From positions 1,247,424 through 1,311,423 of the forward strand of contig NZ_AP018449.1 of assembly GCF_003966895.1 (NCBI RefSeq): a stretch of DNA of 64,000 nucleotides, given 5' to 3'. Under the pieces are notes generated by a model. The model made no database searches and had not been told where the DNA came from. It was given only the letters and a program-made list of their open reading frames with translations. Position numbers and translations under genes: made by a program. The DNA comes from Methylomusa anaerophila (GTDB lineage: Bacteria; Bacillota; Negativicutes; Sporomusales; Sporomusaceae). Below, piece by piece: positions 1 to 64,000 of the stretch. Position 1 is the first letter of the stretch; each line of letters opens with the position of its first letter.

Positions 1-157
1 AATTCGTCAAAATGAGCGGCTTTTGCGAATCTCCATCTCATTCCGAATTCTGGTGTTCCTTTCAGCATCATCAGTCTAGACAGCACTTCGATGACATCGT
101 TATTGCTCCAGAACCGCCGCGGAATTGATACTAGACATTCGTGCGTGAACTCATGAT
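1..157 (-). pseudogene. IS3-type transposase (OrfB integrase) fragment
   Basis: Read on the minus strand, about 50 codons give HEFTHECLVSIPRRFWSNND, then VIEVLSRLMM and KGTPE. This resembles the DEFTRECL...VIEVLxxLMxxRGTPE stretch of IS3-group OrfB (DDE integrase core). The DNGPEF segment that should follow GTPE is scrambled, and no start or stop can be assigned, so this is a degraded scrap. It abuts the broken end of the haemagglutinin-like remnant to its right, which suggests that an insertion or IS-mediated deletion cut that copy. The family is recognised from memory of motifs only. Confidence 0.5.
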
Positions 158-159
158 GT

Positions 160-1510
160 TCAAAATATGGATTTTTTTGCTGTTACACCGATTACAGGAG
201 TTAATCCTAAATCCTTCTTTTCAACCGGATTGCCATTGGCATCTTTGCCAGCGTTGTAGCTAACCCCCTGACTATTGGAGCTGTACTCGGCCTTATTCTG
301 AATATCTGAGTAGGTTAGCGTATCGGTACTAAGCTTGTTTTTATCCGGCTCCGCAGTGCTAGAAATGACCGCACCCTTCAGGTCGGTATTTTTCCACGTA
401 GATATCAAAGCCTTCCTCAGCGGCGAAGATACCTGCCTGACTGGTGACACTGTCATAAGTGGAGTTGGTTTTGCCGGTATTGAAGGAACTGTGGGTACCG
501 CTGATTTTACCAGTGCCGAGACCTAAGCCACTGCTTTGATTCTTCGCCGTGTAGTCGTCGCTGTCCTGCAGGCTGGCGATGTTAAGGTTGCCGCCGATGG
601 CAGCCTCTACTTTTTCGCCTATTATCTGGGAACTGATAATGTTAGTATCGTTACCTGAATTCAGGGTCACAGTACCGCTGGCGTCAATGACGGTACCGGT
701 ATGGGTGACTAAGTTTCCATTCTCAGTGCCGTTGCCGGAGCCAAATCCGCCTGTGAGTCCCATAAAATTACCACGGGGCAGGCCGAAGGAAGCTCCCAGC
801 GACCAAGAGGAGGAGCTGGTTTTGCCGCCAATCTGCTGTATGTTTTGGGCTGCGTCCATGTCGATGTCGTGAGCAGCATCAATATGGATATCGGTGGCAT
901 TGATCTTCATTCCCCTGAATTTTACATCTCCATCGGTGGCGGTGATGGAGACGCTGCCGCCGGCACTGATGTTGGACGGGTCGACGGTTTCGGCGTGGGT
1001 TGTTTGTTCGGCGGTCATCTGGGTGCTGCCGACGCTGCTGCCGCCTTCGAGTCCTACCGCCAAGTTGCCGTAATTTTTTACCAGTGTATCCTACATTTGT
1101 TTGAGGTCTGTAAACGCTTTATATTCGTAAAGCGTTTTGAGCCGTTCGTCCTGTACCTGGCCGGCCCGCTGGAAGTGCTGGGCGGCGTCCAGGGCGATGT
1201 TGACGACGCCTCCGCCTAGGGATACACTCAGGCCGCTTTGCTTGAACTCATATTTGTATTAGCTGTCATAGGTGCTCACCGTGTTGTCGATGGTGATGTT
1301 TTTGCCGGTGATGTTGGTGTCTTGGCCGCTGAGAATGGTGGTGCCGGCGCTGTTGACATTGTTGCGGCGGTGATGTTGACGTTGCCGCTAACCGAGCCGA
1401 TGGTGCTGCCAATCCGGTCGAGGGTCTGTTCGTTCATGCTGCTTTTTTCGCTTTTGCTGCCGATGGTGAAGCCGAGACCGCCGCCGGTGGCGGTAAGACC
1501 GACATCGTTG
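160..1510 (-). pseudogene. Degenerate second copy of the haemagglutinin/CdiA 3' region
   Basis: Three minus-strand reading segments in different frames line up with residues about 2690-3120 of the large exoprotein at 2355-12782. From right to left they carry LGFTIGSKSEK, then NPSNISAGG / GKTSSSSWSLG / GEKVEAAIGGNLNIASLQD, then KNTDLKGAVISSTA and YNAGKD. Breaks lie between about 1060 and 1330 and near 390-400, so no single product is possible. It has no secretion domain, and the pretoxin and toxin end is missing, cut off by the transposase scrap. It looks like a displaced 3' cassette of a CdiA-type gene, as seen for orphan modules downstream of cdiA loci, now decayed. Confidence 0.8.
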
Positions 1511-1639
1511 GTGCCGACTATGTTGCTAATTTCATAGAGTCGCAGAACCGTCCCCTGACTCTTACACGACGAAAACACCGTTTTCGTCATCACCGACAGG
1601 TGATATATTAAATTTATTATTACTAAGGAAGTTTTATTG

Positions 1640-1807
1640 ATGTACGATACTGTGAGGAAATGTCCAAATTGTGGAAATGATGCACCTTGTATGGGTTCTT
1701 TGATCAAATGTAAAGAATGTGGTGGTACTTATTGTGGTAATTGTTCTGGCAATGGCTATGAGGATAGTTGTCCGTTTTGCGGTAGTAATGAATCGAAGTC
1801 TTTCTGA
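1640..1807 (+). CDS. Small double zinc-ribbon protein (55 aa)
   Basis: An ATG at 1640 follows AAGGAAG at good spacing and opens 55 codons ending in TGA. The product has four CxxC-type knuckles (CPNC near residue 8, CKEC near 24, CGNC near 32, CPFC near 43), so it could hold two zinc ions. The rest is short, polar and without a membrane segment. It lies on the opposite strand between the candidate immunity gene and the degenerate exoprotein copy, in AT-rich DNA unlike the GC-rich exoprotein gene. I do not recognise a family. The Cys spacing and start signal favour a real gene; a role linked to the toxin locus is possible but unsupported. Confidence 0.6.
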   Translation: MYDTVRKCPNCGNDAPCMGSLIKCKECGGTYCGNCSGNGYEDSCPFCGSNESKSF

Positions 1808-1932
1808 TTCACCAGATTTGATTTTTTAGAGATTACCAATAGGTAATATTATCCAATTATTATTTGTTCACTAGACGACACCTGAGAGAAAGAGAAAGGT
1901 CAGCGGATTTTTACGTCCACTGACCTCCTTTT

Positions 1933-2343
1933 CTATACGAGACCCCACTTTTCCCTTAGCTTATCTAAATCGCGTTTGGCACCTGAACTATATGACAATT
2001 GATAGTTTTCTAAGGTCTCTGGCCATTTATCATCTCCATACGTATAACCTTCTAAGCAATTCATAGCACCATTTTTAATAAAAAGAACAAATCCAATTCC
2101 ATCTTTTACTCCATCGCATTGTCCCAAAACATCACCAAAATGAAAGGACTTTAATATTTCAAGTCTTGTTGCATCATCGGGTACATCAAATGTAGTAAAA
2201 AAACCACTTCCTGAAAATTCTCGATTCTTAATATTAGCTTTTCGATATTGATTACGTAAAGTTTTCAAGATATTGTCTTCCCCATTCAGTAGCTTTTCTA
2301 TAACTTTTCTTTCAAATTCTTCAAACTTAGATTGAACCTTCAT
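1933..2343 (-). CDS. Candidate immunity protein for the exoprotein toxin tip
   Basis: 136 residues, acidic to neutral, no signal peptide or membrane segment, so cytoplasmic. The ATG is preceded by AAAGGAG, and the gene begins 11 bases after the stop of the 3,475-residue exoprotein: the usual position and size of a CdiI-type immunity gene. Visible features are a helical N-terminus and a beta-rich middle (GSGFFTTFDVP, GIGFVLFIKN, LEGYTYGDD). Its low GC matches the toxin-encoding tail of the neighbour rather than its body, as expected for a swapped toxin/immunity module. Function is inferred from position and composition; no immunity family is claimed. Confidence 0.6.
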   Translation of the reverse strand: MKVQSKFEEFERKVIEKLLNGEDNILKTLRNQYRKANIKNREFSGSGFFTTFDVPDDATRLEILKSFHFGDVLGQCDGVKDGIGFVLFIKNGAMNCLEGYTYGDDKWPETLENYQLSYSSGAKRDLDKLREKWGLV

Positions 2344-2354
2344 TTTTCTCTCCT

Positions 2355-5300
2355 TTAAGGGATAAAAGCAGTACCGATTTTTACTATTCCATCTACTACA
2401 TTTCCCCTAACAGTAATTAATGTATTATTAACTGTAATGACTTCTTCAAATACACCGGTTATACCCTTTGCAACAATTTGCTGTTGTGCGGCATTTTGAA
2501 GTGCATTATATGCTTTTACTTGATTTCCACCATATTGTGACAAGAATGGAGCAAGATTATGTTGTTGTTTTCCAAAAATATGGTTAAGTTTATTAGAATC
2601 AACTTGTGCCAGCGCAGGTGTACCCAACGTCAAAGTCTTCCAATCAACGTTTAACGCTACCCAAGTTGCCCCAACTAATACTGCGATCCCACCAGCAGAG
2701 GTAATCTTAAATCCATCATAGTCGCCAGGAGCTAAATCCTTATTTACTAATGCTTCTTGCGCCAATATTGATACATTCTGCAGTAAATTATAATTTTTTG
2801 GAGCATTTAAGTCTATTCCTGGTGGTAAATTCATTCCGCTGATTATTTGGTCTTGTGCTTTATCTACAGCATTCCAGTAAGCTATAGCCTCTTCGTCACC
2901 ATCAGCTTTCGCTTTTTCGAGTTGTTCTTTCTGCCAATCAGAAAGGAAATTATTCTTTGTCCCGCTAGCTGCAGTTGATGCACCTGTTTGGGCATCTCCA
3001 CCGATAACTGCTGCGGCAGCAGAACCTACTATAGCACTCGCCCATTGATGTAAGGCAGAGTCTTTTATTTTCGCTAATTCAGTTTGAATAGCTTCATTTA
3101 CTCCTGCACCAACAGCACTTGATACTACATTTCCACCCCCAAGATCTGCCATTACAGCTCCAACAAAAGCATGCAAAGCTATTTTTTGAGGACTGCTTTC
3201 ATCCCAGCCATTCGCTTTACTGATTTTATGAACCTGTTCATAAGCTACTTCGCCAAACAACTGAGCTAATTCCTGTTTTTCCTGAACTGTCTTCTTGTCA
3301 AATATCTTACCCAGTGCATTGAGTGCACCAGACGGATCACGACTTAAGCCGCTCAAATCCTGATTGGGATTGCTCCGTACTTCAATGGTTCCGGGGGATA
3401 TGGCCGATCTTGTGGTACTTTCTGCGTTTCCGCTGACGGTTACACCTATATTCGGAGTAAATCCTCGATCTTTTTTAGCTACGTCTTTACCTGCGTTGTA
3501 ATTAACTCCAATGCTGTTTGCCAAATACTTTGCTCTGTTCTCAAAATTGGAGAAGGTTAGCGTACCCGTCGACAGTTTATTCTTATCCGGCGTAGCCGTA
3601 CTGCTAATGACCGCACCCTTTAGGTCGGTATTCTTCCCTACCGTAATGTCAAAGCCGTCTTGACCGGCGAAGATCCCTGCCTGACTGGTGACACTGTCGT
3701 AGACGGAGTCGGTTTTGCCGGTATTGAAAGATCCATGGGTACCGCTGATTTTGCCGGTGCCGAAACCAACGCCGATGCTTTGATTGTTCGCCGTGTAGTC
3801 GTCGCTGTCCTGCAAGCTGGTGATGTTGAGGTTGCCGCCGATGTCGGCTTTTACTTTTTCGCCTATTACCTGGGAACCGGTAATGTTGGTGTCGTTGCCG
3901 GATTTGAGGTTTACTGTGCCGCTGGCGTCAATGACGCTGCCGGTATTGGTCACAGCGTTGCCCTTTTCTTTGCCGCTACTGCTGCCGAAGCTACCGGAGT
4001 AGCCTACGCCGATGGTGCCGCCTAAAGACCAGGAGGAGGAGCTGGTTTTGCCATCGATCTGTTGTTGGTTTTGGGCGGCGTCGAGGTTGATGTCGTTTTC
4101 GGCGTCCAAGGTGACCTCAGTCGCAGTGATTTTGGTCCCTTTGAGGTTGACATTACCGTCGGTGGCGGTGATGTTGACGTTGCCGCCGGCGCTGATGTTG
4201 GATGGGTTGACGCTTTCCACATGGGTGTTTTGCTCGGATGTGATTGTTGTGCTGCCAATACTGACGCCGACACCCACTCCTTTTGTCAGGTTGCCTTTGA
4301 AGTCCTTCAGTTTCTCAAGATCTTTAACGGCTTTGTACTCATACAGCGTTTTAAGCCGGTCATCCTGTACCTGGCCCGAGCGCTGGATGTCGTTATAAGC
4401 ACCCGTGGCAGCATCGATTACGCCGCCGCCTAAGGATACACTCAGGCCGCTTTGCTTGAATTCGTATTTGTACTGGCTGTCGTAGGTGTTTACTGTGTTG
4501 TCGATGGTGACATTTTTGCCGCTGATGTTGGTGTCCTGGCCGCTGATAATTGTAGTCCCGGCGCTGTTGACTTGGTTGCCGGCAATGAGGTTGACGTTGC
4601 CGTCGATGGAGCCGATGGTGCTGCCGGCTTGCTCCATGGTTTGTTGATCGAGGGTGGTTTTTTCGCTTTTGCTGCCGATGGTGAAGCCGAGGCCGCCGCT
4701 GCTGAAGAGGCCGGAGGTTTTTTGCTGGCGCATGTGTTCTTCCTGGGAGGTTTGTTGGGCGGCGGTAAGGGTAATGTCGTTGCCGGCCTGCAGGGTTACG
4801 TCATGGGTGGCGGCTACGTTGCTGCCGCTGATGTTGATGTCCCGGCCGGTTTGGACACTGATGCTGTCGGCCGAAAGGGTGGTGCCCTGGCTTAGGGTTT
4901 CCTGAACTTGGTCGTGGGTGGTGTAGGTGGTGCTGGAGAAGAAGCCGCTGGTGCCTTTGTGCTGATGGTTTTCCTCCACATTGTCGCTGCTCTGGCCTGC
5001 TGTCAGGTTGACGTCGCGGCCGGCGGTGAGGGTGAGGGGGCCTTGGCTGTCCAGGTAGGCGGCTCTGGCGTTGAGGTCATTGCCGGCTTGCAGTTCGGTG
5101 CTGCCCTGGGTTTGGATGGTGGTGCCGGTTTCGCTGCTGAAGCTGTCGCTGCGCCGGTTGTTGCCATCCCAGACCAGGCGGTTGCTGCCGCTTTGCCCGA
5201 CGGTGCCGAGGTTGAGGTCCTGCCCGGCGGCAAGGGTGGTTTGGCTGTCGGTGCCGCTGTTGTTGATTTCGGCGGCGGTGAGGTTGACGTTGCGTTGGGC

Positions 5301-8300
5301 GCTGGCCAGGAGCAGCCCGTTGCTGCCGGTGACGTAGAGGCCGGCGATTCGGTCGATGACGGTGCGGCTGCCGTTGTCGTTGGCCGCGGCCGTGGTGGTG
5401 GTGACGAGATTGAGGTCTCTGCCGGCCTGGGCGGTAAGGCTGCTGACGGCTTCCAGCCGCCCGCCGATGTTGTCAAGGTCGGTTCGGGCTTGCAGGTCCA
5501 GGTTGTTGCCCCGGATGCTGCCGCCGAGGTTGCGGATGTTTTCGGCGGTCAGAGCGACCAGGTTGTTGCCGGCGATGCCGCCGCTGTTGGTGAGGTCGCC
5601 GCTGAGGTTGAGCTTTACGTCATAGCCGGAGAGCAAAGCTCCTGAGGCAGCTAGGTCGCCTTCTTTGAGGGCGCACACGTAGAGTTGGGGTACCAGCGCC
5701 CGCGTTGTTTGGCCGTCCGGCAGGATCACGTCTTTTTCCACCAGCCAGACCAGGTCGCTTGTCAGTTCGGCCATCTGGTCTTCGGTGAGGGGTGTGCCAA
5801 CGGTCAATTGGTGGTCTTGGGCATAGGCTAAGGCGTTGTTCAGCAGGGCTTGGTACTGGTCCTGGTCGTTGGTGAAGTCTTTGAGGAAACGCCTGCCGGT
5901 GAGTTGTGTTACTTGTTGCTGGATCATTTTTTGTTCATAGAAACCGTCGCCTAACCGTGGGGGCGGGTCGCCGCGTTGGAAGGAAAGGTTGTTGAGCAGG
6001 TATTCGGAGGAAAGCCATTGCTGGTTGTTGGCGAATTGGGGGTCTACCCCGAACAGGAAGTTGTTGTTGGGGTTTTTGTTGATTGTAAAGAGGCTGTTGT
6101 TGGCTAGCTGGATGTTAACTCCGCCCGTGCGGATGATTTTGCCGGTAGGGGTCGTAACCTGGACGCCGGGTAGGACGGCAGCGCCGCCGGGTGTGACGAC
6201 TGCGGTGCCGGCTGTGGCGCCGGCTGCGACGGCAGTGACGCCGGCGGTGACGGCAGCGCCGCCGTTAGTGGCGACACCGGCAGGATTTGCTCCGGCTGCC
6301 GTTTGCTGGACGCTGCCGCTTGATCGGTCGCCTGGTTTGGCGCTGTCTAGTGATGGGGCCGCGTTTTCTTGATACTCCCCTTCCGCCAGTGTGATATTCT
6401 GAATCACGTCTGGCGGGTTATACCCGGTTGAACTGCTGCCGGTATCATCGCGGCCGCGGCGGTGGTTGCGCCAGTAGGAGGTGACGGTGCCGCTGTCGGT
6501 AGTGATGCGCTGTCCCTCGAAGCCGATGTTGTTTAAGGCGCCAATGCTGCCGCTTATGGTGCCGCCGGCGATGATTTTGCTCTTGTCGTTGGTGACGGTG
6601 TCGGCGATGATTTGCATGGCGCCGCCGGATAAGATTTGACCGGGGTCGGAGGTTTCTACTTTGCTTTCCATTGTCGTCCGGGTGTAACGGTAGGCCAGCC
6701 AGCTCTCAAATCCGCCTGCGGGAGTTTGGAGATGGTCGGATTCGTCGTTATAGATGTAGACGCCGGGGGTGCCGGCAAGGTAGCGGTTAGGAGATCCGCT
6801 ACCTTGGTATTCTTCCATTTGTTGTTCCTGGGTTTTTTCTATGACGGTGCTGAAGTGTTCGTTGGTGTTGTTGATTTCATGGCTAAAGAGGCTGAGATTG
6901 CCCCGGGCTTCTATGGTGGCGCTGTTGTTGTTGACTACGGCTGCCTGGCCGGTTGCTGTTTTGTCTGCCGCCAGGCTGCCCCCGACAGCCATGTCGCCGT
7001 CACTGTAGATGAGGGCGTGTTCCCGGTTAACAAGGGTCTGGGCGCCTATATCCAGGCGATTGCGGGCGGCGATGGCGGGCGCCGTGCCATTTTCCACATC
7101 GTTGGTGAGGGTATTGGCCTCAATGGCCAGTTGGTCGCCGTAGATACGGCCGGTTCCCAGATTGTTGAGGGTTCCTGCCTCGATCAGGGTTGTGCCGCCG
7201 TCAATGAGTCCCCGGTTGGTAAGGGTATCGGCGGCAACGGCGGTGTTTTTGCCGCTGATTTGACCGTCTACGGTGTTGTCGATGCTGCCGGCGATGACGG
7301 TAAGGCTGTTCCCGGCTTGAAGGGCTGTTTTGTTGGTGAAGGCGCCGGCGGTTTCCAGTTTGAGGTCGCCGTTGGCTTCCAGTTCACCGGTGTGGGTATA
7401 GTCTTGGGTGAGTTTAATGGTAAGATCGCCCTGGCTTACGATTTTGCCGTCGCCTGTGAGGCCGGCGCTGTTGATATTGAGTTGCTGCCCGGCGATCAAT
7501 GTTCCGCCGCTGTTGTTGATCTGCAGGGTCTTGTTGTCCAGGTTGGCATCTTGCAGGGTAAGGGTTTTTCCGGCAGAGACCAAGCCCTGGCTGTTGTTGA
7601 TCTGACCGCTGCCGGTCAGGGTCAAGGTTTCGTTGGCCCGGATGGCGCCCTGGCTGTTGTCGATTTGGGCGGCGGTAAGATTTACCGACCGGCCTTCGAT
7701 CCCCTGGTTTGTCTCCTGGGTATTGGTGTTGTCGATGGCGGCGGCGCGGATGGTGAGGGTTTGACCGGCCCGCACCAGGCTTTGCGCATTGCGGAATGTG
7801 CCGCCGAGTTGGATGCCTACATTGCCCAGGGCCTGGATTTGTCCGCCCTGGTTGTTTAGCGAGGCGGCGGTGATGTCCATTGCCCCGGCGCTGGTCAGCA
7901 GACCGCCCTGGCTATTGTTGATGTCGGCGCTTTTTACTGTAAGTGTATTTTCGCCGTAAATGTAGCCGGCCTGGTTGGTAAGGCTGCCGGTGAGCAGGTT
8001 GACGCTGCCGCGGCCAATGATACCGCCGGTGGCGCCGGAATTGGTGTTGGCAAGGGTTTGCCCGCCGGTGTCGAGGATGAGATCGCCTGCTGCCTGAACC
8101 AGGCCGGCTTCGTTGATAAAGATGCCGCTGCGGATGGTGGCCGGGCCGGCGGCGGCGATACTGCCGCGCGTGTTGTCAGTCCGTTGGTTATTGGTGTTGA
8201 CGTCCAGGCTGCCGCCGAGGATGACACCTTCTGTGTTGTTTAAGCCAATGGCGAAGATGCGGGTTTCCTTTTGGGCTTCCACCCGCCCTGCCGTGTTATC

Positions 8301-11300
8301 AAGAATACCGGTGGTTGCGGTGACGTCGGCTTGCCCCTGTACGGCGGCGATGGTACCCTGGGTGTTGTGGATCCGGCCGGCGCTGACGGCGACGTTTTGG
8401 TTGGCCGCCAGTAGTCCTTGCGTATTGGTGATGTCTTGGGTAACCGTTGCGCTTAAGGTTTGACCGGCGGTAATTTGTCCCTGGCTGTTGTTGAGGCTGT
8501 CGGCGGTTATGGTTGTGCTGCCGCCGGCACTGATGATTCCCGCCTGTCCGTTATATAGGCTGTTGTTGATGCTGCCGCGGGCATCAAGGACCAGATTGTT
8601 ATTATCAAGCCCGGAGGTTTGGATGCTGCCTCCCTGGTTGATAAGTTCGCCGACTTTTATCTTGGCGGCGCCATTGGCGGCAATCTTGCCGCCGCTGTTG
8701 TCGAGGGTATGGGCTGCGGTTATGGCGGCTTCTTCGCTGCCGGTCTGCAGGATGCTGCCGCCTCGGTTGGCTATGTCGGCGGCGGTTATGGTTACTTGAC
8801 CCGCCTGGATTTGTCCGCCCTGGTTGTTTAGCGAGGCGGCGGTGATGTCCATTGCCCCGGCGCTGGTCAGCAGACCGCCCTGGCTATTGTTGATGTCGGC
8901 GCTTTTTACTGTAAGTGTATTTTCGCCGTAAATGTAGCCGGCCTGGTTGGTAAGGCTGCCGGTGAGCAGGTTGACGCTGCCGCGGCCAATGATACCGCCG
9001 GTGGCGCCGGAATTGGTGTTGGCAAGGGTTTGCCCGCCGGTGTCGAGGATGAGATCGCCTGCTGCCTGAACCAGGCCGGCTTCGTTGATAAAGATGCCGC
9101 TGCGGATGGTGGCCGGGCCGGCGGCGGCGATACTGCCGCGCGTGTTGTCAGTCCGTTGGTTATTGGTGTTGACGTCCAGGCTGCCGCCGAGGATGACACC
9201 TTCTGTGTTGTTTAAGCCAATGGCGAAGATGCGGGTTTCCTTTTGGGCTTCCACCCGCCCTGCCGTGTTATCAAGAATACCGGTGGCCGCGGTGACGTCG
9301 GCTTGCCCCTGTACGGCGGCGATGGTGCCCTGGGTGTTGTGGATCCGGCCGGCGCTGACGGCGGCGTTTTGGTTGGCCGCCAGTAGTCCTTGCGTATTGG
9401 TGATGTCTTGGGTAACTGTTGCGCTTAAGGTTTGACCGGCGGTAATTTGTCCCTGGCTGTTGTTGAGGCTGTCGGCGGTTATGGTTGTGCTGCCGCCGGC
9501 ACTGATGATTCCCGCCTGTCCGTTATATAGGCTGTTGTTGATGCTGCCGCGGGCATCAAGGACCAGATTGTTATTATCAAGCCCGGAGGTTTGGATGCTG
9601 CCTCCCTGGTTGATAAGTTCGCCGACTTTTATCTTGGCGGCGCCATTGGCGGCAATTTTACCGCCGCTGTTGTCGAGGGTATGGGCTGCGGTTATGGCGG
9701 CTTCTTCGCTGCCGATCTGCAGGATGCTGCCGCCTCGGTTGGCTATGTTGGCGGCGGTGATGGTTACTTGACCCGCCTGGATTTGTCCGGCGGTTCCCCC
9801 GGCATTTTTGTCATTATTAAAGGTCTTGGCAGCGCTGATGTCAAGCTTGTCGCCCACATCCAGGCTTGCGCCCGTATGGGTGATGTCTCCTGTTGTGGCG
9901 CGAAGGGCGGCACTGCCTCCTGCCTGGTTCACGGCCCCGGTCAGGTTAATGGCTGTTCCTTGCAGGAGCATATTGCCGGCGGCTAGGTTTTGGCCGGTGG
10001 CGGTGAGGGTGTCTTGGGCAACCACCGTGAGATTGCCACTGCCGCCAAGTTTACCTTCACGGGTAACGCCTGCCCCAAGGGTACCGCTGGAGGATACGGT
10101 GTTGGCCGTAATGCCGGTGTTGCCGCCGGCGGTGATGGCGCCGGTATTGGTGAGGGCGCCGCCGGCGCCAATGGCAGCATCTTGGCCGGCATAGACGGTA
10201 CCTTGGTTATTTATATCGCCTTGGGCGGCGAGGGTGATGTTTTGATTGGCGGTGGTCGCGCCGGCCAGGTTGATGACGCCGCCGCTGTTGATGGCAAGGG
10301 CGCCGCCGGCAGCGATGGTGCTGGCCTCATTACTGTCCAGTCTTTCCCCTACATTGATGGTTATGTTGTTTTGGGCGGCAAGGGTGCCGGTATTGGTGAG
10401 GGCGCCTTGGGCGGCAAGGGTTGCATCTCGGCCGGCGTAGACGGTACCTTGGTTATGAATGTCGCCTTGGGCGGTGAGGGTGATGTTTTGATTGGCGGTG
10501 GTTGAGCCGGCCAGGTTGATGGCGCCGCCGCTGTTGATGGTCAGGTCGCCGCCGGCGGCGATGGTGCTGGCCTCATTACTGTCCAGTTTTGCCCCTACCC
10601 GGATGGTTAGGTTGTTTTGGGCGGTGAGGGTGCCGCTTTGATTGTTGACTGTATTGGCTGTGAGCTCGGCCTTTCCGTTGCTACCGATTTGGCCGCCTTG
10701 ATTGTTGATGTCCTGACGGACGGTGATGGTCAACAGGCCGCTATCCAGGTTGGCCACCCGACCGTTTTCATTTTGCAGGGATCGGGCTCTTATATTCAGT
10801 CCCTGGCCGGCCTCGATGGTTCCCCGCCGGTTGTGGACGGTGTCGGCAGCCGCTATTTTTACCGCGCTGCCGCCGCGAATGACACCGGTTTCATTGATTA
10901 GACCGGAACCGAGGCGGATGTCCATGTCTTTTTGGCTGTTGATTTGGCCGCTGGAGTTGTCAAGGTTTTGGGCGGTGAGGGTAAGTTGTCCGTTTGTGTC
11001 AATTTGTCCCCCGGTGTTGAGGGTGTCTCCTGCCGTCTTGAGTGTTAGGTTTTGGGCGCCGGCATGGACGATTGACCCTTTGGTGTTGATGAGGTTTTGA
11101 GCTTCGATTGTCAGGTTGGCGCCGTTGGCGCCGATTTGTCCGCTGGTGTTTATCGTGTCGCCGCTTGTCCGGATGGTTAATTCTTGTCCACCGGCATGGA
11201 TGATTTTCCCTGTAGTGTTATTTAGTTCTGCGGCCTCTATTGTCAGTTTGTCGCCGTGAGTCCCAATTTCTCCCCGGGAGTTGTTGATCGTGCCTTGAGC

Positions 11301-12782
11301 TGTTATCAGGGTGGTTTTTGTTCCGGTTTGGCTGATTACGCCGCCCATGTTGCTGACGGATCCGGCGGTTATGGTGATTTGGTCGGCCTGGAGCTGTCCT
11401 TTGGTCCCGATGGGGTTTTGGTCGTTGCTGAGTGTTCCGTTAGCTTTGGCGTTAAGGCTGCCCATGGCTTGTATTGTCCCGCCGGTGTTGGCAATGTCCC
11501 CCGTCCGGGCTGTGAGGTTTATGTTTTGACCGGCGTAGGTGTTGGCGCCGCTTAGGTCGACGGCTGCGGCCCGAATGGTTAGATTACCGGCGGCTGTGTT
11601 CTGCCCGCCGGCTTTTGTGCTGCCGGTTGTTGTGATGTTGATGTCGCCGTTTGGGGCGATGGTTCCGTCGCTATTTATGCCGGCGCCGATTGTGCCGGTT
11701 GAGTCAACGGCAGCTGCGGTAAGGGTGGTGTGCTCTCCGGCGGCAATGAGTCCGGCGTTGGTGAGTCCGGCCGGGGTGGTAAGGTTGACGCTTTTTGCGG
11801 CGTATACTAGGTCCTGGGTATCGAGGCCGCCTTGCGCGGAAATATAGATATTTTCCCCGGCGGTTGTGTTGCCGGCAAGGGTGACTTTGCCTTCACCGGT
11901 GACGGTTAGGTCGCCGGTGATTGCCGAAATTATTCCCTGGCTGTTCACCCCTACCCCTTGTTCGGTGCCGACAAGGTAGATTTTGTTGGCGTACATGCCG
12001 CCTAAAGCGCCTACGTCTATGGCTACGGCGGGTTTGTTGCTGGCGGCGCTTATTTTATCTGTATAGAGTGTGTCGTATTGGACTTCATTTGTGCCGGTAA
12101 CGACGTTGAGTTCGTTGGTCCAGATACCGGCATTGGCGGTTACCGCCCGGCTGATGAGGTCCACCCGGTCGGTGTCGCCGCCGTTGAGTCCGGCGCCGTC
12201 AATGCTGATTTGGCCGCCGCTTACCCGGAAGGCGCTTAGGCTGCCGTCGCCGCCGAATACCGGGGCGCCGGTGGTGAGGGTGGCGTGGCTGGTGTTGATA
12301 AAACCGGCTCCGTCTACAAAGATGCCGTTAGGGTTGGCCAGAATGAATTCGGCTTTTTGGCCGGCGATTTCGGTATAGCCGTTCAGATGGCTGGCTTGGG
12401 GCCCGCTGACTTCGCTCAAGATAATTCGGGCTGATCCTTTGAGGAGAAAAGGGTTGCCGGCGATATAGCCGGCTAACTGGGTGCCGACTATGTCGCGGGA
12501 GTTGTTTAGGATGAGTCCCTGGGAAAAGACGTCGAATTGCTGAAAGATGTTGCGGGATACGCCGGCCGCTGACGGGGTGGTGATTTGGACGACCGGCAGG
12601 CCGTTGGCGGTGAATTCTACGTAGGGCCGGTTGCTTCCCGGCGCGCTTTTGTCGACGATGGCGCTGGCGGCAACCAGGGTTGGCTGGCACAGCTGCAGGA
12701 TGGCGGTGAGCCAGATCAGCCATTTTTTTAGGCTTTGGCGCCGTTGGGTGGTGGTTTGATTATTGGTTCGCAGGCAAAGCAT
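2355..12782 (-). CDS. Filamentous haemagglutinin / CdiA-like TPS exoprotein with C-terminal toxin
   Basis: 3,475 residues. The ATG follows GAGAGGTG. Residues 1-42 are a long basic signal peptide. Residues about 45-250 form the TPS haemagglutination domain with NPNG and GNPFLL. To about residue 2000 there are beta-helix repeats rich in N, G, T and A (AGQ/NNxGG units), followed by a conserved non-repeat block with an Ala/Val/Thr/Gly linker (about 2160-2205) and DGFYEQ / LTGRRFL, then a second beta-helix region. A pretoxin region has TKNN at 3275-3278 in the place of the usual VENN. The tail about 3394-3475 (KLNHIFGK, HNL, VVDGIVKIGTAFIP) looks like a small toxin, possibly an RNase, but the fold is not proven. 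Such proteins are normally exported by a TpsB barrel and deliver toxin on contact. Here the adjacent tpsB is broken, so export needs another TpsB. GC drops sharply in the last ~700 bases. Confidence 0.9.
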   Translation of the reverse strand: MLCLRTNNQTTTQRRQSLKKWLIWLTAILQLCQPTLVAASAIVDKSAPGSNRPYVEFTANGLPVVQITTPSAAGVSRNIFQQFDVFSQGLILNNSRDIVGTQLAGYIAGNPFLLKGSARIILSEVSGPQASHLNGYTEIAGQKAEFILANPNGIFVDGAGFINTSHATLTTGAPVFGGDGSLSAFRVSGGQISIDGAGLNGGDTDRVDLISRAVTANAGIWTNELNVVTGTNEVQYDTLYTDKISAASNKPAVAIDVGALGGMYANKIYLVGTEQGVGVNSQGIISAITGDLTVTGEGKVTLAGNTTAGENIYISAQGGLDTQDLVYAAKSVNLTTPAGLTNAGLIAAGEHTTLTAAAVDSTGTIGAGINSDGTIAPNGDINITTTGSTKAGGQNTAAGNLTIRAAAVDLSGANTYAGQNINLTARTGDIANTGGTIQAMGSLNAKANGTLSNDQNPIGTKGQLQADQITITAGSVSNMGGVISQTGTKTTLITAQGTINNSRGEIGTHGDKLTIEAAELNNTTGKIIHAGGQELTIRTSGDTINTSGQIGANGANLTIEAQNLINTKGSIVHAGAQNLTLKTAGDTLNTGGQIDTNGQLTLTAQNLDNSSGQINSQKDMDIRLGSGLINETGVIRGGSAVKIAAADTVHNRRGTIEAGQGLNIRARSLQNENGRVANLDSGLLTITVRQDINNQGGQIGSNGKAELTANTVNNQSGTLTAQNNLTIRVGAKLDSNEASTIAAGGDLTINSGGAINLAGSTTANQNITLTAQGDIHNQGTVYAGRDATLAAQGALTNTGTLAAQNNITINVGERLDSNEASTIAAGGALAINSGGVINLAGATTANQNITLAAQGDINNQGTVYAGQDAAIGAGGALTNTGAITAGGNTGITANTVSSSGTLGAGVTREGKLGGSGNLTVVAQDTLTATGQNLAAGNMLLQGTAINLTGAVNQAGGSAALRATTGDITHTGASLDVGDKLDISAAKTFNNDKNAGGTAGQIQAGQVTITAANIANRGGSILQIGSEEAAITAAHTLDNSGGKIAANGAAKIKVGELINQGGSIQTSGLDNNNLVLDARGSINNSLYNGQAGIISAGGSTTITADSLNNSQGQITAGQTLSATVTQDITNTQGLLAANQNAAVSAGRIHNTQGTIAAVQGQADVTAATGILDNTAGRVEAQKETRIFAIGLNNTEGVILGGSLDVNTNNQRTDNTRGSIAAAGPATIRSGIFINEAGLVQAAGDLILDTGGQTLANTNSGATGGIIGRGSVNLLTGSLTNQAGYIYGENTLTVKSADINNSQGGLLTSAGAMDITAASLNNQGGQIQAGQVTITAADIANRGGSILQTGSEEAAITAAHTLDNSGGKIAANGAAKIKVGELINQGGSIQTSGLDNNNLVLDARGSINNSLYNGQAGIISAGGSTTITADSLNNSQGQITAGQTLSATVTQDITNTQGLLAANQNVAVSAGRIHNTQGTIAAVQGQADVTATTGILDNTAGRVEAQKETRIFAIGLNNTEGVILGGSLDVNTNNQRTDNTRGSIAAAGPATIRSGIFINEAGLVQAAGDLILDTGGQTLANTNSGATGGIIGRGSVNLLTGSLTNQAGYIYGENTLTVKSADINNSQGGLLTSAGAMDITAASLNNQGGQIQALGNVGIQLGGTFRNAQSLVRAGQTLTIRAAAIDNTNTQETNQGIEGRSVNLTAAQIDNSQGAIRANETLTLTGSGQINNSQGLVSAGKTLTLQDANLDNKTLQINNSGGTLIAGQQLNINSAGLTGDGKIVSQGDLTIKLTQDYTHTGELEANGDLKLETAGAFTNKTALQAGNSLTVIAGSIDNTVDGQISGKNTAVAADTLTNRGLIDGGTTLIEAGTLNNLGTGRIYGDQLAIEANTLTNDVENGTAPAIAARNRLDIGAQTLVNREHALIYSDGDMAVGGSLAADKTATGQAAVVNNNSATIEARGNLSLFSHEINNTNEHFSTVIEKTQEQQMEEYQGSGSPNRYLAGTPGVYIYNDESDHLQTPAGGFESWLAYRYTRTTMESKVETSDPGQILSGGAMQIIADTVTNDKSKIIAGGTISGSIGALNNIGFEGQRITTDSGTVTSYWRNHRRGRDDTGSSSTGYNPPDVIQNITLAEGEYQENAAPSLDSAKPGDRSSGSVQQTAAGANPAGVATNGGAAVTAGVTAVAAGATAGTAVVTPGGAAVLPGVQVTTPTGKIIRTGGVNIQLANNSLFTINKNPNNNFLFGVDPQFANNQQWLSSEYLLNNLSFQRGDPPPRLGDGFYEQKMIQQQVTQLTGRRFLKDFTNDQDQYQALLNNALAYAQDHQLTVGTPLTEDQMAELTSDLVWLVEKDVILPDGQTTRALVPQLYVCALKEGDLAASGALLSGYDVKLNLSGDLTNSGGIAGNNLVALTAENIRNLGGSIRGNNLDLQARTDLDNIGGRLEAVSSLTAQAGRDLNLVTTTTAAANDNGSRTVIDRIAGLYVTGSNGLLLASAQRNVNLTAAEINNSGTDSQTTLAAGQDLNLGTVGQSGSNRLVWDGNNRRSDSFSSETGTTIQTQGSTELQAGNDLNARAAYLDSQGPLTLTAGRDVNLTAGQSSDNVEENHQHKGTSGFFSSTTYTTHDQVQETLSQGTTLSADSISVQTGRDINISGSNVAATHDVTLQAGNDITLTAAQQTSQEEHMRQQKTSGLFSSGGLGFTIGSKSEKTTLDQQTMEQAGSTIGSIDGNVNLIAGNQVNSAGTTIISGQDTNISGKNVTIDNTVNTYDSQYKYEFKQSGLSVSLGGGVIDAATGAYNDIQRSGQVQDDRLKTLYEYKAVKDLEKLKDFKGNLTKGVGVGVSIGSTTITSEQNTHVESVNPSNISAGGNVNITATDGNVNLKGTKITATEVTLDAENDINLDAAQNQQQIDGKTSSSSWSLGGTIGVGYSGSFGSSSGKEKGNAVTNTGSVIDASGTVNLKSGNDTNITGSQVIGEKVKADIGGNLNITSLQDSDDYTANNQSIGVGFGTGKISGTHGSFNTGKTDSVYDSVTSQAGIFAGQDGFDITVGKNTDLKGAVISSTATPDKNKLSTGTLTFSNFENRAKYLANSIGVNYNAGKDVAKKDRGFTPNIGVTVSGNAESTTRSAISPGTIEVRSNPNQDLSGLSRDPSGALNALGKIFDKKTVQEKQELAQLFGEVAYEQVHKISKANGWDESSPQKIALHAFVGAVMADLGGGNVVSSAVGAGVNEAIQTELAKIKDSALHQWASAIVGSAAAAVIGGDAQTGASTAASGTKNNFLSDWQKEQLEKAKADGDEEAIAYWNAVDKAQDQIISGMNLPPGIDLNAPKNYNLLQNVSILAQEALVNKDLAPGDYDGFKITSAGGIAVLVGATWVALNVDWKTLTLGTPALAQVDSNKLNHIFGKQQHNLAPFLSQYGGNQVKAYNALQNAAQQQIVAKGITGVFEEVITVNNTLITVRGNVVDGIVKIGTAFIP
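7837..9780 (-). repeat. 972-bp near-perfect tandem duplication inside the exoprotein gene
   Basis: 7837-8808 and 8809-9780 are almost identical, offset by exactly 972 bases (324 codons), for example the ILRIFAIGLNN-type segments at matching positions. Only a few substitutions separate the copies. They encode residues about 1002-1325 and 1326-1649 and keep the frame, so they lengthen the beta-helix stalk. The near-identity points to a recent duplication or to gene conversion. A collapse or expansion during assembly is also possible. Confidence 0.95.
10141..10632 (-). repeat. 246-bp (82-codon) tandem repeat, two diverged units
   Basis: Two consecutive 82-residue units share LDSNEASTIAAGG, TTANQNIT and NQGTVYAG. 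For example, the 20-base string beginning ctggcctcat occurs at 10321 and again at 10567, 246 bases apart. The units are more diverged than the 972-bp pair, so this is an older in-frame duplication within the same beta-helix region. Confidence 0.85.
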
Positions 12783-12808
12783 TGTTTTTCACCTCTCATT
12801 TTTCGTGA

Positions 12809-13237
12809 TCACATTGGATAGGTAAGGGTAAGCCAAAGGTAAGATTTTCGGTTTTGTAGCCGGCCGGCGAAGACGTCATAGCTGCCGTTCTTGACTTGGC
12901 CGCGATATGGCTTGAGGATGTTTTTGGCCCACGGAAAGTGATCGACCTTGTCTCCTTCGAGGACAAGGTCGTTGATGAGGAAACTGGGTTCCTCGGGGTA
13001 AAACGGTTGTTTTCTCAGCCGGCGACTGCTGTTGTAGAAATACGTCTTTCTCCTGTCCCCTATGTTGTCGTTCCAAGGCTTCCGCTTGGGAACGCCGTTT
13101 CAGTTCTTCCTTGTCGGCAGGGTCGATTTCTTTGGCCTAGCGGTGACAGAAAATAGGATGATTGCCGCCAGGGCCATCCTGGCCTTATTTGATTTTAAAA
13201 TTCTGGTGATTGCATCACAGCATCCTTGCTTGTTCAT
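12809..13237 (-). pseudogene. tpsB (FhaC/ShlB-type transporter) remnant, frameshifted and barrel-deleted
   Basis: The ATG at 13237 follows GGGAGGCG and starts a signal-like segment (ARMALAAIILFSVTA). A frameshift near 13136 leads to an acidic/Gln-rich stretch (EIDPADKEELKRRSQ ... GQEKDVFLQQQ). A second shift near 13005 leads to EEPSFLINDLVLEGDKVDHF and PWAKNILKPYRGQV, which matches the first POTRA domain of TpsB transporters (PxFxIxxIxLEG...FPW). It then passes directly to SYDVFAGRLQNRKSYLWLTL and TYPM-stop, which looks like the final barrel strand. The ~400 residues of barrel in between are absent. It sits 26 bases ahead of the exoprotein ATG, the classical tpsB-tpsA order. The reading is mine by eye; the POTRA match is the strongest part. 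Confidence 0.75.
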
Positions 13238-13748
13238 GCTCGCCTCCCTGGCAATTATAATGAATTTTAGCGTATTATGCATGAATTCGTTGTTTATAAC
13301 AGGTATTCCAATATTATCCTAATATCACTTTATTTATAGTACCAAAGTTTTAATCCTGTTTCTATAGGACTTTCGTCCAATTTAGCACATATAAATGTTA
13401 AATTTGTATTAAATTTGAAACTGCGGCAGGTCCAGCTAAATGAGTCAGGGGACAGTCCGAGACCACTGAAAAAGTCAAAATAAAACAACCCCCCCTCCAA
13501 TTAGTATAACAAAGATGGTTATTGACACTAGCGGGGAGGGGGAAAGACTGACAATCAAAATTTTTACGCGAGATAATTTAGAGGCTCAACATTGCAGTAT
13601 CTTCACTGCGGTTGAGCCTTTTTGCCGCGCAAAACTTCCGATTGAACCCTTAACGAACTGTCCTCAAAAGGTCAAGGTTTGCATAAAAAATCTGCAACTC
13701 ATACATACTACTTTTATTAAAATTTTTAACTAAAAGGAGACTGAAAAG
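13238..13748. other. Gene-poor stretch upstream of the TPS locus
   Basis: AT-rich up to about 13430, where the promoter of the minus-strand TPS operon should lie, although no clear -35/-10 pair stands out. It then holds a ggggacag palindrome-family motif (13443-13460), an antisense-looking C-tract and a strong hairpin at 13582-13624. An open frame at 13515-13733 runs through that hairpin and has no good start signal; I do not call it. Confidence 0.5.
13582..13624 (+). terminator. Intrinsic terminator-like hairpin
   Basis: AGGCTCAAC (13582-13590) pairs with GTTGAGCCT (13611-13619), with a second inner stem GCAGT/ACTGC, and a run of five T follows on the plus strand. No gene obviously ends just before it, so it may be an attenuator or a leader hairpin for the gene at 13749. 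Confidence 0.6.
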
Positions 13749-14150
13749 ATGACGGTAATGACAGATACAGACAAACTGGTCATAGAAGAATTTGTTGCCT
13801 TCCGCGAAAGACTTATTGATGGGTTACGTAACAAGCATCCCTATGTGCTATCAATAGCAGACAACATATTGGCCGGAAAACAGAACAAGATGAGTATGCA
13901 AATTGTCGATGGCGGCCAGATAGCAGGTCAATATACCTTTCACTTGGATGGAGTCCGTATCACCAACGCCGATTCCGGCAAGCTGGAGTCGGAGATTCAT
14001 CATCCCTTCCTGGGTATAGTGAAGCCTTACGTAATCGTAGAGCGGAATACTCTAAAAAATATAATCAGTGATGAAGCAGCTTTTTCCGCTGATTTATTTG
14101 CAGCTATAGCCAAATACCTGCCGGAAATCACAGTCAAATTCATGCGTTAG
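13749..14150 (+). CDS. Hypothetical cytoplasmic protein (133 aa)
   Basis: The ATG follows AAAAGGAGA at normal spacing. 133 residues without signal peptide, membrane segment or Cys clusters. An N-terminal helix (residues about 5-35) is followed by a beta-rich middle (MSMQIVDGGQIAGQYTFHLD, GVRITN) and a C-terminal helix (AFSADLFAAIAKYLPEI). The arrangement of a ligand-like beta sheet with flanking helices recalls small lipid-carrier (SCP2-like) folds, but no signature motif is present and this is a weak guess. It is a single-gene unit with a hairpin in its leader and a terminator 50 bases after the stop. Confidence 0.75.
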   Translation: MTVMTDTDKLVIEEFVAFRERLIDGLRNKHPYVLSIADNILAGKQNKMSMQIVDGGQIAGQYTFHLDGVRITNADSGKLESEIHHPFLGIVKPYVIVERNTLKNIISDEAAFSADLFAAIAKYLPEITVKFMR

Positions 14151-14198
14151 AGCCTTGAGCATCAGACGGTTGTTGAATAGTTGAATACTTTGCTTAAT

Positions 14199-14230
14199 AA
14201 AAAAGACTTAGTGAAAGTTAAGTCTTTTTC
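14199..14230 (+). terminator. Rho-independent terminator of the 133-aa gene
   Basis: AAAAAGACTTA and TAAGTCTTTTT form an 11-bp stem around GTGAAAGT, ending in T residues on the plus strand, about 50 bases beyond the upstream stop. Because the stem is A/T-ended on both sides it could work in both directions. Confidence 0.75.
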
Positions 14231-14284
14231 TATTACCGCTTTTCTTCTTCATTTTTCCGCCCCCGGAGCAATTTTACAAGTTGA

Positions 14285-14410
14285 TTACAGAGTTTCTTCT
14301 TTCATCTGTGCCTTGGCAAGACTCTCCAGAACTGCCTCATCTCCAGGATTAATCAATAAAGCAGCCTGAAAAGAAGCTGCTTCTTCTTTGTGGAATTCAA
14401 TTAATTTTCT
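14285..14410 (-). pseudogene. TPR-repeat protein C-terminal scrap
   Basis: Forty-one minus-strand codons before a TAA at 14287-14285 read HKEEAASFQAALLINPGDEA then VLESLAKAQMKEETL. The A..F..ALxINPGDEAVLExLAKAQ pattern is that of a tetratricopeptide repeat followed by a short tail. An in-frame stop lies just upstream and there is no start codon or ribosome site, so only the 3' end of a lost gene remains. It is flanked by two hairpins. Confidence 0.55.
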
Positions 14411-14428
14411 CTATTTGGATTTATATAA

Positions 14429-14471
14429 AAAAGAAGAATGATCCAAACACTCTTATGGATCATTCTTCTTT
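14429..14471. terminator. Long bidirectional hairpin
   Basis: AAGAAGAATGATCCA and TGGATCATTCTTCTT pair over 15 bp around a short loop, with A-run and T-run flanks on either side. It lies between the TPR scrap and the BrnT/BrnA pair, and could end transcription from either direction. Confidence 0.65.
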
Positions 14472-14667
14472 CAAACAATACATTTTATATTATATAACGT
14501 TATAATTTTTATTACACATTATGACAGACACGTATTTTCCCTTCCACCCTGCGAGATATCTTTGGAGAGATTCAGAAAATTATAATGTTGTCAAAGGGAC
14601 TGCTTTTAATAGCAATTATAATATTGCAAACTAGTTCTTTCGATCATAAAACGCCTGAACCTTTATT

Positions 14668-14934
14668 CTAGCGTTCTTTTTTGATAGCTTCATTTATCCA
14701 GGATCTCATCAACACTTGATAAGGTATATCTTTCCTCTTTGCAATCTCTTTGGCCGCTAGAACCTGTGAAAGGCGAAGCCGGATAGTTACCTGCTTTAAA
14801 CGCCTTTCTTTCTGTAACTGCGGTGACATGGTTATATTAACTTCGGCATCGGGTTCCTCAAAATCCAGCGGATCATGGGTTTCCCAAAACTGAATTTCTT
14901 CTTCCCGGCTGTTGAATTTAGGGACCTTTTTCAT
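14668..14934 (-). CDS. brnA: BrnA-type antitoxin
   Basis: 88 residues if started at the ATG at 14934, which has an excellent GGAGGTAATAAA leader; a longer open frame to 14988 overlaps the toxin gene and lacks such a site. The C-terminal half (RRLKQVTIRLRLSQVLAAKE, IAKRK, VLMRSWINEA) is a ribbon-helix-helix/CopG-like DNA-binding segment, and the acidic N-terminal half (FWETHDPLDFEEPDAEV) resembles the part that wraps the toxin. It starts 4 bases after the toxin stop, the usual toxin-first order of brnTA. Such antitoxins bind BrnT and repress their own promoter. Confidence 0.85.
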   Translation of the reverse strand: MKKVPKFNSREEEIQFWETHDPLDFEEPDAEVNITMSPQLQKERRLKQVTIRLRLSQVLAAKEIAKRKDIPYQVLMRSWINEAIKKER

Positions 14935-14938
14935 TTTA

Positions 14939-15247
14939 TTACCTCCTGCGGGATTTATATGACGTTTGGTGCCTTTTGGGCATATCATAAGCAGTTATTA
15001 CCCTTATCGTATCCTTGCGTAATATCTCGAAAATTACGGTTAATAACCGTCCCTCACTGGTTTCTCCTAGCGCAAAATACCGCTTTGCCCCTTCGTCCTC
15101 TGTCCGCGCTACTCGAAAATAAGGGCCATTAAAAAATATATCCTCAGCTTCTTCCGGTTGCACGCCATGTTTTTGCACGATGTGGTTGGTATTTATTCTG
15201 TCCCACTCGAAATCCACAATCGCAAAGTTCATGTGGTATGCAACCAT
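14939..15247 (-). CDS. brnT: BrnT-type ribonuclease toxin (DUF497)
   Basis: 102 residues from the ATG at 15247, preceded by AGCAGGTG; an upstream extension to 15367 is low-complexity and unlikely. Family hallmarks are VDFEWDRINTNHIVQKHGVQ followed by EEAEDIFFNGPYFR, the RYFALGETSEGRLLTVIFEI core and a basic C-terminus (PKRHQTSYKSRRR). BrnT toxins adopt a RelE-like fold and cleave RNA in the cytoplasm. It is coupled to the antitoxin gene that follows. The family length is about 90-100 residues, so this copy seems whole. Confidence 0.88.
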   Translation of the reverse strand: MVAYHMNFAIVDFEWDRINTNHIVQKHGVQPEEAEDIFFNGPYFRVARTEDEGAKRYFALGETSEGRLLTVIFEILRKDTIRVITAYDMPKRHQTSYKSRRR

Positions 15248-15385
15248 CGAAACACCTGCTTTCTTAATTTCATTATAATAATTTGTATTTCTATTGTAAA
15301 TACGGTTGAAGCATCGGCAGCAAAAAAAACAGCCATCAATTTCATTACTAAGAATGCGATTAGTCACTAGACTTTACTAGACTAT

Positions 15386-15664
15386 TATATATGTCGCATT
15401 AAAAAATTGACATCCGGGTATCAGGATAAGCTGAGGTTAAGCGATGGTGGTCTGTAAACTCTAAGACTATAGGATGAATTGCGAGAGGTTTTTCGTCCTG
15501 CGAGGCGGAGGAGGCGCGCATATCGGGAATATGTAAGCCGACGACAACAAAGCAGGACGGAAAACCTCTCGCAAGAACACTATAGAATTAGCGTTTACAG
15601 ACCACTAGCGTCGAAGCGTTCCTAATACCCGGATATAATTTCAATTCTTTAATGCGTTCCATAT
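15386..15664. repeat. Palindromic dispersed element (family A), copy 1, carrying an insert
   Basis: The outer sequence (TGTCGCATTAAA ... TTTAATGCGTTCC ends; internal ggataagctgag and gcgttcctaatacccgg) recurs at 54361-54474 and 63369-63480. Its ends are inverted repeats of each other, as in a MITE or REP-like element of about 112 bp. In this copy the middle is interrupted by a second palindromic segment (15445-15607). Confidence 0.85.
15445..15607. repeat. 163-bp palindromic insert nested in the family A repeat
   Basis: TGGTCTGTAAAC (15448-15459) and GTTTACAGACCA (15593-15604) are perfect terminal inverted repeats. Inside them GCGAGAGGTTTTTCGTCCTGC (15481-15501) pairs with its near-complement at 15552-15572. 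The apex contains gcgcatatcgggaatatgt and a gacgacaacaaagc tail resembling the repeats at 38561 and 39696. The other two copies of the host repeat lack this segment, so it is an insertion. Confidence 0.85.
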
Positions 15665-15723
15665 GGGTAGTCAGGGAGAAAAATATTTGCGGAGCAGCAA
15701 GCTATAAATTAACTTGGCCTTAA

Positions 15724-18700
15724 TTAGCCCCAGGCATCCAGCTTAATCGCCTCGCCCATTCCAAATGCATATAAATACTGCTCTTTTACTTTCAAACCCA
15801 GAATCCGCTCCACCGCCACGGCATACATACTAAGCTGGGCGGCGTATTTCGCCACCAGTTCCCGGGCGTCCCCCGTCCGGTCGGTTTTGTAGTCCAGCAA
15901 GACAACGCCGTCGGCCTCGGTGAATAAGCAGTCAATCACGCCCTGGACAAAAACCTGTTCCTTGCTGCCGGCCAGGTCGGGATAAAACCTGTCCGCCGGC
16001 AGCATAAGGCTGAAGGAAAGCTCCCGCCAGACCTTGCCGGAAGCGCGTAAACGCTGCCCCAGGGGATTGGCGAAAAAGGCGGCAACCGCCTTATAATCCA
16101 GTTCCTCGCCCTGCCCGGGCAAAAGTATTTCCCGTGCCGTCAGCGTTTTTGCCTGGGCGGCGATCCCGCCGGCGGTAAGATCGCCGGTAAGATCGACATG
16201 CTGCATTAGTGTGTGCAAGACAATGCCGTATTCCACTGCTGTCATCCCGGACACATTTTGGGTAAACCGCGGCCGCACCAGCGGCTGCTTTTCCGTTACC
16301 AGGGAAGGCGCCGGTTCGGCATCACTCCGTTCGATAATCTCCAGCCGCCGCTTGATCTCGGAAACAGACAGTTTGGCCGGCTTGCCCACCGCCTGGCTCC
16401 AGGGGTATTCCCAGCCCAATACCGCCTCTACCCAGGCGGTGCCGCTGCCGCGGGCCACAGGCGCCAACTGGCGTACCGACTGTAAAATTTCATCCATGCT
16501 TTCCCGGCAGTCCATGGGTTGAGTCAACCGGCCGCCGGTAAAAATATTCACCGTCCACTCGGACGGGTGCGCCGCCAGCGGCCCGGCCGGCTCGTCCTGG
16601 CATTCAGCCTGCAGCCGCAAAACCCTGCCGTCCCTATGCCGGGCCACCGCCGGGCCAATCCAGTCCAGGTAGTTTTTGGCTTTGATGATCCTGGCGGCAG
16701 GTAGTTTTTCCGCTGCTGCTCCCACTTCCCGGCACCAGTTTTTCAGGGTGGCGGCCGGTTTTTTGACCGTCCCCACCAGGATGAGCTTTTCCCGCGCCCG
16801 GGTTAAGGCTACATACAGGATTCGCTGCTCTTCCGCTTTGGTTTCCAGCTCTATTTTGTGCTGAATCCCCCAGCGGGCCGGTGTGGGATAGCGGAACCGG
16901 TATTCGGGAACAGTTACATAAGGCCCGACACCCAATTCCTTGTGACAGAGCACCAGGGCCCTGGTATCCTGCAAGTTAAAGTTTTTGCCCAGATCAGCCG
17001 CAAATACCAGCGGGAATTCCAGCCCCTTACTCTTGTGTATGCTCATAACCCGGACCACATCTTCGTTCTCGCTCAGCGCCCTGGCGACAGACAGGTCGGA
17101 ACCCCGCTCCTTTAGCCGGTCGATGAACCGCAGAAAGCGGAACAGGCCGCGGAAATTAGTTGCTTCGTACTGTTCGGCCCGGTCGTAAAGAGCGCGTAAA
17201 TTGGCCTGCCGCAGCACCCCGCCGGGCATGCCGCCTACGTAGTCGTAGTAGCCGGTGTCCCGGTAGATTTGCCAGACAAGTTCAGCCACACCCTGCCGGC
17301 GGGCCAGGCTGCGCCACTTATTTAACTGATCCAAAGCCCCGGCTACCTTAGCCGCCGCGATTGAACCATCCCGGCCTGTGTTTAACGCCTCCCACAGGTC
17401 TCCCGCGGGACAGGCCAGGCGAAGCGCTCCCATTTCCGCGGCGGTTAACCCTACCAGCGGCGAACGGAGTACAGCCGCCAGCGGGATGTCCTGCCGGGGA
17501 TTGTCGATGACAGAAAGCAGCGACAGGATTACTGTTACCTCCGTCTCCTGAAAGTAGCCCGCGTCCAGTTCGGCATAACTCGGAATGCCTTCCCGGCGCA
17601 GGGCGTCAAGCAGAACCTGGGCTTTGCCCTGCACCGACCGGAGCAGAATGACCATATCCCGGTAAGTTAGCGGCCGGTAGCTTTTTGTTTCCTTATCGTA
17701 TACCGTATAGCCGGCGTCCATAAGCCCATTGATTTTGTTGGCGATTAGCAGCGCTTCCTGTTCAAAAGTGCTGAGTTCCTCCCCGTTATCTGCCTCGCTG
17801 CCGGCCGCAAATGACTCGCCGGCGGCAGAATTTTCCTCATCCTCCTCCGGGTCGGACTCACCCTCGGCGGTATCCCCGCCGTCGTCATGGCTTGCCTCGG
17901 CGGCGGCGATGAGATAAAGTTCCACCGGCCCGGCCAAAGTGGGCAGGTCGGTTGCGGGAAACATGCCCCCGGGATTCAGTTGCTCCGCTTCGCCGTAGTC
18001 CAGCTCGGCTGTCTGCCGCGTCATAAGCTGGCTGAACAAAAAGTTAACCGCGTGCAGGACGCCGTCCCGGCTGCGGAAGTTTTGGCTGAGGTCGATACGG
18101 CGGTTGGTTCCAAGCCCGTCCCGGCCAAAAGTCGAATACTTGTGCATAAACAGTTCCGGCTCGGCCAGACGGAAGCGGTAAATGCTCTGCTTGACGTCTC
18201 CTACCATAAACAGATTAGGCTGTGCCGGCGAACTAAGAAGCTGCAGTATTTCTTCCTGGACCCGGTTGGTATCCTGGTATTCATCCACCATGATTTCGCT
18301 GAATCTCGCCTGCAGTTCCCGGGCCACCGCCGAAGGCTTGGTTTCCCCCGGCAGGGCGCTGCTGTCTCGCAGTACCGCCAGACACAAATGCTCCAGGTCA
18401 TTAAAATCTGCCAGACCCTTCGCCTGTTTGGCGGCGGCAAACCCTTGCCCAAATGCCTTGACCAGTTTTACCAGCGCCGCCACCTGCGGGGCCGCTGCCT
18501 GCAGGTCGGCAACCAACTCGCCGGGGCTGCGCTGGAAATAATCGCCGCTCATCTTCTTCACCCGGTTTTTGACTTTGTTGCGCCGGTCCTGAAACTCTTG
18601 TTTAACTTCCGCCGCCACTTCCCTGCCCACATTGGCAATACGGGAAAACCGGCAATCGGTCAGGGCGGCGGCCAGGTCCGTCCAGGAACGGCGGGCGGCG

Positions 18701-19500
18701 GCCAGCAGGCTGTCCAGCACCTCAATGTCTTCGGCAAAGGTCGTGCCGTAGGCTGCCGGGTTCCCCGGCAGAGCGGCTTCCGCCACCATCCCCGCCAATT
18801 CCTGGCGGGAAAGCTCCAAATCGAGGATGATTTTGTCCCGCACCAAGGCCGACCAGACAGTGGCGTCAAAGTCGGTCCCTGCCGGCAAAGCAAAAGCCTT
18901 GGCCAAGCCGTCCAGCCAGTCCTCCGGCCAAGGGTGGCTGCGGGAAAAATCATATAGTTTGAGCACCAGTCCGCTTAAGGAGCTGTCACCGTCCTCATCA
19001 CCGTACTGGTCCACCAGCAGCATGAAGTCTGCCTCGGCCTCAGTATAGCCTTCCTCCAGCAATGCTTCCAATACGTCGGTTTTAATCAGATCGGTCTCGG
19101 TCTCACTGGCTACCCGGAAATTGGGATCAACGTTGATATGATAGAAATACTGCCTGACAATGCTTTGACAGAAGGAATGCAGCGTGGAAATGGAGGCGGA
19201 GTTCAAAAGCGCCAGCTGCCGCTCGACGTGGCGGCGGCGATCCTTCGCCGCCAAATCCATATTATCCAGTACGTTGAGCAGCGCTTCGGCAATCCGCGTC
19301 CTCATCTCAGCGGCAGCGGCATTGGTAAAGGTTACCACCAGCAGCCTGTCCACACTCAGCATTTCGGCCGGATCGATTACCCGCCGGATGATCCGCTCCA
19401 CCAGCACCCAGGTCTTGCCTGAGCCGGCAGCGGCCGCCACCAGGAGATTTTGCCGGCGCGCCTCAATGGCCGCCAGTTGTTGGGGGGAGCATTGCATCAT
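15724..19500 (-). CDS. addA: AddA helicase-nuclease subunit
   Basis: 1,258 residues, full length for AddA. UvrD-type helicase motifs are visible: Walker A AAAGSGKTW near residue 25, VDEYQDTNRVQEE (motif II), SIYRFRLAEP (motif III), VMSIHKSKGLEFPLVF (motif V region) and TRAREKL (motif VI). A C-terminal RecB-like nuclease has GVIDCLFTEADG and LLDYKTDR. With AddB it resects double-strand DNA ends to Chi for RecA. The ATG overlaps the AddB stop (ATGA), so translation is coupled. A low-complexity acidic insert lies near residues 530-580 (DDGGDTAEGESDPEEDEENS). Confidence 0.97.
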   Translation of the reverse strand: MMQCSPQQLAAIEARRQNLLVAAAAGSGKTWVLVERIIRRVIDPAEMLSVDRLLVVTFTNAAAAEMRTRIAEALLNVLDNMDLAAKDRRRHVERQLALLNSASISTLHSFCQSIVRQYFYHINVDPNFRVASETETDLIKTDVLEALLEEGYTEAEADFMLLVDQYGDEDGDSSLSGLVLKLYDFSRSHPWPEDWLDGLAKAFALPAGTDFDATVWSALVRDKIILDLELSRQELAGMVAEAALPGNPAAYGTTFAEDIEVLDSLLAAARRSWTDLAAALTDCRFSRIANVGREVAAEVKQEFQDRRNKVKNRVKKMSGDYFQRSPGELVADLQAAAPQVAALVKLVKAFGQGFAAAKQAKGLADFNDLEHLCLAVLRDSSALPGETKPSAVARELQARFSEIMVDEYQDTNRVQEEILQLLSSPAQPNLFMVGDVKQSIYRFRLAEPELFMHKYSTFGRDGLGTNRRIDLSQNFRSRDGVLHAVNFLFSQLMTRQTAELDYGEAEQLNPGGMFPATDLPTLAGPVELYLIAAAEASHDDGGDTAEGESDPEEDEENSAAGESFAAGSEADNGEELSTFEQEALLIANKINGLMDAGYTVYDKETKSYRPLTYRDMVILLRSVQGKAQVLLDALRREGIPSYAELDAGYFQETEVTVILSLLSVIDNPRQDIPLAAVLRSPLVGLTAAEMGALRLACPAGDLWEALNTGRDGSIAAAKVAGALDQLNKWRSLARRQGVAELVWQIYRDTGYYDYVGGMPGGVLRQANLRALYDRAEQYEATNFRGLFRFLRFIDRLKERGSDLSVARALSENEDVVRVMSIHKSKGLEFPLVFAADLGKNFNLQDTRALVLCHKELGVGPYVTVPEYRFRYPTPARWGIQHKIELETKAEEQRILYVALTRAREKLILVGTVKKPAATLKNWCREVGAAAEKLPAARIIKAKNYLDWIGPAVARHRDGRVLRLQAECQDEPAGPLAAHPSEWTVNIFTGGRLTQPMDCRESMDEILQSVRQLAPVARGSGTAWVEAVLGWEYPWSQAVGKPAKLSVSEIKRRLEIIERSDAEPAPSLVTEKQPLVRPRFTQNVSGMTAVEYGIVLHTLMQHVDLTGDLTAGGIAAQAKTLTAREILLPGQGEELDYKAVAAFFANPLGQRLRASGKVWRELSFSLMLPADRFYPDLAGSKEQVFVQGVIDCLFTEADGVVLLDYKTDRTGDARELVAKYAAQLSMYAVAVERILGLKVKEQYLYAFGMGEAIKLDAWG

Positions 19501-22500
19501 TCATCCCCTCCCTTCTTCGGCGACTGCTGCCAAAGGACATTTGCATCTTTGGGGGCAGCCGCCGCTACTACGGATAGCGCCTGTCTGATAAGGTTCATTG
19601 CGGCTTCGTCCGAAAGCCTGGGCAGCGGATTGCATTCGTTTTCCGGCAGGCGGCGGTCAAATTGGCAAACCGCCGGATAAGGGCAATAACTGCACGGCGA
19701 CTTCTTAGCCAGCCGGTAAGGCCGAATCCGGATATCGCCGGCTAAGATGGCCGTGCCGATTGTTTTCAGTTCCCGGGCCGCGTGCCGGAGCAAAAGGGAA
19801 AATTCTTCCGCCGTCTTAAGCTGCTCCAGGGAATTTTTATAAAAACCCTTGGCGCCAAGCCCCACTTTGAAAAACTCCGAATGACCGGCTATGGTTTCTT
19901 CCAGCAGCTTGACCACATCCGGGTCGGCCAGCAGCCACCCCGGCATCTTAAGCTGGCTGTTCGCCCGGGCCGCCATTTGCGCCGGCGACAGCGAGGCCGG
20001 CCCGACGACGGTGGGATTTTTTAAAAAACAGTAGAGAACTCCGGCCGGCAGCAAAGCTTCTTCCCGGCGTCCGGTTGCCACCAGCAGATAGGTTAAGAGC
20101 TGTAACTTAAGTCCGTAGTACACTTCTTCCAGGCTAAGCCAAGCTCCCCCGGACTTATAATCGATGACCAAGGCATATTTTCGTCCCGCATGCACGGCCA
20201 CGTCCAACCGGTCAATTTGTCCCGCCAATTCCAAAATACTGCCGTCGGCCAGCGTAAACGCCAGCGGCGGCAAGGCATTCAAACCCCGGCCAAAGGACTG
20301 CTCCAGCGTCAGCGGCTTGAACCGGCTGACTTTGGCCCAGTCGATTAAGCGGCATATGGACTTATAAGCCCGCCGTTCCAGGCGGGACAGAAGGTGCTCA
20401 TGCTGCCGGGAGCTGACCAGAATCTCGTTCTGCAGCCGGGGCGCAAGCTCAGTAACAATCTCCCCACACAGGACATCGGCCTGATCATAAGTCACATCGG
20501 ACCAGTTTAAGCCGGCGGCAGCCACTCTGTCCCCAAACATTTTTAACACGGCGTGGAGAAACTGACCCAAGTCCGGCGAGCGCAGTTTGTGCACCGCCCG
20601 CTCTTTCAGTCCCAGGCCATACTGGGCAAAATGCCGGAAAGGGCAGGCGCGAAAATTCTCAAACCGGGTAACACTGCCGCGCAGGCGGTTATTTTTCCGG
20701 TATAGCGGCCCGGCCAGCCCGTAGTCCAGCCGGTCCGCCTGATTATGATGGAACAGTCCGGCCAAAGGGGACCGTCCGCTATTTTTAAGACTGCCGCGCC
20801 GGACGGCCCAGTTGTACACATCCCACCACACCGGGCTCATATTGCCGGTGGTTTTGTAAAGACGCAAGGCGCCGGCCAGCAAAGCAAGCGCCCTGTCGGT
20901 CCTGGCTATATACTCCTTCTCCCGCCCCGGTTCAGGTTCAACCGGGTAGGATACCGGCTGCAGGCCGGTGATTTCCCTTATCCGGCGAATAACCAGCGAC
21001 GGCGCCAGCGCCTTGCCTTCCGCGTCAGCCAAAGGATAGCTCAGCCACAGGTAGTGGCTGGACCTGGTCAGGGCGGTGTAAACCAGAAACTGCTCGGCAA
21101 AGGCATCAGCGGTGGCGCCGGCGGCAAGTTCCACTCCCTGCCCCAGGAGGGCCTCTCTCTCCTTATCCGTTAACAGCCCTTCATCCTTACGCCGTCTGGG
21201 CAGAAATCCGTCGTTTATGCCTGGCACAAATGCCGCCTTGATATTTTGCCGCCTGGTGCGTTCCAGGGCCGTTACCGTAACATAATCAAGGCCGGGAGGA
21301 ATAAGATTGAGCTTAAGGCCTTCCAGGCCTTCGCCCAGGATACCGGCGAAGGCGGTCAAGGACAGCTCCTGCCCGGCAAAAGCCTCCGCCATCTGATCCA
21401 GCAATTCCATAACCGCCGGCCATATCTGGCTGTGTTCCCGGGCCTGCTCCAGGTCCCCTTCCTTTTCGGCGGCCTCAGCCCATTCCGCCAGTGCTGCCGG
21501 TACGTTCAGCTCTACCAGCAAATCGTAGACTGCGGTTACCAAATCGCGGACAGGAGCAGGGTGCCGGTCACCGGCTTCCAGCCGCCGGGAAAACTTAATC
21601 AAAGCTTCCGTGGCCCGCAGGCGAATGTCATGAATGGATTTTAAAAATTCATTTTCCTGTTCATCAGCGGCATCCTTCTCATCGCGCCATTCATCTTCAT
21701 CCAGAGAAAACCGCCGCCGGAAAGTCCATGGATCGGGCTTGGTCCAGCGGGAACCGCGGATGCCGAACTCCAGGCAATAGTTTTCCAGCCGATCCACTTC
21801 ATCCCGTGTTACCGGCAAGAGATCGGTTTTTAAGGCGCGGAAAACCGGCTCGTAACTCCACTTTTCCAAAATAATATCCAGCGACGACCGCAAAAGTTCC
21901 GCCAGCGGGTGATGGACCGCCGGGCGGCTGTTATCGCTGAAAAAGGGAATATCATAGTCCGCAAGCACTGTGGCCATTAGTTCCCGGTAATTGTCCGCAT
22001 CCCTTAACAGCACGGCCATTTCCCGCCACCGGAAACCCTGTTCGCGGCTAAGGCGAATCATCTCCCGGGCAATGGCTTCCGTCTCGGTGCGGCGGTTAGC
22101 CGCCTCCGCCACGACAAGGCCGGCCTGATCCTTATCCCATTTAGCCACTTTCAGCGATTGCGGGGCAAAAAACTCTTCTATGTAGCCCAAAATGGGCTGG
22201 TGGGAAAACCGCTCTCTTCGTACCAGCTCTTCTTCTTCCACCGGAATATGTAAACCCCCGGCCAAAGTCAGCAGTTTGCGCCGGGTATCCCACTGGCGAT
22301 GAAACAGGGATTCCTGGTGCCTGTGCCCCGCCTCTTCCGGCCGACTGAGACACAGCGTCAGGGTTAACGAACAGGCTGTTGTTAATATAGCCGCCAGAAC
22401 GGCATATTCCTGGGGAGTAAACCAGGCAAACCCGTCCACCCAAATTTCCGCCTGCCGGATTAGTTCCGCTGCCGGCACTTTTAACGCCAACAGGCTTAAA

Positions 22501-23051
22501 TAATCTTCCGGATCGGTATACCGCTCCTTTAAAAATTCTTCGAATTTACCGTAAAGAAAAGCCAAATCGGATAACTTGCTCCCCAGCGGTCCTTCTGCTC
22601 CTTCTTTCAGCTGATTATCGGCCAACGCAGCCAGAGCTTCCGGCTTAACCCCGTAGTTTTTAAATTCCTTGATAAGACCGGCCAGCGTCTCGGCAAAGGT
22701 TCTCTCGCCGGCAGCCCGGCCTAAAAGTTTAAGCCGGTCTTTATGTTCCAGCAGAATGCGGCTCAACGCCATACGTTTGCCCAATTCGGTTATATGGGGG
22801 CGGGCGCCGCCGCCTGTCTCGCCCAGTACCCGGTAAGCCAGGCGGCGAAACCCTAATACATAGGCCCGCGTGAAGCCGCCGGCGGGGCAAGCCGCCGCCA
22901 GCAGGCGCTCCACTTCAAAGGTGGCTTGCTCCGGCACGATCAGGATCAGCGGCCGGCCGTCGGGAGACTCAGCCAATTTAGCCAGTATTTCATCCAGGCA
23001 GCGCCGGGTTTTGCCGCAGCCGGCCCGGCCCAAAACAAGGCGCAAGCTCAC
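19497..23051 (-). CDS. addB: AddB helicase-like nuclease subunit
   Basis: 1,184 residues. The start is a GTG at 23051 with GAGGAGG upstream. The N-terminal P-loop is LGRAGCGKTRR. A C-terminal nuclease domain carries DYKSGG. Cysteines for the AddB iron-sulphur cluster are visible as CPFRHFAQYGLGL (near 795) and CSYCPYPAVCQF near the C-terminus, the C...CxxCxxxxxC pattern. It forms the recombination and repair complex with AddA, the next gene, with which it overlaps by 4 bases. The length is normal and no damage is seen. Confidence 0.97.
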   Translation of the reverse strand: MSLRLVLGRAGCGKTRRCLDEILAKLAESPDGRPLILIVPEQATFEVERLLAAACPAGGFTRAYVLGFRRLAYRVLGETGGGARPHITELGKRMALSRILLEHKDRLKLLGRAAGERTFAETLAGLIKEFKNYGVKPEALAALADNQLKEGAEGPLGSKLSDLAFLYGKFEEFLKERYTDPEDYLSLLALKVPAAELIRQAEIWVDGFAWFTPQEYAVLAAILTTACSLTLTLCLSRPEEAGHRHQESLFHRQWDTRRKLLTLAGGLHIPVEEEELVRRERFSHQPILGYIEEFFAPQSLKVAKWDKDQAGLVVAEAANRRTETEAIAREMIRLSREQGFRWREMAVLLRDADNYRELMATVLADYDIPFFSDNSRPAVHHPLAELLRSSLDIILEKWSYEPVFRALKTDLLPVTRDEVDRLENYCLEFGIRGSRWTKPDPWTFRRRFSLDEDEWRDEKDAADEQENEFLKSIHDIRLRATEALIKFSRRLEAGDRHPAPVRDLVTAVYDLLVELNVPAALAEWAEAAEKEGDLEQAREHSQIWPAVMELLDQMAEAFAGQELSLTAFAGILGEGLEGLKLNLIPPGLDYVTVTALERTRRQNIKAAFVPGINDGFLPRRRKDEGLLTDKEREALLGQGVELAAGATADAFAEQFLVYTALTRSSHYLWLSYPLADAEGKALAPSLVIRRIREITGLQPVSYPVEPEPGREKEYIARTDRALALLAGALRLYKTTGNMSPVWWDVYNWAVRRGSLKNSGRSPLAGLFHHNQADRLDYGLAGPLYRKNNRLRGSVTRFENFRACPFRHFAQYGLGLKERAVHKLRSPDLGQFLHAVLKMFGDRVAAAGLNWSDVTYDQADVLCGEIVTELAPRLQNEILVSSRQHEHLLSRLERRAYKSICRLIDWAKVSRFKPLTLEQSFGRGLNALPPLAFTLADGSILELAGQIDRLDVAVHAGRKYALVIDYKSGGAWLSLEEVYYGLKLQLLTYLLVATGRREEALLPAGVLYCFLKNPTVVGPASLSPAQMAARANSQLKMPGWLLADPDVVKLLEETIAGHSEFFKVGLGAKGFYKNSLEQLKTAEEFSLLLRHAARELKTIGTAILAGDIRIRPYRLAKKSPCSYCPYPAVCQFDRRLPENECNPLPRLSDEAAMNLIRQALSVVAAAAPKDANVLWQQSPKKGGDE

Positions 23052-23155
23052 ACCATCGCCTCCTCAAGTTCCTGTCATTTTCCTTATACTTTCGCCGTCA
23101 GCCGGACTCTGTCCTGCATTAACGGTTAAGGAAAAGGGCATTCCCTGTGAGGCGG

Positions 23156-23626
23156 TTACTGAAACCCTTGTTCCTCCTCCACCCTGGCCAGGCCCAGAGC
23201 CAGGTGGCTATGGAGAATGTCTTCCACCTGCTGGGCCTGGCCAGGGTCGCATTTGACGATGAGGACGACTTCGGCGGAGCGGGGCGGCCCTTTTGTCGGA
23301 CGGTCGCGCCTGGTAAGGAAGTAGTCGATAACCAGCGCCAGCGAGCCGCCGATAATCATGCCGGCTAAACCCCACAGCAGCGGGCCGCCTGGCAGCACAT
23401 AGCCATAGACGACGCCGAGGGTCGTCGCCAGCGAGGCGGCGATACAGGTGCCGTCGAGGACGCTGACCCCGTCGGCCCTGTGGATGGTGTCCAGGATGTT
23501 CATCTGGGGACGTTGTTGCGCCAGCGGCACCGCCAGTATCTGAGGGTTGGCGACGCCCCGGATTTCCAGGTCGGAGATGGCCAGCTCCAGATAAGCGGAG
23601 TGCTCGAAAGTGGCAATAATGTACAT
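23156..23626 (-). CDS. Membrane protein with ferredoxin-like N-terminus, unknown
   Basis: 156 residues from the ATG at 23626 (GGGAGGCG upstream); an in-frame start 18 bases earlier overlaps the preceding gene. Residues 1-30 (YIIATFEHSAYLELAISDLE, IRGV) look like one half of a small alpha/beta sensory fold also seen in general stress proteins. Two membrane segments occupy about 60-105 (GVVYGYVLPGGPLLWGLAGM, IIGGSLALVIDYFL). The soluble tail (SAEVVLIVKCDPGQAQQVED, ILHSHLAL) repeats a similar alpha/beta pattern. It is coupled to the upstream membrane-protein gene, whose stop lies 15 bases before this start, so the two probably act together. No function is known. Confidence 0.8.
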   Translation of the reverse strand: MYIIATFEHSAYLELAISDLEIRGVANPQILAVPLAQQRPQMNILDTIHRADGVSVLDGTCIAASLATTLGVVYGYVLPGGPLLWGLAGMIIGGSLALVIDYFLTRRDRPTKGPPRSAEVVLIVKCDPGQAQQVEDILHSHLALGLARVEEEQGFQ

Positions 23627-23640
23627 GCTAACGCCTCCCG

Positions 23641-24411
23641 TCAAAAGGGCATTTTATTGGGGCGGTTGGGGTATTCCTGCCGGAGATGCCTGGCCTGTTC
23701 GTAGTCGAAAAGCTTGTTGTATTCGACAGTGTAGGTATAGGCGCTGTACATGCCGAAGTAGTGGATGGAGGGCAAAAAGAGCAGCCAGGCGGGGTCGGTA
23801 ACGGCGGTGGCCTGAACGAAGTCGCCAAGAAGAGAACAGGTGAAAGCTTCCAGCAAGTGGGACTGGTAGGCGATGCAGACCCATACGGTAAGGAGGATGA
23901 AACCGGTGGGCAGCCGGTGGTTGTAGAGGTTGCCGGCGCCGGGAATGAGCAACGACCAGAGCATGGCGCCCCAGGGGCTGCGTTTGTCGAGGAAGTTGAT
24001 CTCGAAAGCGCTGATTACCACTGGAGGGAGCTGCTGTTCGGTGCGCTCGGCCAGTAAGGCCAGCTTGTTGAGTTGGATGGCGAGACGGTAGCTGTCCCAG
24101 ACGGCGAAAAGATAGAACGGGACGTAAAGCAGCAGCCAGCGGGGGTTGATGGCCTCCATAGCCTCAGGAAAACGGCCGGTGAAGCTGTATAAAATAACCA
24201 GGTTAAGGTGGGACTGGGTGTTGACGACGATTTCCCAGATGATGAGCAGATAGCCTTTAATATAGCTGCCGACAAAAATGTGGCCAAAGCCGGGAAGGGC
24301 GACCGACCACAGCGCGGTAACAAGAGGGTTTCTAAAGTGGATGAGGTTGGTCTGGAAGCTGGAAATAGCGGCCCTGGGCCACCGGGGGGCATTTTGCAGC
24401 AAGTTTCCCAT
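23641..24411 (-). CDS. Internally duplicated membrane protein, unknown
   Basis: 256 residues. Two similar halves each begin with a W-S-L-x-x-P-G-x-G motif: ALWSVALPGFGHIFVG near residue 33 and MLWSLLIPGAGNLYNH near 148. Each is followed by hydrophobic segments, a SHL motif and a conserved (D/N)P(R/A)WLL stretch, then a segment ending with a Tyr-rich soluble part. This is an inverted or tandem domain duplication of a small TM2-like unit. There are about six membrane segments and no signal peptide. It is co-transcribed with the smaller membrane protein after it. Function unknown; the duplicated PGxG hairpin is the best handle. Confidence 0.8.
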   Translation of the reverse strand: MGNLLQNAPRWPRAAISSFQTNLIHFRNPLVTALWSVALPGFGHIFVGSYIKGYLLIIWEIVVNTQSHLNLVILYSFTGRFPEAMEAINPRWLLLYVPFYLFAVWDSYRLAIQLNKLALLAERTEQQLPPVVISAFEINFLDKRSPWGAMLWSLLIPGAGNLYNHRLPTGFILLTVWVCIAYQSHLLEAFTCSLLGDFVQATAVTDPAWLLFLPSIHYFGMYSAYTYTVEYNKLFDYEQARHLRQEYPNRPNKMPF

Positions 24412-24542
24412 AGCATTCTCCTTTGGAGCTTAATTATTTCTGCCGTTGTCAGTCGCCGCTGATCTCGATCATCCCATTGATTATCCGTTTATAGGTATAG
24501 GCTGTGATTTTGTGGTTATTGTGCGCTAGGGGTGAAACAATT

Positions 24543-24719
24543 ATGCCGCGAGACATTATCTATAAAAATCGCCGCCGCTTGACGGCCTTCCAGCTTGCCA
24601 CCCCTGCTTTTGCCGCCTGGGAACTGGTCCGCCAATCCCGGCTGTCGGTAATGCCGGTGCCGCCAGACCACTGGCAGCTGATTCAGCGAATGGCCGCCGG
24701 CAGCGATATATTCCCCTAA
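24543..24719 (+). CDS. Small basic hypothetical protein (58 aa)
   Basis: The ATG at 24543 has AGGGGTGA eight bases upstream, and the frame ends at a TAA directly followed by a GC-rich terminator hairpin, so a compact gene is well framed. The product is basic at the N-terminus (PRDIIYKNRRRLTAF) and ends SDIFP. It has no membrane segment and no known motif. It lies divergent from the two membrane-protein genes. Confidence 0.6.
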   Translation: MPRDIIYKNRRRLTAFQLATPAFAAWELVRQSRLSVMPVPPDHWQLIQRMAAGSDIFP

Positions 24720-24728
24720 TGACAACGA

Positions 24729-24762
24729 GCCCGCCAGAATCCGGCGGGTTTAGTTTTGTTAC
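24729..24762 (+). terminator. Rho-independent terminator
   Basis: GCCCGCC and GGCGGGTT form a GC-rich stem around AGAATCC, followed by TTTAGTTTTGTT on the plus strand, ten bases after the stop of the 58-residue gene. Confidence 0.8.
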
Positions 24763-24869
24763 TTTATGATCAAAGGTAATGCCTTTATGAACAACAGCTA
24801 TGGATATATGGAAAAATTTATAATATAAAAAAAGTCTAAACAGTCTAAAAAATCTCGCCAATTCTTGCA

Positions 24870-24896
24870 TTTACTATATTTTTAAAATATAGTAAA
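24870..24896. promoter_or_regulatory. Perfect 13-bp inverted repeat upstream of the histidine kinase
   Basis: TTTACTATATTTT (24870-24882) and AAAATATAGTAAA (24884-24896) are exact complements with one base between them. It is AT-only with no T-run beyond it, so it suits a dimeric repressor site better than a terminator. It lies about 85 bases ahead of the kinase ATG. Confidence 0.55.
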
Positions 24897-24947
24897 AAAT
24901 TTATACATAAAGGAGGAATATTTCATTTTTTATAGTATTTAAAAATG

Positions 24948-24958
24948 CTGGTATAATT
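24948..24958 (+). promoter_or_regulatory. Extended -10 promoter for the histidine kinase
   Basis: TGCTGGTATAAT, with a TG-type extension and a perfect TATAAT, ends about 20 bases before the kinase start. No strong -35 box is seen at 17 bp. The resulting leader would be very short. Confidence 0.5.
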
Positions 24959-24978
24959 TTACTAAAAAGGTGAGCAAG

Positions 24979-26643
24979 ATGAATTTAGCTATGTTCTGTT
25001 CGGTAGCCGGGACAATCTCACTGATATTTGTATATTGGTATTTGTACGCTGTGTATCGCGAACGGTATATAGGCCTATGGATTTTGGGATGGCTGGGCTT
25101 TGCCTTGCGAATAGTCCTTTTTGACTTTGGAATATTTGACTGGCAAACATCCCTGGTAAGCTTTATCATTTTTCAAACGTTTTATCTGGGCACAATTTTA
25201 CTATTCTTGTCAGGTACTTATCTCTTCTGCGGCAGGCCGTTTAAACGGTGGTGGTTACATTGGGCCGGCAGCATTTTCGTATTAAGCATTATATTTGTAT
25301 TATTAGATTTACCCATTAGCTATAAATTGGCTCCTTCTGCTGTTTTTACCGGTATAATCCTCATACATATAGGCGAAATTTTTATGCACAATTTACAAAT
25401 AAAAGGCATAGGCAGCCTAATCACCGGCTATTCATACTTCTTATGGGGAATTTTGACGGTTATTATGCCTTATACACTTACCATCCCTTGGTTAAGCCCC
25501 TGGTGTTATTCAGTCACCGGTATCCTCCGGCTGATTATTGCTTCCGGTACTTTAATGATATACTTTGAAAAAACCAGACTGGATTTAACGAATAAAGAAG
25601 CCCAATACCGATTGCTGGCGGAAAATGCCGTTGATGTAATTTTTCGTTATCGGCAGTTGCCGGAACCCCAATTCGAGTATATCAGTCCGTCGGTATTGGC
25701 AATCACCGGTTATTCTCCCCCTGAGTATTATGCCGACGCAAAATTAATGCGCCGCCTGGTGGAATCCAGGGATTTACCCTTGTATGACGATTTTATGGCC
25801 CATCCCTGGAAATATAATCATTTGCCGCTCACCCTGCGTTTGATTCGCAAGGATAATAAAATCGTATGGGTGGAAAAAAAATGCTTTTCCACCTATGATG
25901 AAAAGGGGAATTTACTGACCACGGAAGGTAGTATCAGGGATATCACCGCCCGCAAGGAATTGGAGCAGCTTACCATCCGGGCCGACAAAATGAATCTGGT
26001 GGGCGAAATGGCTGCCAATATGGCCCACGAAATACGCAATCCTTTGACAACGGTGCGCGGTTACCTGCAGGTGATGCAGGGAAAAGCCGAATTAAGCGAC
26101 TACTATACACGCCGTTTCAATTGGATGATCGAAGAATTGGACCGGACTAACGGCATTATCTGCGAATACCTCTTATTGGCCAAGGATAAGCGGGCTGAAC
26201 GAAAAAACTGCGGGTTAAACACTATCATCGGCACATTGTACCCTTTAATCCAGGCCGATGCCGCCGCTTTCAACGTGGTGGTAAGTCTTGATCTAAAACC
26301 TGTACCTCAGCTTTATCTGGATGAAAATGAAATTCGTCAGCTAATACTTCATTTGGTGCGAAACGGTCTGGAAGCTATGCCCCGTGGCGGCGAGCTTACT
26401 ATTTGCACCGGCTGGAAAAATAATGAAATTATTCTGTCGGTGCGGGATCAGGGCCTTGGCGTTCCGGCTCATATACTGGAAAACCTGGGTACGCCGTTTT
26501 TAACTACCAAAAACACCGGTATCGGCTTAGGTTTACCCATCTGCTATAGAATTGCCACCCGGCACAATGCCACTATTGATGTGAAAACCGGCAACCTGGG
26601 AACCACATTCTTTGTCTACTTTCAATCCAACTTTGCCGCCTAA
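24979..26643 (+). CDS. Membrane-bound PAS sensor histidine kinase (sporulation-kinase type)
   Basis: 554 residues from ATG 24979 (AAAGGTGAG ahead); an in-frame GTG at 24970 is the alternative. Residues about 1-200 hold six to seven membrane segments. A PAS domain follows (YRLLAENAVDVIFRYRQLPE ... EGSIRDITARKELE), then HisKA with the phospho-acceptor His350 in NMAHEIRNPLTTVRGYLQ. The HATPase domain has HLVRNGLEAMP (N box), VRDQGLGVP (G1) and TGIGLGLPICYRI (G2). No receiver domain and no adjacent response regulator, so it is an orphan kinase. This architecture resembles the sporulation kinases that feed Spo0F/Spo0A, but the target cannot be read from sequence. The 3' 111 bases overlap the convergent metallophosphoesterase gene. 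Confidence 0.93.
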   Translation: MNLAMFCSVAGTISLIFVYWYLYAVYRERYIGLWILGWLGFALRIVLFDFGIFDWQTSLVSFIIFQTFYLGTILLFLSGTYLFCGRPFKRWWLHWAGSIFVLSIIFVLLDLPISYKLAPSAVFTGIILIHIGEIFMHNLQIKGIGSLITGYSYFLWGILTVIMPYTLTIPWLSPWCYSVTGILRLIIASGTLMIYFEKTRLDLTNKEAQYRLLAENAVDVIFRYRQLPEPQFEYISPSVLAITGYSPPEYYADAKLMRRLVESRDLPLYDDFMAHPWKYNHLPLTLRLIRKDNKIVWVEKKCFSTYDEKGNLLTTEGSIRDITARKELEQLTIRADKMNLVGEMAANMAHEIRNPLTTVRGYLQVMQGKAELSDYYTRRFNWMIEELDRTNGIICEYLLLAKDKRAERKNCGLNTIIGTLYPLIQADAAAFNVVVSLDLKPVPQLYLDENEIRQLILHLVRNGLEAMPRGGELTICTGWKNNEIILSVRDQGLGVPAHILENLGTPFLTTKNTGIGLGLPICYRIATRHNATIDVKTGNLGTTFFVYFQSNFAA

Positions 26644-27852
26644 ATCCCCGCTGCGCAAGGTAAAAACCGCCACTTCGGCCGGACAGCCGATACGGAAAGG
26701 CAGCCAGTGTCCCGCGCCCACGTTTACATAGCCGTAAGAAGCCCCGTTCCGGTACATCCCCCGCATATACTTGTACTGTACCGGAAAAATTGATTTGCCG
26801 CCCACCGCAATCTGGCCGCCATGGGTGTGGCCCGACAGCGACAGGGGAATGCCGGCGGCAAAAGCGTTGTCAAAAAAATCCGGATGATGGGCCAGCAAAA
26901 CCGGAAAAGCCGCCGCCGGCAGTTTCCTGGCCGCCTGGGCAAAGTAGTTTTCCCGCACGATGCTTTGATTGGCGCCGCCCCTGGCCCAAGGGTAATCCAC
27001 ACCCAGAAGGAATAGGGGGCGGTTGCCGTCAAGTACCTTGCAGGCGTCGTTCTCAATTAAGGTTACCGGACTGGCGGCTACCGCCCGGCGAATCCGGTTT
27101 ATATCCCGAAAATATTCATGATTGCCCCAGCAATAATATATCCCGTGGGGCAGGAGGGCATGAAACCGGTTGAGTCTCTCCATAGTGGGAGCGAGCAGAT
27201 CCAAATCATCGACCAAATCACCGGTAATTGCCAAAAAATCCGGCTTCTCCCCTTCAACCATGGCCAGTACCCGCTCCAGCTTGCTCATCCCGAAAAAAGG
27301 CCCGATGTGAGCATCGCTCACTTGCGCCACCTTAAGCCGGTCAAACTCAGGCGGCAGACCCGGCAGATGTATTTCATGACGGGACAGCACGATTTCCCGG
27401 TCGCCGTTAAAAATGCCGAAACCGCTGCCCGTAAACGGCAAAGCCGGCACAGCCGCCGCCACTCCCTGGATAAATTGCCGGCGGGTAATCCCTTCATAGC
27501 CATTGCCATTAACAGCCGCCGCCTTAGCTTTGCAAAACCGTTTGGCAGTATCGCGGGTTATGTGCAGCAGGAACAGCAGCGCCATCAGAAGGAGAAGCCC
27601 GATAATCCAGGTATAGGACACATATAACAGCCCCCGGATAAATTCCCCGGTGAGGCTTTCCGCCGGGCGAAACCGGCGGCTCAGGAGAATAATGGCCAGG
27701 GACAAGCCGGTAACACTCCAATAAAATATGCGTACCGGCCGCATTGTATAAAACGGGTGCCATTTGGCCAGGATGCGGTAGCCCAGCCAGCATACCCCCG
27801 GCACAATGACCAGTATGAACAGCAAGGATAACAAGAACGGATTCTGTTGCAC
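26533..27852 (-). CDS. Membrane-anchored metallophosphoesterase (YkuE/YaeI-like)
   Basis: 439 residues. GTG start at 27852 after AGGAGG. About four membrane segments lie in residues 1-105; an internal twin-arginine segment (TRRQFIQGVAAAVPALPF) follows, as in the secreted YkuE type. The calcineurin-like domain has VSDAHIG, ITGDLVDD, GNHEY, LLAHHPDFFD and LSGHTHGGQI, the metal and catalytic motifs. Related enzymes hydrolyse lipid-A precursors or other phosphodiesters on the outer face of the membrane; the substrate here is unknown. The last ~37 codons extend past the usual family end (EVAVFTL) and lie antisense to the kinase 3' end, an unusual convergent overlap. Confidence 0.9.
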   Translation of the reverse strand: MQQNPFLLSLLFILVIVPGVCWLGYRILAKWHPFYTMRPVRIFYWSVTGLSLAIILLSRRFRPAESLTGEFIRGLLYVSYTWIIGLLLLMALLFLLHITRDTAKRFCKAKAAAVNGNGYEGITRRQFIQGVAAAVPALPFTGSGFGIFNGDREIVLSRHEIHLPGLPPEFDRLKVAQVSDAHIGPFFGMSKLERVLAMVEGEKPDFLAITGDLVDDLDLLAPTMERLNRFHALLPHGIYYCWGNHEYFRDINRIRRAVAASPVTLIENDACKVLDGNRPLFLLGVDYPWARGGANQSIVRENYFAQAARKLPAAAFPVLLAHHPDFFDNAFAAGIPLSLSGHTHGGQIAVGGKSIFPVQYKYMRGMYRNGASYGYVNVGAGHWLPFRIGCPAEVAVFTLRSGDLGGKVGLKVDKECGSQVAGFHINSGIVPGGNSIADG

Positions 27853-27866
27853 CTGTACCTCCTAAG

Positions 27867-28931
27867 CTAAAACCCTTCCACTTTAAGCTTCCGGGCCATT
27901 TTACCATGGGGACCGGCAAAATTCACCTGCGGCCAGTCCTCCGCTCCTACCCACCTGCCCCCACTCCCGCCGGGCAACAGGGCCGGTTCCGGGGACGCCA
28001 AACCGCAATGATAAAAGGAAATGTCCCAGTGCCGGTGGCTAAATGTGTGCGTGCAGGCAAACAGCCTGTCCAGCACTGTAATATTTTGCCCCAGCTGCTG
28101 GTTAAACACTCGGGCCAATGCCGCTTTATCATCCTGATCCGCCGTGGTTTCCACCGCCGGAAATTCCCACATGCCGGCCAAAAGGCCCTTAGCCGGCCGC
28201 TGGCGAAGCAGAAACCGGCCGGCAAATCGGAGAACTCCGGCCGCCAGCCGAACAGGCACCGGCCTTGCCTGCCTGCTTTTTACCGGCAATTCCTTTTGCC
28301 TTCCTGCCTGAAAAGCCTTGCAAATTGAAATCACCGGACAGGCTTCACACCGTGGAACTTTGGGAATACAAACGGCTGCTCCCAGATCCATAAGCGCCTG
28401 ATTGAATTCTCCCGGTCTGGCCGCCGGCAATTCCTGTTCCAGCAGTTTTTTAATCCGGCGCCTGGCTGCCGGGGACGATACATTCTCTTCCAGAGCGAAC
28501 AAACGGCTGAAAACCCTTAGCACGTTGCCGTCGATGGCCGTCTCCCACTTATCATAGGCAATACTCAGGATAGCGCCGGCGGTATAATCGCCGATACCGG
28601 CCAAACGGGATATCTCCTCCCGGGAATCGGGCACCCGCCCGCCGTACGCCGCCGCCACTTCCCGCACGCCGGCAAGCAAGTTCCGGGCACGGGAGTAATA
28701 GCCCAATCCCTGCCAGGAGAGCATAACCTCTTCGTCATCGGCGGCAGCCAGGCTGGCAAGAGTAGGATACTTCTGCAGCCAGCGCTCATAATAAGGCTTC
28801 ACCGCCTCCACCCGGGTCTGTTGCAACATAATCTCCGACACCCAGATTTTATAAGGATCTTTATCTTTTCGCCAGGGCAAATCCCGCTTGTTCTCATCGT
28901 ACCAGGCTAATAACAGCTTTGCCAATTCCAT
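27867..28931 (-). CDS. mutY: A/G-specific adenine glycosylase
   Basis: 354 residues. HhH-GPD fold with SEIMLQQTRVEAVKPYYERW near residue 32, the helix-hairpin-helix and catalytic-Asp loop LAGIGDYTAGAILSIAYD, the 4Fe-4S cysteines CIPKVPRCEACPVISIC and a C-terminal NUDIX-like domain (residues about 230-354) that reads 8-oxoG. It removes A mispaired with oxidised G. The ATG lies at 28931, and the next gene downstream starts 15 bases after the stop, so the two are probably co-transcribed. Confidence 0.96.
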   Translation of the reverse strand: MELAKLLLAWYDENKRDLPWRKDKDPYKIWVSEIMLQQTRVEAVKPYYERWLQKYPTLASLAAADDEEVMLSWQGLGYYSRARNLLAGVREVAAAYGGRVPDSREEISRLAGIGDYTAGAILSIAYDKWETAIDGNVLRVFSRLFALEENVSSPAARRRIKKLLEQELPAARPGEFNQALMDLGAAVCIPKVPRCEACPVISICKAFQAGRQKELPVKSRQARPVPVRLAAGVLRFAGRFLLRQRPAKGLLAGMWEFPAVETTADQDDKAALARVFNQQLGQNITVLDRLFACTHTFSHRHWDISFYHCGLASPEPALLPGGSGGRWVGAEDWPQVNFAGPHGKMARKLKVEGF

Positions 28932-29049
28932 GAAGGATTATCTGCTCCCTTATCTTTTGAATTGATTCTGTCCCCTGCCATATGCTTGGAAAGGGTTCCT
29001 GCCGCCACTATGTATATATATATTGGCGTCATAGTATGAATTACCCTGC

Positions 29050-29077
29050 TATATATGTCCCGTTAAAGAATTGAAAT
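29050..29077. repeat. Partial family A repeat end
   Basis: tatatatgtcccgttaaag plus aattg matches the left end of the palindromic element at 15386, 54361 and 63369, but the rest of the element is missing. It is a remnant or a solo end between mutY and the RND operon. Confidence 0.5.
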
Positions 29078-29083
29078 TATATG

Positions 29084-29132
29084 TAATAATGCCGGCTAGC
29101 CTTCACTGCGAAGGAAGCCGGCATTATTTTGC
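29084..29132. terminator. Strong hairpin at the end of the RND operon
   Basis: AATAATGCCGGCT and AGCCGGCATTATT pair around an inner CCTTC/GAAGG stem. It lies 8 bases past the RND pump stop. The plus-side flank is TTTTGC and the minus-side flank is ACATATAATTT, so it may serve either direction. Confidence 0.7.
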
Positions 29133-29139
29133 AATCTTT

Positions 29140-32100
29140 TTAGTTTCCCCTTAGTGTGACTTCTTTTTTAGCGACAAAACGGTTTTTTACTCCATCTATC
29201 AGCAAATAAACCGACGGCACCACCACCAGGGTTAGCAGGGTGGAGGTCATAAGACCGCCAATGAGCACAACCCCCATGGATTGGCGCAATTCGGCGCCGG
29301 CTCCGATACCTAAGGCAATCGGCATCATACCGAAGATCATGGCGGCGGTAGTCATCAGAATGGGACGCAGCCGCACCGATCCGGCTTCGATAAGCGCCTC
29401 GGTAATACCCATGCCGCCGGCCCGCAACTGGTTGGTATAGTCCACCAGCAAGATCGCATTTTTGGTTACCAAACCCATGAGCATGATAACCCCGATGAGG
29501 GACATGATGTTCATGGTCTGCCCGGCGACCAGCAGGCCGAGAATAGCGCCAATCAGGGAGAACGGGAGCGACAGCATGATGGTGAACGGGTGGATGAAGC
29601 TTTCAAACTGCGCCGCCAGTACCATATAGATCAGGACTATGGCCAACGCCAGCGCCTTGCCGATTTCATTAAACGAATCCTGCATGATTTGCGCCTGTCC
29701 TACGAATTTGTAGGTATAACCAAGGGGCAGGTTCATAGACGGCATCAAGCTTGTCACCTTGTTGATGACCTCACCGGCAGACGTGCCGGCCACCCCGGCG
29801 TAAACGATGACCTGACGCTGGCGGGATTCACGGTCAATCTGGGTAGGACCGGAAGACAACTGAATATCAGCCACATCGCCTAAGCGGATAAAAGCACCGG
29901 TTTTGCCGGCAACTCTCAGGTTGGCCACATCGTCAATACTCATGCGGCTGTCGGCGGCCAGCTGCACCCGGATGTTGTAGTCATTGTCACCGGCGTTGTA
30001 CTTGTTCCGGGTAATGCCTCCCTGGAAAGCCATCTGCACGGTACCGGCCACGGTGGAAGCGTCCAAACCGGCGTCACTCAGCCGCAAGGCATTTAATTTA
30101 ACCTGTACTTCGGGCACCGATTGCTCGCTGGAGATATCCACATCCATAGTCCCCGGAATGGCCTTTATCTTTTCGGCCAGGTTCTGAGCCGTATGCATCA
30201 GTACCTCCAGATCGGGCCCGCGCAAAGCTACCTGAACGGGCCGGGACTCGCCCCGGCCTATGCTCTGACCGTTTTCTACGGCAACTTTCAGATCGCCTAC
30301 ATCCCGGAACTTGAGTCTTAACCCATCCATAATCTGCTCCATGGAGCGATGGCGTTTGCCGCTTGCGACCAGTTTTACGCCGATAGAGGCCTTGTTGGCC
30401 TGATTGCCGTCGCCTACCACGCTATAGGAGCTTTGCAGCTCGGGAATGGCCATAATTTCCGCTTCGATAGGCAAGGATAGCTGCTGCATTTTTTCCAGGG
30501 AAGTTCCGGCCGGAGCGGTTAAAGTTATGCTGAACTCCCCGGAATCATAAGACGGCTGAAACTCACTGCCCAGAAAGGGTACCAACAAAAAGTTGAGAAA
30601 CAGGGACAATACAGCTATCGCCAGCAGTTTCTTGGGGTACGTCAGCACCCAGGCCAGCAGCCGGCGGTAACCGGCCTGCACAGCGGTAAAACCTTGCTCC
30701 CACTTATCAAGAACCCTTTTCAGCCAGTTGCGGGATGCGCCTTCGCCCGTACCGTCATGGGGTTTCAGCCAGTAGGCGGCGAGAGTCGGCGTAAGGGTAA
30801 AGGCTACAAACAGCGAAAACGCAACCGCGAACGCAACCGTTAGCCCGAACTGCTTAAAGAACTGGCCAATGATGCCGGTCATGCTGCCTACCGGCACGAA
30901 TACCGCCAATATGGAAAAAGTAGTGGCCATAACCGCCAGCGCGATTTCCCCCGTGCCGTCCCGGGCCGCTTCCCAGGCCGACTTGCCTTGTTCCATATGA
31001 CGGTAGATATTCTCAATAACCACAATGGCATCGTCAATTAAGATGCCTACTGCCAGACTTAGTCCCATGAGGGACATATTATTGAGGGTAAAGTTCATAG
31101 CCTTCATGAGAAAGAAAGTAGCCACAACCGAAGTGGGCAGGGCAATGGCGCCGATGAGGGTGGCTCTGGTATTCCCCAAAAACAGGAAGGTGATCGCCAC
31201 TGCCAGCAAGCCGCCGAATACCAGCGAGGTCATTACATCTTCCACGCTGCTCTTGATATATTCGGAACTGTCGCGGGTGATCTGGACTTTGATATCGTCA
31301 GGCAGCGTATCCTGTAAACCGTTCACCGCCTGCTTCACCTTGCTGGCAACATCAACGGTATTGGCGCCGGACTGCTTTTGCACCGATACCAGCACCGCCG
31401 GGGCGCCGTTGGCCCGGGCGATGGCTGTCTCCTCCGCCCAGCTGTCCTTGACAGCGGCGACATCACTCAGTTTAATCAGCCGTCCGTCCTGGTTGGCAAC
31501 AATAATATTGCTGATATCCTCAATACTTTTGTAAACGCCGACTGTCCGGACGGTCAAATCCAGACCCTGTCCTTTAACGTGTCCGCCGGGGGCGTTCAGA
31601 TTTTGGCTGTTGATGGCATCCAAAATCTGGGGCATGGTTATTTTATAGGCCTCCAGTTTTTTAGAGTCGGCCTGAACCTGAATCTCCCGGTCGGAAGCAC
31701 CGGCTATACTCACGTCGGCCACGCCGTCAATCCGCTGCAATTCATTTTTTACCACATCGGTTGCCAGTTTCCGCACTTCCCCCGGGCTGCGGGAATCGGA
31801 CGACAGACTGAAAAAGAGAATAGGCTGCGCTCCGATGTCGAAACGTTGAATAACCGGTTCGTCAATTTGATCCGGCAACTGCTTGCGGATGGTGGCCACC
31901 TTTTCCCTTACTTCATTGGCCGCCAGCCGGGCATTGGTGCCAAATTCAAACTCGATTACCACTTGTGATATTCCTTCTTTGGTCACTGAAGACAGCGTCT
32001 TGATTCCTGAAATGGCGCTGACTGCATCTTCAACCGGCTTGGTAACTTGACTCTCCATCTCCTCCGGCCCGGTGCCGGCATAGCTGACCGAGACAGCAAC

Positions 32101-32232
32101 AATGGGAAAATCCACGTCGGGATAAAGATCTATGCCTAAGGACGGATAAGCTTGTACCCCAAATACCACTAGCAACATTACCAGCATTACGGTAAATACC
32201 GGCCGCTTGATAAAGGTGGCAATGATGTTCAT
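29140..32232 (-). CDS. RND multidrug efflux pump, inner-membrane subunit (HAE1/AcrB family)
   Basis: 1,030 residues, the usual length. N-terminal MNIIATFIKRPVFTVMLVM membrane segment, large periplasmic loops, GILIDDAIVVIENIYRHME in TM4 with the paired Asp of the proton relay, and GVIMLMGLVTKNAILLVDYT in TM10-11. It uses the proton gradient to export hydrophobic compounds through a tripartite complex crossing the outer membrane, so it implies a diderm cell. The ATG overlaps the adaptor stop (TAATG), so the two genes are coupled. No outer-membrane TolC-type gene is nearby. Confidence 0.96.
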   Translation of the reverse strand: MNIIATFIKRPVFTVMLVMLLVVFGVQAYPSLGIDLYPDVDFPIVAVSVSYAGTGPEEMESQVTKPVEDAVSAISGIKTLSSVTKEGISQVVIEFEFGTNARLAANEVREKVATIRKQLPDQIDEPVIQRFDIGAQPILFFSLSSDSRSPGEVRKLATDVVKNELQRIDGVADVSIAGASDREIQVQADSKKLEAYKITMPQILDAINSQNLNAPGGHVKGQGLDLTVRTVGVYKSIEDISNIIVANQDGRLIKLSDVAAVKDSWAEETAIARANGAPAVLVSVQKQSGANTVDVASKVKQAVNGLQDTLPDDIKVQITRDSSEYIKSSVEDVMTSLVFGGLLAVAITFLFLGNTRATLIGAIALPTSVVATFFLMKAMNFTLNNMSLMGLSLAVGILIDDAIVVIENIYRHMEQGKSAWEAARDGTGEIALAVMATTFSILAVFVPVGSMTGIIGQFFKQFGLTVAFAVAFSLFVAFTLTPTLAAYWLKPHDGTGEGASRNWLKRVLDKWEQGFTAVQAGYRRLLAWVLTYPKKLLAIAVLSLFLNFLLVPFLGSEFQPSYDSGEFSITLTAPAGTSLEKMQQLSLPIEAEIMAIPELQSSYSVVGDGNQANKASIGVKLVASGKRHRSMEQIMDGLRLKFRDVGDLKVAVENGQSIGRGESRPVQVALRGPDLEVLMHTAQNLAEKIKAIPGTMDVDISSEQSVPEVQVKLNALRLSDAGLDASTVAGTVQMAFQGGITRNKYNAGDNDYNIRVQLAADSRMSIDDVANLRVAGKTGAFIRLGDVADIQLSSGPTQIDRESRQRQVIVYAGVAGTSAGEVINKVTSLMPSMNLPLGYTYKFVGQAQIMQDSFNEIGKALALAIVLIYMVLAAQFESFIHPFTIMLSLPFSLIGAILGLLVAGQTMNIMSLIGVIMLMGLVTKNAILLVDYTNQLRAGGMGITEALIEAGSVRLRPILMTTAAMIFGMMPIALGIGAGAELRQSMGVVLIGGLMTSTLLTLVVVPSVYLLIDGVKNRFVAKKEVTLRGN

Positions 32233-33356
32233 TACTGACCACCATCCCCAACGGGCGAAACAGTCACGCCGTCTCTTACCTTATTCTGACCGGCAACAAT
32301 GATAGTTTCACCGTCTGTTACCCCTTCCAGGACTTCAGCCCAGCCGCCGCCTACATAGCCCAGCTTCAGTGTGCGCTGCTGCACCTTGTTGTCCTCAGCA
32401 ACTACGAAAACTGTTTTTTGGTCTTCTTTCAGCACCAACGCGTTTTCAGGCACGGCAATCACATCGGCATGCACCCTGGTGCCAATAGAAACCTTGGCAA
32501 ACATACCTGCTTTCAGGGTTCCATTTTCATTCGGGATGCTGATTTCAGCGGCAAAAGTACGGGCGGGTAGAGTAGCGGCAGGGGCAATCCGGGCAACAAT
32601 ACCGTCAAATTCCTGATCCAGGGCGTCTACTCTGACCTTTACCGTCGCCCCCGGGGTTAGATCGCCTACTTGCGACTCGCCAACCGTGGCTTTGGCTAAC
32701 AGGGTAGTAGTATTCGCCAATGTAATTATGGCCGTTCCGGCGTGGGCGAAGGTTCCCGCTTGCAGGTAACGCTTGGTCACCACTCCGTCCCGGGGCGCCG
32801 ATACGGCAGCATTATTAAGCTTTTCCTTTAAAAGCATCAGGCTGCCTTCCGCCGCTCTGACCTGACCGGCAGCCGCATCCCTTTTGGTGCGGGCGGTGTC
32901 AAGAAACTGGGCGGATATGGCGCCTTTGTCCGCTAAAGAATAATAGCGGTTATAGTCCAGCTCCGCCTGTTCCAGGTTGGATCTGGCCGCCATCAGGTTA
33001 CCCTCGGCCTGCACCACCTGCGCCGCCAACTCGCCTGAATCCAGGCTGGCAATTATCGCCCCCGCCTGAACCGCGTCTCCCTCGGCAACATTCAAAGCAT
33101 TAATGCGGCCGTCAACCTTAGCGGATACATCGGCGCTCCATACCGGTTCCAAATTTGCCGAGAACACGCTAACCGGATACACATCCCGGCGCCCAACCCG
33201 GGCAACCTCCACCGTAATCTCCTGGCCGGCCGCCATTCTGTCGGCCCTGGCTTTATTCGCCGCAACGTTGGCGTAGACGCGATAGCCGATTATACCGGTT
33301 AAGGCAATAACCACAGCCAGCGCTACGGCCAACTGCTTCCTGTTCCTAAACAGCAT
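32232..33356 (-). CDS. RND efflux periplasmic adaptor (membrane fusion protein)
   Basis: 374 residues. N-terminal anchor RKQLAVALAVVIALTGIIGY. Lipoyl halves (WSADVSAKVDGRINALNVAE, GDAVQAGAII; PRDGVVTKRYLQAG) flank a coiled-coil hairpin rich in A, E and R (residues about 100-175). A beta-barrel (SIPNENGTLKAGMFAKVSIG) and membrane-proximal domain follow (PENALVLKEDQKTVFVV). It bridges the pump to the outer-membrane channel. First gene of the pump operon; a TetR-like operator palindrome lies 53 bases upstream. Confidence 0.94.
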   Translation of the reverse strand: MLFRNRKQLAVALAVVIALTGIIGYRVYANVAANKARADRMAAGQEITVEVARVGRRDVYPVSVFSANLEPVWSADVSAKVDGRINALNVAEGDAVQAGAIIASLDSGELAAQVVQAEGNLMAARSNLEQAELDYNRYYSLADKGAISAQFLDTARTKRDAAAGQVRAAEGSLMLLKEKLNNAAVSAPRDGVVTKRYLQAGTFAHAGTAIITLANTTTLLAKATVGESQVGDLTPGATVKVRVDALDQEFDGIVARIAPAATLPARTFAAEISIPNENGTLKAGMFAKVSIGTRVHADVIAVPENALVLKEDQKTVFVVAEDNKVQQRTLKLGYVGGGWAEVLEGVTDGETIIVAGQNKVRDGVTVSPVGDGGQ

Positions 33357-33408
33357 CGCATCCCTTCTCCTTTTCCATTGGTTAAATTAGCGAAACTGGC
33401 AGAAATAA

Positions 33409-33426
33409 ACTGACTAACCAGTCAGT
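33409..33426. promoter_or_regulatory. TetR-type operator palindrome
   Basis: ACTGACTAACCAGTCAGT is a perfect inverted repeat (7-bp arms, 4-bp spacer) immediately upstream of the efflux adaptor gene. Arms of this TGACTnnnnAGTCA form are typical of TetR-family repressors that control RND pumps. No tetR gene lies in the window, so the repressor must be encoded elsewhere. Confidence 0.75.
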
Positions 33427-33527
33427 GATTCATTATATCATTTTTCCCGCATAAATGATATATATATCACTACAAATGTTAATACAATTCAGCTGGTTTA
33501 TTCTGTAAATTTTCCGTGAAAGGCAAA

Positions 33528-33553
33528 CAAGGCGGCGTTAACCAACGCCGCCT
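33528..33553. terminator. GC-rich hairpin between divergent genes
   Basis: GGCGGCGTT and AACGCCGCC form a perfect 9-bp stem around AACC (AGGCGGCGTT / AACGCCGCCT). The flanks are not strongly T-rich on either strand, so it may be a leader structure for the plus-strand gene at 33599 rather than a terminator. Confidence 0.5.
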
Positions 33554-33598
33554 CTCTCTCATATACTGTAAGTAATCTTGGGGGAAGGGGGTATCATC

Positions 33599-34237
33599 AT
33601 GCCTTTGACTGATACGCCGCAAACCATCATCAACACCATTCTGGCTGATATTAACGCCGTCATTCCCAACTTCTCATCTCTTGTCAGCTCATACCGCCTG
33701 CTCGTGGGCTCCGCCGAGGAGATTCACCGTATCCCCGACGCGCCCTTTGAAGTGTTTGAAAGAGCGTTAATACGCTGTGATCGGGCCGGTACGCTCATCG
33801 ATACCTTACTGGAACTTTTATGCTGCAAGATAACTTTCAGCAGCGAGTTTCTGTCGGTTACCTGCGCGCCGGTTGATTTGCTCCAATATCTCACCAACCG
33901 CACCCAGCTGGAAAATACCGCGCATCATACCGCCGAGCAAATCGTGGTCATAGAAATAATGCGCCGGCTGCTGGAGCGGATCGGCCAGGACGGCTCCTGT
34001 TTCGGACCGCCGCCGCCAATAACCCCGCAAGCCCCGCCGGCCCCAACGGGCCCACCCCCGCAAGCCCCAACGGGCCCACCCCCGCCGCCACGGGACCTTA
34101 CCTGCAAAGAATTAGAGACAGAAGCCTATGCGGACACGCAGACAGAAGTTGAAAAAGAACTGGCCACAGAAGCCAATTTTGTTTATGGGTGCCCGGAAGA
34201 AATATTTGATTCGCCGCTCAAACGCCGGCATATATGA
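33599..34237 (+). CDS. Proline-rich hypothetical protein (212 aa)
   Basis: ATG 33599 after GGGGGAAGGGGG; an in-frame TTG 21 bases earlier is unlikely. The N-terminal ~135 residues are mainly helical (TIINTILADINAVIPNFSSL; AEQIVVIEIMRRLLERIG) with several Cys (LLELLCCKITF, VTCAP). A linker of about 35 residues is almost all P, G, A, T and Q, built from two direct copies of PPPQAPTG-type units encoded by a 24-base repeat at about 34034-34081. An acidic tail (KELETEAYADTQTEVEKELA) ends with a basic RRHI. No signal peptide or membrane segment. Not recognised. Confidence 0.7.
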   Translation: MPLTDTPQTIINTILADINAVIPNFSSLVSSYRLLVGSAEEIHRIPDAPFEVFERALIRCDRAGTLIDTLLELLCCKITFSSEFLSVTCAPVDLLQYLTNRTQLENTAHHTAEQIVVIEIMRRLLERIGQDGSCFGPPPPITPQAPPAPTGPPPQAPTGPPPPPRDLTCKELETEAYADTQTEVEKELATEANFVYGCPEEIFDSPLKRRHI

Positions 34238-34262
34238 AAACGAAAGCGTAACTAAAAAAATA

Positions 34263-35081
34263 CTATATCATGCCTGCTTGCTTGTATAATGTATAGAAGT
34301 GGTGGGTCGGCCTTGCGCCTTTGCCGATGGTTAAAGCATTCTCGATCGCGACGGTAACATACTCTTTGGCTTGCGTTACCGCCGCCGGGACATTAAGGCC
34401 TTTTCCCAGGTTGGCGGCAATAGCGGCCGACAATGTACAGCCTGTGCCATGGGTTTTTTTCGCTGCAATCCGTTGGGCGCTTAGATAGTGGAAATTAACT
34501 CCATCGAACAGCACATCGATAGAATTCTCAGGGTCCACCGCCAGATGCCCCCCCTTTACCAGTACGTTCCCGGGTCCCATGGCGTATATCCGGCGGGCAG
34601 CCTCTTCCATATCGGTAAGATTGTTTATGGTCAGGCCGGTTAGGACTTCAGCCTCGGGAATGTTCGGCGTCACCACCGCGGCCAGGGGCAGGAGCTCTCC
34701 GGCCAGGATGGCTTGCGCCGCCGGGTTTAAAAGATGATAGCCGCTTGTTGACACCATAACCGGATCAAGTACAATATTGACGGCCTGATATTGCCGCAGC
34801 TTGGCGGCTATGATTTGGATGGTTTCCATCCGGGACACCATGCCGATCTTGACCGCTGCCACAGGGATGTCGTCAAAGATAGCCTCAATTTGTTTGGCAA
34901 TAACGTCCGCCGTAATGTCCTGCACGGCAAAAACGCCCTGGGTATTTTGCGCCGTGACGGCGGTAATGACACTCATACCGAATACCCCATGAGCGGCAAA
35001 AGTTTTCAAGTCGGCCTGAATCCCCGCCCCGCCGCTGGAGTCCGAACCGGCGATGGTCAGGATGTTTTTCATAGTCTGCAT
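34263..35081 (-). CDS. thiD: Hydroxymethylpyrimidine / phosphomethylpyrimidine kinase
   Basis: 272 residues. Start ATG 35081 with AGGAG eight bases upstream (a second Met three codons in is possible). Ribokinase-fold signatures: TIAGSDSSGGAGIQADLKTF at the N-terminus, LDPVMVSTSGYHLL, TPNIPEAEVLTG, VLVKGGHL and the anion hole with catalytic Asp/Cys region KTHGTGCTLSAAIAANL. It phosphorylates HMP and HMP-P in the thiamine pyrimidine branch. No other thi gene and no TPP riboswitch is seen next to it; it follows the MFS transporter gene by 37 bases on the same strand, so the two may be co-transcribed. Confidence 0.95.
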   Translation of the reverse strand: MQTMKNILTIAGSDSSGGAGIQADLKTFAAHGVFGMSVITAVTAQNTQGVFAVQDITADVIAKQIEAIFDDIPVAAVKIGMVSRMETIQIIAAKLRQYQAVNIVLDPVMVSTSGYHLLNPAAQAILAGELLPLAAVVTPNIPEAEVLTGLTINNLTDMEEAARRIYAMGPGNVLVKGGHLAVDPENSIDVLFDGVNFHYLSAQRIAAKKTHGTGCTLSAAIAANLGKGLNVPAAVTQAKEYVTVAIENALTIGKGARPTHHFYTLYKQAGMI

Positions 35082-35118
35082 CCTATCAACTCCTAAACTT
35101 CACTGCCAAATCTACTTT

Positions 35119-36234
35119 CTACTTTGTCTCCAAACTTATTTGTGGTTCCCTCTCCCGGACCACATCCCGGACGAAAAACGTACAGACAAATCCCACCACC
35201 GGCAGGATGGCCAATAGGTCGAAAACCAGCGGCAGGCTCCACAAGTCGGCAATCCGGCCCAAAAGCAGCACCCCCATGCCGCCAAGCCCGACGCTGAACC
35301 CGATGGTAAGGCCCGAAGCCATACCCACATTGCCGGGCATCATACACTGGGCCAACACCAGGCCGCCGGCAAAAGCGGCGGATAAAAACGCGCTGGCCAG
35401 GGCCAAAACGATGAATACCCAAACGCCGCTCATACTTTGGAACAGTACCAGCAGCAGACTAATCGGCAGTATAGACCAGAGCATAATCCGTTTACTGCCG
35501 TATCTGTCACTCAAAATTCCGCCGCACAGCGTTCCCAGCGCGCCGCCGGCCAGGAAAACAGTCAGCAGCCAACTGGCATAAACCGCATTACCGCTTAAGT
35601 ACGACACATAGTACAGCGGTATGAACGTGCTGATACCGGCACTCACCGTTGCCCGCACCAGCACGACGCCTAAGAGAGCCGCCAGCGGCACCGATATTAA
35701 GCACTTAAGATCGCCTAACCCGGCAGCTTTGCTTTCCGGGCGCGGCAGGGTCATAGCCATCCTATACAAAGGAATGCTGATGCCCAAAAAGGGGATTAGG
35801 TACAGCCAGAACATCCCTTCCGGCACGCTGGTTAACAAAAACCCCATAAACAAAGAGCCCAGAGCGAACCCGGCATTGCCGCCAACGACAAACATGCTGA
35901 CACCTTTCCCCTTGCCGGCGCCGCTTAACCGGTTAACCGTTTTGGCTCCCTCCGGGTGAAAGGCAGCTATCCCCAAACCGGATACTACGGTACATAATAG
36001 CAGGATATAATAATTCGGCGCCAGCAGCGAGCCCAGCATAGCCAGGCCGGAGACGGCACACCCCGCCGCCATCAGCCAGGGGCGGTGATTTTTATCGCTG
36101 TAATAACCGAACACCGGCTGTATCACCGACGAAGTCAAATTTTGCAACAGAGCAATCGCGCTGACTTGCGTATAGCTCAAAGCAAACTTAGCTTTAAAAT
36201 ACGGCAACGCCACCAGCAGGGCCCCCTGGGACAA
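35119..36234 (-). CDS. MFS transporter (fosmidomycin-resistance Fsr-like), N-terminus frameshifted
   Basis: 371 residues in one frame from a TTG at 36234, with about eleven to twelve membrane segments, VFGYYSDKNHRPWL (MFS motif A), AAFHPEGAKTV (the Fsr-type signature) and CGGILSDRYGSKRIM in the second half. The first helix is incomplete: an ATG at 36319 (MEVVFVFDMLRSVPRVV) is in another frame, and removing one T from the eight-T run (A8 at 36263-36270 on the plus strand) joins it as RVVFLIVAAHSVTDLSQGAL. So the gene has a one-base homopolymer expansion: phase variation, decay or a read error. It is an exporter of unknown substrate. Confidence 0.85.
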   Translation of the reverse strand: MSQGALLVALPYFKAKFALSYTQVSAIALLQNLTSSVIQPVFGYYSDKNHRPWLMAAGCAVSGLAMLGSLLAPNYYILLLCTVVSGLGIAAFHPEGAKTVNRLSGAGKGKGVSMFVVGGNAGFALGSLFMGFLLTSVPEGMFWLYLIPFLGISIPLYRMAMTLPRPESKAAGLGDLKCLISVPLAALLGVVLVRATVSAGISTFIPLYYVSYLSGNAVYASWLLTVFLAGGALGTLCGGILSDRYGSKRIMLWSILPISLLLVLFQSMSGVWVFIVLALASAFLSAAFAGGLVLAQCMMPGNVGMASGLTIGFSVGLGGMGVLLLGRIADLWSLPLVFDLLAILPVVGFVCTFFVRDVVREREPQISLETK

Positions 36235-36470
36235 GTCGGTGACGCTGTGAGCAGCGACAATTAAAAAAAACCACCCTGGGTACCGATCTTAGCATATCGA
36301 ACACAAAAACCACTTCCATTTATCCTGATATCTACTGCTTTAATCTTTTAATCCACAAATGATTGGGCTCCTGTCTATTATTGCATACGAAATACTACTT
36401 GTAAATGACCGGACATGGGGTAGACTATTTGTGTTGTCCCGCAAAAATTATTTAAATTTTGCTACCAAAA

Positions 36471-36495
36471 AGTCAAAAAAGGTCAAAAAGTCAAA
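36471..36495 (+). promoter_or_regulatory. CtsR operator (tandem heptads) upstream of dnaK
   Basis: AGTCAAA-AAA-GGTCAAA (36471-36487) matches the CtsR consensus of two RGTCAAA heptads three bases apart, and a third AGTCAAA follows at 36489-36495. It lies about 190 bases before the dnaK ATG. No CIRCE element (TTAGCACTC-N9-GAGTGCTAA) is seen, so the cluster appears to be controlled by CtsR and not HrcA. The rest of 36320-36682 is AT-rich and holds no gene. Confidence 0.8.
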
Positions 36496-36682
36496 AATAG
36501 ATAGATTCCCTATGAATCCGGGACATCGTATGCGAAGAATGGATATTTCAGCCAAAAACAGCCTATTTTAATGATTTTTCTGTTTTTAATTAATAATTAC
36601 TTTCTGGTAATATAAACTTGTAAACTCATGAATACTCCCGTAAGGTCTAACACATAATTCTATATAAGAGGAGGCGCAAATT

Positions 36683-38554
36683 ATGGGAAAAGTAGTGGGC
36701 ATTGATTTAGGTACTACCAACTCGGTCATTGCCGTTTTGGAGGGAGAACGGCCGGAGGTTATCGCCAATGTGGAAGGCGGCAGAACTACCCCGTCAGTCG
36801 TTGCATTCCGTGATAACGAGCGTCTTGTCGGCCAGTTAGCCAAACGGCAGTCTGTCTTAAACCCCGGAAAAACATTCTATTCGGTAAAACGATTCATCGG
36901 TCGCCGCTTCAATGAAGTTTCCGACGAAATGAAGCTGGTGCCGTATAAAGTGGTTCAAGGCTCGGATGACACCCTCAAATTTACTGTGGACGATAAGCAG
37001 TATGCGCCGGAAGAAATATCGGCCCAAGTACTGCGTAAGATGGTGGATGACGCCGGCAAGTATCTGGGCGAGAAAATAACTGACGCGGTCATTACGGTGC
37101 CGGCTTATTTTAATGACGCCCAGCGTCAAGCTACCAAAGACGCCGGCCGTATCGCCGGACTCAATGTGCTCAGAATCATTAACGAACCTACAGCCGCCGC
37201 TTTGGCTTACGGCCTGGATAAGAAAAAAAATGAAACCATCCTGGTGTTTGACTTGGGTGGCGGTACGTTCGACGTATCCATTCTGGAAGTTGGCGACGGC
37301 GTATTTGAAGTAAAATCCACCAACGGCGATACCCACCTGGGCGGCGACGATTTCGACAAAGCTGTCGTCGACTGGCTGGCGGCCGAATTCAAAAAGGATA
37401 ACGGCATTGATCTCTTAAAGGATAACCAATCGCTGCAGCGTCTTACCGAGGCGGCGGAGAAAGCTAAAATTGAGTTGTCGGCAGTTACGGAAACAACTAT
37501 CAACCTGCCTTTCATCACTGCTGACGGCGGCGGCCCGAAACACCTGGAAGCCAAACTGACCCGGGCGAAATTTGACGAAATTACCCACAGCCTGGTGGAA
37601 CGTTGCCGTATTCCCGTGGAAAAAGCGCTGGCTGACGCCAAACTGTCGGCCAAAGATATAGACGAAGTCATCCTGGTGGGGGGCTCCATCCGTATCCCCG
37701 CTGTCCAGCGTCTGGTCAAAGCCCTGACCGGCAAAGACCCCAACCAAAGCGTTAATCCGGACGAGGTTGTGGCTGTCGGCGCCGCCATCCAGGCAGGCGT
37801 ACTGAGCGGTGAACTCAAAGATGTGGTCCTCCTTGACGTCACACCGCTATCCCTGGGTATAGAAACCTTGGGCAGCATCATGACCAAAATCATCGAACGC
37901 AATACCACCATCCCCACCCGCCGCAGTCAAGTCTTCAGCACCGCCGAAGACAACCAGCCGGAAGTAGAAATTCACGTTCTTCAGGGCGAGCGGGACATGG
38001 CCGGTGACAACCGTACCCTCGGCAGGTTCAAATTAACCGGCATTCCTTTGGCGCCGCGCGGTATGCCGCAGATCGAAGTCACTTTTGACATTGACGCCAA
38101 CGGCATCCTGACCGTAGGCGCCAAAGACAAAGCTTCCAACAAAGAGCAGTCCATCACCATCAGCGGTTCCAGCAACCTGGATAAGGCCGACATTGACCGC
38201 ATGGTAGAAGATGCGAAACAGTACTCGGAAGCAGACAAAAAACGCCGGCAACAGATCGAGCTGAAAAATGAAATAGATTCTCTGGCCTACCAGGCCCGCA
38301 GCTTCGTGACCGAAAAGGGTGAAACCCTGCCGCCCCATGTCAGCGGACGCCTGACTGCCGCACTGGAGGCGGCCAAACAGGCCGTCGACGATAACGCCGA
38401 CATGAATAAACTGCGGCAAGTTAAGGAAGAATTGGAGCAGGCCTACAGCCAGGCTTGCCAGTGCAAGCCCGAAGAACCCAGACAAAACCAAATGAATGAT
38501 CACGGCAATGAAAGCAAGCGGAATGACGACGTAATCGACGCTGAGTACGAGTAA
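36683..38554 (+). CDS. dnaK: Chaperone DnaK (Hsp70), CtsR-cluster copy
   Basis: 623 residues, full length. ATP-binding signatures: [34 protein letters not shown] and [18 protein letters not shown]; the last has Ile where nearly all DnaKs have Thr (GGSTRIP). The substrate-binding domain follows ([20 protein letters not shown]) and the lid; the tail ends [24 protein letters not shown]. Together with the next genes dnaJ-like and clpB it forms a refolding/disaggregation set behind CtsR boxes. No hrcA or grpE accompanies it, so it may be a second DnaK beside a housekeeping copy elsewhere. Confidence 0.96.
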
Positions 38555-38560
38555 GGCGAG

Positions 38561-38630
38561 TAAGCTCCCACGACAGTACTGTAAAAAGTACGGCGCGGGA
38601 GCTCCCGCAGTGCCGGCAACGCAGATGGGG
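38561..38630 (+). repeat. Structured intergenic repeat (family B) between dnaK and dnaJ
   Basis: AGCTCCC and GGGAGCT arms enclose an AGTAC...GTAC hairpin, and the segment ends ggcaacgcagatggggc. The tail and the GTAC hairpin recall the element at 39696-39818 and the apex of the insert at 15.5 kb. It lies inside an operon, so it could tune mRNA stability. Confidence 0.5.
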
Positions 38631-38669
38631 CTTTAGCAACAACCGAAAATGACAAGGCGGGTGATGCGT

Positions 38670-39686
38670 ATGAAGTACATTGACTATTATGAAACACTCG
38701 GCGTTCCCAAAACCGCATCCGACAAGGAAATTAAACAAGCTTACCGCAAACTGGCCCGTAAGCATCACCCCGACTTGCATCAGGGTGACGCCAAGGCGGA
38801 AGCGGAAGAAAAGTTCAAACTTATCAATGAAGCCTATGAAGTGCTGGGTGACCCAGATAAACGGGCCAAGTACGACAAACTGGGCATGAACTGGAAAGCC
38901 GGCGATGAATTTAATTTCGATCCGTCCAATATGGACGGCGGTTACACCTATACCTACCAGGGACCTTCTGATTTTGATCTCGGCGGCTTTGGTTTCAGCG
39001 ACTTCTTCGCCAATATTTTCGGTCAGGACTTTGCCCGCAGCCGTCAAGGCGGCGGCAGAACGCGCCGGGCCAACCGCAAAGGGGAAGACGTGGACGCGGA
39101 AATCAGCCTGACTATAGATGAGCTTATTCACGGGGTGGAAAAAGAAATGTACCTGTCCGCCCCCAATGTCTGCGCCGCCTGTGAAGGGCAACGCGTCACC
39201 CAGCGGGGTGTATGCCGGGCCTGCGGCGGTACGGGAGTAACGGAAGATACCAAAACCGTCAAGGTAAAGGTACCCGCCGGACTCTATCCGGGGGCATCCC
39301 TCCGGCTTAAGGGCTTAGGCGGCAAAGGCTACGGCGACGGACCGGCCGGCGACCTTTATCTGCACATCCGGGCCGCACAGAACCCTTCCTGGCAGATAGA
39401 CGGCAGCGATTTGGAAGCTGATCTCATGATTTACCCCGACCAGGCCGTGCTTGGCGATAAAGTGCAAGTACCCACGCCCCACGGTCAGGTTCAGCTCAAA
39501 ATCCAGCCCGGCGTCCACGCGGGGCAAAGACTGCGTCTAAAGAATAAAGGCCTGCCCAAAGGCGGCGGAACTTTCGGCGACCTCTACCTCAGAATCCGCA
39601 TTGATATTCCTAAAGACCAGTCGGAAGAAGAAAGGGAGCTTTACCGCAAAATCCACGAACTGCGCCAAACCGCGAAAGCTGATTAA
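38670..39686 (+). CDS. DnaJ-family co-chaperone with half zinc finger
   Basis: 339 residues from ATG 38670; ATG 38664 and 38649 are in-frame alternatives. J domain residues 1-70 with the HPD motif (RKHHPDLH), then a Gly/Phe-rich linker ([20 protein letters not shown]). A short Cys segment follows with only two CxxC knuckles ([20 protein letters not shown]), so one zinc site instead of the two of classical DnaJ. Two C-terminal beta domains ([40 protein letters not shown]) bind clients. It is intermediate between DnaJ and CbpA. It presumably stimulates the DnaK encoded just before it. Confidence 0.92.
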
Positions 39687-39695
39687 CTATAGCCA

Positions 39696-39818
39696 CGAAC
39701 TGCTTAGAAACTGTCAGATGCCAGGCGCGACGAGTACTGGAACGCAAGCGTACTGGGATGTACGCTGGAGTGAAGCACGCAGAAGCAACAACGCAGATGA
39801 CGGTTTATAAGCAGTTCC
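39696..39818. repeat. Palindromic intergenic repeat (family B) between dnaJ and clpB
   Basis: The ends GAACTGCTTAGAAACTGTCA (39697 onward) and the segment from cgcagatgacgg to gcagttcc (39792-39818) are imperfect inverted repeats of about 25 bp. Inside are GCGTAC / GTACGC hairpins and a gcaacaacgcagatg tail. The architecture matches the 38561 element. Confidence 0.7.
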
Positions 39819-39840
39819 AGACTTAAAGGAGGTTATTACA

Positions 39841-42438
39841 ATGGCCCAGGACAAATTCACTCAGAAAGCCTCGGCAGCAATACAAGAAGCGCAACAACTG
39901 GCAGCTATGAACTACCACCAGGAGTTGACCACTCGCCATCTCTTGCTGGCGCTGACAAAAGACAACGAAGGTATTATCGCCTATATTTTATCTCAATTTA
40001 ATATACAGCCCCCAATGTTCCAGGCTAAGCTGGAACAACTTCTGAAGAATATTCCTTCTGTCCGGGGCCAGGATACCGGTCTGAGGATGAATACAGCCAT
40101 GGTCCGGGTGCTGGCCCTGGCGGAAAAACAAGCCTCATCCATGAAGGATGAATACGTCAGCGTTGAGCACCTTCTCCTGGCTATTGTCGAGGACGGCGAC
40201 AGCGACGTTGTCAGTGCCTGCCGCGAATTCGGCCTGTCCCGCAGCCGCATTATCCAAATCATCAACGATTTCCGCGGCGGCAGAACTATTACCTCCGACA
40301 ACCCGGAGGAAAGTATGCAGGCCCTCAATAAATATGGCCGCGATCTCACCGACCTGGCCCGCCAAGGCAAGCTGGACCCGGTGATCGGCCGGGACGAAGA
40401 AATCCGCCGGGTGATGGAAATCCTGTCCCGCCGCACCAAAAATAACCCGGTGCTCATCGGTGAGCCCGGCGTCGGCAAGACAGCCATTGTTGAAGGCTTG
40501 GCCCGGCGCATTATCGCCGGCGACGTACCGGAAGGCCTGAAAAACAAAATAGTATACTCCCTCGACATGGGAGCCATAGTAGCCGGCGCCAAATACCGGG
40601 GCGAGTTCGAGGAACGCCTGAAAAACGTACTGTCCGAAATCACCAAATCCGAAGGCAAAATCATCCTCTTCATTGACGAACTCCATACCGTGGTCGGCGC
40701 CGGCGCCGCCGAAGGCGCCATGGATGCAGGCAACATCCTCAAACCCATGCTGGCCCGCGGTGAACTGCGCTGTATCGGCGCTACCACATTAAATGAATAC
40801 CGTAAACACATTGAAAAAGACGCCGCCCTGGAACGGCGCTTCCAGCCGGTCACAGTAGACCAGCCGGGGGTGGAAGACACCATCTCCATCCTGAGAGGCC
40901 TCAGAGAGCGCTACGAAGTCCACCACGGCGTCAGGATCAAAGACGCCGCCCTGGTGGCTGCCGCCGTGCTGTCCGACCGCTACATTTCCGACCGGTTCCT
41001 GCCTGATAAGGCCATTGACCTGGTGGACGAAGCGGCCGCCAAACTCCGGACCGAAATTGATTCCATGCCCAGTGAACTGGACGAAGCCATGCGCCGCGTC
41101 ATGCAACTGGAAATAGAAGAACAGGCTCTCAAGAAAGAAACCGACCCCTCTTCCCAGGAAAAACTTAGCCATATCCACGAGGAACTGGCCAACCTGAAAC
41201 AACAGGCCGACTCCCTGAAAGCCCAGTGGCAAATGGAAAAACAGGGCATCGTCCGCCTGCGCAACCTCAAAAAAGATATCGAAGGCATCCGCACGGAAAT
41301 GGAAGCGGCCGAACGCAGCTACGACCTGAACCGTTTGGCCGAACTCAAGTATGGCCGTCTACCGGAATTAGAGCAACGATTAAAAAATGAGGAAAACCTG
41401 CTGGCGGAAAAACGTTCCCATAAAGTTATGCTCAAAGAAGAAGTGGACGAAGACGATATCGCCAAAATTGTAAGCCGCTGGACAGGTATCCCTGTCACCC
41501 GGCTGCTTACCGGCGAACGGGAAAAACTGGTCCACATGGAATCCATCCTCCACGAACGGGTTATCGGCCAGGACACCGCCGTCATCGCCATCACCGAAGC
41601 CATTATCCGCGCCCGCGCCGGCATCAAGGACCCCAACCGTCCCATCGGTTCCTTCATCTTCCTCGGCCCCACCGGCGTCGGTAAAACCGAGCTGGCTAAA
41701 ACCCTGGCCGAAGTCCTCTTTGACGACGAGCGCAGCATGATCCGCATCGATATGAGCGAATACATGGAGAAACACACCGTTTCCCGCCTCATCGGCGCGC
41801 CTCCCGGCTACGTCGGCTATGACGAAGGCGGCCAACTCACCGAAGCCGTGCGCCGCCGCCCCTACAGCGTCATTCTCCTCGACGAAGTGGAAAAAGCCCA
41901 CAACGATGTCTTCAACGTTCTCCTGCAAATCCTGGAAGACGGCCGCCTGACCGATGGTAAAGGCCGCACCGTGGACTTTAAGAACACCGTCATTATCATG
42001 ACCTCCAACATCGGCTCGCAGGAAATCCTCAACAACGATTTCGCCGTAGCCAAAGAGCGGGTCCTGGATATGATGAAACTCCACTTCCGCCCCGAATTTC
42101 TCAACCGTATCGACGACATCATCGTCTTCAACGCCCTCACCGGCGAGCAAGTGGCCGACATTGCCGCCATCCTGCTCAAGAATCTGGATAAACGCCTCAA
42201 GAAGCAGCTTAATATCAGCCTGTCCTGGGACAACAAGGCCCTTGAACTCCTGTCCAAACAAGGCTACGACCCCAACTTCGGCGCCAGACCGCTAAAACGG
42301 CTCATCAGCCGCCTGGTGGAAACCGAACTCAGCAAAAAGATCATCAAAGGCGAAGTGCCGGAAGGCAGCCATGTGGAGTTGAGCGCCGAAGGGGATAAGA
42401 TTACAATTGACGTGATGCTGGAACCGGAGACAGTGTGA
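39841..42438 (+). CDS. clpB: ClpB disaggregase
   Basis: 865 residues, full length. N domain ([17 protein letters not shown] ... TRHLLLAL). First AAA+ module: [31 protein letters not shown]. Middle coiled coil about 410-530, which separates ClpB from ClpA/C. Second AAA+ module: [52 protein letters not shown]. With DnaK/DnaJ it pulls polypeptides out of aggregates through its pore in the cytoplasm. Last gene of the CtsR-type cluster; a hairpin follows the stop. Confidence 0.97.
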
Positions 42439-42458
42439 AATTATATAGGTAAAAAATT

Positions 42459-42493
42459 GGTCCCCTTGCTGCTAACAAAACAGTAAGGGGATC
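42459..42493 (+). terminator. Hairpin after clpB
   Basis: GGTCCCCTTGCTG and CAGTAAGGGGATC pair around CTAACAAAA 20 bases past the clpB stop. The trailing ATTGTTG is only moderately T-rich. Confidence 0.6.
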
Positions 42494-42596
42494 ATTGTTG
42501 AGATGTCCCCCTCTTTGTCTCTTGATTTTTATCAGATTATAGGCAAGTTTAAATCCGATTTAAATTTGATAAATCATCTTTATATGGTAGAAATGG

Positions 42597-43142
42597 TTAT
42601 TGTAACTTAGTTTTTAGTTGATCAACTTCTTTAACTGCTTCGAGTGCCTGATCTATACTTACGTGTGGTTTTAATTCATTTACCCTTTTTGCCCTATCCT
42701 CTACCAGCCTCGTCCCATCTTCCAATGTTACATAAAGAGCCGTTGCCAATCGTTCGAGTTCGGCAACCCCTTTGCCACCAAGGTTTTCAGCAACGAAATC
42801 GATACTACTTTCATATTGACTAATAAACTCATCAAACTGCTGCATAACAGGAGTATCTTTAGCTACCATCGTAGGACCGTAAGGATAGGGTTGCGAAACC
42901 ATCTTTACCAACCCATCAGCCCTCATCGCAGTGAGGTCTTCAGTTAAATCGAATGAATATGGGCCATGTTTATATAATATAAAATCATACCCTAATGGTA
43001 TTTCCAGAAGCTTTTGTAGAAAAAAGGCAGCTTTCTGAATATGAGTTTCACCGCACCAACTCCCTCTATTTTTAAGTTTTTTCATTAAAGAAAGCATCAG
43101 TGCAGTTCTTTGCAACCTTTTCACAGAACATCCTCCTATCAA
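42597..43142 (-). CDS. YwgA-like protein
   Basis: 181 residues. The body starts with a winged-helix-like segment (LMKKLKNRGSWCGETHIQKA, AFFLQKLLEIPLGYDFILYK, HGPYSFDLTEDL) that resembles Bacillus YwgA and the wider group of helix-turn-helix-type immunity/antitoxin-like domains. An acidic helical tail follows. Its ATG overlaps the end of the HD-domain gene by 4 bases. In Bacillus subtilis ywgA follows ywfO, an HD phosphohydrolase, so the pairing supports the assignment. Function is not established. Here the partner is damaged. Confidence 0.65.
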   Translation of the reverse strand: MIGGCSVKRLQRTALMLSLMKKLKNRGSWCGETHIQKAAFFLQKLLEIPLGYDFILYKHGPYSFDLTEDLTAMRADGLVKMVSQPYPYGPTMVAKDTPVMQQFDEFISQYESSIDFVAENLGGKGVAELERLATALYVTLEDGTRLVEDRAKRVNELKPHVSIDQALEAVKEVDQLKTKLQ

Positions 43143-44255
43143 ATCTTAATTATACTCTCCCTTTGTTTTTCAAGCCACCGCTCAGCCTCTTTCCGATAAA
43201 GAGGCGAAATATATACATAGTCTACAGCAACAACTGGAATTCTTTGAAGGGTTTCAGATAATGTTATAGAAGGTATAATCCGATTATCTCGTGTGATTAC
43301 AGGGAAATTTACCGAACTACCTTTCTGTTTGTAACTGTCTAAACGAACAAAATCAATTCCAAATTTTTTCTCAGTTGCTTCAAAAATGGAGAAAGCCGCT
43401 TCTGGATTTTTAGATACATCTTCAGGGTTCCGTTGATAAAGTACTCTAAAATGATTTCGGTTCACTATCCGTGAAGCTGAATCGTGCCCTGCCTGAGAAG
43501 ACGAGCGTGCAGCCTTAAGAATAGCTGCCGTGACCTCATTATCAGTCATTTTCAGATGAGATTCAAGATCAGTTTTATACTTTCCGTTTTTAAGCCACTG
43601 TTTCAAAAAGTCTTTTAAATGTATATCATAAACCCTTCTAACGGGATGAAAGTAGACCTGAACATACATAAAGTACCGTGCAAGAAGCATTGCTTCCGCA
43701 GAATGTAAGCCACCCTCCTCAACACCAAGAACAAATTGACCCATCTTCTTCCTTTGGCAATAATCTAAGCGTATCAATAAGCCTGTAATGATCAAATTTT
43801 CCATAAACTACTCCCGCATGGTGAGAATCACGGAGAAGATAATCCATGCGGTCCACCCCAAAAGCATCACCGACAATAATTTCTGCAAGAATAGCTTCCC
43901 AGTCTGTAAAAGTTTCATTTCTTAATTCTTTAGGTCCAACAGCTAGTTTTACAATATCCTGAGTTCGAAGCGGAGGTGTCATACACTCCCAGATTTCTCT
44001 CATTTCCTGGCTACGAATCAATTCGACAGTAAGTGTTTCATGATTTCCGGATGATAATAACTCTTTCTCAGCAGCATGAGAAAAGGGCAAATGCCCAATA
44101 TCATGGCAAAGAGCCGCTACTCTAAGTACACGACGCCAATATCGCCTCTCATCCTCACGTTCAATTTCGGGAATAAGACTTTTAATTGTAGGATGAATAT
44201 TATTGGGATCAGTTATTACATCATATACTTTACCAGCTAGCTCCATCATATCCAA
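43139..44255 (-). pseudogene. HD-domain phosphohydrolase (YwfO-like), truncated and frameshifted
   Basis: Two frames together give about 370 residues. The first (44255 to ~43740) has LRVAALCHDIGHLPFSHAAE with the HD metal site and DAFGVDRMDYLLRDSHHAG. The second (to 43139) continues with GQFVLGVEEGGLHSAEAMLL, typical of dNTP triphosphohydrolase-like HD proteins. Deleting one G from GGG at 43740-43742 restores the frame exactly (KEEDGQFVLG). The 5' end is also missing: the frame opens at MMELAGKVYDVI, which in the family follows ~65 residues including the first HD-site His (RFEHSLG). A TAG stands directly before the TTG start. Probably inactive. Confidence 0.8.
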
Positions 44256-44267
44256 CTAGTTTTAGAA

Positions 44268-44462
44268 TCAAACTATTGCCACCACGGCTCTGCCGTTATA
44301 GATCAACTCGACACGATCTATAATTCCTTGATTATACTGCATAACCTTGATTAGCGCATCTTCAGGTGAAGGAGCGATAACGAGGGCGGAATTTTTCCAG
44401 TCGACCTCTTGCTCACTGAAAGCTTCGACCTCCCCATCGGAGACGTACCAAAAGGATGCCAT
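44268..44462 (-). CDS. Small hypothetical protein (64 aa)
   Basis: ATG 44462 follows GAGGAAAG; the open frame extends 10 codons further without a better start. The sequence ASFWYVSDGEVEAFSEQEVD, then a helix (SPEDALIKVMQYNQGI) and a beta C-terminus (RVELIYNGRAVVAIV). No membrane segment or known motif. It sits between an XRE regulator gene and the damaged HD gene on the same strand, so it probably shares a transcript with both. Confidence 0.6.
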   Translation of the reverse strand: MASFWYVSDGEVEAFSEQEVDWKNSALVIAPSPEDALIKVMQYNQGIIDRVELIYNGRAVVAIV

Positions 44463-44475
44463 TATTCTTTCCTCC

Positions 44476-44715
44476 TCATTTCTTGCAATCAATCGACCGG
44501 TTTGCGGCGCCTGGTTGCTCGCTTAACAACTCGGTTGCACTGACTCCCAGAGCAATTGCAATACTCCCCAGAAGCGCGAGCGAAGGAACCTTTTGCCCAT
44601 TTTCCACGGCAGACAGATATTCTCTTGTAATACCGACAGCCAAAGCCAATTCCCGCTGCGTCATTTTCTTTTCACAGCGGATTCGTTTGATGGTTAGCTT
44701 TATCACAAAGAACAT
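44476..44715 (-). CDS. XRE-family helix-turn-helix regulator
   Basis: 79 residues from ATG 44715 (an upstream in-frame ATG at 44733 is possible). Classical HTH_3 core: KKMTQRELALAVGITREYLS, then AVENGQKVPSLALLGSIAIA, LGVSATELL. A short tail ends in Cys-Lys-Lys. Cytoplasmic DNA binder, first gene of the minus-strand 44.7-42.6 kb unit and divergent from a second XRE gene at 44898, so both may act on the shared 180-base AT-rich gap. Confidence 0.9.
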   Translation of the reverse strand: MFFVIKLTIKRIRCEKKMTQRELALAVGITREYLSAVENGQKVPSLALLGSIAIALGVSATELLSEQPGAANRSIDCKK

Positions 44716-44897
44716 CACCTCGCCTACTCTCATTGTAATTTAATAGATTATAAAAATCAAATTATAAGCAATCTGATAAATTACTATAATTTAATTTTAT
44801 TGGCAATTATCTACCAAAAGCATAGAAAATCTTGACCTTACTTACTATTTGAAATATGATAAATGTAAACTATTAGATTAACATCAAGAGGTATGTA

Positions 44898-45203
44898 ATG
44901 GAGATAGGCTCCCGGATTCGAGAGGTTAGAGAACTAAAAAGGATTAAACTAAATGAATTAGCTCATTTAGCTGGCATTTCCAGAGTTTATCTGAGTGACA
45001 TAGAACGAAACAAAAAGATGCCGCTTATTCCAACATTAGAGCGAATTTGTGCCGGTCTCGGCATCACCCTTGCCGATTTTTTTACCGAGGAGAAGTCGGA
45101 ACTTGCGCCGGAACTTTGTCGGTTGCTTGAAACGGCGAAGAAACTGACCCCCGAACAGCAAGAATACCTGCAAAAACTATTAGAAGCCATGGGCAAGGAG
45201 TAA
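44898..45203 (+). CDS. XRE-family helix-turn-helix regulator with C-terminal helix
   Basis: 101 residues, ATG after AAGAGGTATGTA. HTH residues 1-65 (GSRIREVRELKRIKLNELAH, LAGISRVYLSDIERNKKMPL) and LGITLADFF, then a helical tail (ELCRLLETAKKLTPEQQEYL, QKLLEAMGKE) like SinR/ImmR-type dimerisation ends. Divergent from the other XRE gene. Confidence 0.9.
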   Translation: MEIGSRIREVRELKRIKLNELAHLAGISRVYLSDIERNKKMPLIPTLERICAGLGITLADFFTEEKSELAPELCRLLETAKKLTPEQQEYLQKLLEAMGKE

Positions 45204-45296
45204 ACCTTCGCCTATCTTTTATACAATATTGTTGAACAAAAAATTAATAAGTATTACTATTCAGTAAATTCCTAAGCAAATCTAGATAGTGTTTTT

Positions 45297-45389
45297 GTCA
45301 GAGGGACGGTTCTCTTGGCAGATTAATTTATTTGCGCGCAGAAATGCAAATTGAGCATTTTATCTGTAACAACAAGTTTCAGGTGTCAG
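45297..45389. repeat. Palindrome-family repeat (family C), degenerate copy
   Basis: Starts with GAGGGACGGTTCTC and contains gcagaaatgcaaattgagca and acaacaagtttcaggtgtca, which recur almost base for base at 47075-47180. The right arm is eroded here. Confidence 0.8.
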
Positions 45390-45405
45390 GATTGGTGGCT
45401 TATCT

Positions 45406-46614
45406 TTACCAGCTATTCAACAAAAAACCTTTGATATTCAAATGTGTAATCCCCTTGTGGGACATATCGACATCATCCATGCTGACCACGAACTTAGGAA
45501 AGTTATCTTCGATTTGGAGTAGATTTCCAAACTCCCGTTCCTGCGTTTTTTTATCGGCTAAGAGATAGGCGACCTGAACATAGATGCTTTTCCCTTGCTT
45601 CTCGGCAACGAAATCAATCTCTTTTGTATCAAGTTTACCTACATAAACATCATACCCGCGCCGTCGAAGTTCTAAATATACAATATTTTCGAGCGTCTGA
45701 GATATATCATCCTGCTTATATCCTAAAACAGCGTGCTTGAAGGCGTTGTCCGCTAAATAAAACTTCTCTTGCGTTTTCAGAATCTCTCTGCCCTGCAAAT
45801 CCTGACGCGAACACCTATTGAGAATATAGGCACCTTCCAGTTTTGAAAGATAATTGTAAACCGTTTCAATATCGATTTTCCGGTTCTGACTTTCCAAAAA
45901 GCCTTTTATGGAGTTTGCCGAAAAGGTGTTGCCAATGTTATCAAAAGCGAACTTCACAATACGCTCCAACTGGTCAACCTTCCGTATTTGGTTCCGCTTC
46001 ACAATATCGGTGAAAATGGTAGTGTTGTAAATATCTTTCACGATGACATAGGCTTCATCCAAGGTAAGTGGTTTAAGATGAACGGCAGGGAAACCGCCGT
46101 ATTCAATATATCTTAAAAATTCCTTGGAGAGATCGGCAAGCTCGCCGTACTCTTTCCTAAACACTAAATACTCCGCAAAGGAAAGCGGATGTATGCGAAA
46201 TGAAATATATCGTCCGGTCAAATAGGTCGATATTTCTGAGGACATCATTTTGGAGTTGGACCCTGTGACAAAAATATCAACATTGTATTCGGCTTCCTCC
46301 ATGAAGGTATTGACCAGCCGTTCCCAATGCTCTATTTCTTGGATCTCATCCAAAAATAAATACGTCCGTTCACTTGGAACAAGTTTATCTTTGATGATCT
46401 CAAATACTTGTTTCACATCCGTATTCTGCCATTCCAAGGTATCGAAGTTAAAGCGGACTATACGGTTTTCGGATATTCCCCTCTTTTTAAGCTCATCCAT
46501 AAGCATCAACATAATGGTTGACTTTCCACAACGGCGGACCCCAGTTAAAATCTTTACTAACGGCATATCAATAAACGGCGTGATTTGGTCAATGTAAGAT
46601 TGCCTTATAAGCAT
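45406..46614 (-). CDS. AAA ATPase with DUF4143 domain
   Basis: 402 residues from ATG 46614, eight bases after AAGGAGG (an in-frame Val/Met start nine bases upstream is weaker). P-loop TGVRRCGKSTIMLMLMDEL, Walker B YLFLDEIQEIEHWE, sensor FVTGSNSKMMSSEISTYLTG, then the DUF4143 winged-helix and nuclease-like C-terminal part (LENIVYLELRRRGYDVYVGK, KEIDFVAEKQGKSIYVQVAY). This is a large family of stand-alone ATPases with unknown role, often in mobile or defence-rich DNA. The C-terminal DFVA...YVQV resembles a PD-(D/E)xK core (D-x(n)-E-x-Q variant). Single-gene unit. Confidence 0.93.
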   Translation of the reverse strand: MLIRQSYIDQITPFIDMPLVKILTGVRRCGKSTIMLMLMDELKKRGISENRIVRFNFDTLEWQNTDVKQVFEIIKDKLVPSERTYLFLDEIQEIEHWERLVNTFMEEAEYNVDIFVTGSNSKMMSSEISTYLTGRYISFRIHPLSFAEYLVFRKEYGELADLSKEFLRYIEYGGFPAVHLKPLTLDEAYVIVKDIYNTTIFTDIVKRNQIRKVDQLERIVKFAFDNIGNTFSANSIKGFLESQNRKIDIETVYNYLSKLEGAYILNRCSRQDLQGREILKTQEKFYLADNAFKHAVLGYKQDDISQTLENIVYLELRRRGYDVYVGKLDTKEIDFVAEKQGKSIYVQVAYLLADKKTQEREFGNLLQIEDNFPKFVVSMDDVDMSHKGITHLNIKGFLLNSW

Positions 46615-46731
46615 AGCGACCACCTCCTTCCAAATAATATAATCTAATTAATATAAAAAAATCAACAGTTTTTATGGTTATAACCAAAATATATTTTTAT
46701 ATCCATATCGACAAATGTATATAAAAAACAG

Positions 46732-46932
46732 CTATGGATTATCACGCCTAAATAATGCAAGTTCTTCTATCGCCGCCTCAAATCGCTGCTCAACTTCCGT
46801 CGTAAAAATCAGGGGACAGGGACTCTGTTTCAAGCTTTCCAAATCCATTGGAATACCAATTTCCGAGGATAACGTTTGAGCAGCAAGAGTTTTCCCACAG
46901 CTAGGTATGATCCCATATTTCTTACCCAACAA
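46732..46932 (-). pseudogene. AAA ATPase scrap
   Basis: 66 codons from a TTG without a ribosome site: SCGKTLAAQTLSSEIGIP resembles the P-loop and following helix of an AAA ATPase (GxGKTLAAQxLxxEIGxP), and the end TEVEQRFEAAIEELALFRRD resembles a C-terminal helix. Between them lies a ggggacag motif of the family C repeats (46809-46825). The Walker A Gly pattern is incomplete and most of the protein is absent. Confidence 0.5.
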
Positions 46933-47074
46933 CCTCTATAATCCCACCCCCAGACAGCAACATTAACTCCACGTGCACCAGATTTATTACCTCGATGTCT
47001 TTCGTGCCTCGCAAGACCTCCCCGGGTAAGAACGCAATCTTTCTCTCCACCTATCTGCTAAGTTGTCATGGGGG

Positions 47075-47180
47075 ATGTCACGGGGGACGGTTCGTCTGAC
47101 AAAGTAATTTATTTGCGCAGAAATGCAAATTGAGCATTTTGTCTGTAACAACAAGTTTCAGGTGTCAGCAGAACCGTCCC
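47075..47180. repeat. Palindrome-family repeat (family C), paired copy
   Basis: GGGACGGTTCgtCTGACA at the left and TGTCAGcaGAACCGTCCC at the right are inverted repeats with ~70 bases between them. The interior matches 45323-45389. This is the arrangement of paired REP sequences mobilised by RAYT transposases, one of which is encoded at 56272-57060. Confidence 0.85.
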
Positions 47181-47271
47181 TATAACAATTTCTGACGTCC
47201 CTCGCTTCTACCAATTCTTTTATATCAATATATCAATAACATTCCACCTGTCCCCTGTTTTTAAATTAACT

Positions 47272-47478
47272 TTATTTAATGCCGGTCTTGGTCTGTTCAT
47301 AACCAATCTTACCCTGAGCTATTTCTTCTAAGGCAATTGTAACCGGTTTATTAGACTCACTTTCAATTAACGCAATTTTTCCATCTATAATTTCGCGGGC
47401 CCGTTTGGCGGCAAATATTACCAGAGCATATTTGCAATCGGCTTTTTTCAATAAAATCTCCAACGACGGATTAATCAT
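47272..47478 (-). CDS. rpoZ: RNA polymerase omega subunit (rpoZ-like), isolated
   Basis: 68 residues, ATG after AAAGGAG. MINPSLEILLKKADCKYALV and IFAAKRAREI, then ESNKPVTIALEEIAQGKIGY are the conserved omega features. Omega helps assemble beta-prime and is normally found beside gmk and coaBC in Firmicutes. Here it stands alone in an eroded accessory zone, so it may be a second copy or a relocated gene. A structured leader precedes it (47574-47662). Confidence 0.9.
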   Translation of the reverse strand: MINPSLEILLKKADCKYALVIFAAKRAREIIDGKIALIESESNKPVTIALEEIAQGKIGYEQTKTGIK

Positions 47479-47573
47479 ACAATTTCTCCTTTAAAATCTA
47501 TTCCGCTCGTTCTTCTAGTTCCCCCTTATGTGATCCTTTTTTTATAACTTAATCCCTTTTAGATGATCTTTTT

Positions 47574-47662
47574 CGATATAAAAACCGCCTCGGTGGATAT
47601 TCGGCATATGCCGGCGAGTGTGATTCGGCACACCCAATCTTCTATCCCCGTAGCGGTAAAAA
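47574..47662 (-). ncRNA. Structured leader upstream of rpoZ-like gene, unassigned
   Basis: On the minus strand ACCGC pairs with GCGGT and GGATA with TATCC across an internal loop, closing two hairpins: GTGTG/CACAC around ccgaat and CGGCATATGCCG. GCGGTTTTTAT then gives a T-tail. It looks like a three-way-junction leader with a terminator-like end, about 100 bases before the ATG. I match it to no riboswitch class. The remaining gap 47663-47896 is AT-rich with no gene. Confidence 0.45.
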
Positions 47663-47896
47663 TTTTATATTTAGTTAGTACTCGTCAATAAGCACTAAAA
47701 TTATATTAAGTTCTTTTCAAGAATTGTACCATAAAATTTCTTACCCGTCAATTTTACTATTTTTCAGTATTCATGCCAATGGAATTTCTTAAATTATCCT
47801 AAAATTTATATTGTTTGTCGGCTGCGTGTTATAATTGAGACATAGCTGTCTATGATTAGGCGCAAACTAATTAATTGATCCGGGCTGGAGGCTTGT

Positions 47897-48116
47897 ATGG
47901 AAGAGAGATTAAATGAGGTAACGCATGGTCTAGGAGCATTGCTTTCCTTGGTCGGGCTTATTATCCTCGTTGTGGTCTCGCCAGCATGGCAACATATGGC
48001 ATCTCATAAGTTCTAGCATCTATGGCACTTCGCTAGTTCTGTTATATCTAGCTTCGACACTGCATCATAGCTTCAGCAATGAAAAACCCAAATATATCTC
48101 TGAGAATAAAAGTTAA
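47897..48116 (+). pseudogene. Hemolysin III (YqfA/HlyIII) N-terminal remnant
   Basis: ATG 47897 follows GGAGG. MEERLNEVTHGLGALLSLVG then LIILVVVS matches the first membrane segment of hemolysin III-family proteins (the HG of THGLG is a hallmark). After PAWQHMASHKF a stop intervenes; one frame over, SSIYGTSLVLLYLASTLHHS then FSNEKPKYI continues the family sequence (SIYGxSLxLLYxxSxLYHSF). It ends at TAA 48114-48116, overlapping the helicase stop, so about two thirds of the gene is lost and one frameshift is present. Confidence 0.8.
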
Positions 48117-49522
48117 TATTTCCAGGAGTTATTACGCGGTGTGATTTTCGGGACTACTTTTTTTGCATTGGACGGTCTTCTGTTTCCACCATAAGTTCGC
48201 ACCCGTACTGGCAACTCTTCAGTAATTTTTACCGGAGTACTGTGTGACTCTTTGGTAAGCATTTTTAGTGCGGCCGCAAGTAAAGAGACGGAATCCATTT
48301 CTGTAAGGAGTTCTTCAGCCCTGCCTTTATAGTGGTCATAGTTTCCCTCTTCGACTTGATTCAGTAATTTTTCTACTGTTAAGCGCTGTTGTCCTTCTAC
48401 CGCATCCGCCATGGTCGGTACGGGCATCCGGAGGATTTTGCGTTTAGTAGTTTGTTCGATTGAATGAAGATGCTCTAGTTCGCGAGAAATTACAAAAGTC
48501 AAGGCTAAACCCGGTTGTCCCGCACGGCCAGTTCGGCCAATTCGATGAACGTAGCTCTCGGGGTCTTGCGGGAGATCAAAGTTATAAACATGAGTGACTC
48601 CACTGACATCCAGACCGCGGGCAGCGACGTCAGTAGCGACAAGGATGTCAACAATTCCTTCTCTAAATTGCCGTAGGACAGCATCCCTCTTGGACTGTGT
48701 TAGGTCCCCATGAATTCCCTCAGCAGAATAGCCACGTTTTTTTAGCGCCTCTGAAACTTCATCAACACGTCGTTTTGTCCTGCCGAAAACGATTGAAAGT
48801 TCGGGAGACTGGATATCCAGCAGGCGACATAAAACATCAAACTTTTGGCGGTCATTGATTTCCATGTAGTGTTGCTCAACCAACGGAATGGTTATTTCCT
48901 TGGCTTTGATTTTTATTAAGGCCGGATCATGTAAAAAACGTTGGGCCAGGTTCTGAATTGGTCTGGGCATGGTAGCAGAGAAGAGGAGTGTTTGGCGTTC
49001 ATCGGAGGTTGTGCTTAAAATCTGTTCTATATCTTCTATAAACCCCATGTTCAGCATTTCATCAGCTTCATCTAAAACGACCATCTGGGTGTCTTGAAGC
49101 TTAATTGTCCCACGCCTCATATGGTCCATCAGACGTCCTGGCGTCGCTACGATGATTTGGGGATGTCTTTTCAAGGCTTTAATTTGCCGCTGAATGTCTT
49201 GGCCTCCGTATATCGGGAGCGCATGAATCTCTGTAAACTGCCCGATTCTATTCAGTTCTTCCGCTACTTGTATAGCAAGTTCACGAGTAGGGGTTAAAAC
49301 AATTCCTTGAACCATTCCCGGATGTTTTTTTACCTTTTCAATTAACGGAATGCCGAATGCTGCCGTTTTCCCTGTGCCGGTTTGGGCCTGTCCAATGAGG
49401 TCTTTACCCTCAAGCAGAACAGGAATACCTTCTAGTTGTATCGGTGTAGGTTCCTCAAATCCCATTTCGTTTAGTGCTCTAATGATTTCATTACTAATTC
49501 CTAATGCTTTGAATTTTTGCAA
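48113..49522 (-). CDS. DEAD-box RNA helicase
   Basis: 469 residues if started at the TTG at 49522, which has GAGGAGG nine bases upstream; the frame runs on to another TTG at 49555. Motifs: [14 protein letters not shown] (Q motif), [15 protein letters not shown] (I), PTRELAIQV (Ia), VLDEADEML (DEAD), LFSATMP (SAT), [15 protein letters not shown] (V), [12 protein letters not shown] (VI). The tail (residues ~370-469) is a dimer-like region and a short basic end ([16 protein letters not shown]), as in CshA/DeaD. It unwinds structured RNA, often at low temperature, in the cytoplasm. Confidence 0.96.
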
Positions 49523-49645
49523 TCGATATTGCCTCCTCGTAATAGCCGGTGTCAATTAGTGTTACCACCGGCAAGATGTAGTATGTGTTTGCTTCTGTAT
49601 AATGTTGTCACTACGTGACTATGAATGATTGCCTGTCAAATAAAA

Positions 49646-49672
49646 AACTCCCCTACTCAAAGCAGAGGAGTT
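49646..49672 (-). terminator. Terminator of the zinc-ribbon gene
   Basis: On the minus strand AACTCCTCTGC and G-AGTAGGGGAGTT pair around TTT and are followed by TTTTTATTTG, just after the stop of the 100-residue gene. Confidence 0.75.
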
Positions 49673-49678
49673 AAATTC

Positions 49679-49981
49679 CTATCGTCTATTATTTTGACTG
49701 AAACAGTCTCTACAGTAAACGGGACGGTCACTGCTAGGGCGGAACGGGACTTGGGTCTGCACACCGCAAGCGGCGCAGGTTACATCATACATTTCACGCT
49801 GCTGATAGTTGTTGTTGCGACTGGAACCACGATTGTTTTGTTGTTTGCGGGCTGCTCTACAAGTAGGGCAACGACCAGGTTCGTTGGTGAACCCTTTTTC
49901 CGCGAAGAAATCTTGTTCTGACGCGGTAAACACAAATTCGGCGCCACAGTCACGGCAGGTTAAATTTTTGTCTTGGTTCAT
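49679..49981 (-). CDS. Zinc-ribbon protein (100 aa)
   Basis: Four Cys pairs: CRDCGAEFVF near 9, CPTC near 38, CAAC near 70 and CRDC near 91. The first half matches the probable zinc-ribbon family that includes FTASEQDFFAEKGFTNEPGR and CPTCRAARK. A Gln/Asn/Arg-rich linker (QQNNRGSSRNNNYQQRE) joins a second CxxC-type domain. Such proteins often accompany cold-shock or RNA-helicase genes; here the DEAD-box helicase follows on the same strand. Likely nucleic-acid associated, but unproven. Confidence 0.85.
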   Translation of the reverse strand: MNQDKNLTCRDCGAEFVFTASEQDFFAEKGFTNEPGRCPTCRAARKQQNNRGSSRNNNYQQREMYDVTCAACGVQTQVPFRPSSDRPVYCRDCFSQNNRR

Positions 49982-50166
49982 TTAGAATCCTCCTCAATTT
50001 TTCTACCCAGAATAGTGAATGGTAATTACTCATAAAAACTTCCCTCATTAAGTAGCTTGAGAAGGATAAATGGTTAACGCACCAGCAAATTTTCTTGGGC
50101 TATCCAAGCATACTACACATTCGGGCAAATGTAAAGCACATTACGGCACCTTTTTTCAAAACTATG

Positions 50167-50493
50167 TTATTCTTTACTTGAAACCCTTATAGAGATCTGG
50201 AAAGTGCTTTCCTCCACACAAGAGTATTCACGGCAGGCATTAGGACGACTACTCCAGATTGAGCACCCCTGGGATGTTAAGTAATAACATTCCATGTTTT
50301 CTTTTTTAGCCAAAATTGCAAACGCATCCGGGCCTTCTTCCCACAAATATTTATCATACGTTTTAAGACGCAATCGTTCTGGCGGGGTAAGCGGTACCAG
50401 GAAATTTTTGCAACAGGCCTTGTCATTGCAGTTCTTACATGCTTCGACTATCACATCTTCACATGGCCAGTTTTCATCGGCTAAATATTCCAC
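50167..50493 (-). CDS. YkgJ-family Cys-rich metal-binding protein
   Basis: 108 residues from a GTG at 50493, seven bases after TGGAGGG; a TTG at 50520 is a weaker alternative. Cys pattern: CKNCNDKACCKNFLVPLTPP, then MECYYLTSQGCSIWSSRPNA, CREYSC, matching the CxxCxxxCC...C...GCxIWxxRPxxCRxY signature of the family thought to bind zinc or an iron-sulphur cluster. Cytoplasmic. Function unknown. Monocistronic. Confidence 0.8.
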   Translation of the reverse strand: MEYLADENWPCEDVIVEACKNCNDKACCKNFLVPLTPPERLRLKTYDKYLWEEGPDAFAILAKKENMECYYLTSQGCSIWSSRPNACREYSCVEESTFQISIRVSSKE

Positions 50494-50875
50494 AGCAAGC
50501 CCTCCATTCAAATTGTGCAATATATCCGCCCGCAGTTATAGTTCTCACCTTACATCGCTATCAGCAATTGGGTGAAAAAACTAGTCTTCCTCATCATAAC
50601 AGCATTGAGGTGCGCCGTCTCCTTTGCTCTCCAATCTTCTATATGTATTTTCATAATCCTCTATTCATGAATAAGAGCCAACTGTCTGTAGCCTCCTAGC
50701 TTTCTTTTTGGCGTTTAGTTGTCACGGGGACAGTTCCTTCGGCAAACAGTTTATGTGGAAAATCAGGGTCACGTATTGCGTTATTGCGCTTATTTAATAT
50801 ACAATCAAGACAAAAACCTGCCCTCTTGTTTAAGCGGTTAGTTTTATTTTCAGTTTACCGTTTTTTTTCACAAAA

Positions 50876-50923
50876 ATACAAACTCCTGCTACATTCAACC
50901 TGATCCAGCAGGAGTTTGTATTT
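50876..50923. terminator. 15-bp hairpin, bidirectional terminator
   Basis: ATACAAACTCCTGCT and AGCAGGAGTTTGTAT are exact complements around an 18-base loop, followed by TTTAACGG on the plus strand and preceded by an A-run (T-run on the minus strand). The gene it serves is no longer present between 50.5 and 51.1 kb. Confidence 0.65.
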
Positions 50924-50969
50924 TAACGGCAGAACATACATTATGCCGCAGTTGAGTCTGAGCAGATAA

Positions 50970-51058
50970 GACTATATCAATACTGCTTTCATGTTGACAG
51001 ATGAACTCCTCAAACTGCCGCATAACAGAGTATCTTTAGCTGCTATCGCAGGACCGTA
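50970..51058 (-). pseudogene. Scrap of a second ywgA-like gene
   Basis: About 88 bases (atcaatactgctttcatgtt ... ctgctatcgcaggaccgtac) match 42800-42890 inside the ywgA-like gene, with about 80 % identity by eye, including the segment encoding PTMVAKDTPVMQQFDEFI. Both ends are lost and one base is missing in the middle. A second copy of the module once stood here, or a fragment was duplicated. Confidence 0.75.
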
Positions 51059-51066
51059 CTTGTCTG

Positions 51067-51124
51067 CGGGACGGTTCCGACGACAGAATTCAATGTTATA
51101 TTTATGTCACAAGAACTGTCCCCA
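51067..51124. repeat. Family C palindrome pair
   Basis: GGGACGGTTC (51068-51077) and GAACTGTCCCC (51113-51123) are inverted across ~35 bases, followed by the dehydrogenase terminus at 51147. It belongs with the motifs at 47.1 kb. Confidence 0.7.
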
Positions 51125-51146
51125 TGGCGCTTTCGAAACAAATGTC

Positions 51147-52202
51147 TTATTTCTCATAAGGAGTAACTGCCCATTTTATGCAATTATCTTTCTTGCCTCC
51201 AAATATGTCGTAACCTTTCAGAATATCGTTCAGTGGAGCGTGGTGAGTAATAAGGGGTCTCATGTTGATTTTTCCTGTCTTTATAAGTTCGATCAGGAAA
51301 GGAATGCGATTGGCATTTACGAGACCCATGCTTAATGTTATGTTCTGAATCCAGAGTTTGTTCATGGCTAATTCAAATGGTTTTTCGAATACTCCGATGA
51401 CAGATACGTTACCTCCAGGCCGGACACAGTCAAGAGCCAGCTGAAGGGTCGGAGCAGCACCGACGCCCTCAATGCAGCGGTCCGCACCACGGCCGTAAGT
51501 CAACTTTTTGACTTGTTCAACGATATCGCAGTTTTTAGGATTCAGCGCGATGTCAGCGTAACCGTTTTTTATGGCAAAATCCAGCCTTTCCTGAATGATG
51601 TCCACAGCAATAACCCGCGCGGGGCCCCACAACCTAGAGGCAGCCATAGCGCACATGCCGACAGGGCCGCAACCGGAAACCAAAACGGTTTCACCAGGCT
51701 GAATATTGGCGTTTTCAGCCCCGAAATAGCCAGTGGAAAGGATGTCTGCAACACACAAGACGTCTTCATCGGTGAGCTCCTTAGGGATAATATGGCACCC
51801 AAGGTTTGCATGTGGGACACGGACATATTCAGCCTGGCAACCGTCAATCATGTAGCCAAAAATCCAACTGCCGGTTTCGCAGTGGGAATAGATCCCTTGC
51901 TTACAATAAAAGCATTCACCGCACTGGGTGATACAGGAGATAGCGCATCTGTCGCCGACTTTGACATTGTGAACTGCTGAGCCGATTTCGATAATCTCGC
52001 CGCAAAATTCGTGGCCGAGAATGCGAGGGCTTTCGACCTCTGGTACACCGCCATGCCAGATGTGAATGTCGGTACCGCAGATGGTCGTTGTGGTTACTTT
52101 GACAATAGCGTCGTCGTCTTTGATAATCTGCGGGATAGGGACTTCATCTAAGCTGATGTTTTCCGGTCCGTGATAGACCAGAGCTTTCATTGTTCCTTGC
52201 AT
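51147..52202 (-). CDS. Zinc-dependent alcohol dehydrogenase (MDR family)
   Basis: 351 residues, ATG after GGAGAG. Catalytic zinc ligands are seen as TTTICGTDIHIWHG (Cys) and GHEFCGEI (His-Glu). The structural zinc lobe is CGECFYCKQGIYSHC. Rossmann motif VSGCGPVGMCAMAAS. The closest types are secondary-alcohol and threonine/butanediol-like dehydrogenases: the substrate cannot be told. The AT-rich upstream gap may hold its promoter. Single-gene unit. Confidence 0.93.
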   Translation of the reverse strand: MQGTMKALVYHGPENISLDEVPIPQIIKDDDAIVKVTTTTICGTDIHIWHGGVPEVESPRILGHEFCGEIIEIGSAVHNVKVGDRCAISCITQCGECFYCKQGIYSHCETGSWIFGYMIDGCQAEYVRVPHANLGCHIIPKELTDEDVLCVADILSTGYFGAENANIQPGETVLVSGCGPVGMCAMAASRLWGPARVIAVDIIQERLDFAIKNGYADIALNPKNCDIVEQVKKLTYGRGADRCIEGVGAAPTLQLALDCVRPGGNVSVIGVFEKPFELAMNKLWIQNITLSMGLVNANRIPFLIELIKTGKINMRPLITHHAPLNDILKGYDIFGGKKDNCIKWAVTPYEK

Positions 52203-52337
52203 TTTAAACTCTCCTCGATATAATTATTTAGCAAATAAATATTATTTACTAATATTTATTATATCAAATTTTTATGCCTATCGCAAGCTTTTGTATGTGT
52301 TTGTAGCTTTTTATAGCTGAAAAGGATAGGGTTCCTG

Positions 52338-52640
52338 CTAATTCGGTGCTGCTTTTTCCACTGAAATAATTTGATACATACAGCCGCCATATTCGTTTAG
52401 TATATGCTTTAGTTCTTCTGGGCTAGCGCCGTTAGATTTCAAAACAAGTTCAATCTGTACCTGTCTTTGATCATCAGCAGTCTGTTGAAGTTTTCCTGCT
52501 TTGACAGCAGCGATAGGTAAGGAGGAATTGCTGCGAATATGCGAAAGAATTTCTTCGGTAGATCTTTCAGTGTCACCAATTTTTAGGAGAAAATGGCCAT
52601 GGTCACCACCCTTTGCTGTATCTATTTTATTGTCAACCAT
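52338..52640 (-). CDS. Hypothetical protein (100 aa)
   Basis: ATG 52640 lies eight bases after AAGGAG; an in-frame ATG nine bases earlier is less well placed. A beta-alpha fold is suggested: KGGDHGHFLLKIGDTERSTE, EEILSHIRSN, then VQIELVLKSNGASPEELKHI and YGGCMYQIISVEKA. No membrane part. Not recognised. It stands alone between the dehydrogenase and the DUF3307 gene. Confidence 0.7.
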   Translation of the reverse strand: MVDNKIDTAKGGDHGHFLLKIGDTERSTEEILSHIRSNSSLPIAAVKAGKLQQTADDQRQVQIELVLKSNGASPEELKHILNEYGGCMYQIISVEKAAPN

Positions 52641-52740
52641 CCTGATCACTCCTTTTTATTTTTTCCTTTTTCCCAAGTTTTATTCGCTAAATGGCTGAAA
52701 GTTTCCTGCAAATTGCTATGCGCACCGCTACCTTCCCCCG

Positions 52741-53562
52741 CTACCTTAACAGGATAATCACACCCTTTACACAAAGACCGGTTACTATCGCCGCCAAAGT
52801 ACTGGCAAGGGTGCCAATAATATAATACTGAGTAAAATCTCTGTTTTCAAATTCCTTCAACCGGGCAATGGATTTGGCTGCAAATACCAGGCCAATAGCA
52901 TTATACGACTCTAATAAAACGAAAATAAGAATGATACTGCGCTCCAGCCGGCCGATAAACTCACTGGAAATATACATATCAGGCGGCTTGTCCGGCCCGT
53001 ATTTCTCGATGGCCAGCCTGACAATAAAATTCACGCCTCGAATATTGATCAATACTGCACATATTATGGTTATGGCCACTATCAATTGGGATTCCGATAT
53101 TTGCTTTATTTCCGGATAATAATTCACAAACCAAAAATATCGGGCAATACCATCCACTATTGCTAAATTGGGGGTAATGCCTTTCAACCAGGGATAGCTT
53201 AGAATTATGGCAAGCAAATGCAGCATTTGGTCGACCAGCAGACTTTCAAATCTTTGCCGGCAGTGTCGTTTATCAAACTCCGCTCTGGATTTATCAACGA
53301 TTAAGTGCAGAAGGCCTAATACTGCTATGACTTTTAATAAAGAGAAATTGCCGTAAGGAAGCGTGAGAATAACAGCCGTCCCCATCCCGATTATTGTATG
53401 CTGCAGAAGAGCATAGGAACTAAGGTTCTTTTCTCTGGCCATCCGGCTGGTTTGTAAGTAAAAGTCGGATATAATATGAGCTAAAATCAACAACGCGACT
53501 ACGACTATACAGGTCAACCGAATTCCTCCAACTATACTGTTTATATACTGACGAGTCCGCAA
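52741..53562 (-). CDS. DUF3307 membrane protein
   Basis: 273 residues with about seven membrane segments. The N-terminal third has the DUF3307 pattern: LILAHIISDFYLQTSRMARE, LLQHTIIGMGTAV, LGLLHLIVDKSRAEFDKR. The next-upstream gene on the strand is satD, the known partner of DUF3307 genes in Firmicutes. The pair is separated by 130 bases with three 29-base repeats, so the SatD HTH may control it. Confidence 0.85.
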   Translation of the reverse strand: MRTRQYINSIVGGIRLTCIVVVALLILAHIISDFYLQTSRMAREKNLSSYALLQHTIIGMGTAVILTLPYGNFSLLKVIAVLGLLHLIVDKSRAEFDKRHCRQRFESLLVDQMLHLLAIILSYPWLKGITPNLAIVDGIARYFWFVNYYPEIKQISESQLIVAITIICAVLINIRGVNFIVRLAIEKYGPDKPPDMYISSEFIGRLERSIILIFVLLESYNAIGLVFAAKSIARLKEFENRDFTQYYIIGTLASTLAAIVTGLCVKGVIILLR

Positions 53563-53580
53563 GTCCTGCGGCTTATAATA

Positions 53581-53660
53581 TCGCCTTTAGAGTGAATATG
53601 TTATAGTTATCGCCTTTAGAGTGAATATATTATCGCTATTCCCTTAAGAGTGAGTAGGTG
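53581..53660. repeat. Three 29-bp direct repeats between satD and the DUF3307 gene
   Basis: tcgcctttagagtgaatatg starts at 53581, an almost identical unit at 53610 (atatatt variant), and a weaker ttcccttaagagtgagtagg at 53639. The period is 29 bases, close to three helical turns, so they would face one side of the DNA. Iterated regulator sites are the most likely meaning. Confidence 0.75.
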
Positions 53661-53692
53661 CTCCGGCCAACAAGCATAGCCAATATGGTCTG

Positions 53693-54319
53693 TTAAACCG
53701 GGAATTCATTCTTTAGATATTTTTCAATTTCTGTCCTAGCCATGAGTATCTCATAATAAGAGGCTGCCGCCAGCGCTTTGCTAACTGTACTTTGGGTTAC
53801 GTTTAGTTTTTCAGCAACCTTTTTCTGATTATTAAATTCTTCCATCAAAGCAACAACTCTAAATTGATTATCAGTCATCTTTTTCTCACAGGATTCGATG
53901 AAGAAGGCTAAAGAATTTATTAATCCGGTTCCAGCATAGTCCGCTTTCAATAAAGTGCCTGATCTACTTTTCTTGGCTTGCTTGACAGCTTCCCGCGCCC
54001 GATGAAATGCCGGTCCGTCGGCTAAGCTTACGAAACTTGGATGGATATCGGTGCTAATTTCCCCTATACCTATGCCAACAACCAATTCGTAAGGCCGCAT
54101 TTGTTTCCTGGCAAATTCAACAATTTTTAAGCTTACGGAAACATTGCTCAGCAAAACTTCAAATTCATCCCCGAGGGTTAATGCAAAATTTGCGGCAATA
54201 TCATCTGCAAATATTTGATTGCCTTTGTCAATCATATGGCGAAACTGCTCTTGAATAGCCTTACGCTCCGCATATTTCCGCGAGTCAGCAATATCACCGA
54301 TTATTGCAGAATAAATCAT
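53693..54319 (-). CDS. SatD family protein
   Basis: 208 residues from ATG 54319 (GAGGTGTAACC before). A longer frame to 54490 would read through a dispersed repeat and is rejected. N-terminal MIYSAIIGDIADSRKYAERK is the SatD hallmark, followed by a cyclase-like segment (NFALTLGDEFEVLLSN; YELVVGIGIGEISTDI). The C-terminal ~65 residues hold a helix-turn-helix (NQKKVAEKLNVTQSTVSKAL). The family is linked to acid or stress tolerance in streptococci. Here it may sense and regulate the DUF3307 gene after it. Confidence 0.9.
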   Translation of the reverse strand: MIYSAIIGDIADSRKYAERKAIQEQFRHMIDKGNQIFADDIAANFALTLGDEFEVLLSNVSVSLKIVEFARKQMRPYELVVGIGIGEISTDIHPSFVSLADGPAFHRAREAVKQAKKSRSGTLLKADYAGTGLINSLAFFIESCEKKMTDNQFRVVALMEEFNNQKKVAEKLNVTQSTVSKALAAASYYEILMARTEIEKYLKNEFPV

Positions 54320-54360
54320 GGTTACACCTCTATAGCCTCGGCAATTGTCGCAAATTAGTA

Positions 54361-54474
54361 ATATATACGCCGCATTAAAGAATTGGTATCTGGTATCAGG
54401 ATAAGCTGAGGTTGAGCGACAGCGCCGAAGCGTTCCTAATACTCGGATATAATTCAATTCTTTAATGCGTTCCA
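54361..54474. repeat. Family A palindromic element, copy 2 (uninterrupted)
   Basis: Same 112-base pattern as at 15386 and 63369, with the ends cgcattaaagaattg and caattctttaatgcg in inverted orientation and the central gcgacagcgccgaagcgtt intact. It gives the empty-site form for the insertion at 15445. Confidence 0.85.
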
Positions 54475-54610
54475 TGTAGTCATGTAGCATAATAGTATAT
54501 TTTCTGTGTAGTTCTTACATCTCCTTCTGGTTGTAACATGTAATAGTAATTACGTAATTACATTGATCCCGGGCAAGCACTGCGTGCTTCACATATCCTC
54601 CTATACTTCC

Positions 54611-54706
54611 CTAAGATTGGCAATCTTTGCTATCTATAAGATATCCGGAAGTAGCCCCGTTTATTTCCGGATACGCGCCATAGCAGCCAACTACCGTGAT
54701 TTTCAT
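54611..54706 (-). pseudogene. MBL-fold hydrolase N-terminal scrap
   Basis: After TAGGAGGC, ATG 54706 opens MKITVVGCYGAYPEINGATS then GYLIDSKDCQS and a stop. This matches the start of RNase Z-like metallo-beta-lactamase fold proteins (MKxTVLGCxGxYPxxGGATSGYL). The gene stops after 31 codons, long before the HxHxDH metal motif. The rest of 54475-54908 has no gene. Confidence 0.65.
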
Positions 54707-54908
54707 TCCCCAAAGCCTCCTAATGTTTTCCCTGTTCTAATGCCGTATCAAGTCTTGGCCATTGCTTCAGTTAGCTTCGTTTCAACGCCTCGGCGACATA
54801 AATTTCCTTGAAGCATTTTTTCCCGGACTTGGCAGGAAATATTCCTTCAGTGGGTAATATGATTAGCTATATGGAATGCATTAAGGAATCCTATAGGGAT
54901 GTGAACAA

Positions 54909-56210
54909 ATGCTAAGAGAATTTGCTTTAGGCTTCGGTGACCGTGAAATCAAGATATCTCTCCCGCCGGAGCAGATCATAAATATTGTAGAGGGCAAACC
55001 TGTCGCCGCGATTACCGATGTACCCGCAGCGGTAATCGCGGCGCTCAGCAATCCCATCGGCTCACCCCCTTTGCAAACAGTTATTAAGTCCGGCGACAAA
55101 GTAGCCATCATCGCCAGTGACATTACCCGCCAATGGGTCAGACACGATCAATTCCTCCCAACGTTGCTTAACGAACTAAATGCGGTTGGCATACCGGACA
55201 GGGATATCAAGCTGATTGTTGCCCTGGGCGCGCACCGTCATCATACTGCGGCGGAAAATATATTAGTCTACGGTCAGGAAGTTGTTAGCCGCATCCAAAT
55301 CGCCCAAAGCCATGCACCAGCCAAAGAGGATTTTGTCTACGTAGGCAAGACCTCCCGCGGCGTGGAAACCTATCTCAATAAACATGCCGTTGCTGCCGAC
55401 AAAGTCATTCTGACCGGCGGCATTGTGTACCATCTTATGGCCGGCTTTGGCGGCGGCCGTAAAGCCATCATTCCCGGTATATCAGGATATGCAACGATTC
55501 AGGGCAATCACAGCTTTTGCCTGCATGACGTAGTTGGCCAAGGTATCAGTCCCCGTTGCGGTGCCGGTAAGTTGGACTGTAATAATATGCATGAAGATAT
55601 GACCGAGATGGCGGCCATGCTAAATCCGGCCTTTCTGTTAAATGCGGTTTTTACTCCGGAAGGCAAATTCGCCCGCTTTGTGGCCGGCCATTGGCAGACA
55701 GCCTGGCTGGAAGGATGCCGGACGGTCGAAAGCATCTTTGGGGTACCGGTCAACAGCCAAGCCGATCTGGTCATTGCCTCCGCCGGCGGTTTCCCGAAAG
55801 ATATAAACCTGTATCAAGGAGCAAAGGCCATTGATAATGCTTTTGCGGCCGCAAAGGAAAACGGCGTCATTATTTTACTGTTAGAGTGCCGCGATATTAT
55901 GGAGCCGCCTGATTTCAGCGGCTGGTTCAATTACGAGTCGCTTCGGGACAGAGAAATAGCCTTGCGGCAGGGCTTTACCGTCCCCGGCTTCGTTGCCTTA
56001 AAATGCGGTCTTACGGCTAAAAAGCTACCACTCATTGCTGTCACTCTGCCGGAAAACAAAGCCTTCCTGAAAAAAGCCGGCATGATCGCCGTTACCACCG
56101 CGGAAGAAGCCTTAACGATTGCGGCAGAGAAACTAGGCCGGAAGAATTATACCATCACCGTCATGCCCCATGCCGCCAACACCGTGCCATTGGTGCAAAC
56201 TAATGCGTAG
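54909..56210 (+). CDS. Lactate racemase-like protein (LarA family)
   Basis: 433 residues, full length for LarA. Catalytic-site features: SDITRQWVR, VALGAHRHHT (first His), GGIVYHLMAGFGGGRKAIIP (second His and the Lys that carries the nickel-pincer cofactor), and GGFPKDINLYQGAKAID (Gln and Lys). LarA racemises lactate or other 2-hydroxy acids with a nickel-pincer nucleotide made by LarB, LarC and LarE, none of which is here, so the cofactor comes from elsewhere. The substrate in such orphan LarA paralogues is usually unknown. The start ATG lies 54909; the upstream gap has a weak gggatgtgaac site. Confidence 0.92.
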   Translation: MLREFALGFGDREIKISLPPEQIINIVEGKPVAAITDVPAAVIAALSNPIGSPPLQTVIKSGDKVAIIASDITRQWVRHDQFLPTLLNELNAVGIPDRDIKLIVALGAHRHHTAAENILVYGQEVVSRIQIAQSHAPAKEDFVYVGKTSRGVETYLNKHAVAADKVILTGGIVYHLMAGFGGGRKAIIPGISGYATIQGNHSFCLHDVVGQGISPRCGAGKLDCNNMHEDMTEMAAMLNPAFLLNAVFTPEGKFARFVAGHWQTAWLEGCRTVESIFGVPVNSQADLVIASAGGFPKDINLYQGAKAIDNAFAAAKENGVIILLLECRDIMEPPDFSGWFNYESLRDREIALRQGFTVPGFVALKCGLTAKKLPLIAVTLPENKAFLKKAGMIAVTTAEEALTIAAEKLGRKNYTITVMPHAANTVPLVQTNA

Positions 56211-56271
56211 TGCTTTCCTGCTTTTTTAAATAGGATATTGCGTTTTGAGTCAGCCGCTTTTATTGTCGCTT

Positions 56272-57060
56272 TTACTGTTTTAACGCTTTCCGGACCACTT
56301 CCCGGTTAATTCCGGTGATGTCGGCGATTTTTCGCATTGACCAGCCGCTGTCCCGGGCTAAACATCGCAGCAGCTGATTCCGTTCAGCTATGTACTCACG
56401 CCTTTGAATGTCTTGTTTAGTCAGGTTATGATCACGCAGATACTTTTCAATGTACCCGCCCACTTCTTCCTGGTTCATAGGCAATCTGCCGCTATCAATG
56501 TCCAGATATTTATTATTCAAATCTTCACTGTGATGAAAGTCTTGAAAGTCGGCTGCGGCGGCAGCCATGTCCCGCGAAAAAAGTTCGAGTATTTCCTGTA
56601 CTTCCGGCAGAATTGACAGGTTCCGGCTGATATAATAGCGATAACTACTCCATGGGTATGTTTCCAGTGAACTTACCCCCGCATTAGCAGGATTTTGGTG
56701 AATATAGCGAATGACAGACAGTAAATAGCTTTCCTCCTCAATGTTTTCACTTTTATACCGGTCCTGGAATACGTGACCTACCCGCTGATATTTCTGGTTG
56801 AAAAAATATGCATATGCCGTGCCTACGCTTCGCATAAGATCCGAGATATTCAGCCGGTTTTCCTTGATGACCAGGTGCACGTGGTTATCCATCAGGCAGA
56901 AGGCGTACAAAAGGTAGTTCCCGCCATCTTTCTTCCGCAACAGTAATTCTAAAAACTTGGCCTTATCCTCATCGTCAATAAATATATTTTTGCGTTCATT
57001 TCCCCGGAGCATGACATGGTAAATTCCCGTCTTGCTTCGTAATCTGGCCGCTCTTGGCAT
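56272..57060 (-). CDS. REP-associated tyrosine transposase (RAYT, IS200-like)
   Basis: 262 residues. Y1 transposase motifs: GIYHVMLRGNERKNIFIDDE, CLMDNHVHLVIKE (HUH motif HVH) and GTAYAYFFNQKYQRVGHVFQ, ending with a HTH (MRKIADITGINREVVRKALK). Tyr of the active site is in YAYFFNQKY. Such domesticated single-copy enzymes copy short REP palindromes rather than themselves. Its upstream flank (57111-57130) carries aagaaccgtcccc, the same motif that recurs through the window. Confidence 0.92.
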   Translation of the reverse strand: MPRAARLRSKTGIYHVMLRGNERKNIFIDDEDKAKFLELLLRKKDGGNYLLYAFCLMDNHVHLVIKENRLNISDLMRSVGTAYAYFFNQKYQRVGHVFQDRYKSENIEEESYLLSVIRYIHQNPANAGVSSLETYPWSSYRYYISRNLSILPEVQEILELFSRDMAAAAADFQDFHHSEDLNNKYLDIDSGRLPMNQEEVGGYIEKYLRDHNLTKQDIQRREYIAERNQLLRCLARDSGWSMRKIADITGINREVVRKALKQ

Positions 57061-57110
57061 AGTGGATAATCACCTCTGAGATAATCTTGCCATATCTTTG
57101 TTGTTTTGTC

Positions 57111-57130
57111 AAAAGAACCGTCCCCTTGCC
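57111..57130 (-). repeat. Family C motif next to the RAYT gene
   Basis: AAAAGAACCGTCCCCTTGCC sits 50 bases upstream of the transposase start, the position expected for a REP sequence recognised by the enzyme. Confidence 0.7.
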
Positions 57131-57248
57131 TAATGCCCAACAGGTATTTTGAATACATGGGTATTTTTCAGGGTAAACCTGTTGCCAAAAAAAGCTTACC
57201 GCCGTATTATTTATGAAAAAGGCTTTAAGGAGTAAGGGGTAATGATAA

Positions 57249-58571
57249 ATGGCAATAACTAGTTTGGAAAGAATGAATAACTCCGATTTGGCGGGATATT
57301 ACAGCACTCTCAGCCGTAATTATAAAAAAGTCCGGTCACAAAATCTCAAACTGGATATGTCCCGGGGTAAACCCTGTCAGGAACAACTGGATCTTACCGC
57401 CGGACTCATTGATTGTCTCAGCCGGACCGATTTTCGAGCAGCCAACGGTACAGACTGCCGGAACTATGGCGGCATAGACGGTATTCCGGAAATCAGGGAG
57501 CTTTGTGCCTGGATCTTGGAAGCCAGGCCCGCCGAGGTTATTGTGGGGGGGAATTCCAGTCTGGCGCTGATGCACGATCTGATTGTGCGGGCCATGCTGC
57601 AAAAGTTGCCGGGGAGTGAGACTCCTTGGAAAAAACTGCCGCAAGTCCGGTTTCTCTGCCCAAGTCCCGGTTATGACCGGCATTTTGCCATCTGTGAGTA
57701 TTTGGGAATCGAAATGATACCCGTTAATTACCAGGCTGACGGTCCGGATATGGATAAAGTAGAGCGACTGGCAGCCGCCGATCCGACTATAAAGGGTATC
57801 TGGTGTGTACCCAAATACAGCAATCCCACCGGTATAACCTATTCCGACTCAGTGGTAAAGCGTCTGGCAACAATGACTACTAAAGCAAGTGACTTCCGGA
57901 TATTTTGGGATAATGCTTACGCCGTTCATCACCTGACCAACACACCGGACCGGTTGCTGAACATTCTTACCGCCTGCAAAAACGCCGGCAATCCTGACCG
58001 GGTTTTTATATTCGCCTCCTCTTCCAAAATCAGCTTTCCCGGCAGCGGTATTGCAATGATGGCCGGCAGCGAAACCAATATTAACTGGCTGAAAAAGCAG
58101 ATGATCATACAAACGATTGGGCCCGATAAGATGAATCAATTGCGGCATGTCCGTTTCTTCAAGGACCCGGCCGGCATTGAAGCCCATATGCGCCGGCATG
58201 CAGCCATCATCAAACCGAAATTTGATTTGGTTACGGCAATTTTTGAATCTACCTTGGGAGGAAAAAACCTGGCCACCTGGAGCAATCCCCGGGGCGGTTA
58301 CTTTATCAGCCTGAACACGTTACCCGGTTGTGCCAAAAAAGTAGTCGCCAAGGCGGCTGAAGCGGGAGTCGTACTCACTGGCGCCGGCGCCACTTTCCCC
58401 TACGGCCTTGACCCGGAAGACAAGAATATCCGGATAGCTCCCACTTTCCCGCCGCTACCGGAATTAAAGCAGGCTCTGGAGTTGGTTGCCCTTTGCATCC
58501 AGTTGGTCAGCGCCGAGCAGGAACTCGCTAAAAGGAGTACTCCGGCAAAAAACAAAATCGCTGCCGTTTAG
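57249..58571 (+). CDS. Class I/II PLP-dependent aminotransferase (aspartate-type)
   Basis: 440 residues with a short RBS. Signature KLDMSRGKPCQEQLDL at the start of the PLP fold, IWCVPKYSNPTGITYSDSVV, FRIFWDNAYAVHHL and the PLP lysine in FASSSKISFPGSG. The YxNPTG and long N-terminus place it in the aspartate aminotransferase subgroup Ic (bacterial 1-aminocyclopropane-like/Asp aminotransferases). Soluble. Ends inside the stem of a terminator. Confidence 0.9.
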   Translation: MAITSLERMNNSDLAGYYSTLSRNYKKVRSQNLKLDMSRGKPCQEQLDLTAGLIDCLSRTDFRAANGTDCRNYGGIDGIPEIRELCAWILEARPAEVIVGGNSSLALMHDLIVRAMLQKLPGSETPWKKLPQVRFLCPSPGYDRHFAICEYLGIEMIPVNYQADGPDMDKVERLAAADPTIKGIWCVPKYSNPTGITYSDSVVKRLATMTTKASDFRIFWDNAYAVHHLTNTPDRLLNILTACKNAGNPDRVFIFASSSKISFPGSGIAMMAGSETNINWLKKQMIIQTIGPDKMNQLRHVRFFKDPAGIEAHMRRHAAIIKPKFDLVTAIFESTLGGKNLATWSNPRGGYFISLNTLPGCAKKVVAKAAEAGVVLTGAGATFPYGLDPEDKNIRIAPTFPPLPELKQALELVALCIQLVSAEQELAKRSTPAKNKIAAV

Positions 58572-58586
58572 GCAGCGATTTTGTTT
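58554..58586 (+). terminator. Terminator overlapping the aminotransferase stop
   Basis: AAAATCGCTGCC (58554-58565) pairs with GGCAGCGATTTT (58571-58582) around GTTTA, followed by GTTTCGTTT. The TAG stop codon (58569-58571) lies in the loop/stem junction, an economical arrangement. Confidence 0.85.
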
Positions 58587-58616
58587 CGTTTAAACAGGGG
58601 CAATTCGCAGTGAGGT

Positions 58617-58721
58617 TTAGCAAGACTCAAAATCGTTATCACAGAATAAAAGTAGCAAAATAATGATGATGATAACGATTACAGCAAAACCGTTACGGCC
58701 ACCACCACATCCAAAACCCAT
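58617..58721 (-). CDS. YjcZ-like small membrane peptide (34 aa)
   Basis: ATG 58721 after AGGGGGG opens a 34-residue peptide: MGFGCGGGRNGFAVIVIIII then ILLLLFCDNDFESC. The Gly/Cys head followed by an Ile/Leu run is the pattern of the tiny sporulation-associated YjcZ-type proteins found in sporeformers. It has one membrane segment and too short a coding region to be called by length. The assignment is by composition only, but the start signal and full helix support a real gene. Confidence 0.75.
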   Translation of the reverse strand: MGFGCGGGRNGFAVIVIIIIILLLLFCDNDFESC

Positions 58722-59184
58722 ATGTATTCCCCCCTAAAATATGATGAAGTTTAGTTGAAAACTTTACTCTATCCTATGTAACAGGTAGCCGGCTTGCTAC
58801 TCACCAGGCTTAATTTGGGCTCGGATAACACTGTCATTGCCGTTGCCAAAGTTGTGCTATTAATCCCATTGCTGGAAAGCCAAACAGGGCTATGAGACCT
58901 GGTTAAATTAGCTCCTGTCCGGGTAAACAGCAAAAACGAATACCGCCGTCATAAGGGAAAAACAAAAAATCCGCCGGTAATCCAGGCATGAGCCCGGAAT
59001 CCCCATTGTCCTGACCCGGAAACACCCTCCAAGCCCTCAAGTCCCCATACCGGGTGGTACCGCTTCCAGACTCCGGCGGGGGTAGAGTCCCTCACCGAAG
59101 ACTGATGTTCAGCGAAAGCTAAACGAGTTTACCGGATATAATTAAAAAGCCACCCATCGAATTTCTCAGGGTGGCTTCTCTCAT
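58722..59184 (-). ncRNA. Structured, terminator-tailed segment upstream of the YjcZ-like gene, unassigned
   Basis: From about 59130 to 58955 (minus strand) the sequence is G-rich and paired: GTTTAGC/GCTGAAC hairpin, GACTC/GAGTC hairpin and CCGCCGG (59083 region) with ACCGGCGG followed by TTTTTTGTTTTT (58960s). It sits after the ribB terminator and ends in a T-run, so it reads like a separate ~170-nt RNA. A GGGTGGTACCGC string on the plus strand looks like a T-box core, but no gene follows in that direction. The remaining 58722-58950 shows no gene. Confidence 0.4.
59148..59176 (-). terminator. ribB terminator
   Basis: AGCCACCC and GGGTGGCT form a perfect 8-bp stem, followed on the minus strand by TTTTTAATTA, 9 bases after the ribB stop. 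Confidence 0.85.
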
Positions 59185-59820
59185 TTATAATTTGCGAAAT
59201 TTCACCAGATCAGCAACTGTTACCACTGCCATTTTGTGCTTTTGGGCAAAGGCGGCAATCTCCGGCAACCGGGCCATGGTACCATCAGGATTGGTAAGTT
59301 CACAAAGAACGCCGTATGGTTTTAACCCGGCCAGCCACATCAAATCAACAGTAGCTTCTGTATGGCCTTGCCGCTCCAGGACCCCGCCGGGGCGGGCCCT
59401 AAGCGGAAAAACATGCCCTGGTTGGCGCAGGTCCTCCGGTCTGGCGTTGTCGGCAATAGCAGCCATTACTGTCTGTACCCTGTCGGCAGCCGACACGCCG
59501 GTAGTCACTCCTTCTGCCGCTTCGATGGATACGGTAAAGGCCGTCTGGAACCTGCTGGAATTGTTCTCAACCATCATCGGCAGTTGCAATTGCCGCACCT
59601 TGTCCGGCGGCAGGCACAGGCAAACAATTCCACTGCATTCCCGGATCAGCATTGCCATTTGTTCTTTCGTCAAAGTCTCAGCCGCGAATATCAGGTCACC
59701 TTCATTCTCCCGCTCCTCATCATCGGCAACTAACACGCCGTTTCCCTTACGTAAAGCGCACAGAGCGTTTTCCACCCTTTCAATTGGGGTGCCAAACTGA
59801 CTAAATGGGTTCTGATTCAT
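59185..59820 (-). CDS. ribB: 3,4-dihydroxy-2-butanone 4-phosphate synthase
   Basis: 211 residues, a stand-alone RibB of the enterobacterial size and not the RibBA fusion usual in Firmicutes. Motifs: [20 protein letters not shown] (metal and substrate acids), [62 protein letters not shown]. It makes the four-carbon precursor of riboflavin from ribulose 5-phosphate. Alone behind an FMN riboswitch. Confidence 0.96.
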
Positions 59821-59905
59821 GGTAAAATGCCTCCTATTATTATAGTCGACTTACCTGAACCAGGGCGAAGACAGACAGCTAACATTAGACGGCAGATTCC
59901 ATAAA

Positions 59906-60099
59906 AACAGGTGAACCATTACAGTCCTGTTGGATAAATCGCTGACTGCCTTATCCTCTTTCATCCGGACTGTAACCGTCGGCTCTGGCATCAAACCAGA
60001 TCTGCAGACCTCTTGTTTCGGTAAGAAAAAGAGCGCACGCGGGCTCCCTAGATCCATCTAGGATACCGCCGGTGGGGACTTTCACCCCGCCCTGAGAAT
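59906..60099 (-). promoter_or_regulatory. FMN riboswitch (RFN element) with terminator hairpin
   Basis: Minus-strand blocks in order: TCAGGGCGGGGTGAAAGTCC, CCACCGGCGGTA, a variable stem, AGCCCGCG, GGTCTGCAGATCTGGT, GCCAGAGCCGACGGTTACAG and TCCGGATGAAAGAGGATAAG: the full RFN consensus (59951-60099). Then AACAGG...CCTGTTTTT (59906-59932) gives a terminator, so FMN probably stops ribB transcription. Confidence 0.96.
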
Positions 60100-60112
60100 A
60101 AGTCACAGTTTG

Positions 60113-60142
60113 AGAATACAATAATTTGCCGTATTGTGTCAA
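60113..60142 (-). promoter_or_regulatory. Promoter of the FMN-riboswitch/ribB transcript
   Basis: TTGACA (60142-60137) and TATTCT (60118-60113) are 18 bases apart on the minus strand; the transcript would begin just before the riboswitch. The -35 box is perfect. Confidence 0.7.
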
Positions 60143-60283
60143 GGTGTCAAGACCTTAAATAGGACAGAAGAATTAGGTATAAATAGGACAATGGGCTTAT
60201 TAAATTCCATAAATAGTTGCTGTATACTATTAGTAGTTGATTTTTTCTTATTACTCGATTTTAATCAAAGAGGAGCGGATTGT

Positions 60284-61369
60284 ATGCCAACAAAAATGAT
60301 TGCGGTAAAGGACTTAACACCTGGTATGATTATTGGCGAGCCGGTACTTTCCGCCAGCGGCAAAGTGCTGTTAGGGCAATACATATCCATAACACCTAAA
60401 ATAACGGCTCTATTAGCCATGTGGGATATCAACTATGTGTATATAAAGGTTGAAGACGGAATAGAGCCGGCGGCAATACAAACAATAGACAACCAGCCGT
60501 CCGATCCCTCGCCGCTTGACCTTTCCGATGAATGTCAAAAATTCTTTAATGAGTACGATAATATTGTTACCACCGCTGCCCAATCCTTTGAGTTCATTCG
60601 CGGCCAAAAACAAGTCCCGGTGCAGGAGCTGAAAGACACATCCTTCAGCATTTACTCCACCGTGCTCGCCAATGGCTCGGCCGCCCTGGACTACCTGCTG
60701 GTTAGCGACTATACTATAGCTGATAAAGTATCACGGCATTCGGTCATGGTAGCATTTATCAGCAGTATTATCGGCCGCCAGTTGAAACTGTCCGTCGATG
60801 AAATTCATATACTTATTTTGGCCGGCCTGCTGCACGATGTTGGCAAGTTCATCGTCGCCAATGATAATAACAGCAACGGGCCGCAAGCGCATGTAATCAA
60901 CGGCGCCAAACTCTTACGCACCGTTCCCGGTCTGCCCCGGGAAGTGGTCGTAAGCGCTCTGCAGCATCATGAATATATGGACGGCAGCGGCTTTCCACTG
61001 GGTCTAACCAGTGAGAAAATATATCTTTTCGCCCGAATTATCGCAATTGCCAACATCTTCCACCACCAGACCTATGACGAGGAATTTTCCAATCCGTTTC
61101 CGGCGCTGGATTATTTATCCAAAGATATGTTCGGCAAGCTGGATCCTGCTATTTGTCAGCCCTTTATCAGGCAAGTCCGGGATTCGCTGATTAATTCTCC
61201 CGTATTGTTAAATGACGGGCGTGTCGTACAAGTTGTATTTTTTAATCCGTCCCATGACTACAGTCCCGTAGTCAAGACTCAATGCGGTACGGTAATTGAT
61301 CTGGGAACAAGCAAGAACATCCATATTAAACGGGTTGTTGCGCCGGAATACCTGGCAAACGCCAATTAA
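60284..61369 (+). CDS. HD-GYP-type phosphodiesterase domain protein
   Basis: 361 residues from ATG 60284 (AAGAGGAGCGG); the longer frame to 60134 has no ribosome site. N-terminal DUF3391-like part (MIAVKDLTPGMIIGEPVLSA), then HSVMVAFISSIIGRQLKLSV, LLHDVGKFIV (HD metal) and LQHHEYMDGSGFPLGLTSEK, a variant of the HHExxDGxGYP signature with Phe for Tyr. It probably hydrolyses cyclic di-GMP. Cytoplasmic, with a leader holding the direct repeat aaataggaca at 60156 and 60182. Monocistronic. Confidence 0.9.
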   Translation: MPTKMIAVKDLTPGMIIGEPVLSASGKVLLGQYISITPKITALLAMWDINYVYIKVEDGIEPAAIQTIDNQPSDPSPLDLSDECQKFFNEYDNIVTTAAQSFEFIRGQKQVPVQELKDTSFSIYSTVLANGSAALDYLLVSDYTIADKVSRHSVMVAFISSIIGRQLKLSVDEIHILILAGLLHDVGKFIVANDNNSNGPQAHVINGAKLLRTVPGLPREVVVSALQHHEYMDGSGFPLGLTSEKIYLFARIIAIANIFHHQTYDEEFSNPFPALDYLSKDMFGKLDPAICQPFIRQVRDSLINSPVLLNDGRVVQVVFFNPSHDYSPVVKTQCGTVIDLGTSKNIHIKRVVAPEYLANAN

Positions 61370-61382
61370 GATGATTAGAAGA

Positions 61383-61445
61383 CGCCCCGTGAATCCATTG
61401 CCTGCGTACACGGCCAAGTACGCAGCGCCGCCGGGTTCATGGGGC
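61383..61445. terminator. Nested hairpin between convergent genes
   Basis: GCCCCGTGAATCC and GGGTTCATGGGGC (13 bp, mostly matched) enclose a second perfect stem CTGCGTAC / GTACGCAG. It lies between the 3' ends of the HD-GYP and peroxiredoxin genes, so it may terminate both, or be another family B-type repeat (GTAC hairpin). Confidence 0.65.
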
Positions 61446-61488
61446 TGCCTGCATCCGAACCTTTCTCCTTTCTCAACAGCCGGATATT

Positions 61489-61956
61489 TTATTTGTTATA
61501 TTTTTTTAGTACAGCAAGCACTTCTTGGATGTCAGGCAACTCAGGCACCGGGTAAATCTTAACCCATACAACTTTACCTGTCTCATCAACGACGACATTA
61601 GCCCTTTCGGAAAAGCCTTCTTCCGCCCGGAACAGGCCGTACTCCCCTGCTACTTTGCCATGGGGCCAAAAGTCTGACGGCAGCCGGACGTTAGCAATTT
61701 TCAGTTCTTTGGCCCAGGCATTTTTGCTTGGGTAAGGATCGACGCTTATCCCCAAAGGAACGGTATTCAGACCGGTCAACTCGGCGAAATTCTCCTCCAG
61801 GTTTTTCATCTGCTCGGCACAAACCCGGGTCCACGCCAGCGGATGCCATGATAACAGCACCCTCTTCCCCCGGTAGTCGGATAGTTTGATCGTATCCTGG
61901 CGGTTATCGGTTAAGCTAAAATCCGGCGCCGTATCCCCCGCAGCAATGATTCTCAT
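61489..61956 (-). CDS. Peroxiredoxin (AhpC/TSA, redoxin family)
   Basis: 155 residues. Thioredoxin-like fold: GDTAPDFSLTDNRQDTIKLS, then the peroxidatic Cys in WHPLAWTRVCAEQM (PxxxTxxC) and VDPYPSKNAWAKEL, RANVVVDETGKVVWVK. No clear second resolving Cys is seen, so it may act as a 1-Cys enzyme. Reduces peroxides in the cytoplasm. ATG after GGGGGAGT. Confidence 0.92.
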   Translation of the reverse strand: MRIIAAGDTAPDFSLTDNRQDTIKLSDYRGKRVLLSWHPLAWTRVCAEQMKNLEENFAELTGLNTVPLGISVDPYPSKNAWAKELKIANVRLPSDFWPHGKVAGEYGLFRAEEGFSERANVVVDETGKVVWVKIYPVPELPDIQEVLAVLKKYNK

Positions 61957-62080
61957 CGTAACTCCCCCTTCAAATATTTAATAAATAATTATTATCTAAA
62001 GATATTCGTCATTCATTTGTGAATTCCTTCCCCCAAAAGACTGACCTGTTATTTTAACTTATCGTTAAACCCGGCTGTTG

Positions 62081-63265
62081 TTAATACTCGTTTATGGCCC
62101 GTGCCAACCGTTTAATTCCCTCGACAATTTTCTCTTCCGGCATATTGGAGTAATTTAAGCGTAAGGTATTTGTCACGCCGCCGTTAGGAAAAAATGAATC
62201 CCCCGGGACGAAAGCCACGTTATAATTTCTTAGGCAGTTCAGCAGCAACTCAACCGCTTTGATCCGTTCCGGCAAGACCGCCCAGGTAAACAGCCCGCCC
62301 TGAGAATAGGTGAACTTTACCGTACCGGGAAATTCGGCCTGCATTGTCTCAACCATAACGTCCCGCCGGCGGCGGTAAACATTAATAATATTGGCCACAA
62401 AAGCATCCAAGTCATAGATCTCAATAAATTTGGCAATTTGCCGCTGGCTAAGAATTGAGGTATGCAAATCCGCGCCTTGTTTAATCAATACATATTTATC
62501 TAAAAAGCGGGAGTCCGCCGCGATCCATCCTATCCTCAGCCCGGGACAAAAGATTTTGGAAAAAGTACTGATATAGATTACCAGCCCCTTTTGATCCATA
62601 GACTTTAAGGACGGCAGCATTTCTCCCTCGAATCGCAGCTCACCATACGGGTTATCTTCAATAACCGGAATTTCGTATTCGTTCATCAGTTCAATCAGCT
62701 GCCGGCGCCGCGCCAGCGACCATGTCCGGCCGGAGGGATTCTGGAAGTCCGGGATGACATAGATGAACTTTACTCTGTTGGTTGTCGCCAGAATTTTTTT
62801 TAGGTCCGCCATGACCATGCCGTCATCGTCGGTGGGTACTTCTTTAAAAACCGGCCGGTAGGCTCTGAAGGCGCTGATCGCCGCCAGATAAGTCGGACTT
62901 TCGCACAAGACGACATCGCCTTCATCGATAAACAGCTTGCCGGTAAAATCCAGCCCCTGCTGCGACCCGCTTATAATCCGTATATCCTCATAGGTAACAC
63001 TGGTTTCGTTTTTTCGGTTCATGCGTTCGGCAATCTGCCGCCGCAACGGCACAAATCCCTCGGTAGTGGAGTATTGCAAGGCCTGCCTGCCGTTTTCCTC
63101 CAATACCAGCTCAGTCACATGCTTCATCTCTTTTACAGGAAAAAGCTCAGGCGCGGGAAGACCGCCGGCAAAGGAGATAATCTCCGGGTTCTCGGTAATT
63201 TTCAAAATTTCACGGATTTCTGACGCCTTCATGAACTCCATTCTTTTGGCAAAAGCAACTCCCAT
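62081..63265 (-). CDS. PLP-dependent aminotransferase (2-aminoadipate/MocR-like fold)
   Basis: 394 residues from ATG 63265, eight bases after AAGGGGG; a GTG seven codons earlier is weaker. IISFAGGLPAPELFPVKEMK at the N-terminus, IISGSQQGLDFTGKLFIDEG, YVIPDFQNPSGRTWSLARRR and the PLP lysine in YISTFSKIFCPGLRIGWI. Close to LysN/2-aminoadipate or aromatic aminotransferases: no GntR domain, so it is an enzyme, not a MocR regulator. Monocistronic. Confidence 0.92.
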   Translation of the reverse strand: MGVAFAKRMEFMKASEIREILKITENPEIISFAGGLPAPELFPVKEMKHVTELVLEENGRQALQYSTTEGFVPLRRQIAERMNRKNETSVTYEDIRIISGSQQGLDFTGKLFIDEGDVVLCESPTYLAAISAFRAYRPVFKEVPTDDDGMVMADLKKILATTNRVKFIYVIPDFQNPSGRTWSLARRRQLIELMNEYEIPVIEDNPYGELRFEGEMLPSLKSMDQKGLVIYISTFSKIFCPGLRIGWIAADSRFLDKYVLIKQGADLHTSILSQRQIAKFIEIYDLDAFVANIINVYRRRRDVMVETMQAEFPGTVKFTYSQGGLFTWAVLPERIKAVELLLNCLRNYNVAFVPGDSFFPNGGVTNTLRLNYSNMPEEKIVEGIKRLARAINEY

Positions 63266-63368
63266 ACGGCTGTCCCCCTTATTCACTCCAATAGTTTATC
63301 ATCAATACTAAAGGGTTATGTTGCCAATGTACATATCCAATTGCAAAATATCCCCCAGAATTGGATAC

Positions 63369-63480
63369 TATATATGTCGCATTAAAAATTGACATCCGGG
63401 TATTCGGATAAGCTGAGTTAAGCGACAACGTCGAGGCGTTATACCCGGATATAATTTCAAGTCTTTAATGCGTTCCATAT
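63369..63480. repeat. Family A palindromic element, copy 3
   Basis: tgtcgcattaaaaattgaca, ggataagctgagttaagcga and tacccggatataatttcaag plus ctttaatgcgttcc match copies 1 and 2. It is slightly shortened (a 6-base deletion next to gcgtta). Confidence 0.85.
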
Positions 63481-63490
63481 AACTGAAATA

Positions 63491-63539
63491 TGATTAATAA
63501 AAGCAGCAGGTATATCAAACCTGCTGCTTTTATTAATCA
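63491..63539. terminator. 21-bp perfect hairpin
   Basis: Positions 63491-63511 (tgattaataaaagcagcagg plus t) and 63519-63539 are exact complements with a 7-base loop. T-rich on both outer sides. It could terminate transcription arriving from either direction. Confidence 0.8.
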
Positions 63540-63792
63540 GTCTCTTTAACTTTTGCGGGCCGTAAAAAATATTATGTAGTAGCATCGGCAATAACCAGTC
63601 ATTCACTGCAATTAACTTTCGGCCGGTAAGCTAAAAAGATTGAAAAATACTGTTGCTTGGAATCTATATATCAGAATGATTAGAAAACCCGACTGGCGCC
63701 GAGCCTAAGCGATAGCGATAGCCGTTGGTTGCACTTATGTCAACAGAAAGTACTCCTATTTTCTGTTAGACTAAAAAATGGAGGCTTTAAAA

Positions 63793-64000
63793 ATGAAAAT
63801 AACAGTTAATCCTGGCCACTATCCGGGTTTGGACCCGGGCGCAATTAACCCTGAAACCGGGCTGCAAGAGGCAACGGTAAACCAGCAGGTGGGTGAAAAG
63901 CTGGCAAGCCGTTTAAAGAATTACGGGCATGATGTGTTGCTAATCCAGCGCAATGAGTTATACGAAATCACCGATGAAAGCAATACCTGGGGTGCTGAAT
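63793..64000 (+). CDS. N-acetylmuramoyl-L-alanine amidase, 5' part
   Basis: ATG 63793 with GGAGG six bases upstream; the frame is open to the window edge (69 codons). MKITVNPGHYPGLDPGAINP is the amidase_3 metal-site start (xxDPGHGxxDPGAxxP form), followed by LQEATVNQQVGEKLASRLKN and a Glu-rich middle. It removes peptide stems from peptidoglycan. No signal peptide, as in spore-cortex CwlD-like or phage-type enzymes. Truncated by the end of the window. Confidence 0.85.
   Translation, partial: MKITVNPGHYPGLDPGAINPETGLQEATVNQQVGEKLASRLKNYGHDVLLIQRNELYEITDESNTWGAE

Follow-up and report, generated by a model that had tools for sequence, protein, structure and literature searches.

The stretch analysed here, hereafter the window, comprises 64,000 nucleotides (G000:C1:1247424-1311423) of a 4.78-Mb single-contig genome, and all positions below without a contig prefix count from its first letter unless a locus elsewhere is named. 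A 3475-aa filamentous haemagglutinin-like protein with a TPS domain and haemagglutinin repeats is encoded at 2355-12782 (-); within its gene two identical stretches, each 300 bases or longer, lie 972 bases apart (at 7831 and 8803), and part of the gene may be tandemly duplicated. Beyond it, a BrnT-type toxin homologue at 14939-15367 (-) adjoins a pair of nested small elements (15386-15665), which has this BrnT-like gene on one side and, on the other, a gene (probably addA) for a protein with UvrD-helicase and PD-(D/E)XK domains.

The outer or host element of the pair belongs to a family of short repeats, family A. Its left part runs from TATATATG to GCGA (15386-15444, +) and its right part occupies 15608-15665 (+); i.e., the left half of the family sequence (TATATATGTCGCATTAAAAAATTGACATCCGGGTATCAGGATAAGCTGAGGTTAAGCGA) stops at 15444 and the right half (GCGTCGAAGCGTTCCTAATACCCGGATATAATTTCAATTCTTTAATGCGTTCCATATG) starts again at 15608. 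The 163 bases in between (15445-15607) consist of a left target-site copy that now reads TG, where TA is expected (15445-15446), a 159-bp element, here termed B (15447-15605, +), and a right target-site copy, TA (15606-15607). If one TA was the target, the net gain is 161 bp. The sequence-only reading had described a 163-bp insert at this point, with the copies starting at 54361 and 63369 continuous through it, and both statements hold: uninterrupted copies are present at 54361-54478 and 63370-63484 (both +). An end fragment of family A, one arm only, lies at 29050-29082 (-) in addition to the copies already reported, and a perfect 21-bp inverted repeat of terminator-like character lies at 63491-63539, just downstream of the third copy.

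Element B begins with GTGGTCTGTAAAC and ends with GTTTACAGACCAC, and its conserved strand (GGCGGAGGAG) is the plus strand. The outer arms with the terminal inverted repeats (15447-15472 and 15580-15605, both +) fall within a longer arm pair (15442-15472 with 15580-15610; 31 bp, 84% complementary), of which the perfect 12-bp terminal repeats seen earlier are a part. The inner stem is likewise present, its length being 23 bp at 96% complementarity (15479-15501 with 15552-15574, both +) rather than the 21 bp first given. Between the outer arms is the conserved core common to all B subfamilies (15488-15565, +; G000:C1:1262911-1262988; covariance model R1).

The genome-wide search that the sequence-only reading had proposed for both elements returned 13 near-full-length copies of B (95-100% identity) and about 40 dispersed copies of family A (~112 bp), so that the insert is not a chance arrangement; B is not unique in the genome, and matching host sequence stands on both of its flanks. 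About 20 further elements in the same genome share mainly the central 76 bases of B and have different arms. Across the class, a covariance model of the core detected it in 71 of 300 Negativicutes genomes, representing 32 of 97 genera, and a full-length BLAST query matched in 16 of 60 genomes including that of the window, which falls in the family of the Sporomusa genomes. Exactly 159 bp is the length of 55 of the 74 intact, well-delimited elements. The terminal repeats vary between subfamilies yet stay complementary, and the centre is conserved: 66 kinds of terminal 12-mer occur among 103 elements, some mis-framed by the automatic end search. Within the recent burst in the genome of the window, outer arms and core have diverged equally (0.037 vs 0.032), whereas the arms of G001 elements differ about five times more than their cores (0.207 vs 0.040), with some compensated pairs. 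No match to B was obtained in collections of plasmids, phages or viruses, and spread by such vehicles was rejected on these grounds; nor, in a search of largely open-access literature, did we come upon a paper naming an element of this kind from Sporomusa or from the Negativicutes.

Variant forms of B were also encountered. Two of about 50 bp, without everything between two CTATAG repeats, occur in G000 (L120, 735900-736500; L121, 3044700-3045200), and one of them abuts another element. Other variants of the core have extra segments of roughly 45-70 bases at set positions in the central loop (L160-L164, L116, L229, L232, L235), and these segments are common to several copies and several genomes.

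Target-site duplications, which the sequence-only reading had suggested looking for, are a signature of the family. TA stands on both flanks in 65 of the 74 well-delimited elements, 47 of these 65 lying in a CTAG target and the others in sites including CTAA, TTAG and TTAA. These flanks are best explained by duplication of TA, next to which C and G are favoured. We rejected a 4-bp duplication of CTAG, given that many elements have unlike outer bases on their two sides and that the window site cannot be rebuilt from it. The window junctions read GCGATG on the left and TAGCGTCG on the right. At the corresponding point, most uninterrupted family A copies have GCGACAGCG, and two have a TA (GATAGC) in its place (L039, GCGATAGCG; L056, GTGATAGCC). 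Judged from these copies as the likely empty state, the site fits a single TA target and a TA duplication, one copy of which is now TG. A C-to-T change making TA in family A, then insertion, and then one TA-to-TG change would yield the present junctions. There is a second, independent nested case in the same genome (L123, 3152800-3153250): a copy of family A is interrupted there by a 21-bp palindrome that consists of B ends only (GTGGTCTGTAATACAGACCAC) and stands between two TAs. B starts with G and ends with C, so that insertion into C-TA-G leaves CTAG, still a good target, at each end; elements can therefore come to lie end to end, and abutting B elements with one TA in common occur at L120, L122, L208 and L271.

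Among 37 non-redundant elements, 94% of cells in the aligned stems form standard pairs, against 33-40% when the partners are slid, and two-sided changes are found in 30 of 42 pairs. Since both ends have to be recognised by one and the same transposase, the terminal repeats would covary in any case, and their covariation does not by itself demonstrate a folded strand. Matched changes are seen in the inner stem and the apical hairpin as well: CATAT/ATATG, CAGAT/ATCTG and CATAC/GTATG all occur, and GCC/GGC is swapped with GGC/GCC. A strand asymmetry accompanies this. On the plus strand of 16 clusters, wobble (G-T) outnumbers A-C by 22:4 in the arms and 21:1 in the inner stem, as against 1:4 in the outermost 7 pairs; the pairs were chosen by the plus-strand fold, which favours G-U there, and the outer 19 pairs, being plain inverted-repeat positions, are less exposed to this. 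The wobble excess could come partly from that choice of pairs or from strand-specific C-to-T deamination in single-stranded DNA. The plus-strand fold is also the more stable in all 37 elements (mean -71.2 vs -53.7 kcal/mol), about 6 of the 17.5 kcal/mol being attributable to base composition according to shuffles. The centre and stems of B thus appear to be under selection as one folded strand whose length is fixed; this strand is more likely to be RNA, but could be single-stranded DNA.

Several properties tie B to the IS630 group. It is short, non-coding, dispersed and multicopy, with terminal inverted repeats, TA duplication and CTAG preference, as a MITE would be. IS630 itself is said to prefer TA within CTAG, reportedly an observation of Tenzen and Ohtsubo in 1991. 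Members of the family insert into TA and duplicate it, as in ISY100 (PMC2170065). The genome of the window has two IS630 types with three copies each, and C-TA-GT ends are found in one of these two types as well as in the IS630 of G001 and G004. In G004, the IS630 end GTGACTTGCCAAAGTTTTGA is identical at 18 of 20 positions to the end of one B subfamily, GTGTCTTGCCAAAGTTGTGA, a match reached by none of 2000 shuffles, which keep composition and not ancestry. Of the transposase with the same termini that the sequence-only reading had thought worth seeking, a near match has thus come to light in a related genome, for a sister subfamily and not for that of the window: no IS630 with GTGGTCTGTAAAC ends was found in this genome by transposase family, and a search by terminal pattern in ten element-rich relatives returned only non-autonomous copies. 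DDE_3 transposases are absent from 7 of these 10 relatives, and IS630 is rare in the class as a whole (13 of 250 genomes at E<=1e-15). The B core was not found in the fetched IS630 loci at E<=1, and no derivation by internal deletion of an IS630 was seen. Such a derivation is true of some MITEs and is not required of all.

Taken together, B is probably a non-autonomous DNA transposon (MITE) moved by IS630/Tc1/mariner transposases, with a folded core that appears to be kept by selection and terminal repeats that have co-diverged. There is good support at the window site for one small element having transposed into another. A transposase would bind both terminal inverted repeats of B and excise it; B would then be joined to the TA of a family A copy in which GCGACAGCG had changed to GCGATAGCG, and repair would duplicate that TA. 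The central 78 bases and the stems would be kept as a folded strand, be it RNA or one DNA strand, and the two terminal repeats would have diverged jointly, most likely as they came to follow different transposases. Loss of the partner transposase of the GTGGTCTGTAAAC subfamily after its spread would be the simplest reading of the window's genome. For the core, we favour a part in moving B or in controlling that movement, played as RNA or as a single strand. A stronger version, in which transposition depends on or is regulated by the strand-specific folded centre, such that the ends are free to switch transposases and the core is the heritable identity of a partner-switching, RNA-capped MITE, is offered tentatively, as an idea that we think could well prove wrong.

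The same conserved core and compensating arms would also be expected if a structure-specific enzyme, host-encoded or phage-borne, recognised the folded single-strand core and cut at the foot of the hairpin, leaving the arms free to vary as long as they pair. The strand asymmetry, the contrast between arms and cores in G001 (0.207 vs 0.040) and the lack of DDE_3 in most element-rich relatives all suit such an enzyme. We nevertheless consider it unlikely, as TA flanks with CTAG preference are an IS630 signature and the ends of one IS630 match those of a B subfamily; moreover, a rough count by eye in G000, with the origin assumed, gave no strand bias relative to the presumed direction of replication, and the forms of about 50 bp at L120 and L121 have no core, though these are possibly deletions in place.

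Two further explanations shift the weight away from transposition. Selection might have spread B primarily as a functional RNA (a regulator, processing site or terminator), its mobility being secondary, and the covariation, the wobble asymmetry and the extra loop segments of some variants (G004, G001), as in structured RNAs, are in keeping with this. Its orientation to neighbouring genes is inconsistent, however (18 vs 16 in same-strand pairs, with genes called by a simple ORF scan), and this absence of bias also led us to reject a cis-regulatory role judged from gene orientation. No Rfam 15 family scored above its gathering threshold for B, whereby a known RNA identity was rejected, and the burst of near-identical copies in the genome of the window is a further argument against a primarily RNA-based spread, which we regard as very improbable. 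Least credible of all is that palindromes produced the nesting by recombining with each other or through replication slippage: palindromes are indeed prone to such events and shortened derivatives of B do exist (L120, L121, L123, L125), but many unrelated sites hold the 159-bp unit with precise ends and TA on its flanks, and in the window the family A sequence is otherwise unbroken on either side.

MITEs usually keep the ends that a transposase reads while the middle drifts; the inserted family is a variant of IS630-type MITEs in which this conservation pattern is unusual, the reverse of the usual one. REP elements, which are associated with RAYT transposases, are similarly palindromic and intergenic with a structure recognised by the enzyme, but the TA duplication and double-ended terminal repeats of B do not fit RAYT action. 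With ISY100 and other IS630/Tc1/mariner elements B shares the TA target and its duplication (PMC2170065), and relatives here have C-TA-GT ends; it differs from these insertion sequences in having no gene, and none of the IS630 loci examined contains its core. RUP of Streptococcus pneumoniae, a 107-bp intergenic element present in many copies and proposed to be mobilised by IS630-Spn1, resembles B in its TA-containing target, IS630-like terminal repeats and insertion into other mobile elements (PMC2229807), whereas B is 159 bp long, has a folded core conserved over many genera and many types of terminal repeat, and has no matching transposase found in its own genome. The Correia elements or NEMIS of Neisseria, palindromic MITEs that occur in 107- and 155-bp forms and whose hairpin, as RNA, is proposed to be a target of RNase III (PMC2229807), are comparable by description as small palindromic MITEs, but in B it is the centre and not the ends that is conserved. 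With this pattern, two questions become testable: how non-autonomous elements outlive the loss of their transposase (a change of ends may be one way), and whether structure in RNA or in a single strand can be a requirement for a bacterial MITE.

Family A, the host of the insertion, is probably a second IS630-type MITE: its ends, of the form C-TA-TATG..., are similar to those of an IS630 from the same genome, and ATTAAAGAATTGACA resembles, as judged by eye, ATTAAAGATTTACA of the IS630 copy L091. The proposal that two small non-coding families have been mobile here is thus supported, both being dispersed and multicopy and B lying inside A with the signature of a target duplication; for family A, mobility is read from the dispersed copies and the IS630-like ends. 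What the sequence-only reading could not convey, and in which it was incomplete and not wrong, is that B represents a single branch of a family spread across the class, in which a structured centre is conserved and the ends vary. Family A may share this plan of conserved centre and variable arms. Its centre (AAGCNGAGGTTAAGCG...AGCNYCGRAGCGTTC), which an exact-pattern search located in just 3 of 300 Negativicutes genomes, that of the window included, recurs in G026 and at eight places in G058, with arms differing by place. At L298, L299, L301, L303, L305, L307, L309, L311 and L313 (G026, G058) this centre forms the tip of GC-rich hairpins with locus-specific arms, and some of the hairpins so capped are followed by T-runs, resembling intrinsic terminators. 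Elsewhere in the window, an FMN riboswitch lies at 59949-60103 (-; Rfam RF00050, 109.9 bits).
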